Shown one piece after another: positions 1 through 64,000 of a DNA stretch of 64,000 bases (position 1 is its first letter; every line of letters starts with the position of its first letter). The stretch is from contig OX344752.2 of the NCBI GenBank assembly GCA_947034885.2, positions 27,594,386-27,658,385 of the forward strand. Reading direction: 5' to 3'. The position numbers were made by a program, and so were the translations under genes. This DNA is from Thuidium tamariscinum. Lineage: Eukaryota > Streptophyta > Bryopsida > Hypnales > Thuidiaceae. Under the pieces are notes generated by a model. It worked only from the letters and a program-made list of their open reading frames with translations, was not told where the DNA came from and did not search any database.

Positions 1-1699
1 AACCAAAAGTGCCACAAGGGTATAAAAATCCAAGCAAAAACTATCAAAAACTTCTTGACATTACAAGTCAAGAAAATGCGGCATAACTTAAGTCTAATAG
101 TGTTTTTTCAAAAATGTAGGGAGTAAGAGAGAGAGAGAGAGAATGAGGGGAGAATGGTCGCCCTTTTATACCAAAAAGTGGCATTCACCCCACCCCCCGT
201 CTTAATCTATTAAGAAAAACTAGATTAGAAAATAAGGCTTGACCATATATGTAGCCACTTCCAAATCTAATTATCTACTTTAAAATCTATGAAATTTAAA
301 TTTAGAATTTAAATTCCAACTAACTTTTACAAGAACTTGCAATCTCCCTATTTTTGCCTTTCCAAAATCTACAAGTTCTTACATAGAACTTGTTTTCATG
401 TGTTCCCACCTACTTTTACATGAATTTCAAATTTACTTATATCAAGGCACTTGGGTTTACATCTTCTTGTTTTTTGAGATGTACTTTGCTCCCAAGTGCT
501 TCCCAAGTTCTTTACAGATTCTCAGTGAATTCCCTATGACCATTGGGGGTCCCAAATTCCATTTTCTCTAACATGTGCTGTCTCTAAATGCTAACTTTTG
601 AAGTTTGACTCTGAATTATAAATGGATTGTGCTGTTAGATCCGGAAAGCCATAGTTAGCTTCAGAAAAAAAATCTCTTATTTCTAAAACTATGCTCTAAA
701 ACTCAACAAAACTCAATGTAAGTTGGCATCAAAGTTGGGAAAAAATCCCAACTTTTAGAGTTTGATTCTTTTGGCCCCAATTTTTTCACTAGGCTCTCAA
801 GTAGGTAGAGGGGGATAGGAATAAACCTAAAGTAGGCCTCAATATGATGTCGTACATTTCCAGTATGCCGATCAACCTCTAACATTGCCAAATAATATGC
901 CAATTGTCGGAGGCGTTTGTCGGTTCTAAGGCTTTTGCCTATTGAAATGCCATGAAACTTGGGGGATGTCTTGTTAGTGTGAAATCACTTAGCCGGATTT
1001 TTAATGGGATTTAATCGCACCTTGAAAGATTCCTATAAATTTCCATCCAAGAACTATCATGGTTGACAATTTAAGATAATAACCAATAATCATTGAAAAA
1101 TTCCCAAATTTTGGAGGGGACCTTCTATTAAATCCCCTCATGTAGATGTGAACTTACATCCTACCTGTATATGCTGATAAATAGAGAATAGCTAAGTACC
1201 TGCAATTCTATGATTAGTATTTTTTCCGTATCCTCTTTGAAACTATGGGGAGGTGAAATCTCACCTTAGGTTCTCCTATCTAAAATTTAATTAACTCAAT
1301 GTAGCCCTTGCAAGCTTATTATCCTATCTTCCCACATTCCACTAAAACTATCGTCAATTCACCCATTGTAAGACTTAATTGGAAACTAAACTCATACAAA
1401 CCCCTTCTATCAACCAAATACTATATTGGCATGTAGAATTCCAATATCAGTTTTATATCTTTGTGTGGGTTTTATGTACTTATTTGTATGTTAAATTATA
1501 TAGAAATAAAAAAAAATTAATGAATCCCCAATGACGAATTTGAGGCTCATGGAGGTAGACATAACAATGTTTAACCGAACTTTGGTACTAAATGTTTAAA
1601 ATTTTCTACAACTAGTATCCAATCAAGGATTTGAGGTTAAACCTCTAATACAAAATAAAGAAAATAGGAATCAATTGAAAGAACCTTAAACCTTCAAGC
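1..1699. other. A+T-rich intergenic stretch, no gene
   Basis: No reading frame here has convincing coding character. The first ~200 bases include a promoter-like patch on the minus strand (a TATAAAAGG-type box beside a C-rich run near 165-200) like the one in the LTR-like repeats elsewhere in the window, so the edge may cut through another decayed retroelement copy. The rest is simple A+T-rich sequence. Confidence 0.5.
127..142. repeat. (GA)n microsatellite
   Basis: A short uninterrupted GA dinucleotide run. On the minus strand it lies just downstream of a TATA-like box. CT/GA tracts are common in plant 5' leaders, but here the context is a decayed repeat. Confidence 0.8.
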
Positions 1700-2745
1700 T
1701 TCAATAAGAAAATAAGAAAATTTAGCCAAGATTTTTAGTTCAAGAAGTGCTCCAACCACGTCGGTAGCAAATTTTTTTTAAAAAGAATAAAGTGTTGATG
1801 TACAAAAAATAAGGGTATTGACAACTTTGAGGGGGCCTTTATATACTCGTTTTTTAGTCCTCTTCGGTAAGTTGCCAATAAAAATATTTTGTTACTTTTA
1901 TCCCTCATCTACCCTAAATGTAATTTAAAAATAATACTTGTTTAATGGCAAAAAATTCTAAAATTCTCTTCATTTAGCTATTAAATCTTGGCCAAATCAA
2001 ATCCAAGATCTTAACTTAAAATATTTTGAAATTAATCTTATTCTAACTAGATATTTTGTATATTAATCAAAAGTCATTTTGAAAATTGTCTTTTTTTAGT
2101 CTAAAGATGTTTTTTTATGCAAGAAAGAGATTTTGATCAAACCCAATCTTTAATTTTCCAAAAGATATTTCTAAATTCACTTCTAATTAATCGCAATTAA
2201 CAATCAAAAAGTTTAACTAAGAGTTTACCCTCTCTAAATTTTAAAGAATAACTTGAAACGGAAATTTGTCCGCACTATAGTCTTCAGAAGACCCCATCTA
2301 GTCTAAAGGACCCTTTACCCTCCACTCCTAGGCCATTTGTGAGCGCAAATTGGAATTATAGTAACTTTAATTAAAAGTTTAAAATTTAATTTTTGGAGTT
2401 TGCGCTTTTTGTTGAATCCAGTAGGTCAGGTTTGTTAAGAATATTTGTGAGAGAAAGGAATTTTTCTTCATTCATTCTAATCGAATACCATTTGCTCCTA
2501 GTACATTGGTCAATCCGTCACCAAATTATAAATTCTCGTGAATTCGATGTTGATGTTGGTTCTGGTAGTTAAAAATGTTTGAATGTCTTCAAACTTGAAT
2601 AAATACTTATTTAACACACAAAAACCTAATCTAATTTTTTAGTGAGATTTTACAGCAACATATGTAATTTTTAGGAATTTATGAATAAGTCTGTCCGTAG
2701 TTGACTTTCCATGGAATCAATGTAAAATTCTGGGAAAATCCAAAA
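1700..2745 (-). repeat. Decayed LTR-like dispersed repeat, copy 1
   Basis: This segment resembles the repeat at 45175-46480 in the same orientation. Shared landmarks are the stretch around GTACATTGGTCAA (near 2497-2510), the run ending CTCCTAG (near 2322-2332), and the TTGTTGATG/AATGTCTT block near 2550-2600. On the minus strand it contains a TATATAAAGGCC box near 1840, as in the other copies. No protein-coding remnant is visible, so it may be a solo LTR or a non-autonomous element. Boundaries are approximate. Confidence 0.45.
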
Positions 2746-3113
2746 TAAATTGGGTAACATCTAGAACACTCCTAAACTTAAGTATAAATTTCATGTTTAC
2801 TTGTACTTGTCTTTTTTTAATAATTTGAAATTATTTTGTGTAATTGAATAATTTAATTCCTGATATTTGGGAATCTTGGACAATCAATTGATTTTTCTTA
2901 GCTCTTGGCATACTTCTACCATAGAAACACCTCTCTATAGGCTCGAATTGTCAATTCCACCATCTTTACTGTTTTAGTACTCTAACTCTCAAAATTACTT
3001 ATGTGATTTTTGACTTTTAAACCCAATTCACATTAGAATTACATTTAAACCCTTGTAGATTCTCTAAACTAAAAATAACCGTTGTTGCCTTAGTCAGTAT
3101 GTTGTATGTATCC

Positions 3114-4047
3114 TTAACCCCTAAAGGACCAACATGCCTTTTTTGGCAACATAGCGATTTTGGGCAGGTACGTGTGGCTACAGATTTCCATATTTTGAAA
3201 CCAAACTTTAATAGAAGGTGTGGACGAGGAGTATCTTCAAAGCCCAACAATTTTCGTGACTTTTGACTACATGGTTGAAAAGTTATTGCATAAAACGTTG
3301 TTTGTTTCTCAACTCGGGCAGTTTGGGCAGATCAGAAAAAATCACTTTTTTTGGAAATAAAAATTTGAAATTGATTTTATAGATTTATATATACATGTAA
3401 AGCTTTGAATCATTCCATTTGGATTAATGAGTCAAAAGTTATGAAGGATTTTAGTTTGCGGGTAGTTATGGATTCTCTTCTCTAAAATAAACTTTGAAGT
3501 CCTTTATTTTACTCAATTTTCAAAAAATTTGAAAAAAAATAAAAACATTGGGTGTAGATATTTTATTACAACATTTGAACCATTGGGATTGGCATTTTTC
3601 AATTCAATAAATAAATTGTTACCATTTTTGTATTTTGAATCATTCTCTACTTCTTTCTTCTTACTATTTTTTTTGTACATGTTGTACAATTCCAAATGAT
3701 ATGAAAATTTTTAAGAATGTAGCCAACTTGAATTGGAGAATAAATCCAAAGAGTTGCAACCATTTTGAACATTTTTGCATACAAATGTGACCTTTTGAAG
3801 TGCAGCTGCCCAGATTTTCGAAGTGGAAAAAAAATGATTTTTGTAACTTCAAACACTAATATCTTGCAATCTACATGGCGTAAATTTCTGAAATTTTTTC
3901 TACATCTTTCCAAACTAGTGCACTAAGAGATCTTATGGTTACATGTGTCAAAAAATGTTTTTTTTTCTGAAATTTGGTAGCTCTCCTAGAAATGACAGTT
4001 TTGGAGCAGTTTCGGTGGAAACATAGTTGCGATCCTTTAAGGGTTAA
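3114..4047. mobile_element. MITE of the TTAACCCCTAAA family, copy a
   Basis: The element starts TTAACCCCTAAAGGACC and ends with the near inverted complement GGATCCTTTAAGGGTTAA. The outermost TTAA contains a possible TA or TTAA target duplication. The ~0.93 kb body aligns with copies at 12171-13125, 26486-27453 and 23130-24022, sharing for example the gcagctgccc..attttcg motif near 3810. Short frames inside are shadows. Its first ~60 bp also match the left end of the pogo-like element at 16409, so it is read as a non-autonomous derivative of that element. Confidence 0.8.
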
Positions 4048-6658
4048 AAGGTTGATTTTGCACAGACAAATACTAGGACTGACAACTTTCATATCCTCAA
4101 ATCTCTTAGAATTGTTAATTACTCTCTCAAATTCACTTTTAAGATTTTAAATTGATGAAAATTACTAAATTTGTAAATTTTTTACCTTCTAAATGTTTCT
4201 TCACTAATTTGGTAGAGATGGCTATTAGAACACTTTTAATGTTCTTTTTATGTGTTTTTCTTCAATAATTTGACTAAAATCTGTAAAAGATTCGTGAACA
4301 ATAGATCAAGAGTTTCAAGTGCACTTTTGAGAGCTCATAGGCATGTGTTTTGGTATTTTTATTTTACATTGTGAAATTAGATATTGTAATGTTTAAGGTT
4401 TAAGTTCAAGGGTTTAGATGTAGGATTTAATTGAGTATAGAAATGAAAAAATAGCTATGGAGGGAAATTTTCACCTACACCTCGTAGTGTTAAAATAGTA
4501 TTTTTTATTTTAAGAGTTGAAGGGAAGTGCCAAGACATTGTGTTTTGTTCCCTAGTACTCCAACTAGAGTTTGTTTTTTAACCTTTGCTAGATTATATAA
4601 TATGTATTCGTATAAATAAAATTCAATGCTTTGTTTTATTAATGATTATGGATTTGTATAATAAATGAGTAAAAAACAAAAAAACGTTGATAGATTCAAA
4701 AAAAAAAGCCTGACCCCGAGAGCAGTAAAGAAATTTTTAAGAAGAATTTCATGTGAGAGTTATTGAAGGAGTGTATAGAGAATACTAATGAATTGAAGTT
4801 TTGCACCTATTGTGAAATGACGATTGTGATCAATTTAAGAATACTTTTTCTACTTTTCGCCTCTAAAAAATACAAGAAGATGAAGACACTTAATAACTTG
4901 CTTTCTTTGTATGCTACACATGGGATCATGCATATGGGAGAGCAAAAGAAATTTTATAATGAAGAGCATGGGCCTTTATAGGCTAAATCAACTTTTATAA
5001 TTATTTATTTGAAAGAGTATTTAAAAATTGTCAAATTTATCACTAAGGGGAGAGAAGATGATTTTAATGATCACACGTTCAAGGTCTTCAAGTAAAAGCT
5101 ATAGATGATTGATTTGAAATCAACTAATGTTAAGTTGAATCTTCAACTTCACAAATACAAGAAGATATAAAGACTTGTAACATTGCGGAATGATTGGTTT
5201 TTTAATTCATTCTTAGCTAATTTGAAAAAAGGAGTATTCACTGAGAGCGAACCAAAAGAAATGACAAAAGTGGCATCATACTTGAAGGTTAAAAAGGATA
5301 ATGTAAACCGTTTGAAAACTATATAAAGCACCAAAATGACCACTTTGGACATGTGGTGGGGCTTAGGAGACATTGAATGGTATGTTTGAATCACTCACTT
5401 TATATTGTGTTTCTTATTTGAATCATCTTTAGCTTTTTATTATTATTTTTTGAAATTATGAAAATATTTTGATCTTATATTGAATGTAAATGAATGCAAA
5501 TATTCTTATAAATGTACAGATATTTACAGATTGGCTTTAAAACTATCATAATTTGTATTTGATAAATTACAAATTCATTACCCTTGTATTTTTCAACACC
5601 TTAACAAGATTTTAAAAGTTGAAAGCTTTATCAATAGTAAAGCTTCATTTGAGTGATCTTCATTTACTTCTTTTGTCGTGACCAAGAATTACAATATTCT
5701 TTCTCGTATAAATTAAGATGATTATGACCTCGAGTTTATCATATGTCTTTAAGAAGGTATTTTTTTTAATTTCAGTTAAATTTTTTTAGTTTACATATAT
5801 TTTATCATTTGGAAATTGTTTTTTTTAATGTAATATTTTTACACTATAGATCACGTGGAGGATGATGAAGAAATGTCTATATTCACGTTTTCGGAATTTA
5901 AAGTTGATTTCAATTCACAAAATGAAGATGTTGTATTACTTGTATACTTTCAAGCAAGTAGTCTTTATCATTGTACAAGAACTTTTAAGAAAAAAAAACT
6001 AGTTTGGTTTAATTTTTTTTTCAAAGGTTTTTTTTTACTTTGACATTTGAAATTGTTATTGGATCTTCTCCCAAATTGATTTCTTAAATTTATCATACCA
6101 CAAAAAGGAAAGACACCTAAAAAGACTATCATTGAAAAAAAGGTAGATTTTAAAGAGAAAAAAATCATCTATAAGAGAAAATTATCTTGTAAAATTTTTG
6201 TATGGGTGACTTATAAGATTCAGGGTACTTTTTTATCTTTATGAATATCACTTCTTCATTCATTTGTTTTTATATAATTTTTCTTATATGTAATTCGTAT
6301 AATACATGTTTATTTGACTTATATTCTTGTTTTATGATTTATACTTGTTGAGGTGATTCTAAGATTCAAATTGACAAGTTTAAGTATCATTGTTTTCTTA
6401 AAATGCATGATGTTTTATATTAGCCTTTTATATATTTAATGCATTACTTTGCTTAGTTCAATATTTTTTGTTGGCATGAGATACTTCAGTTTTGCTTTAA
6501 AAATAGAGAAGTAGTTTGCCGAATATAGCATTTAAATTTTTTTAGTGAAATCGATAGGTGAGAGGTGTTATCGTTAGTTGAAATTCTCAGATTCAGAAAT
6601 CTTAATAGTTTGAGTCTTCTAGGAGAGTGGACTTGACTACCAACTTTTAAGACCTATC
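4048..6658. other. A+T-rich stretch, no gene
   Basis: Only short unsupported frames occur, the largest being 81 codons at 5149-5394 on the minus strand. There are no splice-linked open segments, RNA gene signatures or recognisable element termini. Confidence 0.6.
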
Positions 6659-7252
6659 ATGTTATTTGATGATAGTTGTATTTTAGATTTTGTAAGTCAC
6701 GTTAGGAAGTGCTTGTAGACTTAATTTAGTCAACATTATTATGTATTAATCATTAGGGGGTTAGATTAGTGTTTTGAGACTGTTTGGAGGTGTGAATAGG
6801 GACTTTTGGAGTTTGAAAAGGTGGTTTGAAACCTTAAGTCGATCTCCTTCTTTCCTGTTGTCTTCAAGTAATAAGCATCAAACACTCAACACATGCCTTT
6901 CACTTTGTCTCAATAGGATTAGTTTTGCATAGGATATCAAATATTCAAGAAAAAACCTTAGATTGACTAGATTGACAATTCCGCCATCACCTATAAACCA
7001 TCAACAAGGCTAACATCTCCAAAACACTCACCTAAACAAGACTTGAAGAGAATGGAAGGAAAGGAGGTTGACTTAAGGTTTCAAACCACCTTTTCAACTT
7101 CCAAAAGTCCTTATTCACACCTCCAAATAGTCTCAAAATATTAGTTTAACCCCTTAATGATCAATACATGATTATATTAGTTAAACTAAATCTACAAGCA
7201 TTTTTTAATGTGACTTATAGATTTTAAAACACAACCGTCATCAAATAACATT
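6659..7252. mobile_element. Foldback element with ~210-bp inverted arms
   Basis: The arm 6659-6868 is the imperfect inverted complement of 7041-7252. Both read from gttatttgatga through a conserved gactgtttggaggtgtgaat block to aggtggtttgaaacc and tcttcaag. About 170 bp separates the arms. Differences are scattered substitutions, so the two arms have diverged. There is no coding capacity. It is probably a decayed MITE or foldback transposon; superfamily unknown. Confidence 0.75.
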
Positions 7253-7254
7253 AC

Positions 7255-7420
7255 ATATGGATAATTAAATATTACTTAAATGAAAAAAACTTACTTGAAA
7301 TTCTTATAAATACTAGTTTACAAAAAAGTGTTAAATTCTTTGTTGATTTGAACAATGTACCACCTACATCAAGAAAAAATTTGTCATCATTTTATTAACT
7401 AATGCTAAATTAATAAAGAT
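7255..7420 (+). repeat. Remnant of the 29.4-31.5 kb foldback family
   Basis: The sequence cttacttgaaattcttataa..tttgttgatttgaaca..tgtacca resembles 31245-31325 closely, in the same orientation. It ends near a tcatcatttta segment comparable to the right terminus of that foldback. It is read as a broken copy of the same family; a related end fragment lies near 14340-14410. Confidence 0.4.
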
Positions 7421-10327
7421 TCAAATTTTGGGGGGTGGTGGACTACTTAAGTGGCTTGTTCTTTATTAAAGTAGTATACGTCACGTGAAAAATTCTGATA
7501 GGATACAAATTTTTAATTTACAAACAAATTTTTGTTAAATAATGTCTAAGTCAACTCACCTAAAGTTACAAAAAAATTAACAAACTATATCTATAGTTTT
7601 TTGTTCATTATCTGATAGTTTTGAGTTTTTTAACACATATTTTTTACCAATATTAAAGCACTTTTAAATAATTTTAATTAATTTTTTGTGGTTATAGGGA
7701 GTTTTTTCAAATACCCTACTAACACTCTTTTCAATTGTTTTTAACCAAAATTGTTTTAAGATTACACTGGAAGCAAAAAAAATAAAATTTCAAGATTTGA
7801 TTGACAACTACGAGATTTATAGTGTGCTATGATGAAAGTTGTTATTCATGAAGTTTTTTTTTACATTTGCAAATATAATGTTGAATATTTGTGTACCACT
7901 TGCATTCCATGTACTTGAATTTTCTCTTCTTTAATCTTTGTATCATGTTCTTTATGATTGAATTTAGGATCTCAGAATTTTTATATAATGTACATTTCAC
8001 AATAAGAAGTGTTCACAAAAATTGGCTAGATCATAGTATTTATTAATTGCAAATGTATTTGATTATGCTAAATTCATTCTTGAAATTTAAGTTTATGTTA
8101 TCCACAATATTTTGGAATTCTATTTATTTTAGTTATTTCTTAAGATTCAAAGCACTTTTAATTTGTATTTAGCAATATTTTTGTTCCTTAAAGTATTAGG
8201 AGGCGTAGGGGCCATAACCGGGGGCCTGCGTATGTGTGTGTGTTGAAGGGCCTACCTTCCCATTTTTTTTCCAAAAAAAACATATTTTTAATTTTTTTTC
8301 TTCTCTATTTTTTAGCACTTATTATATTTTTATTTTATTTTATATATTTTTATTTAATTAAAAAATTTAGAAAACAAAAATAAAAATGTTCAATATAATT
8401 TATTTATTTTTAAAATTCTCATATTATTTTTATATATTATTTTAGTATCATTTATCTTGAAAATATTAATAAATTTTACTAAAAAGTAAAATTTAAAAAA
8501 AGTTTAAGGTCTTAATGATAAGTATGGTTTCTTTTTACATATTTATAAGAACCAATTGATGAATGAAGTTTTTAGTTTTAGTTTTACTACAAATTTTAAT
8601 TTTTAGTGTATTATAAATTTTGACTTGAATTTCACTTCAATTGCAAAAATTGATTTAAATTTTTTTCAAATGTCAAATATTGAATTGGAGGCTTGTGTAA
8701 ACTATTGAATAATAAAAGTCCTATAATTTAATTAAATATGTGAATGACAAACGTGAGATTAAAAGATGAGCATATAACAAAACGAAGCCAAAATATAATA
8801 ACATTTCTTTTGTATTCGTGCAATAAGCATTTATATTTTTGTAATACAAAAGAACAAGATAGATTAATTTTTTTTTAGGGAATAAAAGAGGACAAAATTA
8901 AATGAATAAATCAATTTTGAGAATGTTTTGTGCACAAGATTTGATTCTATGACATTACAAGACTTGGTCTAGTAATGTTCAGAAAGTTTAATTACATGTT
9001 TTTTACATGAATTAAAAAATATTTAATGAATTCATCTAATTGATTCATTTTTAAGATAATAAAAAAATTTGTAATAAAACTTAATTCTATTGAATATCAA
9101 ATAATCGTGAAAAATATATATTATAATTATTTTAGTAAGATGGATTTGCATAGATTGATTTTAAGCTTTTTTAATGAACTTTTTTAATTCAATATTATTT
9201 TCAATGAAATTGAAGTATTCAAATATTCTTTTTGTAAAGAATGCAATATTAATTTTTTAACAAATACATGCAATAGTTTGTTTTGCAATAATGTTACATA
9301 AAAACAAATGAACAAGTAAATGATATTCATAAATACAAGGGAGTACTTTACATCTCAATAGTCATTTATAGAGAATTTTTCTCGTGATAATCTTCTTTTG
9401 CAAGTGATTTTTTTTTCAATATCCACCTTTTTTTCAGTATATGAGCACTTAATTACTCACTCCTAATAACTAAGCTAATACAATTAAATTTATATTTTAA
9501 GTGTTTAAAATAGATGTCTATATATTGATTTACTATGTCTTTCAAGCAATAAATCTTTGTATAGTTTTTAAGTATTTTGAACTTGAAATAATCTTAAATT
9601 ACTTCAAATTAATTTTTAATTGGCCTTTGGGGCTTCTAATTAAGCCATTGTGATTTTTTAGTTAAATATTGTTTAAATAAAAATTTAATGTAGATTCTTA
9701 TAATTAATTTTTTACTCATTCTAAAATGATAAGATTTGAATTGATTGAATCTTCTTATCAAAAATCATCATTGAATGAAAGTTCATCGTTAATTGGTACA
9801 TCAAACTTCATCTACATTTTTCTACTACATGGTAAATCAAAATTAGGATTTTACTTTACTCAAAGCTTTGTTATTTTTTCCTTTCGCAAACTCACTCAAC
9901 TTCTTTCATTTTTATTTAACTATCCAACCTCTTCCTTTGTTTTTTACACTATCATCCAATATAAGTTTTTCAATTCATTTTGATATTCTAGATACGCTAA
10001 TGAATTTAAAGAGTGGTGAAATAGTTGCTAGTTTTCTATTTTTAATTTACATCTTTTATTTTTTAATCTACTACCTGTTTCTGTAAGTAAACCTTCTAAT
10101 TTTTTAATCTTCTTCCTTTTCTACTTTTCTCCCCTCCTCGTCTTCTTTTAGGTGTTCTATAGTACTAACAAACACTTAAATTATCACTTAAGGAAAAAAA
10201 ATGAATTATCATGTTTATTTATTTTTAAATGAAAAAAGCCTTTTCCCTCTAGCATCTGCTTACCAAGGCAATTAAGCCCTTAGCAAAAGACAAAGGAGGC
10301 CTCTGAGAGCCCTTGACTCTATTGGTC
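7421..10327. other. A+T-rich stretch, no gene
   Basis: No supported gene. One short G-rich patch with a (TG)n run lies at about 8195-8262 and stands out from its surroundings, but no feature is recognised in it. Two overlapping A+T-driven frames at 9726-10086 are not credible genes. Confidence 0.55.
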
Positions 10328-10845
10328 TGTCGTGTCACTTTACATCGTCAACAGTAACTGTCGTAAACTATTAGCATTAAAACACATATATAAGTCTATA
10401 TGCAAATTCACACATTAAAGGGGATTCAAGGCCAACAGGAGACTGCGAAAGCCATGTTCCCAAAATTGTTCCCGATACTATCAGGTCAACAATTAATTAA
10501 TTTTTTTTTCAAAAAAAAAATTCATCCTGAAATACAAAAAGAATTCCATAAAAAAGAAATTTTTAAGAAAAGTCAGTGATATGGCACTCTCGACCACGTC
10601 ACCAGAGGCCAATTCTGCATTTCTGCGACAAATTCTACGTTCACTGCGTTTGGGAATTCACAGTCTTCTATTGGCCTTGAATGCCCTCTAATGCTACAAT
10701 AAGGCATGGATGAACAACCATCTAATCATTAGATGGTTGTTCATCCATGCCTTATTGTAGTGTGGATTTGCATATGGACTTATATATGTGTTTTAATGCT
10801 AGTAGTTTACAACACTTACTGTTGACGATGTAGAGTGACATGACA
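10328..10845. mobile_element. Nested inverted-repeat complex (composite MITE)
   Basis: Three inverted repeats are nested. The outer arms are 10328-10412 and 10761-10845, with matched blocks catcgtcaacagtaa and attaaaacacatatataagt. Inside are a second pair, 10413-10445 and 10661-10693 (gattcaaggccaa), and a 67-bp near-perfect palindrome at 10694-10760 made of 33-bp arms around one base. The arrangement suggests one small hairpin element inserted beside or into another, with the outer pair enclosing both. There is no coding capacity. Which pair was inserted last is not clear. Confidence 0.75.
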
Positions 10846-10869
10846 CATGCTTGAAATTATAAGTAAACT

Positions 10870-11260
10870 AAAATATTTTTTTTCAACTCAATTATTCAAA
10901 ATTCAATGTTTTCTAAACTCAACAAACTTTGATGATAAACTTTGCATAGTAAAATAATTTTTTTTGAAATTTTTTCATAACAAAAATATCTTTCATTTTC
11001 AAAAATCTGTTTGAGATTTTGAGTTTTCAATCAAAAATTATGAACAAAAATTAAAGAAGGATTGAAATGGACATTGTATTTAACATTTTAAAAAAGCTTT
11101 TTTGAATTTTGTCCATATCTTTTGATTGGAGACTTAGAATTTGAAAAAGATTTTTGAAGATAAAAGTTAATTAAATATGTCAGTTGAAATTTTTTTCAAA
11201 ATTTTTATTTTTTTATGTCGAAACAACCACCAATTTTTTGTTAATTTAGATGCTTCTTCC
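10870..11260 (+). repeat. Decayed relative of the 29.4-31.5 kb foldback arm
   Basis: Blocks such as aacaaactttgatga..catagtaaaa and cttttgattggagactta resemble 30795-30830 and 31010-31030 of the foldback, at lower identity. A+T-rich composition makes chance similarity possible, so the call is tentative. Confidence 0.3.
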
Positions 11261-12170
11261 AACCCTTAATTCTTATTCCTTAACTGTAACCTATTTTTAT
11301 TTATTAATATCTTATTTAAATTTTTAATAGTTTTTCAATTTTTCTTATTATGGTTATGAACTCCTTTTATCAATGCTTTAGTTTCTTCATTTCTTCATTT
11401 TACATAAGCTTTGTTTACCTTCCTCTTTTTAGCAACATAGTGCCATTTTGAAATCTTTGATAATTTGTGCCAAACCTAAACTATAACTAGGAAAATTGTT
11501 ATAAATAGTTTTTTCATTCTCTGACATTCTTCTAAACTTGTATGTATTTAGGGGATTTTAAAATTTTCTTGAAACTTCAACATTCTTAAGATTCTTCTTT
11601 ATTTAATAAAAAAAAAATTAATATTTTAAACTTTTAGCAATACTTTAGTAAGATATCAACCTAATGAAAAAAATAAAAATAAATGTTAGAATTTATACCA
11701 AACAATTCAACTCTCTATTTTTCATTACCAAGCATTTTTTAATTCTTTTGATTATGTATTTATGTTGTGAAGTTTTTACAATATCATTTTGCACGTTTTT
11801 CAAAGCTATCTTATCAATAAGGTTTTTAAATTTCTTCACTTGTACAAATCACAAAACATAAAATTTCAATTTTATATTATGTCACATTTATTTATTTAAT
11901 AAAAATACTAAAATAAAATTACTTTGCATTTGAGATTCTTATTGTTGCAAATTATTTCCTCTAATTTTAAAACCATTACTTCAATTGTTGACATCAAGTT
12001 CTTTAATGATTCAATATCATCATAAACCTATTCATATTGCAGATGTAAATTAAAATGTAAACTCTTTATATTCAATTTATTAAAAAATACTTTTGTAGTA
12101 TAATTATGTTGATTAAAACAAATAAAAACGTATATATCATTTTGAACAAATTTAACTTACTTAATAAAAT
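11261..12170. other. A+T-rich stretch, no gene
   Basis: Nothing beyond simple A+T-rich sequence and short random frames was seen. Confidence 0.55.
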
Positions 12171-13125
12171 TTAACCCCTAAACCCCTAAACAGCGTTTTT
12201 TGAGATTATAGATTTTTTGGGCAGCTCACTACGGATGGAGTTTTTATTTTTTTTCTTTGAAGTTTTGATACAATGTATGTCCGAGGAGTAGCTTTAAGGC
12301 CCAACAATTTTCATAACTTTTGAATTTGTGGATAAAAAGTTATGGCATGATAAATCACTTTGTTTGCTCGGCGGGCAGCCCGGGCAGCTGAAAAAACTTT
12401 TTCAAAAAAACTTTTTTTTGAAAAGTGAAATTTCAAATCGGTTCTTTAGGTTTATACAGACATGTGAAGCTTTGAATCAATCCATTCCAATCAATGAGTC
12501 AAAAGTTATGAAGATTTTAAGTTTGGGGTAGTTTGCAGCCAGTTACAGAATCTGCACAGCACAAAAAAAGTTTGAAATTCTTCATTTAATTCAATTTTTC
12601 ATATTTTTGAAAAAAAATAAAAACAAAAGGTGTAGATTGTTTATTTCAACATTTTAACCATTGGGATTGAAAATTTTCAATTCCATGAATAAAATGTTCA
12701 CAATTTAGTATTTTGGCTCATTTTTTACTTCTTTCTACTTACTTATTTTTTCCTATATGTTGTACAATTTCAAATGGTTTGAAATTTTTTGAGAATGTAG
12801 CCAACTTACATTTAAGTAAGAATTCAAAGAGTAACCACCATTTTGAATTTTTTTTCACACAAATGTGACCTTGTGAAGTGCAGCTGCCCGGATTTTCGCA
12901 GGGATAAAAAAACTGTTTTTGTCAATTCAAATGCTTATATCTTGCAATCTAAATGGTGGAAATTTCTGAAATTTTTTCCACATGTTTACAAACCACCTTA
13001 CTACAAGATCCTACGGTTACATGAGTCAAAAATGTGTTTTAAAAAAAAAATTGCTCTTGTATTAGAAATGGCAGTTTTGGAGCAGTTTTTTTTGGTGAAA
13101 ACGCTGTTAGGGGTTTAGGGGTTAA
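12171..13125. mobile_element. MITE of the TTAACCCCTAAA family, copy b
   Basis: This is the copy with the cleanest ends. The left end reads TTAACCCCTAAACCCCTAAA then CAGCGTTTT; the right end reads AACGCTGTTAGGGGTTTAGG then GGTTAA. The terminal inverted repeat therefore exceeds 25 bp and contains two telomere-like CCCTAAA units. TTAA flanks both sides. The body matches copies a, c and the right end of the pogo-like element. The 91-codon frame at 12843-13118 arises from the conserved repeat body and is not a gene. Confidence 0.88.
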
Positions 13126-14829
13126 AGTACTCAAAGTTTCATAAGCATTGCTATCATTCATAAAATAAAGATTAGAAAAAACATACCATATCAAATATAA
13201 TTGAAATAAAATGAAACAAAAACAAAAACAATTTATGATGAATAATTTTATAGTCTTATTGTAAATCTTGTTACTATTTTTTAAGTAAATATCTAATATT
13301 CAACTATAATATTCTTACATATCTCAAGTGAATCTAATTACCTAACTACAACATAAAGACCTATTTAATAAACATCTTAATTGAATATTTTTACTTTTGA
13401 ATAACCATAATAAGCTAGCCCTATAAGTTAACAAATGTTTAAACAAAATCATCATATTCAAAAAAAATTCAAAACTAAAAAAATGTAAAAACAAATTTGC
13501 TAAAAAGATTGATAGTAGTTATAAATGTGATCTTTTCATTACCTCTTAGAGAATCTTTCACAAAATCATAAACATTCATTTTTCTTCACTATTTAAATAG
13601 GGCAATGATTTGGCATCCATACATAAAATGATTTAGCTCCCTTGCATCAAATGACTTAACACCTTTGCATTAAATGACATCAATGACTTAGCACCCTTGT
13701 ATCAAATGCTAAAAAATCAAGATTAAAAGATAAATTTGCTACAAACAATTTACTTGTAGAAAACAAATCAATTTTAAGTGCTTGTAAGAAATATAAGAAA
13801 GATTGTTTTTGTTTCTTACTTCATTAGTTCAATTATGAATCATCATCTTGCACAAGATTCATAATAATTAAATTATTTTTCTTCATAAAATAGTAATGAA
13901 ACAATTAATTAAAGTAATAAAGTCGCCTCATACTACTAAACGATAGCAAAATGTATTAAATAAATATGTTCAAATTTTCATGTAAAATTGATGAAAGAAG
14001 AATGATAAGAAATTAGCATTATTTAAATTTTAAAATTTATTAATAATAAATTTAAAGCTCAACTATTAAGAAAACTTACCAAACATTTCATAAGGAATAA
14101 AAAGTTCATTTGCATTCTTGCACTTGTTTAGCATGAGCTTCACAATCTATCTGTTTAAAATCATGTAAATTTCATTTAAAACTCAGATAACTTCTATTTA
14201 AACAAAATTGAAGTGTTTCACGCAATTTTATGTCATATAAAGTGAATTACTGCTTAGTACTTACAAGATTCACAAAATTGAGTCTTATAAATTGGGTTTG
14301 AGAGATTAAACCACTCTTCTACTCTCTATCAGTATCTAAATTAACAAAAATTTGACGATTTTTTGTTGATTTGAACATCATTTTTTAATAGTATAAATTT
14401 TTTTTAAGACTAATTTTTAAGATTTTATTAAATGTTAAATTGTGGTTTAGTAGTTTAAAAGAAATTGCAGCAAATAGTGTTCTAGGAACAAGTTAGTATG
14501 AAAATACTAATTTTGGCCTTTATCAAAATTCTCTTATCAATGGGTTTAATACATTTGATTTTTGATAGTAATAGTGAGAATTCAATAAATTTTTGAGAAT
14601 CTTTATAAGAAATTTTCCTAAATTTATTCCGATTACAAAATTGAAAAAAAATAGATATCCTCACATATATGCAAGTAAAATCTTGTGGAGAAATACAAAT
14701 TGCAATTGAAGAACAGAAAGAGATATTTTTAGCACAAAATCACGCCTAAAGCGTAGTAGCAAAGTTAAATCGTGAAGATTCTCTAGTACAGAAATGTTTC
14801 TTCCTTGGAGGAATTAATTCAGCAAATGT
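13126..14829. other. A+T-rich stretch with a short tandem repeat, no gene
   Basis: No gene is supported. At about 13612-13710 there are three imperfect ~28-bp units built on tgacttagcacccttgcatc. At 14340-14410 a fragment ending tcattttttaatagta resembles the right end of the 29.4-31.5 kb foldback. Confidence 0.5.
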
Positions 14830-16110
14830 TTGTTTCATACTTTATTTATAAAGTGTCAATTTTTTATAAAATTTTGCACTTGAATTTGAAAGACTTCTTA
14901 GAAGTTCTTCTAAAAGTTTTGTAATTTTTCAAATTGCAAAAATGACTCTATGAGAAGTCAACTACTCTTATCGGTAATTAAAAATTTATGTTAAATTTCT
15001 CAGTGATTGTAAAATATCACTAAAAATTAGGATAGTGTATTTTAGCCTAAATAAGCATCTTATCAAATTTTAAGATATTTTTGACATTAAGGAGTATCAG
15101 AATTGACAACCACAATATTTTTTAATGGATTTATCAAATTCTTTGTGAGTTGACCAATATACAAAGAATATATGGTGTTCAATTTGAATTTACTTGGACT
15201 CTTTTTTTACATTCTTGAACTTTTATGAAAACCTTGGCCAACCCAAAAAAAAATTAATTATTTAAAAAAATTAAATTTTCTACTCTTTTTATTAAATCTT
15301 AGTGGCTAGTTTTCAAGTGCAATTTGGCCTTGGGAGTAAAAAGTAAAGATAAAGGTTCCAAAAAACTAATTTGAATCTGTTGAAGCTTATAGCACTCTAC
15401 ATTTAGCTATTAGACCATTTCTTCAAAAGTTAGAATGATCTTAACAATAGTGTAGATTTTTGAATGTTAATTTTGATTTTTTTCAATAATTTAACAAGTA
15501 ATTTGAGATGAAAGGAGACTTTAAAATGTATAAAAGGCCTTCCCCTCTCCTTATTTCACATTTCTTATTGTGCATTTTGTACTTACGCCACAATACATTT
15601 ACGTTTTTAAAAAACTTTTGGTATTTTCAAAATTCTTATTTTTTTTCATTATAATTTGATTTTAATTGTGTTTTCAAGCATTCTTTTGTATTTTAAAGCT
15701 CATTCAAAAGATTTTGAAGTTCTTTTGAAGTGCTTGGTAATTAATATTGTGCCTAAAATATACTAACCATTATATGTTTATGTCGTCCTTTTTAAGTGAT
15801 GGTACTAATCAATATTCACTTAGGCTTTTTGAGTGAAATTCAAAATCTAAATTGGTTTGATTAAAAATCATCGAAAAACTTATACAATGAGTTGTAGTTG
15901 AAAGTATTGTTTAGAAGAGTTTTTGAATTCAAGACTTTTGATAACCTATGTGTTTCGGAACTCTTGCAAAATAGTTTCAGAACTTGAGATTAAGCTCTCT
16001 AATGCAGTGGAACTATCATCATGTTTATACTTTTGCAATTGCAAAATTCTTACAAAAACATTTAGAATTCAAGCTTAAAACCCTCGAACAATAGAGCTTT
16101 GATCTTAGCT
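14830..16110 (+). repeat. Decayed LTR-like dispersed repeat, copy 2
   Basis: This is the inverted counterpart of 45175-46480 over ~1.3 kb. Landmarks are ttgcaaaaatgactc (14936), taggatagtgtatttta (15029), atcaaattctttg.gagttgaccaat (15130-15160), and a promoter-like block tgtataaaaggcct..cccctctcc followed by atttcaca (15527-15565). The TATA box followed by a short leader suggests an LTR promoter in plus orientation. No gag or pol fragment is attached. It could be a solo LTR or a terminal-repeat miniature retroelement. Confidence 0.55.
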
Positions 16111-16723
16111 ACAATTCTTTTTAAATTTTTAAAAATTAAAATGGTCTATATACAAAGCCCTCAAGGTGTGGAGTTAGTTTTCCTAAAATTTGAATTAAAA
16201 TTCAAAAGTTGGTGAACAACGGCCAAGAAATTTACAAGTCTAAAATAAAAGATTGGAAATTGAGAATTAGCCAAGTAAAGCCATTCAATGAACTAGTCAA
16301 CCAGCAAACTAATTAGCAAACTAGAAAGTAATATCCACAAGTTATATTAGCAGGTTAGAAGCTATATGAAATGTTTCTTGATTAATTTAATTCACATACA
16401 TCGTATAATTAACCCCTAAAAGACCAATATGTGTTTTTTGGCCATATAGAAATTTGGGGTAAGGTAGAAACATCCATTCCCGTCCATGTAACTTTTGGCG
16501 CACCTATCAGAAACAGTGAAAGGTAACAATAGATTGCCACCAAAACCATCATTTCATCTTCATTGTAAAGTAACCGAGTATTGGAGGCCACGTATGGGGT
16601 GCTATAAAGACATGTCAGAGCCAGTATTGGGGAGATTTGATAATTTCAAGAAGCAATTTGAGTGTAATTAAGGAACAACGTTCACATCACTAGGGCACAG
16701 TTTTTTATTCTTTGATGTACTAG

Positions 16724-16750
16724 TTATATATATATATATATATATATATA
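16724..16750. repeat. (TA)n microsatellite
   Basis: An uninterrupted TA run inside the left untranslated part of the pogo-like element. Confidence 0.9.
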
Positions 16751-17365
16751 GTTTCCAACACAAAAGTGTACTAATTTAGAGAATCCTAAGATTACCTATA
16801 GTGAGGATGGCGGCTACAAACCAATATACCTAAACACATAGTAATGATCAGTAGAGGTTGGTTTTAGATACCTTCCTTCAATTCATTGTCTTTAGAAGTA
16901 AGCCTTCTTTTTCACTTTCACTTCTATAGTTTGAGTGCTATAATCTCTACCGAGCTGATAGTAGGTGTTACATCAATTTTCTTAGTGTTTTTTACCAAAA
17001 ATGATAGGACTCTGAATTTGAAGAACTCTTCTCAGTTGTCATTGGAAGAGCACAAATTCTCTTTGTATCCTTTGAATTGTGAACATGGTAGTGAAAGACA
17101 GAGAGTTTGAAAGGTTTAGGGCTGGACGTGAATTACAAGAAGAAACATTAGATGACATGGAGAGTAATAGTTCTGCTAGTAGCAATGAAGACATTAGAGA
17201 TGCAGCAAACATCTACTTCTCCAAAGAAGTTGGCCATATATCACAGCAGAATTCCGGACATGCAGGAGGAAACCCTACAAGTGAGAGCACACAGAAGAGA
17301 GAGGAGAAGCACTTGAATAAGACACAAGTGCAAAAAGGACAAGAGACGAACAATATGGCAGGACA

Positions 17366-17851
17366 TTGAACGAGAAGGACCTAGGAAGGACATCACTGAA
17401 GCTGCACAAGAAGACTATTCCTACTTCACTTCTGAAAATGGTTGCTGCTCCATCAACAAGGCTTGATACACGTAACCAACAACATGGTGAACATTTAGAC
17501 AGAGTACCTGAGCAGGCAAGCACAAAATTTGTACAAGTATTGCATTCAAAGCAGCCCAACCCACTTGTGGATACAAATAATGCAACTGCAGAGGGCATCC
17601 ATCATGCCCTACCCCCCAAGCAAGGAGGACGTCCAAATCAATGCAATGTTGTGAAGAAGAACGGAGCATGGACTGATCAGCAGTTACACGAAGCATTGGA
17701 AGTAGTGGAAAATGGTATGAAAGTGAGAGCAGCATCAAAAATTTCTGGGATACCTCATACATCTTTGAGAGACCATGTGTATGGTGCAACACAAAGTCGG
17801 AAGCGCGGAGTATCTAACATTTTGTCTCCTGAAGAAGAAGACCAATTGTAG
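17366..17851 (+). CDS. Transposase fragment with HTH_psq domain
   Basis: This 161-codon piece ends in a helix-turn-helix of the pipsqueak type (W-T..QL..AL..V.NG..V..AS...GIP.TSLRDH), the usual DNA-binding module at the N-terminus of pogo-like transposases, followed by RKRG and an acidic linker. The first ~90 residues are low-complexity and not conserved in any way I recognise. The frame ends at a stop at 17849-17851, right where the next domain continues in another frame. Confidence 0.75.
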   Translation: MNEKDLGRTSLKLHKKTIPTSLLKMVAAPSTRLDTRNQQHGEHLDRVPEQASTKFVQVLHSKQPNPLVDTNNATAEGIHHALPPKQGGRPNQCNVVKKNGAWTDQQLHEALEVVENGMKVRAASKISGIPHTSLRDHVYGATQSRKRGVSNILSPEEEDQL

Positions 17852-18113
17852 AAATGGTACTTTTGCTGACTTACGGCATCCCATAAGCATGCTAAATCTG
17901 CGCATTAGGATTGGAGAAATCACTAAAAATTATTCTACTCCATCGGATGACAAAGGTATATCAGGCAGAGGATGGGTGAAATGGTTTAAGAAGAGACATC
18001 CAAAATTTACCCTAAGAGTATCTCAACTACTTGAAGTTGCTAGGGCTAGAGGACTATGTCCTAAAAGTGTGGCCTCTTTCCTAAAAGTGTGGCCTCTTTC
18101 TTTCAAAATTTGA
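17852..18113 (+). CDS. Transposase fragment with CENP-B-type HTH
   Basis: The GRGWVKWFKKRHPKFTLR motif (near 17967-18022) is the diagnostic second helix-turn-helix of CENP-B/pogo proteins and contacts terminal DNA. The open frame runs from about 17775 to 18113, and the domain starts around 17860. It ends in a false C-terminus created by the 20-bp duplication, because the linker continues in another frame from 18089. Confidence 0.75.
18060..18099 (+). repeat. 20-bp tandem duplication inside transposase
   Basis: CCTAAAAGTGTGGCCTCTTT occurs twice in tandem (18060-18079 and 18080-18099). Twenty is not a multiple of three, so the second unit shifts the frame between the CENP-B HTH and the DDE core. 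This explains the frame change seen there. Confidence 0.95.
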
Positions 18114-18739
18114 AGACTCTGACCACTCAACATCAGTATCCTCCAAGTCAAATTTGGAATTGCGATGAAACTGGCTGCCAAGCTGAGAGAAACGGAGGAG
18201 CCAAAGTTGTAACCCATACAAGTACTACATTTGTTCATTCTATTATCCTTGATGAAAGAGAGTGGTGCTTAGTCCTGGTTTACATGAATGTTGCTGGTAC
18301 CTATATTCCTAGTTTGTACATCTTCAAAGGCAAATGAATTCGAAAGGATTACCTTGAAGGTTGTGAAGAAGGCGCTTGCATGGCTGTACAACCTAAAGCA
18401 TGGATGAATTCTACCATCTTCTATGCTTGGTTAACACACTTCAAAACATGTGTTGAAAAAACAAGAGGTATATCACCGGGGATGCGGCATCTTCTCATTT
18501 TAGATGGCCACAACTCCCATGTCACATTGGATGCACTTTCAGAAGCTGAACAGATGGGCTTGAACATGTTGATCCTCCCTTCACATACCAGCCATGCACT
18601 TCAACCATTAGGTGTATTCATTTTCAGCCTTTTCAAAAATACATTTAGAACATACCGTATTACCGTGACTGGTGGACATAACGCAATCAATAGGACAAGG
18701 CTATCAACAAGAAACTCTTGGCATAGTAGGCTTCTCTAG
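18089..18739 (+). CDS. Transposase DDE_1 catalytic fragment, one nonsense codon
   Basis: This is the catalytic core. The first acidic residue is in IWNCDETG (18160-18183) and the second is in LLILDGHNSH (18496-18525), followed by the family signature SHTSHALQPLGVF. A TGA at 18335-18337 splits the frame, and the same frame resumes up to 18739. The third acidic residue and the typical end of the core are pushed into another frame near 18700-18850, where stops also occur. Confidence 0.8.
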
Positions 18740-18891
18740 GGCTCAAGAAAGCACTCACTGAAACAAATATTCAAAAAGGATTTGAATGCACTGGAATTGT
18801 ACCTTTCAATGAACATGCAGTGGATCACAAGATGATACCATCTGAACTATATCCACAAGCAACTTCTATAGAATAACAAGAGCAACATGAA

Positions 18892-19632
18892 GTGACGTCC
18901 ACAGTATTGTACGAGGGCATACTTGAAGGGCCACAAGAAAAGAGAACCCAATACTATATTCCAACAGAATCAGATGAAAAAGGGGAAGATGGACCATCCC
19001 ACTTACATGAACATGAGGGCAGTGACAAAGAACCATCTGGCTTGCAAGAAAATGTAGGGAACCCTAATCCTTCCATCATTGAATTTCTTACTCTACCTCA
19101 AGTGAGGTCTGTGAAACAGAGACAAAATGGTCAGCAATTATATTTTGACTGGGCAAAATCAATCATTCTCACTGAAAAGGAGTACTTACAGAAAGCACTT
19201 GAGAGAGAAACTGCAATGGAGGACAAAAGAAAAGACAAGGAGTTGAAAGCCAAAGAACTTGAACTAAAGAAACAAAGAAAGGAAAGACAAAAACAAGAAG
19301 TGCAACAAAGGAAAAGACAACGGGAGGCTACAAGAGTTCAGAGAGAAGTACAACAAGTACTAAAGAAAAGAAAACGTCCACCTCCACGTACTAAAAGAAA
19401 TGAGAAGGGCAATGAAGATAGCATGACGGCAGACACACCTTCCGTTTCTGGCAATGAACAGCTTCCATCCTTCATGACAGCAAAAGTACCTCCAAGCCAA
19501 GTGCCAATGCAACAATCCAATGTCCCAATTGCTACAAGAATAGACGTCAGGGTACCATGGCTTATGACTAGTGGCACTATAGCTCCGCCTTTGAATCCAC
19601 CTATAGTGAACCCCCCCCTCCTAGAGTCCTAG
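18892..19632 (+). CDS. Transposase C-terminal coiled-coil segment
   Basis: 246 codons are open in the third frame. Residues ~85-165 are a highly charged K/E/R/Q helix, probably a coiled coil, with an arginine/lysine patch near KKRKRPPPRTKR that looks like a nuclear localisation signal. The tail is Pro/Ser-rich. Pogo-type proteins often carry charged C-terminal tails, and the position just after the DDE core supports membership of the same gene. Confidence 0.65.
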   Translation: MTSTVLYEGILEGPQEKRTQYYIPTESDEKGEDGPSHLHEHEGSDKEPSGLQENVGNPNPSIIEFLTLPQVRSVKQRQNGQQLYFDWAKSIILTEKEYLQKALERETAMEDKRKDKELKAKELELKKQRKERQKQEVQQRKRQREATRVQREVQQVLKKRKRPPPRTKRNEKGNEDSMTADTPSVSGNEQLPSFMTAKVPPSQVPMQQSNVPIATRIDVRVPWLMTSGTIAPPLNPPIVNPPLLES

Positions 19633-22600
19633 CTATGAAGCATATCTTGCCTTCCTTTCAGAAATGGGACAAGCTCCACCTCCTATAAGTGCAAGTCTAG
19701 TCATGCAATCCTCCAACATAAATTATGCAGCAGCAAATAGAACTTAGAATCCAAGAGTTGTCTTTCAACAAGGAGTACCAAGCCAGATACATATTCCTAC
19801 TCCTCACTCCTCAAACATCACTATGCCTCCCCCTAGCACTTAACATATGGAAAGTAATCAAAGTACCATTACTAATCTTCTTCCTCATGGGATGTAGTGG
19901 TAGAGCTTCCTCTGTATATGCTTATACAGTTTTAGAGAGTAAATGAGTCCTAGCAAGGTCTTCTTGTGTTTTGAAACAAATACACTATTGTATTGTACAG
20001 TTACATTGTAATATTTAGTGACCCATCCTTTGGTATTCCATACTTCAGTATCATGTTATACAAAATCATGATTAACAGTTTCATAGGGCGCTTCCTCTAG
20101 AAATGCAAAGAGGTCCTACAACTGCAGCTAAATGTATGTTGTCATTGTGATCCACCTGCAAGAATGAAAAAGCATTGCTTCAAATCAATGCAGTGCAAAG
20201 TGAATGCAAGACACAGAGTTCACTGAACTTTGCAACAAGGGCCCACTGCAGTTTCCAAAAACATGAAAGAAAGCACAGACATGCATACTAAAGAATAGGA
20301 AGCTTTCAACCACTGTGTCTTACAATTGTGCCATTCTGTGCTTCCGGAGCTGCTGTGATTCTCACTTAATTTTCATGTGCACTAGACGTGTCGAACATAC
20401 TTTGACATTACATGCTGCGATGCTACCTGCTTATATGATGCGGACTACTGCAAACAAATGTAACACATATTACATTCGCTTGCAAGTATTATGAGGAAGG
20501 TCGACACATCCAATTCATGTCATACTTCGGAGAAGGACTCCAATTTCTCACTAATTGTAGGAGTATGATAACAAAAGACAGATTGAGACGTAAATATGTT
20601 GTTCAACATACCATTACATGACTTTTCTTTTATCCAAGTCCGCACTAACAACATTAACCAACTGAGAAGAAGAGGACATGCCTATAGTCAAAATCAGTGC
20701 TACCAATGTTGACTTCGAGAGCAGCTTCCAAGAAACTAGCGGTAGGATTCAAAAGTAGTTTTCAAAAGTTGAAGCTCACCTTCATAGCTCTTGAGCCTTT
20801 TCTTGTAGGTGTAGTAAAGACAAACAGTCTTAATGGCTTTATATAGTATAACTTCCAAGACTATGAAATTTTGTCAATACATATCATGCCACAACTCAGC
20901 GTAGAAGGAATCCATCGAGACAAAGACTCTTGAAGAGAAGCCTCCATATTCCATTACCTGTCAGTAACAAGAAAAGGATCATCTCTCTGTTACCATCATG
21001 AAAATGATGTAGCCACTGGAAATTATACTTTTAGCATATCATATAGCTTTCATTGAATGTCCACTATGAACCCAAGCATTGGAAGACAGTCCATTTGAGT
21101 GCCTTACTTCAGAATTCATTAAAACAAATACTCCGCAAAGAGGAAGGCAAAAGAAGATTATAGTACGGCTCAAGTTCGTAGATGTCGATAGCCGAAACGG
21201 TGAAGCCACTCTTGCATTGTCGAAGTGCAAAAAGTGCGTTCTGTGTTGATTAGTGCCTAGAAGTCAGAAAGTGTGCAAGAATGCAGTGTCAGTAGAAGTG
21301 AACATGAAGTACCAAGCATGGTTTCAAGACTATCAGGGAGAAGTAGAAGTCATCAGGAAGCCATGAGCAGGGTTTCAAAGATGCAGGGAAAACGGCCGAC
21401 AGGAAATGACAAGAAAATTGCTCAGTACTTTGGTGAGGAATTGCATTACCGCCACTGCTCAGGACGTGCCTTCGACATATGTTGTACTAGATTTCATCGA
21501 CTAATAGTCAGACTAATGACGTGAATTTCAATGAAGGTCAAAGCTGCTTGCTGAAAATCTGAAATCAACAAATATGAGCAAATATTTAAAAAGGAATAAA
21601 GGATGACCAAACCTACAAAAGAGGACTATAACATCCTATTTGGTTGATGATAATGCTATGCATGTACAGAAGAGAAGCAATCTTCCGTGAGCCCAAGCAA
21701 AACAAAATCAACCTCCATGAGTAATGGAATGACTCCGCTTCCTTTTTACAGTGGGGCTGCCGAACATACTCAAAGCACAATGCACAGGGTATATATGGAA
21801 GCCTGTAGTGGATGACTTACCATGACGTAGCCGTTTACTTTGTGGTTTGAATAGTTGCAACCAAATCATTCCAATCCTATACAACAAGAGCTAATGTCGG
21901 AATCTGCATAGAACATTGCGACATTGAGCCTCATAGTGAAGAAGTTCATGCAAACTGAGGTACAAACCGTGAACCCTAATCACTCATATGAGGGCAGCCT
22001 GTCGTAGAGTGACGATAGTCTGCTAACCTTCCCCTTATTCCTAACTGCGGATTCGGAAGCTCCCGCCGCCAACTGATTCCGCAATCCGTGCCTTCAGGGT
22101 TCGCTGGCCTTCAAGATGTGCGCCTTCTTCTGCGGGGCTTAATCGGCGCTCTTCATTCTTTGATGTCAAATGATGTTGTCCATCTCGCCATTTCCACAAC
22201 ATCGACGCTCACCAGGCGGCTCCGTAAATAGCTCCCGCCTCCCTCAAGGGCTTGACGTGGGCCTTCTGCACATTCCAGTCATCCCATCCATGGTGGCTGT
22301 GTTCTGCGAGCAGGACGCATGAAGTTGCCATCTTTAGAATGTTCGAATATGAACATACACAAACTTGACAGTACATAACATGCACAAATGGCAAATGATA
22401 TTGTAATGTACCTGCCAAAGATGCCATGAGAAAAGCAGATCAAAGCGATGCAAACGACACCTCCTTATGCGATGCACAACAATTGGAACTTGCTCTTTCC
22501 AAACCCTACGGAACCCACTTTGCAATCTTCGTCCAAGAAAATTGGGCAATTGTGACCATCATAATCCACTACCAGACATCAGTAAGTATCAACCTTGTAA

Positions 22601-23129
22601 ATGGGCGAACAAATGATGCAATACAATAATATCGACCGACAAGAGCGTCAAGCGACGTTGACAAAATGGGTGGGAGTAAGAGACGTTGAGAGTGAAAAAG
22701 GTAGGCCACGAAGGCATTCGTCATGTCCAACGTGAGCGCCTCTGGCATTCAAACTTGAGCTAGTGTGGCCAAGCCAGACTAACTCATAATGACGCTAGCA
22801 CAAGCACCCTTAGCTTCATGACAAAGTGCTTCATTGTCACATGAAGGTAGATTGTCATCAAATTGGGCACACTTTACATGTCAGAGTATGGGCTTTTTTG
22901 GGCTTTTGATAGGAAATCACTAGCACTCTCGGAGGGCAATAATAGGCAACTCTATGTTGGGTTCCACAGGTCTACAGATTTTCCACTTCTAATAATTGTA
23001 GACATCACATGCGTGGTCGAAATTTTTTTTCTTTTTGGATAATTCATCATCTTCATTTGCTAATAGGACAAAAATTCTCCCCCCACCCAAGTCAGCTTCC
23101 AAGTCAACTGAATTTTTTATTTTGACAAT
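19633..23129. other. Non-coding interior of the pogo-like element
   Basis: G+C-richer than the flanks but without a convincing gene. The segment 21960-22630 is the most G+C-rich, with open frames on both strands. One minus-strand frame ends at a CAG/GTACAT donor-like site near 22415. This could be a captured host exon, but no family is recognised. The switch to A+T-rich DNA near 22960-23130 marks the right-hand terminal segment. Confidence 0.45.
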
Positions 23130-24022
23130 TTTGGGTGCATCCATTGTAGGTACGTCTGATTGAAAATTTGAATATTTTGGGCTGAAATTTTACTAAAAGG
23201 TGGGGACAAGGAATATCTTCATGTATACCAAATTTCATGATATTTGGAAATATGAGTCAAAAGTTATGGCCTAATATGTTACCTTTTTTCGTAACTGGGT
23301 GGTTCGGGCAAATTGGAAAAAATCACTTTTTTCAAAAATAAATTTTTTTAATTGGTTTTCTACATTTATATATAAGTGGAAAGCCTTGAATCATTCCATT
23401 TCAATAAAAGAGTCAAAAGTTATGAGGTTTTTTTGTTTGCGGGCAGTTATGGATTTTCCACTATTAAAAAAACTTCGAAGTCATTTATTTCATTCAATTT
23501 TCAATATTTTTGGAAAAAATAAAATCCTAGGATGTAGATTGATTATTACAACATTACAACCATTAGGATTGTCATTTTTTTAATTTCATAATTAAATTCT
23601 TAACAATTTAGTATTATGAATCATTTTCTACTTCTTTCTACTTACTATTTTTTTCCTATATGTTGTACAATTCCAAATGACATGAAATTTTTTGAGAATA
23701 TCCCCATCTTGTTTAGAAAACTGAATTCAAAAAAGTACCACCATTTTGGACATTTTTTCTTTGAGAAGTGAGCTTGTGAAGTGTAGCTGCCCGGTTTTTT
23801 GCAGGATTGAAAAAATGGTTTTGGTGAATTTGAATGCTTATATCTTTTGATCCACAAGGTGGAATTTTCTGAAATTTTTACCACATGTTGCTTAGACATT
23901 ATACTACAATATCCTATGGTTACATATGTCAAAAAAAATTCAAAAAAATTGGTATTTGTACTAGAAATGGCTATATTGGAGCGTTTTTGGTGAATACATA
24001 GTCATGGAACTTTAGGAGTTCA
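23130..24022 (+). repeat. Right-terminal segment of the pogo-like element (MITE-homologous, copy f)
   Basis: Aligns with MITE copies a, b and c from the AATTTTGGG block (23128) to the terminus. It includes the gtgtagctgcccgg motif (23780-23795) and the ctagaaatggct..ttggagc block near the end. It lacks the TTAACCCCTAAA left end that the true MITEs have. The right terminus is degraded (TTTAGGAGTTCAA). Confidence 0.7.
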
Positions 24023-24299
24023 ACATGAAAAAAGGGGAGGATACTCAATTAGGTCCCTATTTTAATTTTTAAATCAAAATTAATGAACTTGAAGTATAAA
24101 CCCAATCATTAAATTCTGAACAGGATTAACACTGGGAGAGATAGAATGACACTATTATTTTATTTTCTATTTTCATGTTATAAATTATCAAGGGTTTGTT
24201 CAAACAGGTTGAAGTTTTTTATTTGAAAGTTCAAATAACTGAAAATTAGTTGCACAAATGATTGATTCCAAATAGTTGTATAGATTACTGATTCCAAAC

Positions 24300-24745
24300 A
24301 ATTGCACGGTTAAAAAGTATCAAAAGTAAGAGGTAATTAGAAATCAATTTTCCAAAAATAGAAAAAAAAAAGGTTATTCAAGGGTTGCAAAAAATAAGAA
24401 TTACCAAGGTAAAAAATATTAAAAATCAATTTTTTTTTTAAAATTAAAAAAAAAGGCTACCCAAGTGTTGAAGAAGTATCAAGGTAGGAGGTTGAAAATT
24501 AATTTTCCAAAAATCCAAAACAAAAGCTACCTAGACTGCAAAAAGCATCAAAACATGAGATTGTTAGAAATTAATTTTTCAAAAATTCAAAATAAAAGGC
24601 CACCCTAAGTTATAAGAAGTATCAAGGCATGAGTTATTAAAAATCAATTTTCCAAAAATCCAAAAGAAAGACTACCTAAGGGCTATAAAAAGTATTGAAG
24701 CAAAAGTTGTTGAAAATTAATTTTTCAAAAATTCAAAATATAAGC
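24300..24745 (+). repeat. ~72-bp minisatellite, about six diverged units
   Basis: The marker aattttccaaaaat (or close variants) recurs at about 24345, 24425, 24501, 24571, 24644 and 24716, spacings of 80, 76, 70, 73 and 72 bp. Each is followed by a block like ggctacctaag and then agtatcaagg. Units are strongly diverged, so this is an old array. Confidence 0.8.
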
Positions 24746-25376
24746 TTAATCAAGTTGAAGAGAAGTTAGCAAGCAAAAAGGTGCAACATCAAATGAGCAA
24801 GGAAAATCAACCTGGTTGACTAAACTAATTTATAAACTATATTATGTGAACAATGTACCAAAAAGTGGCAATAACTGCCAATTCTAAAAAACTTAAAATT
24901 TTAATTTTAATTTAGTACACTAGGCATGTTCTTACAAGCCAAAGAAATTTAAATTTAAAATTTAAAATTCTTTTTTGGCTGAACAATCATTGTGCACCCA
25001 AATTTTTTTTAAATTTAAATTAAAGGGTCATTGCACGAAAGACTTAAAGCCTTTTGTCACACCCTAGTTTTTGATTTTTTTAAATAGCCCCGAAAATTTC
25101 TCATAGTACTTAATTTAAGGGTTTTCAGCACCCCGTTTCTCCAAAAAAACAAATTTTGACCTAAAATTTGGAGAGGATGGTCTCTTAATAGACTTATAGC
25201 TACTGTCCAAAGTAATTCTAAAAATATTTATTTTTATGTGTTGTAGAAGTCCACAAAAAGAGCTTCATTCTGCATTTTTTTCCAAAGGTATAAAACATTA
25301 TTTTGGTGAGTTTTTTGGTCAAATCTCATCACCAAAAAGTTTTTTCAAATTTTGTATTTTTTTGTATTTTACTTTC

Positions 25377-25514
25377 TTAAATCCTATTTTTTACAAATTA
25401 AAATGTCACAAGGTGTATTTTTTTCACCGGAATTCTATGAGAATTCTATGTCCAAAGTTCCGGTGAAGAAAATACACCTTGTGACATTTCAATTTGTAAA
25501 AAATAGGATTTTAA
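25377..25514. mobile_element. Small hairpin MITE
   Basis: Arms 25377-25430 and 25459-25514 are near-perfect inverted complements (ttaaatcctattttttac ... gtaaaaaataggattttaa) separated by 28 bp. TTAA sits at each outer edge, possibly part of the arms or a target duplication. There is no coding capacity. Confidence 0.8.
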
Positions 25515-26485
25515 CATGAGATTTAACATTAATTTACAAAATCAATTAGCAAATAGCTAATTGCATTGATCACCAATGGCATAGTACTAATCGATATATA
25601 AGCTGTCTATTTAAATTTTTTCTTAACCACTCATTGGAAATATCTAATTTTTTAACTATTGATTTTCTAATAAAACTAATTACAAACAACTTGACTTGCA
25701 ATCAAACCTTCAAAGTCATCAAGTTACTTCAATAAAATTGTTTGTACAAATTATTTATGTTTAAATACATTATGCATTATTTTATGATCAATATTCCAAC
25801 AATTTGTTCATCACTCCAATTAAGTAATTACAAGTATTTGTACGGATTGCTATCCAAACTAGATATTTATTAATTTCAAAACACAAACGAATTGTTTCAA
25901 CTACAAACACAACTATTTACAAAATTTTGTACTACACTAAAAGATTGGAAAACAAAAAAACTCCTTCATTCATGAAATTGCTCAATTGGCAAATTGTTGT
26001 CCAATGTGCTCATTTGTTCACATTCTTGATAAATTGTTGATCTTGCAATTCAATCCAATAGCCAAATTAATCTTCATTTAATTGTTGCTTGTTCAAAATC
26101 ACTCACAGCAATTTGCTCACCAATTTATTTACAAATTAAGTTTTTGATTTAATCTTAATTTATTTGTGTATAGTACTTAATTCACTCAAGACAAATTGTT
26201 CATACAATTGGTTATTCACCATTTGAGAATTAATCTGAAGAAAAAATTACATCCATACATTCAAATCTTCACAAATTATTTCTCATCTTCTTAAACAATT
26301 AGTCAAAACAATCACATTCAACAACCGATTCACAAATTAAACAAACAAGTAGTTCAAAACAATTAACACCATTCACAAACCAATCAACTACTCTCGCAAG
26401 TACTACTTCAACAATTTGACTAATGAACCGTATACACAAATTCAGACAAATTGTTCCATGTATAATCCAGTTAAAGATACAAATT

Positions 26486-27453
26486 TTAACCCCTAAAGCC
26501 CTGAACAACGTTTTTTGAGATTATAAATTTTTTGGGCAGCTCACTATGGATGGAGTTTTTTTTTTTTTTTCTTTGAAATTTTGATACAATGTGTGCCCAA
26601 GGAGTAGCTTTAAGGCCCGACAATTTTCATAACTTTTAACCTCACAGTTAAAAAGTTATGGCAGGATATGTTGTTTTCTTTACTTGGCGGGCATCCCGGG
26701 CAGCTGAAAAAACTTCTTCAAAAAACCCTTTTTTTTAAAAGTGAAATTTCAAATTGGTTCTTTAGGTTTATACATACATGGGAAGCTTTGAATCAATCCA
26801 TTCCGATCAATGAGTCAAAAGTTATGAAGATTTTGAGTTTGGGGTAGTTTATGGACAGTTACAGAATCTCTACAGAACAAAAAAAGTTTGCACAGCACAA
26901 AAAAAGTTTGAAATTCTTCATTTAATTCAATTTTTCATATTTTGGAAAAAAAAACAAAACAGAAGGTGTAAACTGTTTATTACAACATTTTAACCATTGG
27001 GATTGAAAATTTTCAATTCCATGAATAAATGTTCACAATTTAATATTTTGGCTCATTTTTTACTTCTTTCTACTTACTTATTTTTTCCTATATGTTGTAC
27101 AATTCCAAATGGTTTGAAATTTTTTGAGAATGTAGCCAACTTGCATTGAAGTACGAATTCAAAGAGTAACCACCATTTTGAATTTCTTTTCACACAAATG
27201 TGACCCGTGAAGTGCAGCTGCCCGGATTTTCGCAGGGATAAAAAAACAATTTTTGTCAATTCAAATGCTTATATCTTGCAATCTACACGGTGGAAATTTC
27301 TGAAATTTTTCCCACATGTTTACAAACCACCTTACTACAAGATCCTACGGTTACATGAGTCAAAAATGTGTTTAAAAAAATTGCACTTGTATTAGAAATG
27401 GCAGTTTTGGAGCATTTTTGGTGAAAACATAGTCAAAAACCTTTAGGGATTAA
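26486..27453. mobile_element. MITE of the TTAACCCCTAAA family, copy c
   Basis: The left end reads TTAACCCCTAAAGCCCTGAA; the right end is the partial complement CCTTTAGGGATTAA. The body is very close to copy b, for example in ggttacatgagtcaaaaatg near 27350. It contains a local duplication of aaaaaaagtttg near 26880-26910. Frames within it are repeat shadows. Confidence 0.85.
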
Positions 27454-27804
27454 GAAAACAATCAATTTGACCAATTAACTTAGACTCTTCAAAATGACTC
27501 AACTCGAATAAATTCAATAAACTATTTCAATATATACAATTAAATGATTCCAATCATTGGAATTTTTCACACAATATAGACAAATTGATAAACACACATA
27601 TTCAATAATTGAATTAATACAATACACTATAAGACTTCATGAACAATTTTAAAGATAATTTGATCTAATAGCTAGCTCAATCAAACAAATTGTTAAACTT
27701 ACAAAATTCAATCATTGAATTAATGAAACACACTGAGAAATTTTAAAAACAAATAAATCAAGTAATCAACTCAATCATTGGTGCTCAGTAATACAATGAC
27801 GAAT

Positions 27805-27843
<39 letters not shown>

Positions 27844-29388
27844 GTATATGAAGAGTACACTGGTACAAAATTGACAAATTGTTATGCCAAGAAAATTAAA
27901 AAAGCAAGAGAGAGAGAAAAAACAAACTGGTGGTGTATATTTACAACCAAGATGAAAGCTATAAAGAGCTATGAGGTCAATTTGTTTCACTTCATATTCA
28001 AACATAACATGATCATTTGGATTCAATATGACAATTAGCCTCTAATTCCTTATAATTGTAAAAAGATTCTAACAAATTGCTTTTATTTACACTATATAAG
28101 ACAATTAGCCAAAAATGAAAAATTTTAATGATTCACAAGGACCCAATCTATACAAATTTGGATGAAGGTTAACTAAATTTGACCAAAATCTTTCAAAACC
28201 AAACCTTAGGAAGAAATTAAAAAACCAAAAATTATTCAACAAACCAATTCATTTTTTGATAGTTAAAATCTTAAAAATTAGCTGATGAAATTTTAAAAGG
28301 TAGAATTAGAGTCAAACTTCATCCGCCTTTATTTGTTAAGAATCTAGGTCAAAATTGGTGTTCTTTATAGTTTTGGAAAGGGCATGGAAAGCTCTACAAT
28401 TTGTAATTTTTAACTTTTAGGATTGATCAATTTCAATTAGACCCAAGTAGAACCTTCACTGAACTACCATTGTTTACCTATTTTTTTAATTACACAATTA
28501 CAAAAAGATAATTAAGAGATCCCCCACAATTTAAAATATCCATTGCTTGGAAGGCTAAATTGAACTTAGGCTCAGACACCCATAGGATTTTAAATTACAA
28601 TTTGTAACTAAGAGCCTAGTTGTGTACACTTTATTCTAAGGGTGGGAATATAGCACCCACACATCATGCAAAAAAATACCATACTTGGGTTTTTTAAATT
28701 AACTTCTTGTCCTCAGAAATGCATCAGTGAGATTAAAATTCATACATAAACTAGAATGTACAGACAATTATAGCAACAATTGATAAGAAGGATTATTGTG
28801 TTCATAGCACATTTCAAAGTATATAAAAAAAATGTCAAATTTTGCCTTACTGTAAATTGTATTTGAAGATGTAGAAATAAAAAATGATGCCTTAATAAGA
28901 CTAAAATGCCACAAACTATACATTATCTTTTGTTCATCCAAATGAACATGAATAATGAATTAGAATAATCGTAAAGTAATAAGTTTGATTATCTAAATGA
29001 ACTAGTATGAGCATTTCTTCATTCAAGTAGGTAGTTGATTGATCTCATAACTATTAAACCTAGTAAAAATAAATTCTTAGGATCTATATCTTCTACCATC
29101 TCTTAAAACAAAGTTTAAAAAAAATATGAGGTATCATTCATGCATGTATCTTAATTATAATTGAGTGTACATGATTTAGTACATCGTATATTATCTCAAA
29201 TTCATTTTAAAATTTTAAATAATATGAATTAATACCTCCCTATATAATGCTGCATGTTATTTGCTAAAAATTTCTAAGCGACCTCTTTATGAGTGCATTT
29301 TCCCTAAACCACCTCAACCACCATTTTGGTCACAAATTCTAAACCAAATATATTGGGTGAGGAGACAAAACTATTTTGTTGCTTACAA
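27454..29388. other. A+T-rich stretch, no gene
   Basis: No gene is supported. The two opposite-strand frames around 27778-28038 owe their length to the TA microsatellite and flanking A+T bias. Confidence 0.55.
27807..27839. repeat. (TA)n microsatellite
   Basis: About sixteen uninterrupted TA units. Confidence 0.95.
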
Positions 29389-31463
29389 CACTACTAAAAA
29401 AATTTGTGTACAAATCAACAAAAAGTATACAAAGAAGTGTTGATTTAGTCTATCACTTTTAAGTTGATTTGATCACGTTGTCTTGAACAACATTCAACAA
29501 AAATTTATTAAATTTTTTGTTGATTTAATTATTATGTAGATTTAAAAAATTTTAAATCAATTCAATTGCAGTCACCAATGAGCTACCATGTGCCAAATGC
29601 CACATTAGCAAATACCAAAGGAAATGCTACATTAGCCAAGTTACAACAACCATTTAATCACTAGTCATTACTAGGAACAACCATTGGAACTAAATCACAT
29701 ATACATGCTTCTAACGGGGTTTGAATTCAAGACCCTTTGCTTGAAAGACATTTACTCTAATCAATACAACAATACACACATATGTATCAATAAACAAAGT
29801 AAAATCATATTTATGAACTTTCTTCATTAAAATCCTTACTCCTTTGTTAATTTGGCAAACTTTGAAGGTGATTTAAGTATAATAAAATAAATTTTTTAGA
29901 AAAAATTAAAATTAAAAAAAGTTGAAAAGTCAAACAAACTTTCATCTTCAAAAATTCATTTATGATTTTATGTCCCTAGTCAAAAATTATAGAAGAAATT
30001 TAGAGAGGGTATATGAAAATCTCAAAAAAATTCTTCTTTGGTATCTTTTTCTCAATTTTGTTTATAAATTTTTATTGAAATTTCAAAATTACCAATATAT
30101 TTTTTAGATTAAAGTTGACTTGATTTCTCAAGTTTCTTTTAGTTCAAAAATTTTCCAAAATTGTTTTTTACTATGTTGAAATCACCTCCAAAATCTATTG
30201 AGTTTAAGAGACACAGATTTTAGAATCTTTAAGTTTTAGAAAAAAAACTAATTTGTACTATATTTTTGAAATTGTACTATACTTTGTATATTTAAGGAAG
30301 ATAATATTATTGTTTTGTCGAAATGTCTTTAATTAAACAAAGTTTCTATAAATCTTACATTTTACAAAACTTATTGATTTGAAACTTCACATTGAATTCT
30401 TCATAGAAGACTTTTCTATAACTTAATAGGATGTTTTTCTTAAATGAAAGATATTTGTAAGGATGTTTTCTACATTTCTATAGAATCCAATTTATAAAAA
30501 ATTTAGTACCACTACTTTTCAATTAATTCTTGTGTAGAACTAGGAATTTGAAATGAAACAATTTACCGAAATATAGAGTTTTAATTTTTTTGAAACCTAA
30601 ATTTGCTATGCTTAATCAATTGAAATTGTATAAGATCCAAATGTTCACTAAGCAGATAATATTTATCAATTATGCTTTATAGTATGCAAAAAAAATTTAG
30701 ATGGCAAAAGAAGATTTTTACATCATTGCTTAAAAATATAGTAAAAATTAATTTTTTCTTAAACTTAAAGATTCTAAAATTAATATCTTTTAAACCCAAC
30801 AAATTTTGAAGGCGATTTCAACATAGTAAAACATTTGTTTTGGAAAACTTAAACTAAAGAATATTTGAGAAATCAAGTCAACTGTAATTTGTAAAAATCT
30901 GTTTGTAATTTTGAAATTTCAATAAAAATTTATAGACAAAAATCAAAGTCTAGAAGTACTAAGGAACAATTTTTTTGAGATTTGCAAACATCCTCTCTAA
31001 ATTTTGTTCATAACTTGTGATTGGAGACATAAAATTACAAATGAATTTTTGGAGATGAAGTTTTCCTTGACTTTCCAACTTTTCTTAGTTTAAAGTTTTT
31101 CCCCAAAAAAATTTTACTATGCTTATATTGCCTCCAAATTTTGCTAAATTAACAAAACACCAAATTATGAGGGACTAATTTTATAAAAAAAATCCATTGT
31201 ACAAAGAATTCTAACCATGGTCATTTAAGTATTGCTCAAATAAACAAACTTACTTGAAACTTTTGTAAGTCAAAATTAACAAACATTTATTAATGTTTTT
31301 GATGATTTGGACATTGTACTATCCAAATCAATAAAATTTCTATGACCGTTTTGTTAACTTCTACCAAATCAACAAGAGCTTGTAAAAATGATCAATATAG
31401 TGCCCAATTCAATAGAAACTTGTCATTGTTTTGTTGACTTCGACATCATTTTCTAGTAATCCA
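29389..31463. mobile_element. ~2-kb foldback element with CACTA-like ends
   Basis: The region 29840-30260 is the inverted complement of about 30740-31160 at high similarity. For example tttttattgaaatttcaaaa at 30068 pairs with ttttgaaatttcaataaaaa near 30913, and ttgacttgatttctcaa near 30115 pairs with ttgagaaatcaagtcaa near 30868. Going outward, the left side begins CACTACTAAAAAAATTTGTG and the right side ends ..TTTTCTAGTAATC, a weakened CACTA-type terminus. Both flanks share atcaacaaaa-type subterminal words. No protein is encoded. It is probably a non-autonomous foldback CACTA, but the termini are degraded. Confidence 0.5.
29711..29777 (-). other. tRNA-like remnant (possible SINE head)
   Basis: Read on the minus strand, ..TTAGAGTAAATG..CTTTCAAGCA..GTCTTGAATTCAAACCCC resembles the D-arm, anticodon loop and T-arm/B-box of a degenerate tRNA with a TTC-like anticodon. 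The stems no longer pair well and no acceptor stem is closed, so this is not a functional tRNA. It lies in the left flank of the foldback element. Confidence 0.35.
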
Positions 31464-34400
31464 AAAACAGTTTATTCCAAATAGTAGTGTCTACTTCACC
31501 TTCGATGATTTTAAAGATTTTGTTTCTAGTTTAGAAGGTGGTCATATATAATCAGTCTAATGTATCTTTTAAATTTTATATAAATGTGTGTTATAGCATT
31601 GTAAGAACTTATTTATGACTCATATATATTTAAAAAATTTACAGATTTATACCCCTATGGGTGCTTTATATATTCCTACCCTTGAAATAAAATGTACACA
31701 ATCAAATTCCTAATACTTTATCAATGAAATCCTAATGAGTATCTAATGCATCAATTTAATTTTGTTTTGCTTTTCAAGCAATGGATTTTATTGTTGTTTG
31801 CTACTCCTAATCCTTTTTCTTGTTATTTTCTTTTTTTAAAAATCCAAATGTATTAGTATTTGTGGTCGATTTCAATTATGAAAATAAAACTAAAGGTTGA
31901 TAAGTGTTAGTCATGCAATGAAGTGAAATAACATGAACTTAAGTACTTAACTGGCCTTTTCCAAGTTGATAAAGAACTCTAAATCCTAGGGAGATCACTC
32001 CTTGTAATTTTAAGCATATACCTGAGTTAAAGAGGGTATTTAACATAGGGCTATTTATCTTCATTTTAGTAATTAAAATGACCGTATTTTTACATATAAA
32101 TTCAATCATTTGGTTTTTATAGTTAGGCTATCTTATATACAAAATTTATATGTCTAATTTTTTCATATCCATTTACAACACACTATAAAAGTAGTATCTT
32201 ATATATATACTATTTTTTTAATATATGCACTACTTGTATTGTAGTACAATTTCAAATGACAAATAAAAATGTAAAATGCAACAATAGTTTTAAATATTCT
32301 AAATTCTATGCCATGTATTCTAAACAACCTAATATGGTGAATAATAAACATCATAGAAACATTAAATATAGTTATAATACTAAAACTAAGAAAAACACTA
32401 ATACTAATAATATAACATGAACAACATGAGAAATTGACACTCTAAGAACATTGTAGATTAACCCAAGAATATACCTCTATTTTAATATAAAGACTATACA
32501 TTTTATTTTTACATATGCATTTACAATGGTTTTGAATTTAGAATCAAAAAATAAAAGAGTGTTTATTAAACACTAGTAAAAAGAAGATGATTCTAAACAT
32601 TTACAAGTATATGTTTAAGTAGTTGAGGCAAATTTAGAGTTTGTAGTGTCAAAGTATAGAAAAGATTCCATGCAAATGTTGCACACTCTACACCAATTTC
32701 CTAATGGGTACTTTGTGTGAACACAAATCTCCATAGTACAACCTCATTGTAAATTTACAGCTCAATTCTTTTGTCTTGGAACAATAGATTCTTACATGAT
32801 GTTACATAATTGGTATATTCAAGGAAAGATTTGTATGTATAAGCTAGAATTATTTGATGATAACAACAAATCTCCTAAAAAACATCCTTAGATTTACTAA
32901 ATTGTGTAAGTTTTATCATTCAATTAAAAAAGTTTGTTTACATCTATACTCATTGTAATACAAACTTTTTATATGAATCCTATTTGTAAAGGCTAATTTA
33001 TTAATAAAAATTTCTACTAAATGATGTTTATACATAGCCTAATTTATATATAATAGGATATGTGACATTTCAAGAACCCTATAGTAGTTCTACATATATA
33101 TAAAATTTATCCCCTTTGAATTAAATAGACCCTATCTTTTAACTCATGTAGTTTTCTAAAAAATCACAAGTATTCTCCTTGGGCTCTAAATTTAACCTAA
33201 ATTTTTAATAGATAAACATTGGCTTTAAATTTAACTTCTAAACTTCATTCATTAATTCCAAATATTCTAACCATCAAATTTGAATGCAAATTTTTGGTTT
33301 ATTTTTTGTTTTTCAATCTTCTACCTAGATTCTGACTTTAACTTGATTTGGTCAATTTTGGTTGACTTTCATCCAATTCTATTCTATTTTTCTTAAAACT
33401 TAATTCTTCTCTAAAATTTTCAATTTTAATCCAGTTTCAAAGATAAAAATAGATTTGAAAACTCCAAAATATTTTTTATGATATTTTAAATCTAATTTTG
33501 CTCGTAGTTATTGTTTCAATTATTAGTTAATTTTTAAATCTTTTTCATCTACTTTTTGAAATTTGGTTTTAATCCTATTTCTAAATTTAAATAATTTCCT
33601 TTCAAATATTTTGAAGTTAGATTCATGAAAGTAAAAAAATTATCCTTTCACGTTTTTTGTAAAAATTGTTTAGGGAGGAATTTTGACCATTAACTAGTTC
33701 ATCAAAATTCTTCAGTAGTTTATTTTTTATTTTTTATTTTTTGAAACTCAAGATTATTCAATTTTCTATTCCTAATATTTACTTGGATAAATTAATTCTA
33801 CTTTTGACTTCTTTGGTAAAATCTAATTATAGTTGAGTTTTTACCGCTATCAATTTATAAAAATTCCTTTATAATTTTATTCTACTTATAGAAATAAAAA
33901 AATATTTTTATCTTCTACTCTAGACTTTCTACATTAATCTAAGTTGTGAGATTTCTTAAAAATTCTCTTGGATGACTTCTAATCTTTCATCTACTTTTAC
34001 ATTTATTTTTATTCTAATTGTAATTTTTAGGGATTTAATCAAATTTTTAGTTAAAATATTAAAAGGCTATGGTAATTTTCGAATTCTTTGGTTTCCTAAT
34101 TTTCTATAGTCTCTTTCTAATTCTAACTTTTAAAATTCTTTTTCTTGTTCTTTTAGTGAATTTCTAAATTTTCATTTGATTCTACTACTAATTTTATCTA
34201 GCCGTAATTTCTGGAGTTTTTACCCAATTTTGAAGTCTAATATCTTTCGAGAAAGATAACAAAATTTTCTAACTATTTTGGATTCATATATAGCTTTCTA
34301 ATGCTTCTAATGCTTGATCCTAAATCTAAATCTTAACTACTAATCTTAATTTAATTGTATAATTTTTGAAAGAAATTTAGAAGGGAAGATTTATAGACAC

Positions 34401-34891
34401 ACCTCAATGATAACGACTTCCATGTCTTCATGTCTGGCTATAATTTCCTCATGATATACCATTACAATGTTCATTTCAATAATCTTGTAATCAAAAGTTG
34501 TATTTTTGGCGCTCAAGCGGTACGTGAGCCCCAAATTTGTCACTAGGGACTCACTAGTTTTTTTTTTCAATTCCTACAAAATTAAACATACAAATATATA
34601 CAAATATCCCTAAAAAAAATGTAGAACCCAAATAGGCATGCTACATGCTAATATAGTATTTGGTCTATATTAGTAATTATATATAGTCACAACCTCAAAA
34701 CTACTACTAAATAGGTTAGAAGCTAAGATTTAAATTGAAAGATAGGAAAAGTGGGTAATAAGCCCTGCATATACCTAAACCTAGTTATTTGATCTATGAT
34801 AACCTTAGGTCAACTCTAGGATAGGAATCCATGGAGTGATTTCAATTTTTTCATAGCATCGATGAAATAAGAAATCCCAATTGATAGGATG
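31464..34891. other. A+T-rich stretch, no gene
   Basis: Long pyrimidine-biased A+T-rich DNA (33200-34370 is dominated by tttcta words) without open frames, hairpins or termini that could be supported. A similar pyrimidine-rich stretch occurs at 42050-42950 on the other side of the gypsy element. The two share phrases such as gttgactttcatccaatt, so they may be diverged copies of one repeat. Confidence 0.5.
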
Positions 34892-35455
34892 TGTTGCGGA
34901 CGGCAACTCTAGGATGGAACTAAGATCAGAATCGAGGTGAAACCTCAAACAAGGACAAGATTGGACTAGAAGTGACTCACAAGGGACTCGAACTACAACT
35001 CAAAGTGAGAGAACTAGAAAATGTATTGATAACAGAAAGTGAATACAAGGCTGGGGTACAACTGGTATTGAAGAGAGTGAGGAGCAACGGCCCTCAACTC
35101 TCTACTTATACTAGATTTATGGAAACTTCCGGAGTAAGGTCCTAGAGACCTTAGGAAGCACCTAGAGACCTTAGGAAGCACCTATGGGACCTTTCGGAAG
35201 CTTATGGAAGCTTCCGAAGGCATCTAGACTCGGATGGAAGCTTTCGGAAGTTTGTGGAAGCTTTCGGAAACTAAGAGAACTATACGGAAGCTTGTAGAAG
35301 CTTCCGAAAACTATTGGAAAGTTCTAGATACTAGTCGAAGGTTTTGGAACCTTCTAGAAGTTACTCTAAACTATTAACCACTAATACTATACCATTATAG
35401 GTCTTACGGGAATCTGTAGAGTGTGGATGAAGTTCGGTATGGCACGTCCGTGACA
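34892..35455 (-). repeat. 3' LTR of the gypsy element
   Basis: Starts tgttgcgg and ends cgtgaca on the plus strand. It matches the right LTR throughout but is shorter, mainly because it has fewer copies of the ggaagctt unit and lacks an 8-bp segment near 34975. Phased nGAAn arrays lie at 35191-35363 and a TATA box at 35102-35110 (minus strand). The LTRs remain highly similar, mostly differing by transitions. Confidence 0.95.
35191..35363 (-). promoter_or_regulatory. Phased heat-shock-element-like array in 3' LTR
   Basis: Repeated alternating GAA and TTC trinucleotides at 5-bp spacing, for example GGAAGCTTATGGAAGCTTCC. This is the left-LTR counterpart of the array at 41341-41560 and is shorter. 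Confidence 0.6.
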
Positions 35456-35458
35456 TTA

Positions 35459-35468
35459 CCCCCCCTTC
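35459..35468 (-). other. Polypurine tract
   Basis: Read on the minus strand, GAAGGGGGGG followed by TAA directly abuts the 3' LTR (TGTCACGG). This is the expected plus-strand DNA primer site. Confidence 0.85.
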
Positions 35469-35986
35469 AAGGAACAAGTTCCACGAGTTTCCCTGTGGAC
35501 CAATAACCAAGCTTGAAAAGAGAATGTCCACGTGGGATTCACGTGGACCAGACAAAAAGAAAGAATGTACAGGGTACGGAAGACCGTTAAATCGAATGTC
35601 GATATTGGTGGCGGAAGGCGGCGTACGGATTATCGTTACGGTTGTCAAAGAACCGTTAGCGGTAACGAATGTTTCAAAGACGGCGGGCGGCGGCGAACGG
35701 CGGTAGGAAGAGTACAACAGTTGATCAGGAATAGTAGGCGGGTATTGCAGACTGGTATAAGACTGTCCGGTTGGTCATACGAAACATCGGCGAGGTGGCG
35801 ATTGTGACCCTTACATCATTTTCGGCCAACGTGAGTTCGAAGGCCTATCCCCGCAAAATTGAGCTAGACAAGTGCGTTGTCGCCTCGTCGATACCACCAC
35901 TGTTTTAATTCAAAGTCTCTGTATCTGCACCTGCACCAAGGCAACTTACATAAATTGGTGTCGATGGCGGTTCAGACGCTTTGAAC
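35469..35986 (-). other. 3' untranslated segment of the gypsy element
   Basis: About 0.5 kb between the pol stop at 35987-35989 and the polypurine tract. Short frames on both strands here (up to 118 codons) do not resemble any retroelement protein. No envelope-like product is seen. Confidence 0.6.
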
Positions 35987-36568
35987 TCAAACGTTTCTTG
36001 GTTTTTGAGGATATTGCCGATGGAACTCCTGAATCATTTCAGGGGCATTCTCAAGGTTTGAGGCAGGTTCCCAGGTCCTTTCGCTGACGTCATAGCCCTG
36101 CCAATGCACAAGATATTCGAGTCGTCGACGGTGAATGCGAGAGTCAAGAATCTCCGAGACTTCAAATTCTTCGTCACCTTCAATTTCTATCGGTGGAGGA
36201 GGTTCTTGAACCCTGTCTGGTAGTGTTGACTCCTTATACGGCTCAAGGAGAGAGACGTGAAACATAGGATGGATCTTCATAGAAGCGGGTAACTCCAATC
36301 GGTAAGCTACCTTGTTGATTTGTTTGACCACTAGAAATGGTCCAAGGCGACGGTAGTCGAGGTTGTCAGATGGACGTTGAGTTCTCAAATTTCGACGGAG
36401 TAACCATACCTTGTCTCCAATCGAGATCTTAGGATGTTCCTTGCGAAATTTGTCTGCGTTGGCTTTTTGGTGTTCTTGAGCTTCGATGAGGCTCTGCTTC
36501 ATCTGCTTCTGAATATCAGATAATCGGGTAGCAAGATCCATAGCAGCTAGATTTTTGGAAATGTTCAA
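35987..36568 (-). CDS. Integrase C-terminus plus chromodomain
   Basis: The 193-codon terminal open part of pol. Residues ~45-110 are the integrase C-terminal GPY/F-like region (DYRRLGPFLV..., HPMFHVSLLEPY). Residues ~134-190 form a canonical chromodomain (FEVSEILDSR, LEYLVHWQGYDVSERTWEP), with the aromatic positions expected to bind methylated histone tails (F135, W156, Y159). Such domains direct chromovirus integration to heterochromatin. This portion is free of stops. Confidence 0.93.
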   Translation of the reverse strand: MNISKNLAAMDLATRLSDIQKQMKQSLIEAQEHQKANADKFRKEHPKISIGDKVWLLRRNLRTQRPSDNLDYRRLGPFLVVKQINKVAYRLELPASMKIHPMFHVSLLEPYKESTLPDRVQEPPPPIEIEGDEEFEVSEILDSRIHRRRLEYLVHWQGYDVSERTWEPASNLENAPEMIQEFHRQYPQKPRNV

Positions 36569-36823
36569 GTTGAATTGATCAAATCTTGGATGATGTCCGT
36601 AGTTTGTAAAGAAAGGAGTCTGTTGGGTAGACCCTTATAACGTATTGTTGTAAGCAAACTCGGCAAGCGGCAACAAGTCCACTCAATTATCTTGATGGTA
36701 GTTGATGGTACATCGCAGGTACTACTCCAATACTTAATTGATGTGCTCGGTTTGGCCATCGGTCTGAAGATGGTATGTTGAGGATAACTTGATCTCGACG
36801 CTTAGAATCTTGAATAGAGACTG

Positions 36824-37261
36824 CTAGAACTTGGATGTGAATTGTGTTCCGCGATCAGAGATGATGTCGTTAGGTAAGCCATGAAGTTTGTAGATGTTAT
36901 CTACAAATAGTCTTGTTGTTTCTTCGCCGCTTACAGTCTTGTGGCACAGAATGAAGTGTGCCATCTTAGTGAGCCGATCAACAACAACGAAGATGGAGTC
37001 AAAGGTCTTGGATAGTGGAAGGTCCATAATGAAGTCCATAGATATGGATGTCCATGGGGTTTCTGGAATCGGTAGCGGTTGAAGTAACCCGTATGGTCGA
37101 TGACGAAGGATCTTGGATCTAGAGCAGGTGTCACATGTTGTGACGTAGTCTTTCACGATTTTCCACATTTGTGGCCACCAAAAGTCTCTGGATATCAGCT
37201 CCATGGTCTTGTTGTAACCAAAGTGTCCTGCCGATGGAAAGTTGTGTCGAGACTGGAGCAC
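36824..37261 (-). CDS. Integrase zinc finger and catalytic core portion of pol
   Basis: H2C2 zinc finger (H..GHFGYNKT...TCDTC), then the core with the first catalytic Asp in MDFIMDLP and the second in SDRGTQF. The third acidic residue follows in the same frame past a TAG (36824-36826), in a QTDGQTE motif near 36745-36765. Three further stops occur before the C-terminal domain. Confidence 0.9.
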   Translation of the reverse strand: MLQSRHNFPSAGHFGYNKTMELISRDFWWPQMWKIVKDYVTTCDTCSRSKILRHRPYGLLQPLPIPETPWTSISMDFIMDLPLSKTFDSIFVVVDRLTKMAHFILCHKTVSGEETTRLFVDNIYKLHGLPNDIISDRGTQFTSKF

Positions 37262-37300
37262 TCGGAGTCGACATGGGCCTTCAGGGACATAAAGTAAGTC

Positions 37301-38320
37301 CTAGTAGTATAATAGCCCATCTCGGAATTGGAATCTTGGATCAACATCATCTCGAGGGGTTTCACGCGATCTGGGAATCCGTGAACTGGAAGTAGTTTGA
37401 TTCGGGGATTCCGAATCTATAACCTCTGAATCAGGGACTTGAGAGTCCGGACTTGGAAATTCTCCAGAATTGGAGATGTCAGCATTGTTCTTGAATTTCA
37501 AGGTCAATGGATCGGATTGTAAACTTACTCGGATATCTTGGAGAAAAGATGCATCCGCCGAAGTTGTGGTGCACACAGTCTTCAGCTGAAGTTGCTGAGG
37601 CTTGATAAGGATAGTCTTTTGTTGGTCATAAGCTGCATTTCCTTCCTTGGGTGCAAGGTATGCTCGTCGGGAAAGAGTGTCGGACCGGATTTGCTGGGAA
37701 CCAGGACGGTATGTGATAACGAAGTTGAAGCGCGAAAGCGAAATACTCCAACGGGCTTGTCGTCGATTCAATACTTTGGCAGATATGAAGTACTCAAGGT
37801 TCTTGTGATTGGTATAAACCGTGACTGGATGTTGAGCTCCTTCGAGAAAATGATGCCATTCTTGAAACGAGTCAACAATGGCTAAAAGCTCCTTGTCATG
37901 AATCTCATAATTGATCTCAGCAGCAGTAAATTTTCGCGAGTGAAACGCGATAGGATGGAGGCGTCCGTCTTGGTCGGATTGTGAAAGGACCCCTCCAAGG
38001 GCAAAGTCAGAAGCATCCGTTTCTAAGAAGAACGGCTTTTGAAAGTCAGGATGCGTCAAAATAGACGCTGTTGTAAACGCCTTCTTCAGGGCTTCAAATG
38101 CTTGGTCTGCTTCATCATTCCACTCGAGCTTGTTTTTGCAAGTCAATCGGGTCAACGGAGCAACAATCTTGGAATAGTTTTGGATGAAGATTCGGTACAA
38201 GTTTGCAAAACCGAGGAAACATTGTACGTCTCGAATGGTAGTCGGTTTCTTCCAATCGATGACTGTTTGAATCTTCTTTGGATCCATGGATAGACCCTCT
38301 CCAGATGTGATATAGCCCAA
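37301..38320 (-). CDS. RNase H portion of pol
   Basis: 339 codons in the same frame as the RT. It contains the RT thumb/connection (VEFLGY.. just upstream, CFLGFANLYR), the RNase H motif FLETDASDFALGGVLSQ, and the tether to integrase. A position usually Asp in the TDHKNLEYF motif is Asn here. The last ~100 residues are a Ser/Pro-rich linker leading to the integrase zinc finger. It stops at TAG 37301-37303. Confidence 0.9.
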   Translation of the reverse strand: MGYITSGEGLSMDPKKIQTVIDWKKPTTIRDVQCFLGFANLYRIFIQNYSKIVAPLTRLTCKNKLEWNDEADQAFEALKKAFTTASILTHPDFQKPFFLETDASDFALGGVLSQSDQDGRLHPIAFHSRKFTAAEINYEIHDKELLAIVDSFQEWHHFLEGAQHPVTVYTNHKNLEYFISAKVLNRRQARWSISLSRFNFVITYRPGSQQIRSDTLSRRAYLAPKEGNAAYDQQKTILIKPQQLQLKTVCTTTSADASFLQDIRVSLQSDPLTLKFKNNADISNSGEFPSPDSQVPDSEVIDSESPNQTTSSSRIPRSRETPRDDVDPRFQFRDGLLYY

Positions 38321-38329
38321 GAATTCGAC

Positions 38330-39634
38330 TTAGGGTTGGTGGAAGACGCACTTCTCTATCTTGGCATATAGTCCAGCAGTGCGTAGTTTCTCCAATATCA
38401 GTCGGACATGGTTGATGTGATCTTCTTCGTTTTTGGAAAAAATCAATATGTTGTCGAGATAACAGACAACAAAATCGTCTAGAAACTCTCGAAATACATC
38501 ATTCATCAAGTATTGGAAGATGGCAGGTGCGTTGGTAAGACCAAAAGGCATGACATTATATTCAAAGTGTCCATACCTAGTTCGGAACGCTGTCTTCCAT
38601 TCGTCACCTTCTTTGATACGTACTAGGTTGTACGCTCCACGAAGATCGATCTTGGTGTAAATCTTTACTTGTCCAAGTTGGTCAAGAAGTCCTGAGATAA
38701 GAGACAATGGATATCGATTCTTGATTGTGACCTTGTTTAGTCCATGATAGTCCACGCACATCCGAAGGGAGCCATCTTTCTTCTTGACAAATAGGATGGG
38801 AGCTCCAGCAGGTGACTTAGAATGTCGGATGAAGTTCTTTGCCAGATTTTCATCAAGATAATCTCGTAATACGGCAAGCTCGTTTTGGGAAAGACTGTAG
38901 ATTGGACCAAATGGAGGTTGCGCACCTTCTTGGAGTTCGATGCCACAATCATACGGTCGATGTGGAGGAAGTGTATCAGCGTTCTTCTTTTCAAATACGT
39001 CTCGATACTCCTCGTATTCTGTTGGTAACTTAGTTGATTCTTGAATGTGTTGAGATGTCGGGGTTGCGTAAATCGCAAATATTTTCCCTTTCTTGGCAGC
39101 TCTCATAAACGCTCGGGCACCGACCATCAATGGAACTTTAACCTTGGACTCTTGGATTTGAAGAGAACGTGGTTTTGGAATAGTTCTAGGGTGTTTAGAT
39201 GAAATATGAGAAACTACGGTTTGATATGTTAGCTTTTGCTTTTTCCAATCTATATCTGGATTGATCATTTCTAACCAAGAGAGGCCTAAGATGAGAGGAT
39301 TAGAAGGAGAACTAATAATATTGAATACGATAGTACTTCGGTGCCCTTCTAAGATAATGTCTAAGGGTTTAGTTTCATGAGTGACATCTCCTGAGATCAA
39401 GGGTCTACCATCGATAACCTCTACCACTACAAGGTATTTTTTACGGACTATAGGAAGATTATGGCGTTTTACAAGGTCTCTATCAATGAAGCAAGTAGAG
39501 GCTCCAGAATCTAACAAGGCTTTAACCTTTATGCTATGTGGATGAAAATCTATTTTAAGAGGGATATTAAAACAACGAGAAGGTTCAGAAGATAAGATAG
39601 GACCTGATGATGTGGCAACACTTGTCAGCCGCAC
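38330..39634 (-). CDS. Protease and reverse transcriptase portion of pol
   Basis: 434 codons. The aspartic protease motif LLDSGAS is at residues 41-46, followed by the flap and ILGLSWL signature. RT runs from ~223 with SPAGAPILFVKKKDGSLR, the CVDY...LNK box, and MPFGLTNAPAIFQ. The catalytic motif YLDN lies at residues 392-395, with the second Asp lost. The frame is cut by TAA at 38330 just before the conserved VEFLGY motif. Confidence 0.92.
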   Translation of the reverse strand: MRLTSVATSSGPILSSEPSRCFNIPLKIDFHPHSIKVKALLDSGASTCFIDRDLVKRHNLPIVRKKYLVVVEVIDGRPLISGDVTHETKPLDIILEGHRSTIVFNIISSPSNPLILGLSWLEMINPDIDWKKQKLTYQTVVSHISSKHPRTIPKPRSLQIQESKVKVPLMVGARAFMRAAKKGKIFAIYATPTSQHIQESTKLPTEYEEYRDVFEKKNADTLPPHRPYDCGIELQEGAQPPFGPIYSLSQNELAVLRDYLDENLAKNFIRHSKSPAGAPILFVKKKDGSLRMCVDYHGLNKVTIKNRYPLSLISGLLDQLGQVKIYTKIDLRGAYNLVRIKEGDEWKTAFRTRYGHFEYNVMPFGLTNAPAIFQYLMNDVFREFLDDFVVCYLDNILIFSKNEEDHINHVRLILEKLRTAGLYAKIEKCVFHQP

Positions 39635-39639
39635 GGTCC

Positions 39640-40659
39640 CTAATGTGATTGGTTGTTGTCGTTTTCCGACTCGTTTTCTTCATGTCTTGTCTCCAAACTA
39701 TTTGACGTGCTTCGAAATTTGTACGATTTTGGTCCTTGAATTTTCATAGGGCAGTTCTTCACGGCGTGGTCCTTGCCTCCACAATATAAACACAAGTGTT
39801 CCCTACGACGTCGCTCTTTCTCTTCTTCAGTTAACTTCTTAACCCTCGAAGTATCGATTTGCATAGGCTCTGCAATGGAAATACTCGAAGATGTTTGGCG
39901 GAATGAAGCTGCATAATCTGCTCGATATGATCCGAAGAGCAATCGTCGCTCTTGTCGTTACTCGAACAATCGGTTGTTGCAGTCGATTGCTTGAGTAATG
40001 CCTTCTGACAAAGTTGTTGGTTTAGGCAAATTCAACAACAAGGTTTTGATATCGTCACGGAGTCCCCATCGAAACATGGTGATGAGAGCCGTATCGTTCC
40101 AATTGAGGTCACAAGCAAGTTGTTGGAATTCTGCAACGTATGTTGAAGCTGAGCGCGATCGTTGTTGTAGCGTTCGAAGTTTTGTTGTTGCTATAAGGGT
40201 TCGATCTCTTTCTCTAAACGTTCTGTTGAATTCTTCCAAGAATTGATCAAGATTTGCGAGAAGCGGAGAATCCTTCTCTAATAATGACGAAAACCAAGAT
40301 AATGCAGTTCCGACAAGTAACGTTCCAATGAGTCCGATTCTTGTTTCTTCTGTTGAGTATCTATGTGGTTGAAGACGGAAGATAAGTCAAACTTGATTGA
40401 CAAAATCTTGAAGTTTCGTCCGATCTCCGTCAAACTTCTCTAGCAGACTTATTCGAGGTTCTTTTGGCGCTTGTACTACTTGCGGGGCTGGATTTGGTGC
40501 GGGAGCTGAAACTTGAATTGGAGTGTGAATAGCTTGGAGTTGCTCCATGGCATTTCGTAGGTGAGCATTCTCTTGTTGTAGTTGTTGCAGTACGGCAATC
40601 ACATCGTGCATTTGGAGGTTGGGAACGTCACCCATCTGGAGGTTGGAAACGTCACTCAT
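39640..40659 (-). pseudogene. gag: gypsy gag polyprotein
   Basis: One frame with two internal stops (TGA 40387-40389, TAA 39958-39960). The N-terminus has a Gln/Leu-rich coiled coil (residues ~18-45). The retrotransposon gag domain spans about 40450-40000 (SWFSSLL..., FNRTFRERDR..., FQQLACDLNW). A CCHC zinc knuckle C-LY-C-GGKD-H-AVKN-C lies near 39760-39800. The ATG at 40659 gives the usual start. Gag forms the particle and binds element RNA. It ends with TAG at 39640-39642, overlapping pol by ~45 nt in the -1 frame. Confidence 0.92.
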
Positions 40660-41052
40660 CTTGAATTCGATATGCTTAGAGACTCACAAATAAATAAAGT
40701 AGCAGATCTTTGCGTCTTGTACTCTTGGGATGATTACCGGAAGTGAAGACCTCAAAAAATTCAGATAGAACTCCTCGCTTCTATATCGAACGATGATATC
40801 TCTGAGTTCAGTCTTTGGTCTAAAGAGGAATTGTACTTTTAAAACAATTGGACTTGATGAAATAGGAAAACGATTCAAGTCCATATACTATCTCTCATGG
40901 AAGATGACTGTAGAAGAAATATCAACTTAGAAGTAGGTAATCTACAACCTCTAAGATGTCTCGACTCACTAGAGAAGAGGGGTAATCCACACTCTATCTT
41001 CTAAGAGTAGACTCTGATATCAAGAAGGACTAAGAAAGTACTCTCTTCAAAC
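40660..41052 (-). other. 5' leader of the gypsy element with displaced primer-site-like motif
   Basis: Between the 5' LTR and gag. Read on the minus strand, TTGATATCAGAGTCT (41009-41023) resembles the tRNA-iMet-type plant primer site (TGGTATCAGAGC) but is imperfect and ~30 nt from the LTR edge instead of adjacent. The bases directly next to the LTR (GTTTGAAGAG) match no primer I recognise. Confidence 0.45.
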
Positions 41053-41270
41053 TGTTGCGAACGGCAACTCTGAGATGGAACCAAGATCAGAATCGAGGTG
41101 AAACCTCAAACAAGGACAAGATTGAACTAGAAGTGAGGGGATTCCTCACAAGGGACTCGAACTACAACTCAAAGTGAGAGAACTAGAAAATGTATTGATA
41201 ACAGGAAGTGAATACAAGGCTGGGGTACAACTGGTGTTGAAGAGAGTGAGGAGCAACGGCCCTCAACTCT

Positions 41271-41279
41271 CTACTTATA
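41271..41279 (-). promoter_or_regulatory. LTR TATA box
   Basis: TATAAGTAG on the minus strand, conserved in both LTRs (35102-35110 in the other). It is followed ~30 nt downstream by a GC-rich then CT-rich leader, suiting a transcription start inside the LTR. Confidence 0.65.
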
Positions 41280-41340
41280 CTAGATTTATGGAAACTTCCG
41301 GAGTAAGGTCCTAGAGACCTTAGGAAACACCTATGGGACC

Positions 41341-41560
41341 TTCCGGAAGCTTATGGAAGCTTCCGAAATCTAAGAAGGTCAAGCGAAACCTTCCGGAAGC
41401 TTATGGAAGCTTCCGGAGGCATCTAGACTCGGATGGAAGCTTCTGGAAGTTTGTGGAAGCTTTCGGAAACTAAGAGAACTATACGGAAGCTTGTAGAAGC
41501 TTCCGAAAACTATTGGAAAGTTCTAGATACTAGTCGAAGGTTTTGGAACCTTTTAGAAGT
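41341..41560 (-). promoter_or_regulatory. Phased heat-shock-element array in 5' LTR
   Basis: Alternating GAA and TTC pentamers at 5-bp phase: TTC-cg-GAA-gc-TTA-tg-GAA-gc-TTC at 41341-41367 and again at 41391-41419; GAA-gc-TTC-tg-GAA followed by further phased units at 41436-41469; and a weaker phased run at 41515-41557. Heat-shock factors bind contiguous inverted nGAAn units. The array ends ~60 bp upstream of the TATA box in transcription direction. Confidence 0.65.
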
Positions 41561-41654
41561 TACTCTAAACTATTAACCACTAATACTATACCATTATAAG
41601 TCTTACGGGAATCCGTAGAGTGTGGATGAAGTTCGGTATGGCACGTCCGTGACA

Positions 41655-43208
41655 GAATGTAGTCATGTAGATGTTGTGCAAGACAAATTGTGGGCACCTT
41701 TGGAATAAAGTGTACACAACCAAGTTCTACTACTTCTGTCAATAAATCCTAATGGATGTCTAACCTACGTGTAATTCACTTATGCCTTTCAAGCAATGAA
41801 TCTTGTTAATTTTCCTACTCCTAATTGGTCCAATTTGCAATTGCTTGTTTGAAATAACTTCATCCAAATGTTTTGGCTGGATTTGGCTATGACAGTCCAA
41901 ACTAAGGTATGCTAAATTGGTAATCAAGAAAAAAGTGAGTTAGAACAAGTTGTAGAGCTTGCTTTGGTCTTTCCAAAATGATAAAGAAATCTATGTTTAA
42001 TCTAATTTCCTAATAGATAATTGTGGATAAAGTTTCACTCCAAACTAACTTTTAGAACTTCCTTCATCGATCACAAATGTTCTCACTGTCAAAATTGAGT
42101 GTAACTTTTCTAGTTATTTTCTATTTTTTAATCTCTAATGAAATCTAAAGTTTAATTGATTTGATCAATTCTAGTTGACTTTCATCCAATTGATCACTAC
42201 TTTTGGCTAAAACTTCATTCTACTCTAACTCCTTCACTATTTGATCAATTTGTAAATTAATTAATTTTTATCTCTAAGATATTTTCTAAGATTCTATTCC
42301 TAACTTTTTTTTGGTTTTCTTTTCACCTAATTGGTGAATTATTAACCAATTCTTACTATTTTGTTGAAATACCTAAAAATATGAATTGATTTTTATCTTA
42401 AAAAAAGTCTAATTTTGCCTTGATAAAAGTAAAAACCTTGAACTTTAACTTTTGGATAAATGTGAATTTTTTGTGGCAAATTTCGACCATTGTTCAGTTC
42501 ATCAAAATTTTATCCATTTTAAACTCTTTTTACCTAAGCTTGTCAAATTCACTTGATTTTTGACCCTTCAACTTATCCCTTTTGTCAAGATTAAATTCCT
42601 TATTTGGATCTTTGGATAAAGTTAACTATGAGTAAATTTTGACCATTAACTAGTTTATTAAAATTTACCTATTAATTACTTTCCCTTGGAATACTTTTGT
42701 ATTTTGACAGAACTTTTACTTTCAATCAAAATTCTAAATTTCTTTTCAAAATTACTTCAAAATAAATTCTAATTTATCATCCAATTTTGTAGATAATATT
42801 GTTCAATTATAAATTCTAAGATTCTTGTCCAATCTTTGGATTTAATATTGTTTGAAAAGCTAATTAAACTAACTAACTACTTGTACTTCTAAATTGTAAA
42901 TTTCTACTAGTTATACATGTGCAATTTTAAATTGAGTGTCAATGACTAATAGCTAATCCTACTTAAATGAAATTATAGAAAAAATGAAAAAGAAAGGAAA
43001 ATTTCATAAACTAACCTCCATCATGACTACTTCAAGACCTCTGTGTATTGCCAAAACTTCCTATAATGTGCTAGTTCCACTTCCACTTCGATAATTTTGC
43101 ATTTGAATGTCGTATTTGGTATTCTCATTCAACACCTTGATTGTCCATATATCCCTTCAATGTTTCATCTTTTTCCTTCTACCTTCTTTTTAGATTTTTC
43201 TTTATCTT
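41655..43208. other. A+T-rich stretch, no gene
   Basis: No gene. 42050-42950 is pyrimidine-biased and resembles 33200-34370 in phrase content (gttgactttcatccaatt, ttgaccatta..agttca), suggesting diverged copies of one old repeat on either side of the gypsy element. Confidence 0.5.
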
Positions 43209-43949
43209 TTAATCCCTAAAGCCCTAAGCTATATTTTTTGGCAACATAATAATTTTGGGCAACTCACTACAAATGGAGTTATTATTTTATTTTCCTTTAA
43301 AATTTTCACACAAAATGTGTCCAAGAAGTAGCTTTAAGGTCCAATAATTTTCATAACTTTTGACTTTGTTGTTAAAAAGTTATGGCATGATATATGATTT
43401 TTTTGCTCAGCGAGCAACTTGGGCAGCTGAAAAAACTTCTATAAATTTTTTTTAAAAAGAATTGAAATTTCAAATTGGTTCTTTAGGTTTACATAGACAT
43501 AGGATGATAGGAAGCCTTGAATCCTTCCATTTGGATTAATGAATCAAAAGTTATGAGGAATTTTAGTTTGTGGGTAGGTATGGTTTTCAAAGACTCCATA
43601 CCTACCATCGAACAAAAATTTCTCATAACTTTTGATTCCTTAATCAAAATGGAAGGATTCAAGGCTTTCCATGTATGTATAAATCTAAAAAATCAATTTG
43701 AAATTTCAATTAAAAAAAATTATGTTTTTTCAGCTGCCTAGGCTATCCACCAAGCAAAAAAAATTACATATCATGCTATAACTTTTTAACCACGGTCAAA
43801 AGTTATGAAAACTATTGGGCCTTAGAACTATTCTTTGGACACATCTTGCATGAAAATTTCAAAGAAAAATAAATAAAAACTCCATTCATAGTGAACTGTC
43901 CAAAATTGCTATGTTACCAAAAAACGCAGCTCATGGCTTTAGGGGTTAA
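43209..43949. mobile_element. Palindromic copy (e) of the TTAACCCCTAAA family
   Basis: Left arm 43209-~43580 and right arm ~43590-43949 are inverted complements over ~360 bp. Each starts at a family terminus (TTAATCCCTAAAGCC and, inverted, TTAACCCCTAAAGCC). Both arms correspond to the left half of MITE copies a-c, so this copy is a head-to-head duplication of the left half rather than a full MITE. The hinge is at gtaggtatgg..ccatacctac near 43573-43607. TTAA lies at each edge. Confidence 0.85.
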
Positions 43950-45174
43950 ACTCCTTTATTTTCTTTTCAATGGGTTTCCAAAGTCAAAACATAAAATATC
44001 CTAATATAATCTAATTTCAAAATTAATTGCTAAATGGCTTTTAAAGTCAAATCCAACTACAACTAAGATTTTTAAATTTTTCTCTACTTTAGTAAACCTC
44101 TAAAACTCCTAAGTCAAAGTATTATTGTATTTGTCTTTTCTACTTGTTGTGCTACTTGTCTTTTATCAAATTCAAGAAAAGGTTATAAAAGTCAACGTGG
44201 GCCAAGGGATCCATTCCCCTCTTTTTTTCCTTCCTTCTAAACCTCAAAGGGTGTCTCCTACTTTTTTAATCTTTGAGTTTTAGTGTTGGAAATTGAAATT
44301 GAGTGAGTGCACATATAATACCCAAAGTTTTGGCAAGGTAAATAACATCCAGCATTGGAGGGTGAAGGAAATCTAATTTGTACAAGGCTTTGATGAAGTA
44401 GAATAGCTCAATGGTTGACTATTATAACACTTAGTTTGGTTGAGTAGCTGTTGGGCTTGACTCCCAAGCTTTGCTTTCCAAATCTAAAATTTTAGCACTT
44501 AGCCTTAGTATATGGCTTCTTAGCTTGTTTTGTCAAATATAAAATTTTAGTATTTAGACCTAGATGTCGTTCCCTGGCCTTACTTTGTCAAATCTAAAAT
44601 TTTAGCACTTAGCCCTAATTACCTAACTCTTTGGCTTCCTTATCAAATCTGAAATTTTATCATTCAAGCTCTAGCCTAAAATTAGAGGACCCTAACTACT
44701 TTAACTATCCTTTTTTGATTCTCTGTATTTTAGAGAATTAAATTCCCAAGGAAAATTAACATTGAGTGTATTCCCTCCCAATTTGTCTAATAAAAACTTA
44801 CACTTGATGTTCAAATTTCACAAAAAAAAAAAAAATTGGGGCCCAATGGGCATCATCCCAATGATTTTGAATTGTTATGTATGTATGTGAAAATCATAGT
44901 GACTGAGTTAGAGAGTGACTATTTGACCCTGTCAAGTTGTATGAGCTGGCTTGTGGACTGTACCATTCAATGATTGTACCAATCCAATGGGTAGCAAACC
45001 CTACTATTGTCGCTAGTACTATCTGCAATACTAGCTAAGGACTAACGGCTATTGGTTGTGGTACTGGCTCTTGATCGGTTTAATATTTTATCAATTGTTT
45101 AATTCAACCTAGTTATTGCTTGCCACTAGTTGCAACCAAACTTTTGGGTCTTTCTTGGGACCCTTTAATGCAAA
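43950..45174. other. A+T-rich stretch with 55-bp tandem repeat, no gene
   Basis: No supported gene. It contains the tandem repeat listed next and a poly-A tract at 44821-44834. Confidence 0.5.
44467..44690 (+). repeat. ~55-bp tandem repeat, four units
   Basis: The marker caaatctaaaattttagcac recurs at about 44480, 44535, 44590 and 44644, each followed by tagncctag-like and ggctt words. The spacing is regular (54-55 bp). Confidence 0.8.
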
Positions 45175-46480
45175 ACCAAACTGAAAAATAAGTGTTAGTA
45201 AGATCAAAGCTCTACCATCCGGGGAGCTTAAGCTCAAATTTTGGAAATAAATTAACAAAATTTTGTTTTAGTGTAATAAAAATCCTAAAACTTTGGCAAA
45301 TTTTTTGTTGCATTAAAGGGATTAGCTTCAAATTCTAAGACAAATTTTCCAAAGTTCCACTACAAGGATTTTTTAAGAGTTTTGGACCAACCCAAAAAAC
45401 TCTATAAAACAAGACTTTGGACCATAATTACGTGGTTAAGCCCCAAGGGATCCTTGATAAGCCAATCTAGGCTGTGAATTTGAATTCAATAAACTCAATC
45501 AAATACTTATTGGTATCAACACTTGATGAAAACCATTACAATGTGCAATTGGTTAGTGTACTTAGATCACAAGAATATGTGTCAAGCGCTTCAAAGGAAT
45601 TCCTATGTCCTTTGAAAGGGCTCAAAACACAAAGAAAGTTCATGAAAATACAATGTAAATCAAATTATAATGAAAAAGTGAGAGTTTTGGCAAATACTAA
45701 AAAACTTCAACAACGTAGCCACATGTAGTGCAAGTATGAAATGCATAAAAAAGGGGTGTGAAATGAGGAGAGGGGGAGGCTTTTTATACTTTTCTAAGGC
45801 CTCCTCTCCCCTCAAATTACTTTCTAAACTACCTAGGAAAAAAACAAATTAACGTTTAAAAATCTCTTCTATTTTTGTGACCATTTTAACTTTTGGAGAA
45901 ATAATTTGATTGCCAAATGGATTACACCATTGGCTTTAGAAGACTCAATTTAGTCTGCAAGAGCCTCTACTCTTTACTCCTAGAGCCAAATAGCACTCAA
46001 AAGTTAATAATTAAGAACCAATGAAAAAATAGAAAATCTAACTTTTGGAAATGATTTTTTCTAAAAGTTTTGATTAGACAAGGTTGTCAGTATTATTCAA
46101 TAATGTAAGGAAAGAATCCAAATTGATTCCAATCATACACCAGATGCTCCTCGTACATTGGTCAACTCGCAAAGAATTTGATAAAACATTTAAAATTCAT
46201 TGTAGTTGTTGGTTTTGGTATTTGTTGATGTTGTAATGTCTTGAAATTTGGCAAGGCACTTATTTATGCTAAAATACACTATCCTAATTTTTAATAGAAT
46301 TTTACTATTATCGTGGAATTTTATATGAATTTTCAATTGCTAGTGAAAGTGGGTGACTTCCTATGGAGTCATTTTTGCAATTCACAAAATTACAAAACCT
46401 TTTGGAGAACTTTTAGAAAAAATTTCAAAGCCAAGTACAGAGTATTGCTAAAAACTCACATTTTTTAAATAAAGTAGAAA
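45175..46480 (-). repeat. Decayed LTR-like dispersed repeat, copy 3
   Basis: The inverted counterpart of 14830-16110 and direct counterpart of 1700-2745. The minus-strand promoter-like block (TATAAAAAGCC then CCCCTCTCC, near 45765-45790) matches copy 2, as do the GAGTTGACCAATGTAC (46156-46171), taggatagtgtatttta (46275-46291) and gagctttgatctta (45209) landmarks. It has no coding remnants. Confidence 0.55.
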
Positions 46481-47001
46481 ATCAACACTAGCATAATTAA
46501 TTCCTTTAAAGAAGAATCATTTCTATACTAGAAAATCTTTACAATCTAACTTTGCCGTTGCAATTTATAGGTGATTCTAACTCCAACCTTGAGCTAGATA
46601 CTAACACACGAGTTCTAATCGCAATTTCAAGTAGTAAATCTTAGGATGATCAAAGTAATCACCTTCCAAATAATGGACACTCAAATTATGTGATTTATTT
46701 TACAAAAATCTAAAAGATAACTAAAAGTGTGAAAAAATGGTTTTAGATTCCTATTTAGATTCTCATTTAGATTCTCTAAGAGATTCCTAAATGAGATATA
46801 TTTTAAATATTTCTCCCAAATTCTTAGTTAGATTCTTTTGTACAAATCAAAAGCATAATTATGTATACTCAAACTGCAAATTGATTCTCCTATTGATATA
46901 TGCTTATACAGATCTTAGGAAGATTGAAACAAAATCAAAAATCATACATTGTAACAATTGACAAAATAATAGCTCAGTTACCATTGAACAGATATAAGAA
47001 T
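46481..47001. other. A+T-rich flank of the CACTA element
   Basis: No gene seen. The last three bases (aat, 46999-47001) would be one copy of the 3-bp target duplication of the CACTA element. Confidence 0.5.
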
Positions 47002-47021
47002 CACTACTAGAAAGGACTGCG
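47002..47021 (+). repeat. CACTA terminal inverted repeat, left
   Basis: CACTACTAGAAAGGACTGCG fits the CACTACNAGAAA consensus of plant CACTA ends. It differs after the first six bases from the ends of the two nested miniature elements (CACTACAACAAAACATGG). Confidence 0.8.
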
Positions 47022-49069
47022 AAATGAACAGAAAATCAAGAGAAATCTGTTGAGAGTAACATGGAATTCCTGTTTGCTTGAGAATTGAATGTCTCTGGTC
47101 CTCGGGGAGACAGTCTTGTTGGTTCCGTGTTGAAGAAGGCATGGTCTGTCGGGAGGAGTACCTAGGAAATGATATATCCTGAAATCAATTTCTGCGTCAC
47201 GTATTTGTTCAACTGCAACTGAGAGACTGCATACATTGAGGATGCATATGTTGACAGACACTCAGATTATACTAGTTTCTGCATATGCTTATCACTGATG
47301 AGAGAACACATTCAAGTTTTTTAGGCAGATGTTCATTTTCGGAAGATATTTTAAAAATTTTACAGAGGGCATACAAAAATGAAGTAGAGATAGAGCGAAA
47401 TTAAGGAAGTTCTGGGATCACTGATGCTTATATTGTTATTTTTTTATTCTTGACGTGCACTTGAGCAGATGTACTATTCAGGAATGCAAGAGTCTGCAAG
47501 AATCAGCAATTAAAAAAACTGGTCGAACATTTTCACAAAATGTTCGCAAAGTAGCGTTCACTGTCGTGAAATACAATTCCCAGATTTCTCCTATCACTGT
47601 GGACAAGGTTGACATGACAGTGAGTGACAGCCCCGCAGAAGCCTTCCATTGCATGCGTGTTCATTACAATGTGCATCGTGAACAGAGGATTTCACCCCCC
47701 TGTTTACAAATGCTGAACCAATTTATCGCAGTAGTGCTCCATTTCCTTGACAGCATGTCAATCCGCAGTAGTTTTGAAGAAATCATATTCGTGCCTCCGT
47801 CGTCTTCAATGCTCGGTACAGTGGCTGCAATGACACTTTCTTCGTAACTCCAGAACTTCATCAATGAAGGCTACCTATATGGCACATGGCAAAGATAGTG
47901 GTCATCATAGAATTCGAAGACCGTCTCTTCTACTGCGTTCACTGCCAATTCCCAAGAAGCACTGCAGTTTCTCGCCGAAGACTTCTGCCTATGTGGACGT
48001 GCACAGTGTATGACACGTAATTAGAGTTTCCAAACGTACAAACTGAAATGGATCGAGGAAGCTGTCAACGTTTTCACTACTACTGTCCGCATTCTGTGAA
48101 CTTCATTGGCAGCATCTCCTGTCACTCTTTGTATACCGTGCTCTTCATCGTACTGAATGTGTACCTGCATTCCCAGGTGTGTATTGACCTTCCCTTCATG
48201 GCTTCCTACTATGTATTGGGAAATTGAATGATGGCGACGCTGTTGCAGAGCATGAGCTCCCGTGCTCATGCATTTCATATCCAATATCCGCCCTCTTCAC
48301 ATCATAATAGCACGAGTAAGTTCACGTTTTCGCAGTTAGGGCAGAACATGTACACAGTGTCCACGATTACGTGAAGGCATACTCACCGAGTCTTCAAGTA
48401 TGCAGTGTCATGTTCCCCGTGCATGAATTCCGCGAAGTCAGTAACTTCTGCTGCTCTTTGCAACGTCAAGGAGAAGACATCTGTCATCACTGTCTTCAGA
48501 AGCTGCTTTGGCCTGCTCAAGAACAAGTCAATTCGTGCACTCCCTTGTCGTAATTCAAATTTACTTCTCCATTTGTATTCCCTGTCCTGTTTTGCTCTTC
48601 GAAGATCCTGTACTTCCACGTCACCACCTTCTGTGCTGCGTATGAAATTCTGTAGGTCCTTCGAATCGTTCTATGATGCTACAGTACCACGAAAGAGGTG
48701 CAAGTGCCGCACTACAAGAGACGTATGCCAACGTCTGCAAAGACGTACGGACTTTTGTCCAAAAAACTGCCTTTCACACCATATCATCACTCTGTACAGG
48801 ACCTCTTTGCATTCCTCCGTCCTTGGAGAATCGCTGAAAAGGACGCGAAATAATACATACCTTGCAGTAGTGCACTGCAGAGTGTGAAACTTGCGAGCCA
48901 CAGACGAGATACCCGAAATACAAGCACCCCTCTCAAAATCTCAAGTCTGTCACTACTTCAAGGACAAGTCACTTGGAAAGAGGGAGCACTGCCTTCGTGG
49001 TTTTTCTCACTCCGACTCAGAAGAGAGTCCGAGGTCACGATCTAGAAGTTCTTCCTCGTGCATTCATTC
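47022..49069 (-). other. 3' region of the CACTA element, unresolved open segments
   Basis: Open segments on the minus strand (for example 48901-48671, 48619-48383, 48284-48021, 47864-47664) have plausible composition but share no frame or clear splice links, and the plus strand is also partly open (48405-48887, 160 codons). They may be further exons, a second element gene or chance in a balanced-composition region. No domain is recognised. Confidence 0.35.
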
Positions 49070-49880
49070 CTAGAATATATTCTCCCTCCGTATTTCCCTT
49101 GCATTGGGAAGCTGCCTCCCACTGTCCTCTGAAATCATCTGAGGCAGACGTAGAGCCTCGTAGTCATTGTCCATTCCTCGCTCGAACAAGATAGGATAAT
49201 TGATATCCTCCTCAGAGTTGTCGACGCGCTTCCCTCTAATTTCTCTTCGTAGGACAACTCTCCATCCGGGCAACTCAGGAACGTCACTAAAGAATACCTG
49301 TTCACAGTGCTTTGGAAAAGCGAAGGAGTCCTTCCCGAAACGCTCAGAAGACCGGAAATTCGCTATTGTGAAGCCCCACTTGTCCTTCTTGACTGTTGCA
49401 TTGGGTCCACGGTAGTTTGCTTTGACCCATCTGCAGACGAAGACGACGACGCATGTTCCTCGGTAGTCCAACTCAACTATCTCTTCCAATTCACCCACAT
49501 ACTCCACTTCTGCTTCGACAAGGTTCTTGTCCTTCGCACTTGCCTGCCATGGCCTAGTGAACGTTGCCGCCACGCCACTGTCTCGTGTCGCCAAAGCCCT
49601 CTCGTAACTGGCCACTCGAAATCGACTTCCAAAAGCCCATATGCTCCGGAATTTTCTACATTTTAAATTAGGAGGTACTGATAGGTCGATGACGGTGCTG
49701 GGAAGCTCCATTCCGCTTGCCAGTGATGACTTCACATCTTCCTCTAACCAATTGGCGAAGTCAGGGAAGTGCATTAAATTCCCTGGAAGAGGAGGTCCTC
49801 GCCGACTTCTTCTGTGAGGATGCTGTCTACGCCATATTTTCCTCTGCTCCTGCCGTTCAACCTTCTCTTGTTCGTAACGT
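49070..49880 (-). CDS. tnp2 terminal exon: DUF4216
   Basis: Joins in phase 2 after a GATGTAG acceptor. A basic, Arg-rich helix (~30 residues) leads into FPDFANWLEE, then DUF4216: FGSRFRVASYE, VEYVGELEEIVELDYRG, VFVCRWVKANYRG, KKDKWGFTIANF, SFAFPKHCEQVFFSDVP and WRVVLRRE. The acidic C-terminus ends at a stop at 49070-49072. Length and order match CACTA transposases. Confidence 0.85.
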
Positions 49881-50326
49881 CTACATCATGAGAAACAATA
49901 TGTTATGCATTTGCGATTGAAAGAAAAAGTCAGAAGTAGCAGTACAACGTGGAGCGCATGTTCCCCTGAACATGGACGACATCAGGTCGGAGGACATTAA
50001 CGAAGAGCCTACCATTTCTGCAGGCTTGCCCAATAGTCATGCACCCTCTGAGGGCATTTGCAGACCTCACTTTCCGTATGACATGCTACAAGTACTTCGG
50101 TCTATTACTTGTTATCCTTATTACACATGTTGTCATGACACTCCGTCTTCGTCTAGGAGCACTTCTGAAAAGCACTTCCTCTCTCATATGGGCAAGACTG
50201 CGTTCTCTATTGTCTTTTAGAAAATGCAGCGTCTATACAATGCAGGCGCTCATGTGGAAGTGTCCTTCTCACAATCGGCTTTCATGAAAGCGAAGAAGTG
50301 AACATAGTGGTTCGAGGCGGACTTAC

Positions 50327-51225
50327 AGTCGGTGACCTTCACAGTTGCCAGACGTGTCTATGACAAAATCGTGGAGAAGCTGCCTCCGCTCCTCAGTTAA
50401 TGTCCTCGATATTCCCTGACCCTCTAATATTTCGTCCGCCATCGTAGGATCCTCCTGCGAATCCCAAACCTTGGTTCTGGTATAAGTATAATTAGCCATG
50501 TACTTTGTCGCATAACCTACTGCTTCTTGTAGCTCATAACTGGCTGCCATACTTCCTTCCGGTTTTGCTAAATTCTTCACTGCACTCTTCAGCCCCTTAT
50601 AGTATCGCTCGTATGGATACATCCAACGACTGTGCACTGGGCCGCAAATGAAAACTTCCTACACAATATGGTAAGGCAAGTGCATCATGATTGTGAACGT
50701 TGAGGGTGGTAGTTGTTTCTCCAGCACGACCATCGTCTCTACGACGTCTTCCAGCAGCTGGTTTTTGGAGTCCTCACTGATGACTTTGTCGCAGACTCTC
50801 TGAAACACCCTACTGAGTTTTATGATAGCACATGCCAACTCCTGGTTTTCAATGTTCCTGACGCACAATGGAAGGATTTGCTGCATAATGATGTGAAAAT
50901 CATGCGACTTCAAGCCTTGAAGCTTCCCCTGCTCAATTCGACGTCGTATATTAGACGCATAACGACTAGGCATTTTCAGTTCCCGCAGTGTCTGGAAGAA
51001 ACACTCCCTGTCACGTTTCGAGAGAACATATTCCGCATCTGCCATGATGAACTTCTCACTACCGGGAAAGGTCTCTCGAAGCCAAAGGTGCTCACGCAAA
51101 TTCCGACCCTGCAAATTCAACCGCACTGCTGGGGTGTCCTTGTCACCGAGAAGGAAATTCAACAGGGTCTCACAAATATTCTTCTCGCAGTGCATCACAT
51201 CCAACGTATGCCTGCAAAGAAGATC
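50327..51225 (-). CDS. tnp2 exon: end of TNP2 core and DUF4218
   Basis: Begins DLLCRHTLDVMHCEKNICET, a hallmark of plant TNP2. It continues through LKSHDFHIIMQQILPLCVR and HLPYHIV, then after a TAG (50659-50661) in the same frame FICGPVHSRWMYPYERYY..LK and ARPEGS-like residues, which are DUF4218 signatures. It ends at a GTAAGT donor after CGACT (phase 2). Confidence 0.88.
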
Positions 51226-52918
51226 CTGCAAGACAAATACAAGTAATCGTCAGAAACTCCCTTCGTCACTTCAAAGACACACATAAAACATAGGAATAGA
51301 AGATATTGGGTTCAGAGCACCGAAGCCTGCGGCCTCATATGTGCCTTCTCATGGTGACAAGTACCGCATGTCATTCCGAACCACACTATGACTGCTGTGC
51401 TTCACTGATGTCCCTTCAAGTCGCGCTATTTCGAGAGAGCGTTCCATGGAACAAAGCCTGTGAGACGTAGTTAGTGTTCCCTGTGTGAATTCCATGACTA
51501 AGATTAAGGAGTCCTTCTGCTGCAGGACGACCTCAAGGACCACTCATCTTCACGTCGACGGTGAACTACTTCTCTTATTAAAGTCCACCGACATGCACAT
51601 GTTTGATGTTCCGGAAAGCGCACTCCATTTGTACTGCGCTGCACGTCATGCACCATGACGAAACAGAGCACTATCGTGCAGACAGGCAGTTGACATTCCT
51701 CTCAGGATGCAGTGAAGCGCACGCTCACTCCCGCAAGTTCTGCATTTCCTTTCTACAAGTCTTTCCTCACTCAGAAGGCAGTGGACGCACATACTTGTCC
51801 TAGAGGACACGCACTGACGGCCGACCCATTGCAAAACACAGTCACCGTCCATGCACTTGAAATCTAGGTATGTGTTGAAAGTATCATTAGTCCTCGCTGC
51901 ACTGTCTCTATCCTCATTGCTTGACAAGCGTCCTCTGGTGACACTGACATGCCAACCCCGATTCAGTGCTTCTGCGTGAATTTGAAAGCTAAAATGTCCG
52001 TGAGCTGCTAATGAAGACGTCAAGAATGACTCAACGTCTCTTGTAGTGCACAATAGCCGTCTTGTCCCTCTATAACTGAAAAGTGTACGAGGTCAATTAC
52101 GCAGAAAACGAAGCTACTGACGACATCCTGCACGTGCCTCTCCTCTACACGCGCTGAACGCTGCGGGACTGCGCGAGTGTATTCTCCGTCATGTTCATGC
52201 CACAGGACACGCAAAGGGCAGTGTCACAGTGCGGGAGACGAATAACGAAACCGGTTTCTTAGCATGCTGCATTCGAAAGTGAGAAGTCCTTCTATGGCAG
52301 CACACTTAGGCGTCTGGATTCTCCGGGAGGTACAGAAAGTCAAACAGTGGCCTCCGAGAGTAGTGTGAAACGCCTACAACGACTTCGAAACCGTTGATGA
52401 AGTGCACTTGCCATATGGAAGCACGTTCCTCTGAACTGCATGAACCAAGACTGGCTGCAGTGAAAACCAATGACATGACGTTCTTCAACCCGATCAGCTT
52501 CTTCCGATACAATCGGTGTGAAGGTCAGTGGCACAGCCTTCCTCTCATTACAGACGCGGCATGGATGGCACTTCCGAGGAAGTCCACTTCTGTCAATACG
52601 TAGTGCGGACCATGAATGAAAGTTAAGCACGAGTTGTATGAGTATTCAGTCCTGCATCCTTCACACCAGCGAAGGCAGAGCACACTTCTGAAATTCTAGG
52701 AACATTTATGCTTACGTTTCGTGCACTGCAAACTTCTACGACTTCCTCGCAAAATTAAGACAGAGTTCATGTGCACCTCGCCTGAAGGCATATGCACTCC
52801 ACTGACACGAAGTTCAGCCACACTCCTCAGACTTCCTATATTGTCAAGCATGACGGTCGTCTTCATTCAGGAAGATGCATTCCTAGACAGACTACTTTAG
52901 TTGACAATGTATCCTTAC
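51226..52918 (-). other. Large tnp2 intron
   Basis: GTAAGG donor to TTGTCTTGCAG acceptor. It holds frames of up to 135 codons on the minus strand (51646-52053) that resemble nothing recognised. Its composition matches the exons and it could hide an insertion. The splice is placed by exact continuity of a conserved motif across it. Confidence 0.65.
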
Positions 52919-54388
52919 CGCCCAATACGGTAATCTGTAGAATATGCTAACACGCTTTACTCCATGCCTCTTGACCGGGTCGGCGGCGGCCTCTTCGACG
53001 CCACCTCCACGAATATATTCCTCGCGTTCCACGCCGTTGGAGTAAATTTCACGACCTATTCGACGTTGCGGTGTACACCGTCTCTCAGGTCCTCCGTTGA
53101 ATGCTCTCCTCGCATTTCTGAATGGATGATGCATTCCTAGAAATCAACGAGTACCCAAATATACCATCTTGTGCAAGAAACCCGAATGCTCCGCTGTGGT
53201 CTGGTCTGCACACACTGGACAACCTTTATAGCCCTTCGTCTGCTGCCTAGACAAAAGTCCATAACCTGGGAAGTCATGAACTAGCCAAATCAACATCGCC
53301 CGCAGAGTGAAATTCCTCTGTCCTGTAGGCTTTGACATATCAGTAGCCGGAATTCCGTCCCACAATTTCAATAAGTCCTGCACTAAGGGCTCAAGGTAAA
53401 TGTCTATCACCTCTACTGTTGGAGCATGTGGCCCAGGTACTAGCAAGACAAGCTTGAGGAAGAAAGTCTTGTTTGTCATCCAAGGAGGCAGGTTGTAAAT
53501 GGCCACAAGAAACGGCCACACGGAGTGCTTGGTCGACTGGTTCCTGTAAGGGTTCACTTCGTCACCTACGAGACCTAAACGGAGATTCGTTGGAATGGCA
53601 GCGAAATCAGGGTACAACTGATTTATGTGCTTCCACTGCTCGCCATCAACGACTGATTTCATCACACCATTTCTTGATCTATTTCTCTGATGAAATGTCA
53701 TGAACTTCGCAACATCAGGGCACTTGAACATTCGACGCAGCTGATCAATTATTGGGAAATACCTCAACACTTTCGAAGGCACTGCACTCGACCCTTCCAT
53801 GTACCTTGACTTGCCACAACCTGGATGGGGGCATGTCGCCAGGTGAGCCTTGTCTCCTCGGAAGAGGACATGTCCATCAGGGCGGCAATGAATTGCTTCA
53901 TGCGCTAGTCCAAGTTTTTTCACCAGTCGACGGACCTCATAAGAAGTACGGGGAAGGCAATTCGATTTTGGAATCAAGTCTTGCGAAAGGAATCTCAGTA
54001 ACTCATCCATGAATGTGTACGGAATACAATACAGGCTACACATTGTGATGAGGATAATTGAAAATTCTAGTCGATTCAGCTTGTACCCTTCGTACAGTGA
54101 CTCAGTGGACTCCCGCACCAATTCCTCGTACGTGGGTCTATGCATGTCGACATCGGCATCTCCATCTACGTCATTCTGTTCACGGCGCGATTCCTCTTCA
54201 ATGTCAGCGTGGATGCTGTCGACCCGTGCAAAGGCATCCCGAACGACACCTGGAACATCCACTGCTGACCTCTGTGGCCACACGAACTCTTGCGGGCCTC
54301 GCCGATTGCCCTCCACTTCGCGGTAATAATCCTCGCCTCCCTCCAACCCCTCATCAATCGGGTTAAGAACGCTATCTCCATTGTCTGT
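52919..54388 (-). CDS. tnp2 exon: Transposase_21 core
   Basis: About 490 codons from the TGTGCAG acceptor. The early part is acidic. Family motifs follow: LPRTSYEVRRLVKKLGL, a CPHPGC zinc pair, VPSKVLRYFPI, LRLGLVGDEVNPY (first catalytic Asp), VAIYNLPPWM, VIDIYLEPLVQ, LVHDFPGYGLLS and KGCPVCAD. After a TGA at 53144 the same frame continues with FLGMHHPFRNARRAFNG and HGVKRVSIFYRLPYW, all family-typical. The donor is GCG/GTAAGG. Confidence 0.88.
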
Positions 54389-54551
54389 CTGCACAAACAG
54401 CGCATTCAATGCATGTGGACATTGCCATTAGTGCTGTAGTCATGAACTGCTCATAGAAAACCTGTCTCACGCTTCCAAACATAGTGCTCTCTACGAATTG
54501 TGCTTCCTCAACTGAAGACCGTGGACAGAAATGAGAGCATCATCCACTCAC

Positions 54552-54662
54552 CAACAAAGGATACTGTAGATATGGATCTCTGCCATGCACCCTGTGATGC
54601 CGGGCCATGGTGTCAACCTTCAGTACTTTTGCGCCTCTACACTTCTTACAAGCACATAAATA
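54552..54662 (-). CDS. tnp2 exon: second half of transposase-associated domain
   Basis: Follows a CTGCCTCAG acceptor and ends at TTG/GTGAGTGG. It encodes YLCACKKCRG..., the C-x-C-x2-C part typical of the Transpos_assoc domain that precedes TNP2, then an H-x(n)-H-G stretch. The N-terminal half of that domain should lie in an upstream exon not recognised here. The exon ends in phase 0, matching the next exon. Confidence 0.65.
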
Positions 54663-57600
54663 CTGAGGCAGTGCTTGTCTCCATGCAATTGAGCGTTCTA
54701 TGTGGTACGCTGCTGTCAGCTCCACTCGGGAAGTCATGGTCTTCAAGCAGATGCACTTCCTCTCTCCTGAAACGAATTTCTACTTCTGTGATGCTGAACC
54801 TGCAGATGCAATCAGTAACAGAATATCTGGCGTGAGTACTTCCAACAATCACAGGGAAGCTTCACTTCACTCCGAAGAAGAACATGACACGCTTTGAGGA
54901 GAAAGAAATCAAATTGAACTTCTACAACTTCATCATGGATGCTGTATCATGTCTTCAAACATATCTTACAAGTGCAGATGCCCTCCTCTGTAGAAATTAA
55001 GTTTCCCCACTGAAGCACTACTGGTATGACTATGACTAACTGAGAGCGCACCCTGTGGCCACATGCTCTTCCATGCACTTGCCAGAGTACACGTGCATCA
55101 ATTTGAAGATGTCACCATTTGTAAAGGTACTTGTAATTTTCTGCTTCGTTCATGTTCGGAACTTACAAGAAGTGAAGTTCCGTGTCAATCAAGCAATGCA
55201 GACAATTCTATGGAAATCAACGTCGCCTATGGAAGGAGGTCTTCGCGCGTGCATGCTCGTGCTGCAACCTATGCATGGGAATTATTGGAGTCCTTCGAAC
55301 AGAGTTTCTGTTTCTCACTTCCTCAGAAGGAGAACTGCTCCACTGAGTATTTCAGAGTCTGCCACATTCCAATGTACACGACTGCGTTGAATATCGAAAG
55401 GAATAGGGGAACGGAGATGCTCGCATGAGAACAACGACTATGACGACGAAGACATGCACGTCATGAATGACGCAGAGGACGAAGCATGCATGCATTGCAT
55501 GCGTTCACGACATTGGAGAGCGTTGTCCTCCACAAAGTAGAACTGCATTATCATGCAAGAAACTGCGTATGAACATGGAAACACTGACAAGGTGCGCGTG
55601 TTTTTCAAAATGAATTCTTATATCACTTTCCTTTTACAGTGGCCTCCTGTACAACGAACACACAGCGTTTGCATACTGCCCGTACAGAGCACGCGCACGC
55701 ACTATTACAAACTAGTCAGTAGTTTCTGTACACGATGCTCAAAACAGCTGTACATGTCTTTCTTCTATGTCACTAAGTCCTTGGCATTCACTGACCGCCA
55801 GTCTGCTCCTGCAGAGCTCGGCTCCAGCGAATCGGTTTGAACACCCTGGTGTTGGACCAGAGGATACAAGATCTCGCTGAATTCGGCGTGGCCAAGGCAA
55901 GTCTGCCGATGGTCCACATCTTGTAAGTGAACTTACTCCACTTCACTTCAGTGTAATTCATGAGCCATTGTAGGACGACGTCCAACACTTCTTCACCTCG
56001 CGTGTAGTTTTCCATGCTGCTGCAGTGTTCTTTCAGAGGTCCCACTTTCTGTGCACATCTCTGTTGTCAGAAGGTAGTGCATGCTCATTGCGGACGGGAC
56101 GAGAGGCGCACAGAATAGGACTGCCTCTTCAGTACACAAGAGAACGAAGAGCATCGTACCTTCCTCTTTGACGTGCGCGTGGTCTTCGTCATGGAGTGCT
56201 CCTAATTCGTTGGGTGCAACTGCTGAAGAAGGTAGTTCCCCACGCTCTCTGTGAAAGAAAACCGCAATGACAGAGTGAGGATACGCGTATTGCAAATGCA
56301 GTGGGAACTGCTGGGGCACTGAGGCAAAGGAACACCTCGGCGAACGAAGTGCCAAAGCAGCACCGTGCTTCACACAAGTCATTCTGTGGAGGCCTCACAA
56401 GAAGCGTTTGTACTAAGTGTCGGTTGCATTGACACTGGCAGACTCTGTCATCAGCATGTCTGAAGCGTTCGTAAACGTCTTCATGCACATGCATTGCACA
56501 GTACAGTTCAAGAGAAGGAACTGTAATCCCGATTGCGTCGTGCAACATACAAGGAGAAGCGACACTTGAGAATTCCAGAAGAACACGTCACTACACATGG
56601 ACTTGTCGTCCATGTCAGCGGATACGGCACTGAACTCCTAAATGATCGAAGCATAGCTTCATGGCACGCCACTATACATGTGCATCGCAGTGCAGAATTG
56701 AGGCTTCAGGAAAGTGTTGTCATACATTGTGGGGGGGCTTTCATTTCTGAACAGGTCAGCTTCCTTGCATCCGAGACAACTACGGAGAAGTACTTGTAAG
56801 CCTCCCAGGGTCCACAAACAGGGCACAATCGTGAACTGTAGTATACAGCAGAAGACGTTGCACTATGTCTTCAGTTTCGTATGTCAGTAGCGCAGAGCGC
56901 CCACTACATGTTCGAAGAAGAGAGAAGTGTTGGAATAGCGTACCAGTAACGAAGACTGTCATTGTCGTGCTGAATTCAACTGAGAGCCGGAGAAGCAGGC
57001 GTGCTCTGGTCGATGCTTCTTTCCTTCACAGTTGAAGGAATTTCCAGTCAAGTGTCTTCCACCTCCACTGAAACTGCACACACATGAAGTACCGGGTGAC
57101 TTCCTGCCATAGAAAGGTACAGTCGTGAGCATCCGCCTTCAGACGCAGTCATTGAAGCAGTGCTGTCACATGTTCAACAGAAAGCCTTTTTCATGGAAAA
57201 CTTCCAACAGAAAATGAAATGCTCATGAAGGCAACACCAAGTACGTGAAGTCATGTGGCCTCCTCATCCTAGAGGACGGACTACTAGGCGTACTGCAGAC
57301 ATGGAAAAAAAATTCACAAAGCGACATTCATGGACACTACCATACGAATGTATACACAACTCTCTCAGTGGGGAGCGAATTCCATACCTGTAGGAAATGA
57401 GTGCAACACAGTGCCCGCTGTACAGAGCGGGAGGCAACGTCACTTGAGAGAGAGCATGCGGTTCTGGAATAATGTACTTTGGGACGAGAGGAGGCCATCA
57501 TGTTGTTCTACTTCTCTCTTCCGTCACGTAATCCCTCACTTCTACAGTACTTCTTAAAGTAATTTCCAGAGAAACCATGGGCCACTGTAGGTAGGATAGG

Positions 57601-59271
57601 ATGGTAAAAACTCTGTTACAGCGAACGCCATTGCTGTGTTGTACAGCACAACAGAATGCACAATTGCACACGTCGTACAGAGAACTGTTGGGGCAGGCCC
57701 GCCATCCATAGCACTGAGCCTTCCCAGAGGATGTGGACGCCATTTCCTTGTTCTCATTTCTGCACAGTGCTAATGTCACTGCTGTGGTACACATATGGCG
57801 GCCACTGCACTCCATAGACCTTGAACGCCTGGCACTGTGGTCGTGCACAGGTGTAGTTTGTGGACAAGCCGCCGTCATCGTTTTATTATACCACAACCGC
57901 AGCACTGTAGTAGTTCCCACAGCAATGAAGTAACGTGTACGTGGAGGTGTCTCTATCGCCGGCGACGACGTAATTACTATCCTCCTTCACAAGTGGAAAG
58001 GCGCACAACGCTCAGGGTGCCTCAAAACTGGAGAGAGTGAAGGCAGTAGAAGCCGCCGCCACGAGTTACGAGGTGTCGTCACTCGTACTCTGAAGATAGG
58101 GTTTTCGGTGTTCTTCCTTCAAGGCACGTTTCCCGAACTCATGTATTGTTGTCCACAGAATGGATGAAAAACAGAGAAGACGGAAGTGCACTGCTGTTGT
58201 TTCATTAGACATAGAAATTGCTCAGGGTAATGACGAGTCGTCCTCACTGTGTGAGGCCCAGTGTCACGATTCTGCAGTAGCGCTTGCTTGTGTTTGCCAA
58301 CCCCGATGACGCGCCGTTAGTAACCGCCATGTCCATGCATTACAGAGGGAAGCTGCAGAAGTGGAGACGTCTCGGCAGCGCAGTCCACCTTCATTTGAAT
58401 GCGAACACAGTGTTGGAGGAGTGCAAGTGAGTTCCTCGATTCGAAGACGGGGCTGTGCACGGCGTCATGAATGAGACGTAGCCGTCTTTGTTGTGGGAAG
58501 CTGCTTCGCTGCTGCTCTATACGCGAAGCTATGCGAAGTGCACTTCGGTAATGAACGTCTTGGACGAAGAAATAGGGAGGAAGCACAACTACTTTTGAAG
58601 GAAGTGACGGCAGCGGACGTAGCATAGGTCGCCTCGGTTCACTACGCTACAGTAGCCTTCACAAGTGTGATTGAATGCACGACGTTCTTCTCAGCACTGT
58701 TGAGAGCTGCGTCCAGCGTAGGGCTCAAGCAGGACGTTCTGAGAAGGGGGGCACTTGAAGGACGCACATTCAGAGGAAGAGAAATGCATTTGCCGTGACG
58801 ATGACTGTCAGTGCATACATGCCGAGCATGAATTTGAGCAAGCATCTTCTAAAGCAGCAGCTGCTGAGTGGAAGCGTGAAGGTGAAGTGTGCGGAGCGTA
58901 CGCAATGTCGCGGTCTTCGTGGACGTGAAGACGGCCGCAGTGAATGTTTGGAAGAGTAACTCTTGTCGCAGCTTCTGGAGCATCCGTCCAAGTATGCAGG
59001 TCTGCCATCCGTGCATGTTGACATGAGTTAATCGAATGCCTTGGCGGGGCTCACTTCTGTGCTTCACATCCATAGAAGTGAATTTCGATGTTCAGAAGCA
59101 TGTTTTGAAAACGCAGCGCTGCTTTCAAATGAGTTTGGAAAAGCTTCACATAATGACATGTAGAGAATGAAGCAGAGCAGATATAGTCAGTGACAACACT
59201 ACTGAATTGCACACAATCCTCGAGAGCATTGTCATCTTTAAATTAGGTCGCAATGGAATTGCGTGAGGAAA
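54663..59271. other. CACTA interior, no confident gene
   Basis: Balanced-composition DNA with many 60-140-codon frames on both strands and none recognised. It should contain the 5' exon or exons and promoter of tnp2. The minus-strand piece at 56045-55788 (NYTRGEEVLDVVLQWLM...) is a weak candidate. The words tgcact/agtgca and gaagt/acttc are very frequent and may be subterminal binding motifs. Confidence 0.4.
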
Positions 59272-59635
59272 CACTACAACAAAACATGGTAAAAAAAAAC
59301 CGCGCAGGAACTTCCAAAGTGGGTTTTTTTGCCATGAATTTGTGCGCGTCATTCTTTGCGCGTTGCGCGTAGTGGACAACCAACTTTGGCAGAAATTTCC
59401 CACTGCAATTTTTGGAATTAGGAAGCGTGTCATATATCAATGGAAAGGTATTTTGAATACCTTTCCATTGATATATGACACGCTTCCTAATTCCAAAAAT
59501 TGCAGTGGGAAATTTCTGCCAAAGTTGGTTGTCCACTACGCGCAACGCGCAAAGAATGACGCGCACAAATTCATGGCAAAAAAACCCACTTTGGAAGTTC
59601 CTGCGCGGTTTTTTTTACCATGTTTTGTTGTAGTG
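59272..59635. mobile_element. Miniature CACTA element, near-perfect 364-bp palindrome
   Basis: Starts CACTACAACAAAACATGGTA and ends in its exact complement. The left arm 59272-59452 and right arm 59456-59635 differ only by one A in an A-run, and are separated by TTG. It is flanked by perfect 3-bp duplications AAA (59269-59271, 59636-59638), the CACTA hallmark. Both strands therefore encode the same peptide-like frame, which is an artefact. The near identity of the arms implies very recent formation or ongoing arm conversion. Confidence 0.95.
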
Positions 59636-59638
59636 AAA

Positions 59639-60502
59639 TGGTCACTGGAGTGGGACTCCGTGTCTCGTGAAATGAACAGCCGAACACATCACCTTCATTG
59701 TAGCTCTCTTGTGGAGTGACATGTTGCAAGCACTAAGGCAGTGTGGACGGTCTTCCGCAGTTGTCCTGTACTCGCGGATACGAACCGAGAAGACATAGTG
59801 GATTTTCTTTTTCGGGCAGTCTGTGCGCAGTGTGGGGCATTGTATGTGCTGTGCATGTATGGGAATGATGTGTCCGCAGTGAAGAACGAACTTCTGTTTT
59901 CTGTATGCAGAGCCCGAGTACATGCTCAAGGGAAGGTAGTAGTGGTCTTCGTTTTGGCGTGCAGAAAGTTGTAGAAGTCTGTGAGGACCGCCGTGTACGA
60001 TTTTCTGCGACTGAGAGGTTCACAGTTGAGGAGGAAGGGATACATAGAAGGGAGACACAGAATTCCATGTCATTCAATTACTCAGTCGCTCTAGAAATGA
60101 CGTATGACCGTTCCTGAGTGAGCCGTAAACAGAGTTCATGGTGAGGAGCGTTCACGTTGACCGTCGTAGTCGTCGTTCTCGTCGTGCCAGTTCGTACGAA
60201 GTAGTATTGAATTTGTGGAACACTGTGGTACTCGCATATGAGTAGGGATGAGTACATTTTTTTTTTGGCTTCTCTGTTGTCCAAGTGTATTAGTTCCAAC
60301 GCATGCACTGTCGTCGTCATAGCGTTCTACATGTGGGTACAAGAGGACCTGCAAGAAGTCATTAGAACGGTACAGCTCCATTCAATGTCTTAGACGGTTC
60401 AAGGCATTCTGTGCCGCACATTACCATCGTCTGCAGAACGGAATACCTCCTCATGCGCGCACTGCACTCACTGCAGTGCTTCCCAAATGAGGCCACTACA
60501 TG
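59639..60502. other. CACTA interior between the two hairpins, no gene recognised
   Basis: Short frames on both strands (up to 114 codons on the minus strand, 77 on the plus) with no recognisable motif or supported splice links. Confidence 0.4.
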
Positions 60503-60580
60503 CACTATAACAAAACATGGTCTGAAAGAACCGTAGTCAAAAATGACTACGGTTTTTTCAGACCATGTTTTGCTCTAGTG
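60503..60580. mobile_element. 78-bp CACTA hairpin MITE
   Basis: Starts CACTATAACAAAACATGGTC and ends GACCATGTTTTGCTCTAGTG. Its inner arms, tctgaaagaaccgtagtca and the complement tgactacggttttttcaga, form an almost complete hairpin. Target duplications are ATG/ATG (60500-60502, 60581-60583). Its first 19 bases match those of the 364-bp element except one, so both use the same transposase specificity. Confidence 0.93.
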
Positions 60581-60583
60581 ATG

Positions 60584-61138
60584 AAGGTGTGCAACATTTG
60601 AGAAGCCATTGTCCTCTGTAGTCGTACTTCTGTCATGCCTGAGCAGACGCAGTTACATGCGTAGGAGACAATTGTCGGCTCCACTTGGGAGAATGAAACA
60701 TGTGTAGGAGAGCGTCGATTTCGAAGTCCGCTGCCGAATGCCAGCTACGACATGCCACAATTTCAAGCTGAACGAGAGTGCAATCGGTAATGACGAGTCC
60801 TGTCGAACGCAGCCTTCTTGCTTCCCTGCGCGTGCACAGGTAGTAGAAGTCTAGAAAGGCAGAGTGGTACATGGACGTCTCCCTTGTCTGCCATGGAAAA
60901 TCGTAGTTCCTTAGAAGAGTTCTAGTAAGGAAATCACAGAGCACGTATGCACATGTGTGGAAGCACAAGTATGATGTCGTGAACGTGGACGCTAGCAAGT
61001 GACAGTGCGTGTTGGAATCAACATATTAAACTTACAAGAAATACTCAAGAAATGTGTAGTACCGAAAGCACCTCACAGACAGATGGGGCGGCAGTGGACC
61101 TAGAATCAGTAGGGGAGTGCGAGTGCACATACCGATAG
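60584..61138. other. CACTA interior, no gene recognised
   Basis: A 121-codon minus-strand frame (60998-60633) has unremarkable composition and no motif. Nothing is supported. Confidence 0.4.
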
Positions 61139-61411
61139 TGCTCTGTAGAGGAATATGAGGAACAGTACGACGCGTACTTGGAGAACTTGGTACTTCAATA
61201 TACAGAGCACGAATACTACTTCGAGCGAGGAATAGTTGGTGGAAAGGAGTTTTGGCTGAGAACTGTGGACGACTTATACAATGAGAACATGTACTGCATG
61301 TCATGGTTCTATGATGGGTACTACCCGTTTGACGAATGGGAGCAAGAATACAACGACTGGCTGTACCAACAAGTGTGCATAGCAACGATGCAAGTGGAAA
61401 TGAGCCTCTGA
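61139..61411 (+). CDS. Candidate exon, Tyr/Glu/Trp-rich peptide, unknown function
   Basis: Open from an AG at 61137-61138 (or 61148) to TGA at 61409-61411, ~90 codons. The translation is strikingly rich in Tyr, Glu, Asp and Trp (YYFERGIVGGKEFWLRTVDD, FYDGYYPFDEWEQEYNDW), unlike the Ser/Cys/Arg-rich shadows around it, which suggests real coding sequence. The long opposite frame (61664-61032) is its shadow. No ATG at the start, so it would be an internal or last exon. No family recognised. Confidence 0.45.
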   Translation, partial: CSVEEYEEQYDAYLENLVLQYTEHEYYFERGIVGGKEFWLRTVDDLYNENMYCMSWFYDGYYPFDEWEQEYNDWLYQQVCIATMQVEMSL

Positions 61412-61914
61412 AATCGAATGCTGTGAATGCAAGCATCTTAGGAAGACAGTAGCATGTACGTGATGCAGGACTTCGTTTCATAGTGACGCTGGTTTGTGGG
61501 TATTTCTGGATTACGTCATGAGCAAAAGTGTTTGCGTTGTGATTTAGGTGACGAATGACACTGTCAGCGTCAGGTAGTGTCACAAGTGACAGTGACGCCT
61601 GCCTTTGTTTACGAAGTAGCGGATTCCATCGAAGACGGACCTGAGGATGTCCACTTCCGCACAAGGTAATTGACCTCCACCATATTCGCTGGTCGGGAAC
61701 AGGGAGCTGGGAAATGGAACAATGTGGTCAGTGGAAAGCGCTTGTACATTGTCTTCTCATGCACAATAGAATGATGTGCACATGTTCCTCTGAAGACTAA
61801 TACAAACAACTGCAGTGCACTGTGTGAAGGCCCCTTGCGGAACTTCTACTTCGAAGTTCTGCGAATTCTTTGAAACATTGCTATTTGTTTGTCTTCCTTC
61901 AGTTGCTGTAGTTA

Positions 61915-64000
61915 TCCGGGAATGTCGGCTTCCGTCATGTCAGTGCCCAAGAGCAGGCAGTATGTACTCGCGATGTCACAACGAAAACGCGGTGGACGAA
62001 AAGAAAAGCGCGCGTCAGCACCTGTGGCCTGCACTTGTAGTTGCTCTGTTGTACGTGTCATTGTCGTGACGGAGTGTTCACTTTCATGAATTACGTCGAC
62101 AAAGTACACAGTGAATGTCCCTTCGTGAGAGGACGTACCGCGAAAGCAGTGTTGACTGTCCTTAGTTTCATAGGTTCCAAGATTCCGTACTCATGGGTTT
62201 CCCGAAGGAAAGCACAGTTGACGAAGATGGCTTCGAGAGGTGGGGTGCAATGAAGAAAGGCCAAAGTACATCAAGTGATGCAGAAGGAGTCATTGTGCAG
62301 ACGAAGTCAGGTGCAAGTGTGGAGCATTGAACGAGGAGAATACTACGGAGAAGGCCAGCAGCCGTCTGTACAGAGGAGAATGTCCCGGACGTCAATGAAG
62401 GAAGAGGACTTATGAAAGGCATGAAGCAGTCGACGGGACATGAACAAGTGCAAAGAGCTTTTGTTATCAGTGAGAAGGACTATCTGTTATTGCAGAGCTT
62501 GAAGAAGCAGTCGCAGAAATCTGACTGCGGAGAAGAGGGCGACGCAGTGGAAACAGGTAAATGCATGCTCTGTTACCTTTCTTTGTATACAAACATGGAG
62601 AAAGGAATGTCTTGGATTATATGGAACTCCTAAATATATGCGTAGGACATGGAAGCAACAGTTCCAGGAGGTCAACTGTTGGTCGACTCAGTGGAATACG
62701 TCAGCGCACATGTAGGGCAAGTGACATGCATGTCAGTTATCGAACCAAGTAAGTAGCATTCACCCTTTGAAGACGAAGATGTTGTTAACAGGGAGAAGAA
62801 GCAGTAGAAGAGATCGGCTACTTGGTTCATGAAGCGCAAGTAATTCTGAGGAAAATGTGTTGCTATTGACACTGAAGCGTCTTCAGCACTGATTGCCGTA
62901 GTGGTCATTTGCAGGGGGGTCGGACGATGGACTCATTTGCCATAATTACTGTTGTGTAGCAGTGGGCAAGTTCCACCGGACGTCGTATGGAACTGACTAC
63001 TGTACTAATGAATATTCAGGTATGGATTCTGGAGTGCAGCTAGACCGTAGTCATGCATCGGCATCAGAATTGTCCGTGCGCAACGACGATGTGGGATTCC
63101 AATCACGTCAACTACTGCAGTCCAACCGTGTCTCCGTAGAGCAAGGTCATAAGAACCCTAGCAGTCCAAGCACTCGGACAGCCTTACACGATGCAGGGCA
63201 AATTGAATTGGTAGTCGGATTGTCTGCGGGACATGATCGGACCTTGGAGAAGGAGTGACGAAGGAAAGTAGCAGAAGTTGACATTGCAGCACACTCTAAT
63301 TCGGACAGTGACTTCCAGCATTCACCACAGGTACATGTACTTCCTCATACTGCATGGTCAATCATGATGCATAGACTACAAGGCAGTGAAGGGAGGTGTG
63401 ATTGTTCAGGCATCCGTGCTTTCTGGGTTCCGCTTAGTTGGATTCTGAATAGTGCGCAGAGGTTGCTAAGCATGAGTGTGCAAGGAAATTGAGGGAGCCG
63501 AAGCTGCTTCAGACCGTCAATAATATTGCGAACTGGATTTGTGCATGCAAGACATATAGAACTTCACGGGTCCGCCGACATGGACATGCTGCAGTTGCAG
63601 AGGAACGTGAACGAATCGGGCAAGCACAGGAGTCGCCGCCATCAAAGCACGCAATGTACAGAGGTACAGCAAGGCAGCCGGAGAGAGGGAACATGAGCGA
63701 CGACGACCATTTCCAGTCGAGCCGCGAATGTGGACGCCGTTCCATTAGCCACAAGGACCGTACAAGTCACAGTATTGAGAAGGCAAGAACACCGGACATG
63801 CGCATGGCGAATGCTTCGTCGAAGCACATGACGTTCTTCCCTTTTCAGCAATCAGATGAAGTGCATGACATAGACAATGACAATGCAGGAAGTCCTCCTA
63901 CTGAAGTGGATGATGATGACGATTTCCAAGAACCATTTCATGGAAAACATCAGGGGCAGGAGGTCAGTACTCGCGTGTCGACGGAGTCCGAAGCTCGTGC
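61915..64000 (+). CDS. Candidate split gene for a basic/acidic nuclear-type protein, cut by window edge
   Basis: Open segments join in phase across good splice signals: ~61915-62050, 62166-62310 (donor CAG/GTGCAAG), 62374-62556 (donor CAG/GTAAATG), 62915-63330 (acceptor TTTGCAG, donor CAG/GTACATG) and 63453-64000 (still open). The first part has a nuclear-signal-like QRKRGGRKEKR. Later parts repeat an acidic-Phe motif (DEDGFERW, NDDVGFQ, SDSDFQ, DDDDHFQ, DDDDDFQ). One in-frame TGA lies at 63256-63258. The intron at 62311-62373 is only 63 nt. It could be a second CACTA gene of TnpA type or a captured host gene; no family is recognised. Confidence 0.45.
63453..64000 (+). CDS. Large open exon running off the window
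   Basis: 182 codons without a stop after a GAATAG acceptor (in-frame TAG at 63450-63452 bounds it). It contains a charged Arg/Glu-rich helix (VAEERERIGQAQ), then two acidic motifs, MSDDDDHFQSS near 63693 and EVDDDDDFQEPF near 63906. It enters in phase 0, matching the donor at 63331. The product continues past the window. Confidence 0.5.

Follow-up and report, generated by a model that had tools for sequence, protein, structure and literature searches.

The U3 regions of a Ty3/gypsy chromovirus in the moss Thuidium tamariscinum carry an array of GAA and TTC words held in one 5-bp phase. We consider this array to be probably a heat-shock-element (HSE) enhancer of the retrotransposon promoter; its binding by heat-shock factors (HSFs), its induction by heat and its maintenance by selection are what we infer from sequence. 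The element lies on the minus strand of the window, the whole 64,000 bp stretch of DNA that was analysed, and its features are listed in Table 1. The phasing of the sites, its reappearance in other family members and in a further group of elements, and the location of the array relative to the promoter were observed and speak for the predicted HSF-bound promoter; the step size of the array was observed as well. Against it stand the absence of the array from the youngest sister family, the two focal-family LTRs, among 15 added by an array-free query, that lack a three-unit site, and the fact that tandem slippage alone can keep a 10-bp phase.

Table 1. Features of the chromovirus in the window (position 1 is the first letter of the window).
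Feature	Position	Strand	Remarks
5′ LTR (right LTR)	41053..41654	-	602 bp, TG...CA in sense
Phased nTTCn/nGAAn array in U3 of 5′ LTR	41335..41564	-	degenerate 10-bp unit
TATA box TATAAGTAGAG of 5′ LTR	41269..41279	-	3′ LTR counterpart at 35100-35110
11 nt of R whose complement is the primer site	41237..41247	-	inferred transcript 5′ end and self-primer
Primer binding site	41040..41050	-	2 nt inside 5′ LTR, complementary to the 5′ region of the element's transcript
gag region	39640..40683	-	separate open frames, CCHC zinc knuckle; by-eye reading only
Protease and reverse transcriptase frame	38330..39679	-	PF08284, PF00078 on 38330-39634
RNase H frame	37301..38329	-	PF17919, PF17917 on 37301-38320
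Integrase zinc-binding and core frame	36824..37300	-	PF17921 above cut-off, PF00665 slightly below; on 36824-37261
Integrase C-terminal part and chromodomain	35987..36634	-	PF24626, PF00385 on 35987-36568
Polypurine tract adjoining 3′ LTR	35456..35468	-	by-eye reading
Corresponding phased array in U3 of 3′ LTR	35181..35365	-	shorter, edges approximate
3′ LTR (left LTR)	34892..35455	-	564 bp

A profile search recovered the gene order protease-reverse transcriptase, RNase H, integrase and chromodomain, which bears out the gypsy chromovirus identity given in the preliminary description. The Ty1/Copia gene order of the ONSEN/COPIA78 type was not found, as RNase H precedes the integrase and there is a chromodomain. 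The coding region is broken into several frames. The cage positions of the chromodomain, assigned by eye without an aligned reference chromodomain, are F, W and Y. The LTRs are flanked by ggatg and gaatg, identical at 4 of 5 bases and a probable worn target-site duplication.

The phase of the array is far beyond chance. Between the left anchor and the TATA box of the right LTR, 24 of 30 GAA/TTC words fall in one 5-bp phase, forming 9 adjacent opposite pairs, 6 step triples and 1 three-unit site, against means of 5.8 in-phase words, 0.46 pairs, 0.02 step triples and 0.01 three-unit sites in 2000 dinucleotide shuffles. None of the 2000 shuffles reached the observed number of in-phase words (maximum 12), of pairs or of step triples, while the single three-unit site was also reached in 18. 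Across 41341-41560, 22/27 words share a phase modulo 5, and TRF reports periods of 20 and 10 for the array of the 5′ LTR. The R-U5 part of the right LTR contains no pair and no triple. Moreover, all 12 of the 10-bp-step triples in the window lie inside the two LTRs. Adjacent pairs counted over 250 bp in 50-bp steps number 8 in the right LTR, 5 in the left and at most 2 outside both. When the rest of the window was cut into 207 tiles of 300 bp, three contiguous units occurred in 2 and four in none. Taken together, the shuffles, the empty R-U5 and the low pair counts outside the LTRs establish the phase as real.

Strict alternation of GAA and TTC, which had also been claimed for the array, is weak in this copy. 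The array consists mostly of TTC in one direction at 10-bp spacing; in sense the unit reads roughly RnAAGnTTCC and recurs from about 285 to about 55 bp before the TATA box. The array had been placed as ending some 60 bp upstream of that box, and its edge at 41341 does lie at about this distance from 41269-41279, with one extra pair nearer, about 11 bp before the TATA box and outside the main array. Each window LTR has one perfect three-unit site. That of the right LTR, GGAAGCTTCTGGAAG, is broken in the left LTR, whose perfect site is another one. The lengths of the two arrays differ as had been noted, though not by a single block: the right LTR has a 50-bp block that is absent from the left, the left has a 20-bp duplication of its own, and the net difference is 30 bp.

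The position of the array relative to the promoter could be judged from the way the element primes itself. In self-priming, the transcript's own 5′ end primes reverse transcription. The stretch of R whose complement forms the primer site begins 32 nt past the start of the TATA box, and transcription is therefore likely to start 32 bp past that box, a position located through the primer site and independently of the TATA box. Between the inferred transcript start and the primer site, 7/8 LTRs from three groups of elements (described below) match over 11-12 nt; the eighth, of element A, matches over 10 nt in an LTR cut 3 nt long. Side checks gave 11 nt for L105 and only 6 for L106. The 11-nt sequences differ between groups i, ii and iii (loci including L087, L089, L091, L093, L095 and L108) yet match within each element, so primer site and transcript start change together. 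Because the self-priming site maps the start, the array would sit in the usual range of an enhancer. A tRNA-Met primer site was also sought by eye about 30 nt inside the element and was set aside, since the self-priming match beside the LTR explains priming better.

Were the array such an enhancer, host HSFs would bind the contiguous and gapped units in U3, some 55-285 bp upstream of the TATA box, each HSF trimer contacting three 5-bp nGAAn units. Heating of the moss would then raise HSF-driven transcription from the start 32 bp past the TATA box. The array would grow and shrink mostly by steps of 10 or 20 bp, adding or removing units of the nGAAnnTTCn type; with such steps the sites would stay in phase while their number varies between copies.

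The genome that contains the window (363 Mb in 19 contigs) was searched for further copies, and the family survey covers this one moss genome. The first LTR query contained the array and gave 48 matches from the 40 of 605 first-look candidates that were scored. Thirty eight stretches were fetched, giving 41 LTR rows together with the two LTRs of the window. Three rows (L036, L040 and L046) were dropped for an anchor with 7 mismatches, two of the three fitting the 10-bp rule given below. The remaining rows are not independent, several being both LTRs of one element. At least three contiguous alternating units were found in 38/38 anchored LTRs, at least four in 26/38 and at least five in 20/38. 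The longest run is seven units, whereas both window LTRs reach only three, and the LTRs hold between 23 and 71 GAA/TTC words each. The window copy has thus decayed in part, most of its sites being of the lower step and gap grades, and the family keeps the array better elsewhere.

Since a query containing the array could miss copies that lack it, two array-free queries were run, one with R-U5 alone, for which 40 of 116 candidates were scored, and one with only the U3 end, for which 40 of 68 were. Fifteen of the 40 R-U5 places were new. A five-unit site lies on the U3 side in 9 of these LTRs, and runs of three or four occur in 4 (L112-L115); L116 and L117 have only two units and no three-unit site. 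Whether related copies lack phased units, the check put forward in the preliminary description, accordingly has a divided answer, with at least three units in 38/38 and 13/15 LTRs and no three-unit site in 2/15. Most family copies, not all, keep the array. The two exceptions are natural array-poor copies: the array is almost gone from L116 (C4:26672440-26672900) and shortened in L117 (C2:21521300-21521760).

Array length changes in a regular manner. Measured between the left anchor and the TATA box, rows with good anchors span 235 to 577 bp and step by 10 bp, one site pair, 30/38 anchored rows being 7 modulo 10. The stretch after the TATA box is 231 bp in 32/38 rows, and that before the array measures 72-75 bp. 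Among places where the array-free queries found both ends, 19/25 have the window's spacing modulo 10. Nine LTR pairs were presumed from distance, two of them about 10-11 kb apart: 3 have equal arrays, 4 differ by 30, 30, 100 and 200 bp, and 2 by 12 and 35 bp, from which it follows that array length changes within elements. At one locus (L044, C1:22965800-22967200) about eighteen tandem copies of a 20-bp unit place 64/71 words in phase, and its presumed partner LTR has an array shorter by 200 bp.

The 10-bp steps, the variation within presumed LTR pairs and the detection of a 10/20-bp repeat by TRF would all be expected of a neutral tandem repeat of 10 or 20 bp, in which a palindromic unit with an AAGCTT core spread in U3 by slippage or unequal exchange and any likeness to HSEs is incidental. 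We regard this as an unlikely account, albeit one to be weighed seriously. Slippage in the 10-bp repeat does explain the step size and the survival of the phase. It fits less well with the 5′ end of the array, which in many copies consists of at least five perfect alternating units with spacers unlike AAGCTT, e.g. GAAGGTTCTAGAACCTTCTAGAA.

The mean profile of the 10-bp unit, built from 30 family copies, bears on both readings. The TTC half is the best kept part (0.99, 1.45 and 1.32 bit), which argues against a neutral repeat. In the GAA half the two A are kept (1.04 and 1.02 bit) and the G, present in 42% of units, is not (0.15 bit). Two positions beyond the GAA/TTC words (0.95 and 0.84 bit) are better kept than this G, as a neutral repeat would have it. 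With TTC and the A positions kept, G not, and two outside positions kept, the average unit is half HSE and half plain 10-bp repeat.

Across the 38 rows, changes other than deamination at A/T sites affect 0.9% of core positions, 5.6% of spacers and 2.9% of R-U5, percentages taken from a gapped alignment of the repeats, a procedure biased towards matching cores. That A/T sites in cores change less than in R-U5 counts against neutrality. Counting all sites, the cores and the 5′ part of U3 outside the array both show 1.0% changes. C-to-T type decay is 3.9% in cores and 3.9% in spacers, as expected for dead copies. Ungapped subsets of three length classes (4/9, 5/5 and 3/4 copies) gave A/T changes in core versus spacer of 2/224 vs 24/356, 4/290 vs 13/415 and 0/126 vs 10/237, with permutation p values of 0.0016, 0.14 and 0.013, the middle one not significant. 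The contrast between core and spacer could in part stem from exchange among units with a core in common, and the data are suggestive only of selection on core positions.

Related elements were identified among 104 matches of a reverse-transcriptase search of the genome, in which group i is the focal family. Group ii, the sister family (L077-L090), has reverse transcriptases 72-74% identical to the focal one. Seven of its elements were examined; the LTR pairs are 99-100% identical in 7/7, the youngest measured, the frames are mostly open, and the group is recently active. Its LTRs contain two adjacent pairs, but no three-unit site, no step triple and no array, a pattern more readily expected if the array were a neutral repeat. 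In group iii, where the reverse transcriptase is 64-69% identical, the LTR is a different one and repeats in tandem a 20-bp unit with a three-unit site inside. This array is present in 5/6 elements (H, I, J, L108 and L109), the sixth, L105, having its U3 missing or replaced, and it ends 42 bp before the TATA box in 3/3 LTRs measured. The double-unit pattern of group iii, allowing up to 3 mismatches, has 114 matches in the genome, many of them overlapping, against 0 for the control. That a second family group carries such an array at the corresponding place counts against neutral spread. Of the more distant elements, L106 (62%) shows a weaker cluster, in which one three-unit site occurs, and L107 (57%) has no recognisable LTR.

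In a midpoint-rooted tree of 42 rows, with six of seven group ii elements and four of group iii, groups i and ii fall together (support 89/89, below the star limit) and group iii lies outside. As the outer group bears the array, it is either old and lost in group ii or gained twice. Searches of viral contigs found no relatives of the element's reverse transcriptase and no group iii array pattern.

HSFs answer several stresses, which lends something to an enhancer serving another factor or stress (e.g. desiccation or ABA, acting via HSFs or unrelated factors) and not heat as such. We think this improbable: HSF trimers are characterised by inverted units at 5-bp spacing, and we know of no other plant factor with such a spacing rule. 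In its favour, the RLG2 family of Physcomitrium patens is reported to be induced by ABA as well as by heat (PMC7466625). A DNA-shape element, in which A/T runs phased at 10 bp bend the DNA or place a nucleosome, would share the 10-bp period, but is very improbable because the A-rich (2, 3) and T-rich (6, 7) positions of each 10-bp unit lie about 4 bp apart, so that A/T steps face both sides of the helix.

To place the predicted HSF sites in the context of the whole genome, perfect five-unit sites were counted. The pattern GAAnnTTCnnGAAnnTTCnnGAA has 78 matches, compared with 23 for a reversed control pattern. LTR matches of the family, with a margin of 350 bp, account for 46 of the 78 (35 of 60 distinct places); when fewer LTR places were used, 28 sites fell in LTRs and 12 close to reverse transcriptases of the family. 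One five-unit site was found upstream of L104, a class I small heat-shock protein gene, and serves as a positive control, the upstream piece holding four three-unit sites. A three-unit site was found in 2/8 upstream pieces of small heat-shock protein genes (8 fetched of 21 HSP20 matches), so strict site counting predicts heat genes imperfectly here. The genome has at least 5 matches to the HSF DNA-binding domain. Its class I small heat-shock protein is 70-78% identical to those of Physcomitrium, 73-76% to Funaria and 56-75% to Ceratodon among the named proteins of the 120 listed, identities that mark the host as a moss and not a flowering plant; several longer flowering-plant proteins among the matches listed score highly at about 50-56% identity.

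The element fits the Tcn1 clade, as compared by published description, in its chromodomain, self-priming, moss host and similarity to frog and lizard elements (PMC6317226). Tcn1-clade chromoviruses of mosses and lycophytes are described as mostly self-primed, with no tRNA primer (PMC6317226, PMC2864245, PMC3350952); common to them and our element are the chromodomain, self-priming, a host that is not a seed plant, vertebrate relatives and perhaps, from the by-eye reading, an aromatic cage. In a protein search with the reverse transcriptase, the matches named to species among the 120 listed of 7954 were frogs and lizards, in line with the reported kinship of Tcn1 to Tf1/sushi. The words 'heat shock' have 0 occurrences in the three Tcn1 papers (PMC6317226, PMC2864245, PMC3350952), which thus describe no HSE under that name. 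Among the papers listed in literature searches on HSEs in gypsy or chromovirus LTRs and on heat in Tcn1 or moss elements, no title or abstract shown mentioned a phased HSE array for a chromovirus LTR.

Heat-responsive LTRs are best described from Copia elements, namely ONSEN/COPIA78 of Arabidopsis, COPIA37, TERESTRA and ROMANIAT5, with HSEs of the 3P, 4P, gap and step classes (PMC5059998, PMC3907296). The nGAAn cluster of ONSEN has been traced to duplication of a two-unit precursor (PMC5059998, PMC3907296). The likeness is that clusters of HSF-type nGAAn units in the LTR are proposed as the driver, and the 4P, 3P, gap and step classes all occur in the moss LTRs. As in ONSEN, a cluster of 3P/4P grade lies upstream of the start (at least three units in 38/38 LTRs, none in 2/15 further ones). 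By these accounts ONSEN and its like are Brassicaceae Copia elements with about four to six units, whereas the element here is a moss chromovirus with 23-71 words in an array that steps by 10 bp. Moreover, heat induction was measured for ONSEN-type elements, whereas for the present array it is predicted. With heat-responsive LTRs already known from ONSEN, what is found here is another form of array in a new lineage, which is most likely heat-responsive.

The preliminary description saw in the array an independent case of heat-responsive design. This is fair relative to the Copia element ONSEN, but Ty3/gypsy elements that respond to heat or carry putative HSEs have already been published. In Physcomitrium patens, heat and ABA are reported to induce the Gypsy family RLG2 strongly and heat shock to repress RLG1 (PMC7466625); RLG2 resembles our element, by its published description, as a Gypsy LTR element of a moss. 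Cryptococcus TCN3 and TCN12 have two and one putative LTR HSEs, respectively, and are mobilised at 37 °C (PMC12810828). RLG2 and TCN3 come nearest to the present case among the papers considered. TCN3 is Ty3/gypsy like the window element, while these fungal elements have few sites and their account describes no phased array. PHRE1 and PHRE2 of moso bamboo are Ty3/Gypsy elements whose LTR promoter has been linked to the heat response (PMC8656106), with TCP, DOF and GATA factors named and the terms 'HSE' and 'nGAAn' absent from the main text. Further heat-linked gypsy elements are tabulated in a review (PMC9780303).

We tentatively propose a wider picture, which we hold to be possible and no stronger, in which these self-primed moss chromoviruses carry an expandable HSF-binding array whose step is usually one site pair and whose copy number tunes the strength of a heat promoter. 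One family would thereby have become the main holder of five-unit HSEs in the host genome, from which neighbouring genes could readily draw heat enhancers, and the trait would either be ancestral to two groups, with loss in the most recently active group, or have arisen twice. If so, a moss Ty3/gypsy chromovirus took up HSEs independently of the Copia elements of flowering plants, and on a scale, tens of phased words, beyond that reported for ONSEN. The varied array lengths and the array-less sister family would then form a natural dose series relating HSE number and grade to retrotransposon activity, and it could be tested whether such LTRs have handed a heat response to moss genes.

Lastly, self-comparison of the window revealed two self-inverted, hairpin-like repeats, one near-perfect (59272-59635, 98.6%) and one imperfect (43208-43950, 80%). 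The minus strand at 49070-54409 contains frames matching Transposase_21 (53144-54409), DUF4216 and DUF4218, the last two slightly below the Pfam cut-off, which we take to be the remnant of a CACTA-type DNA transposon.
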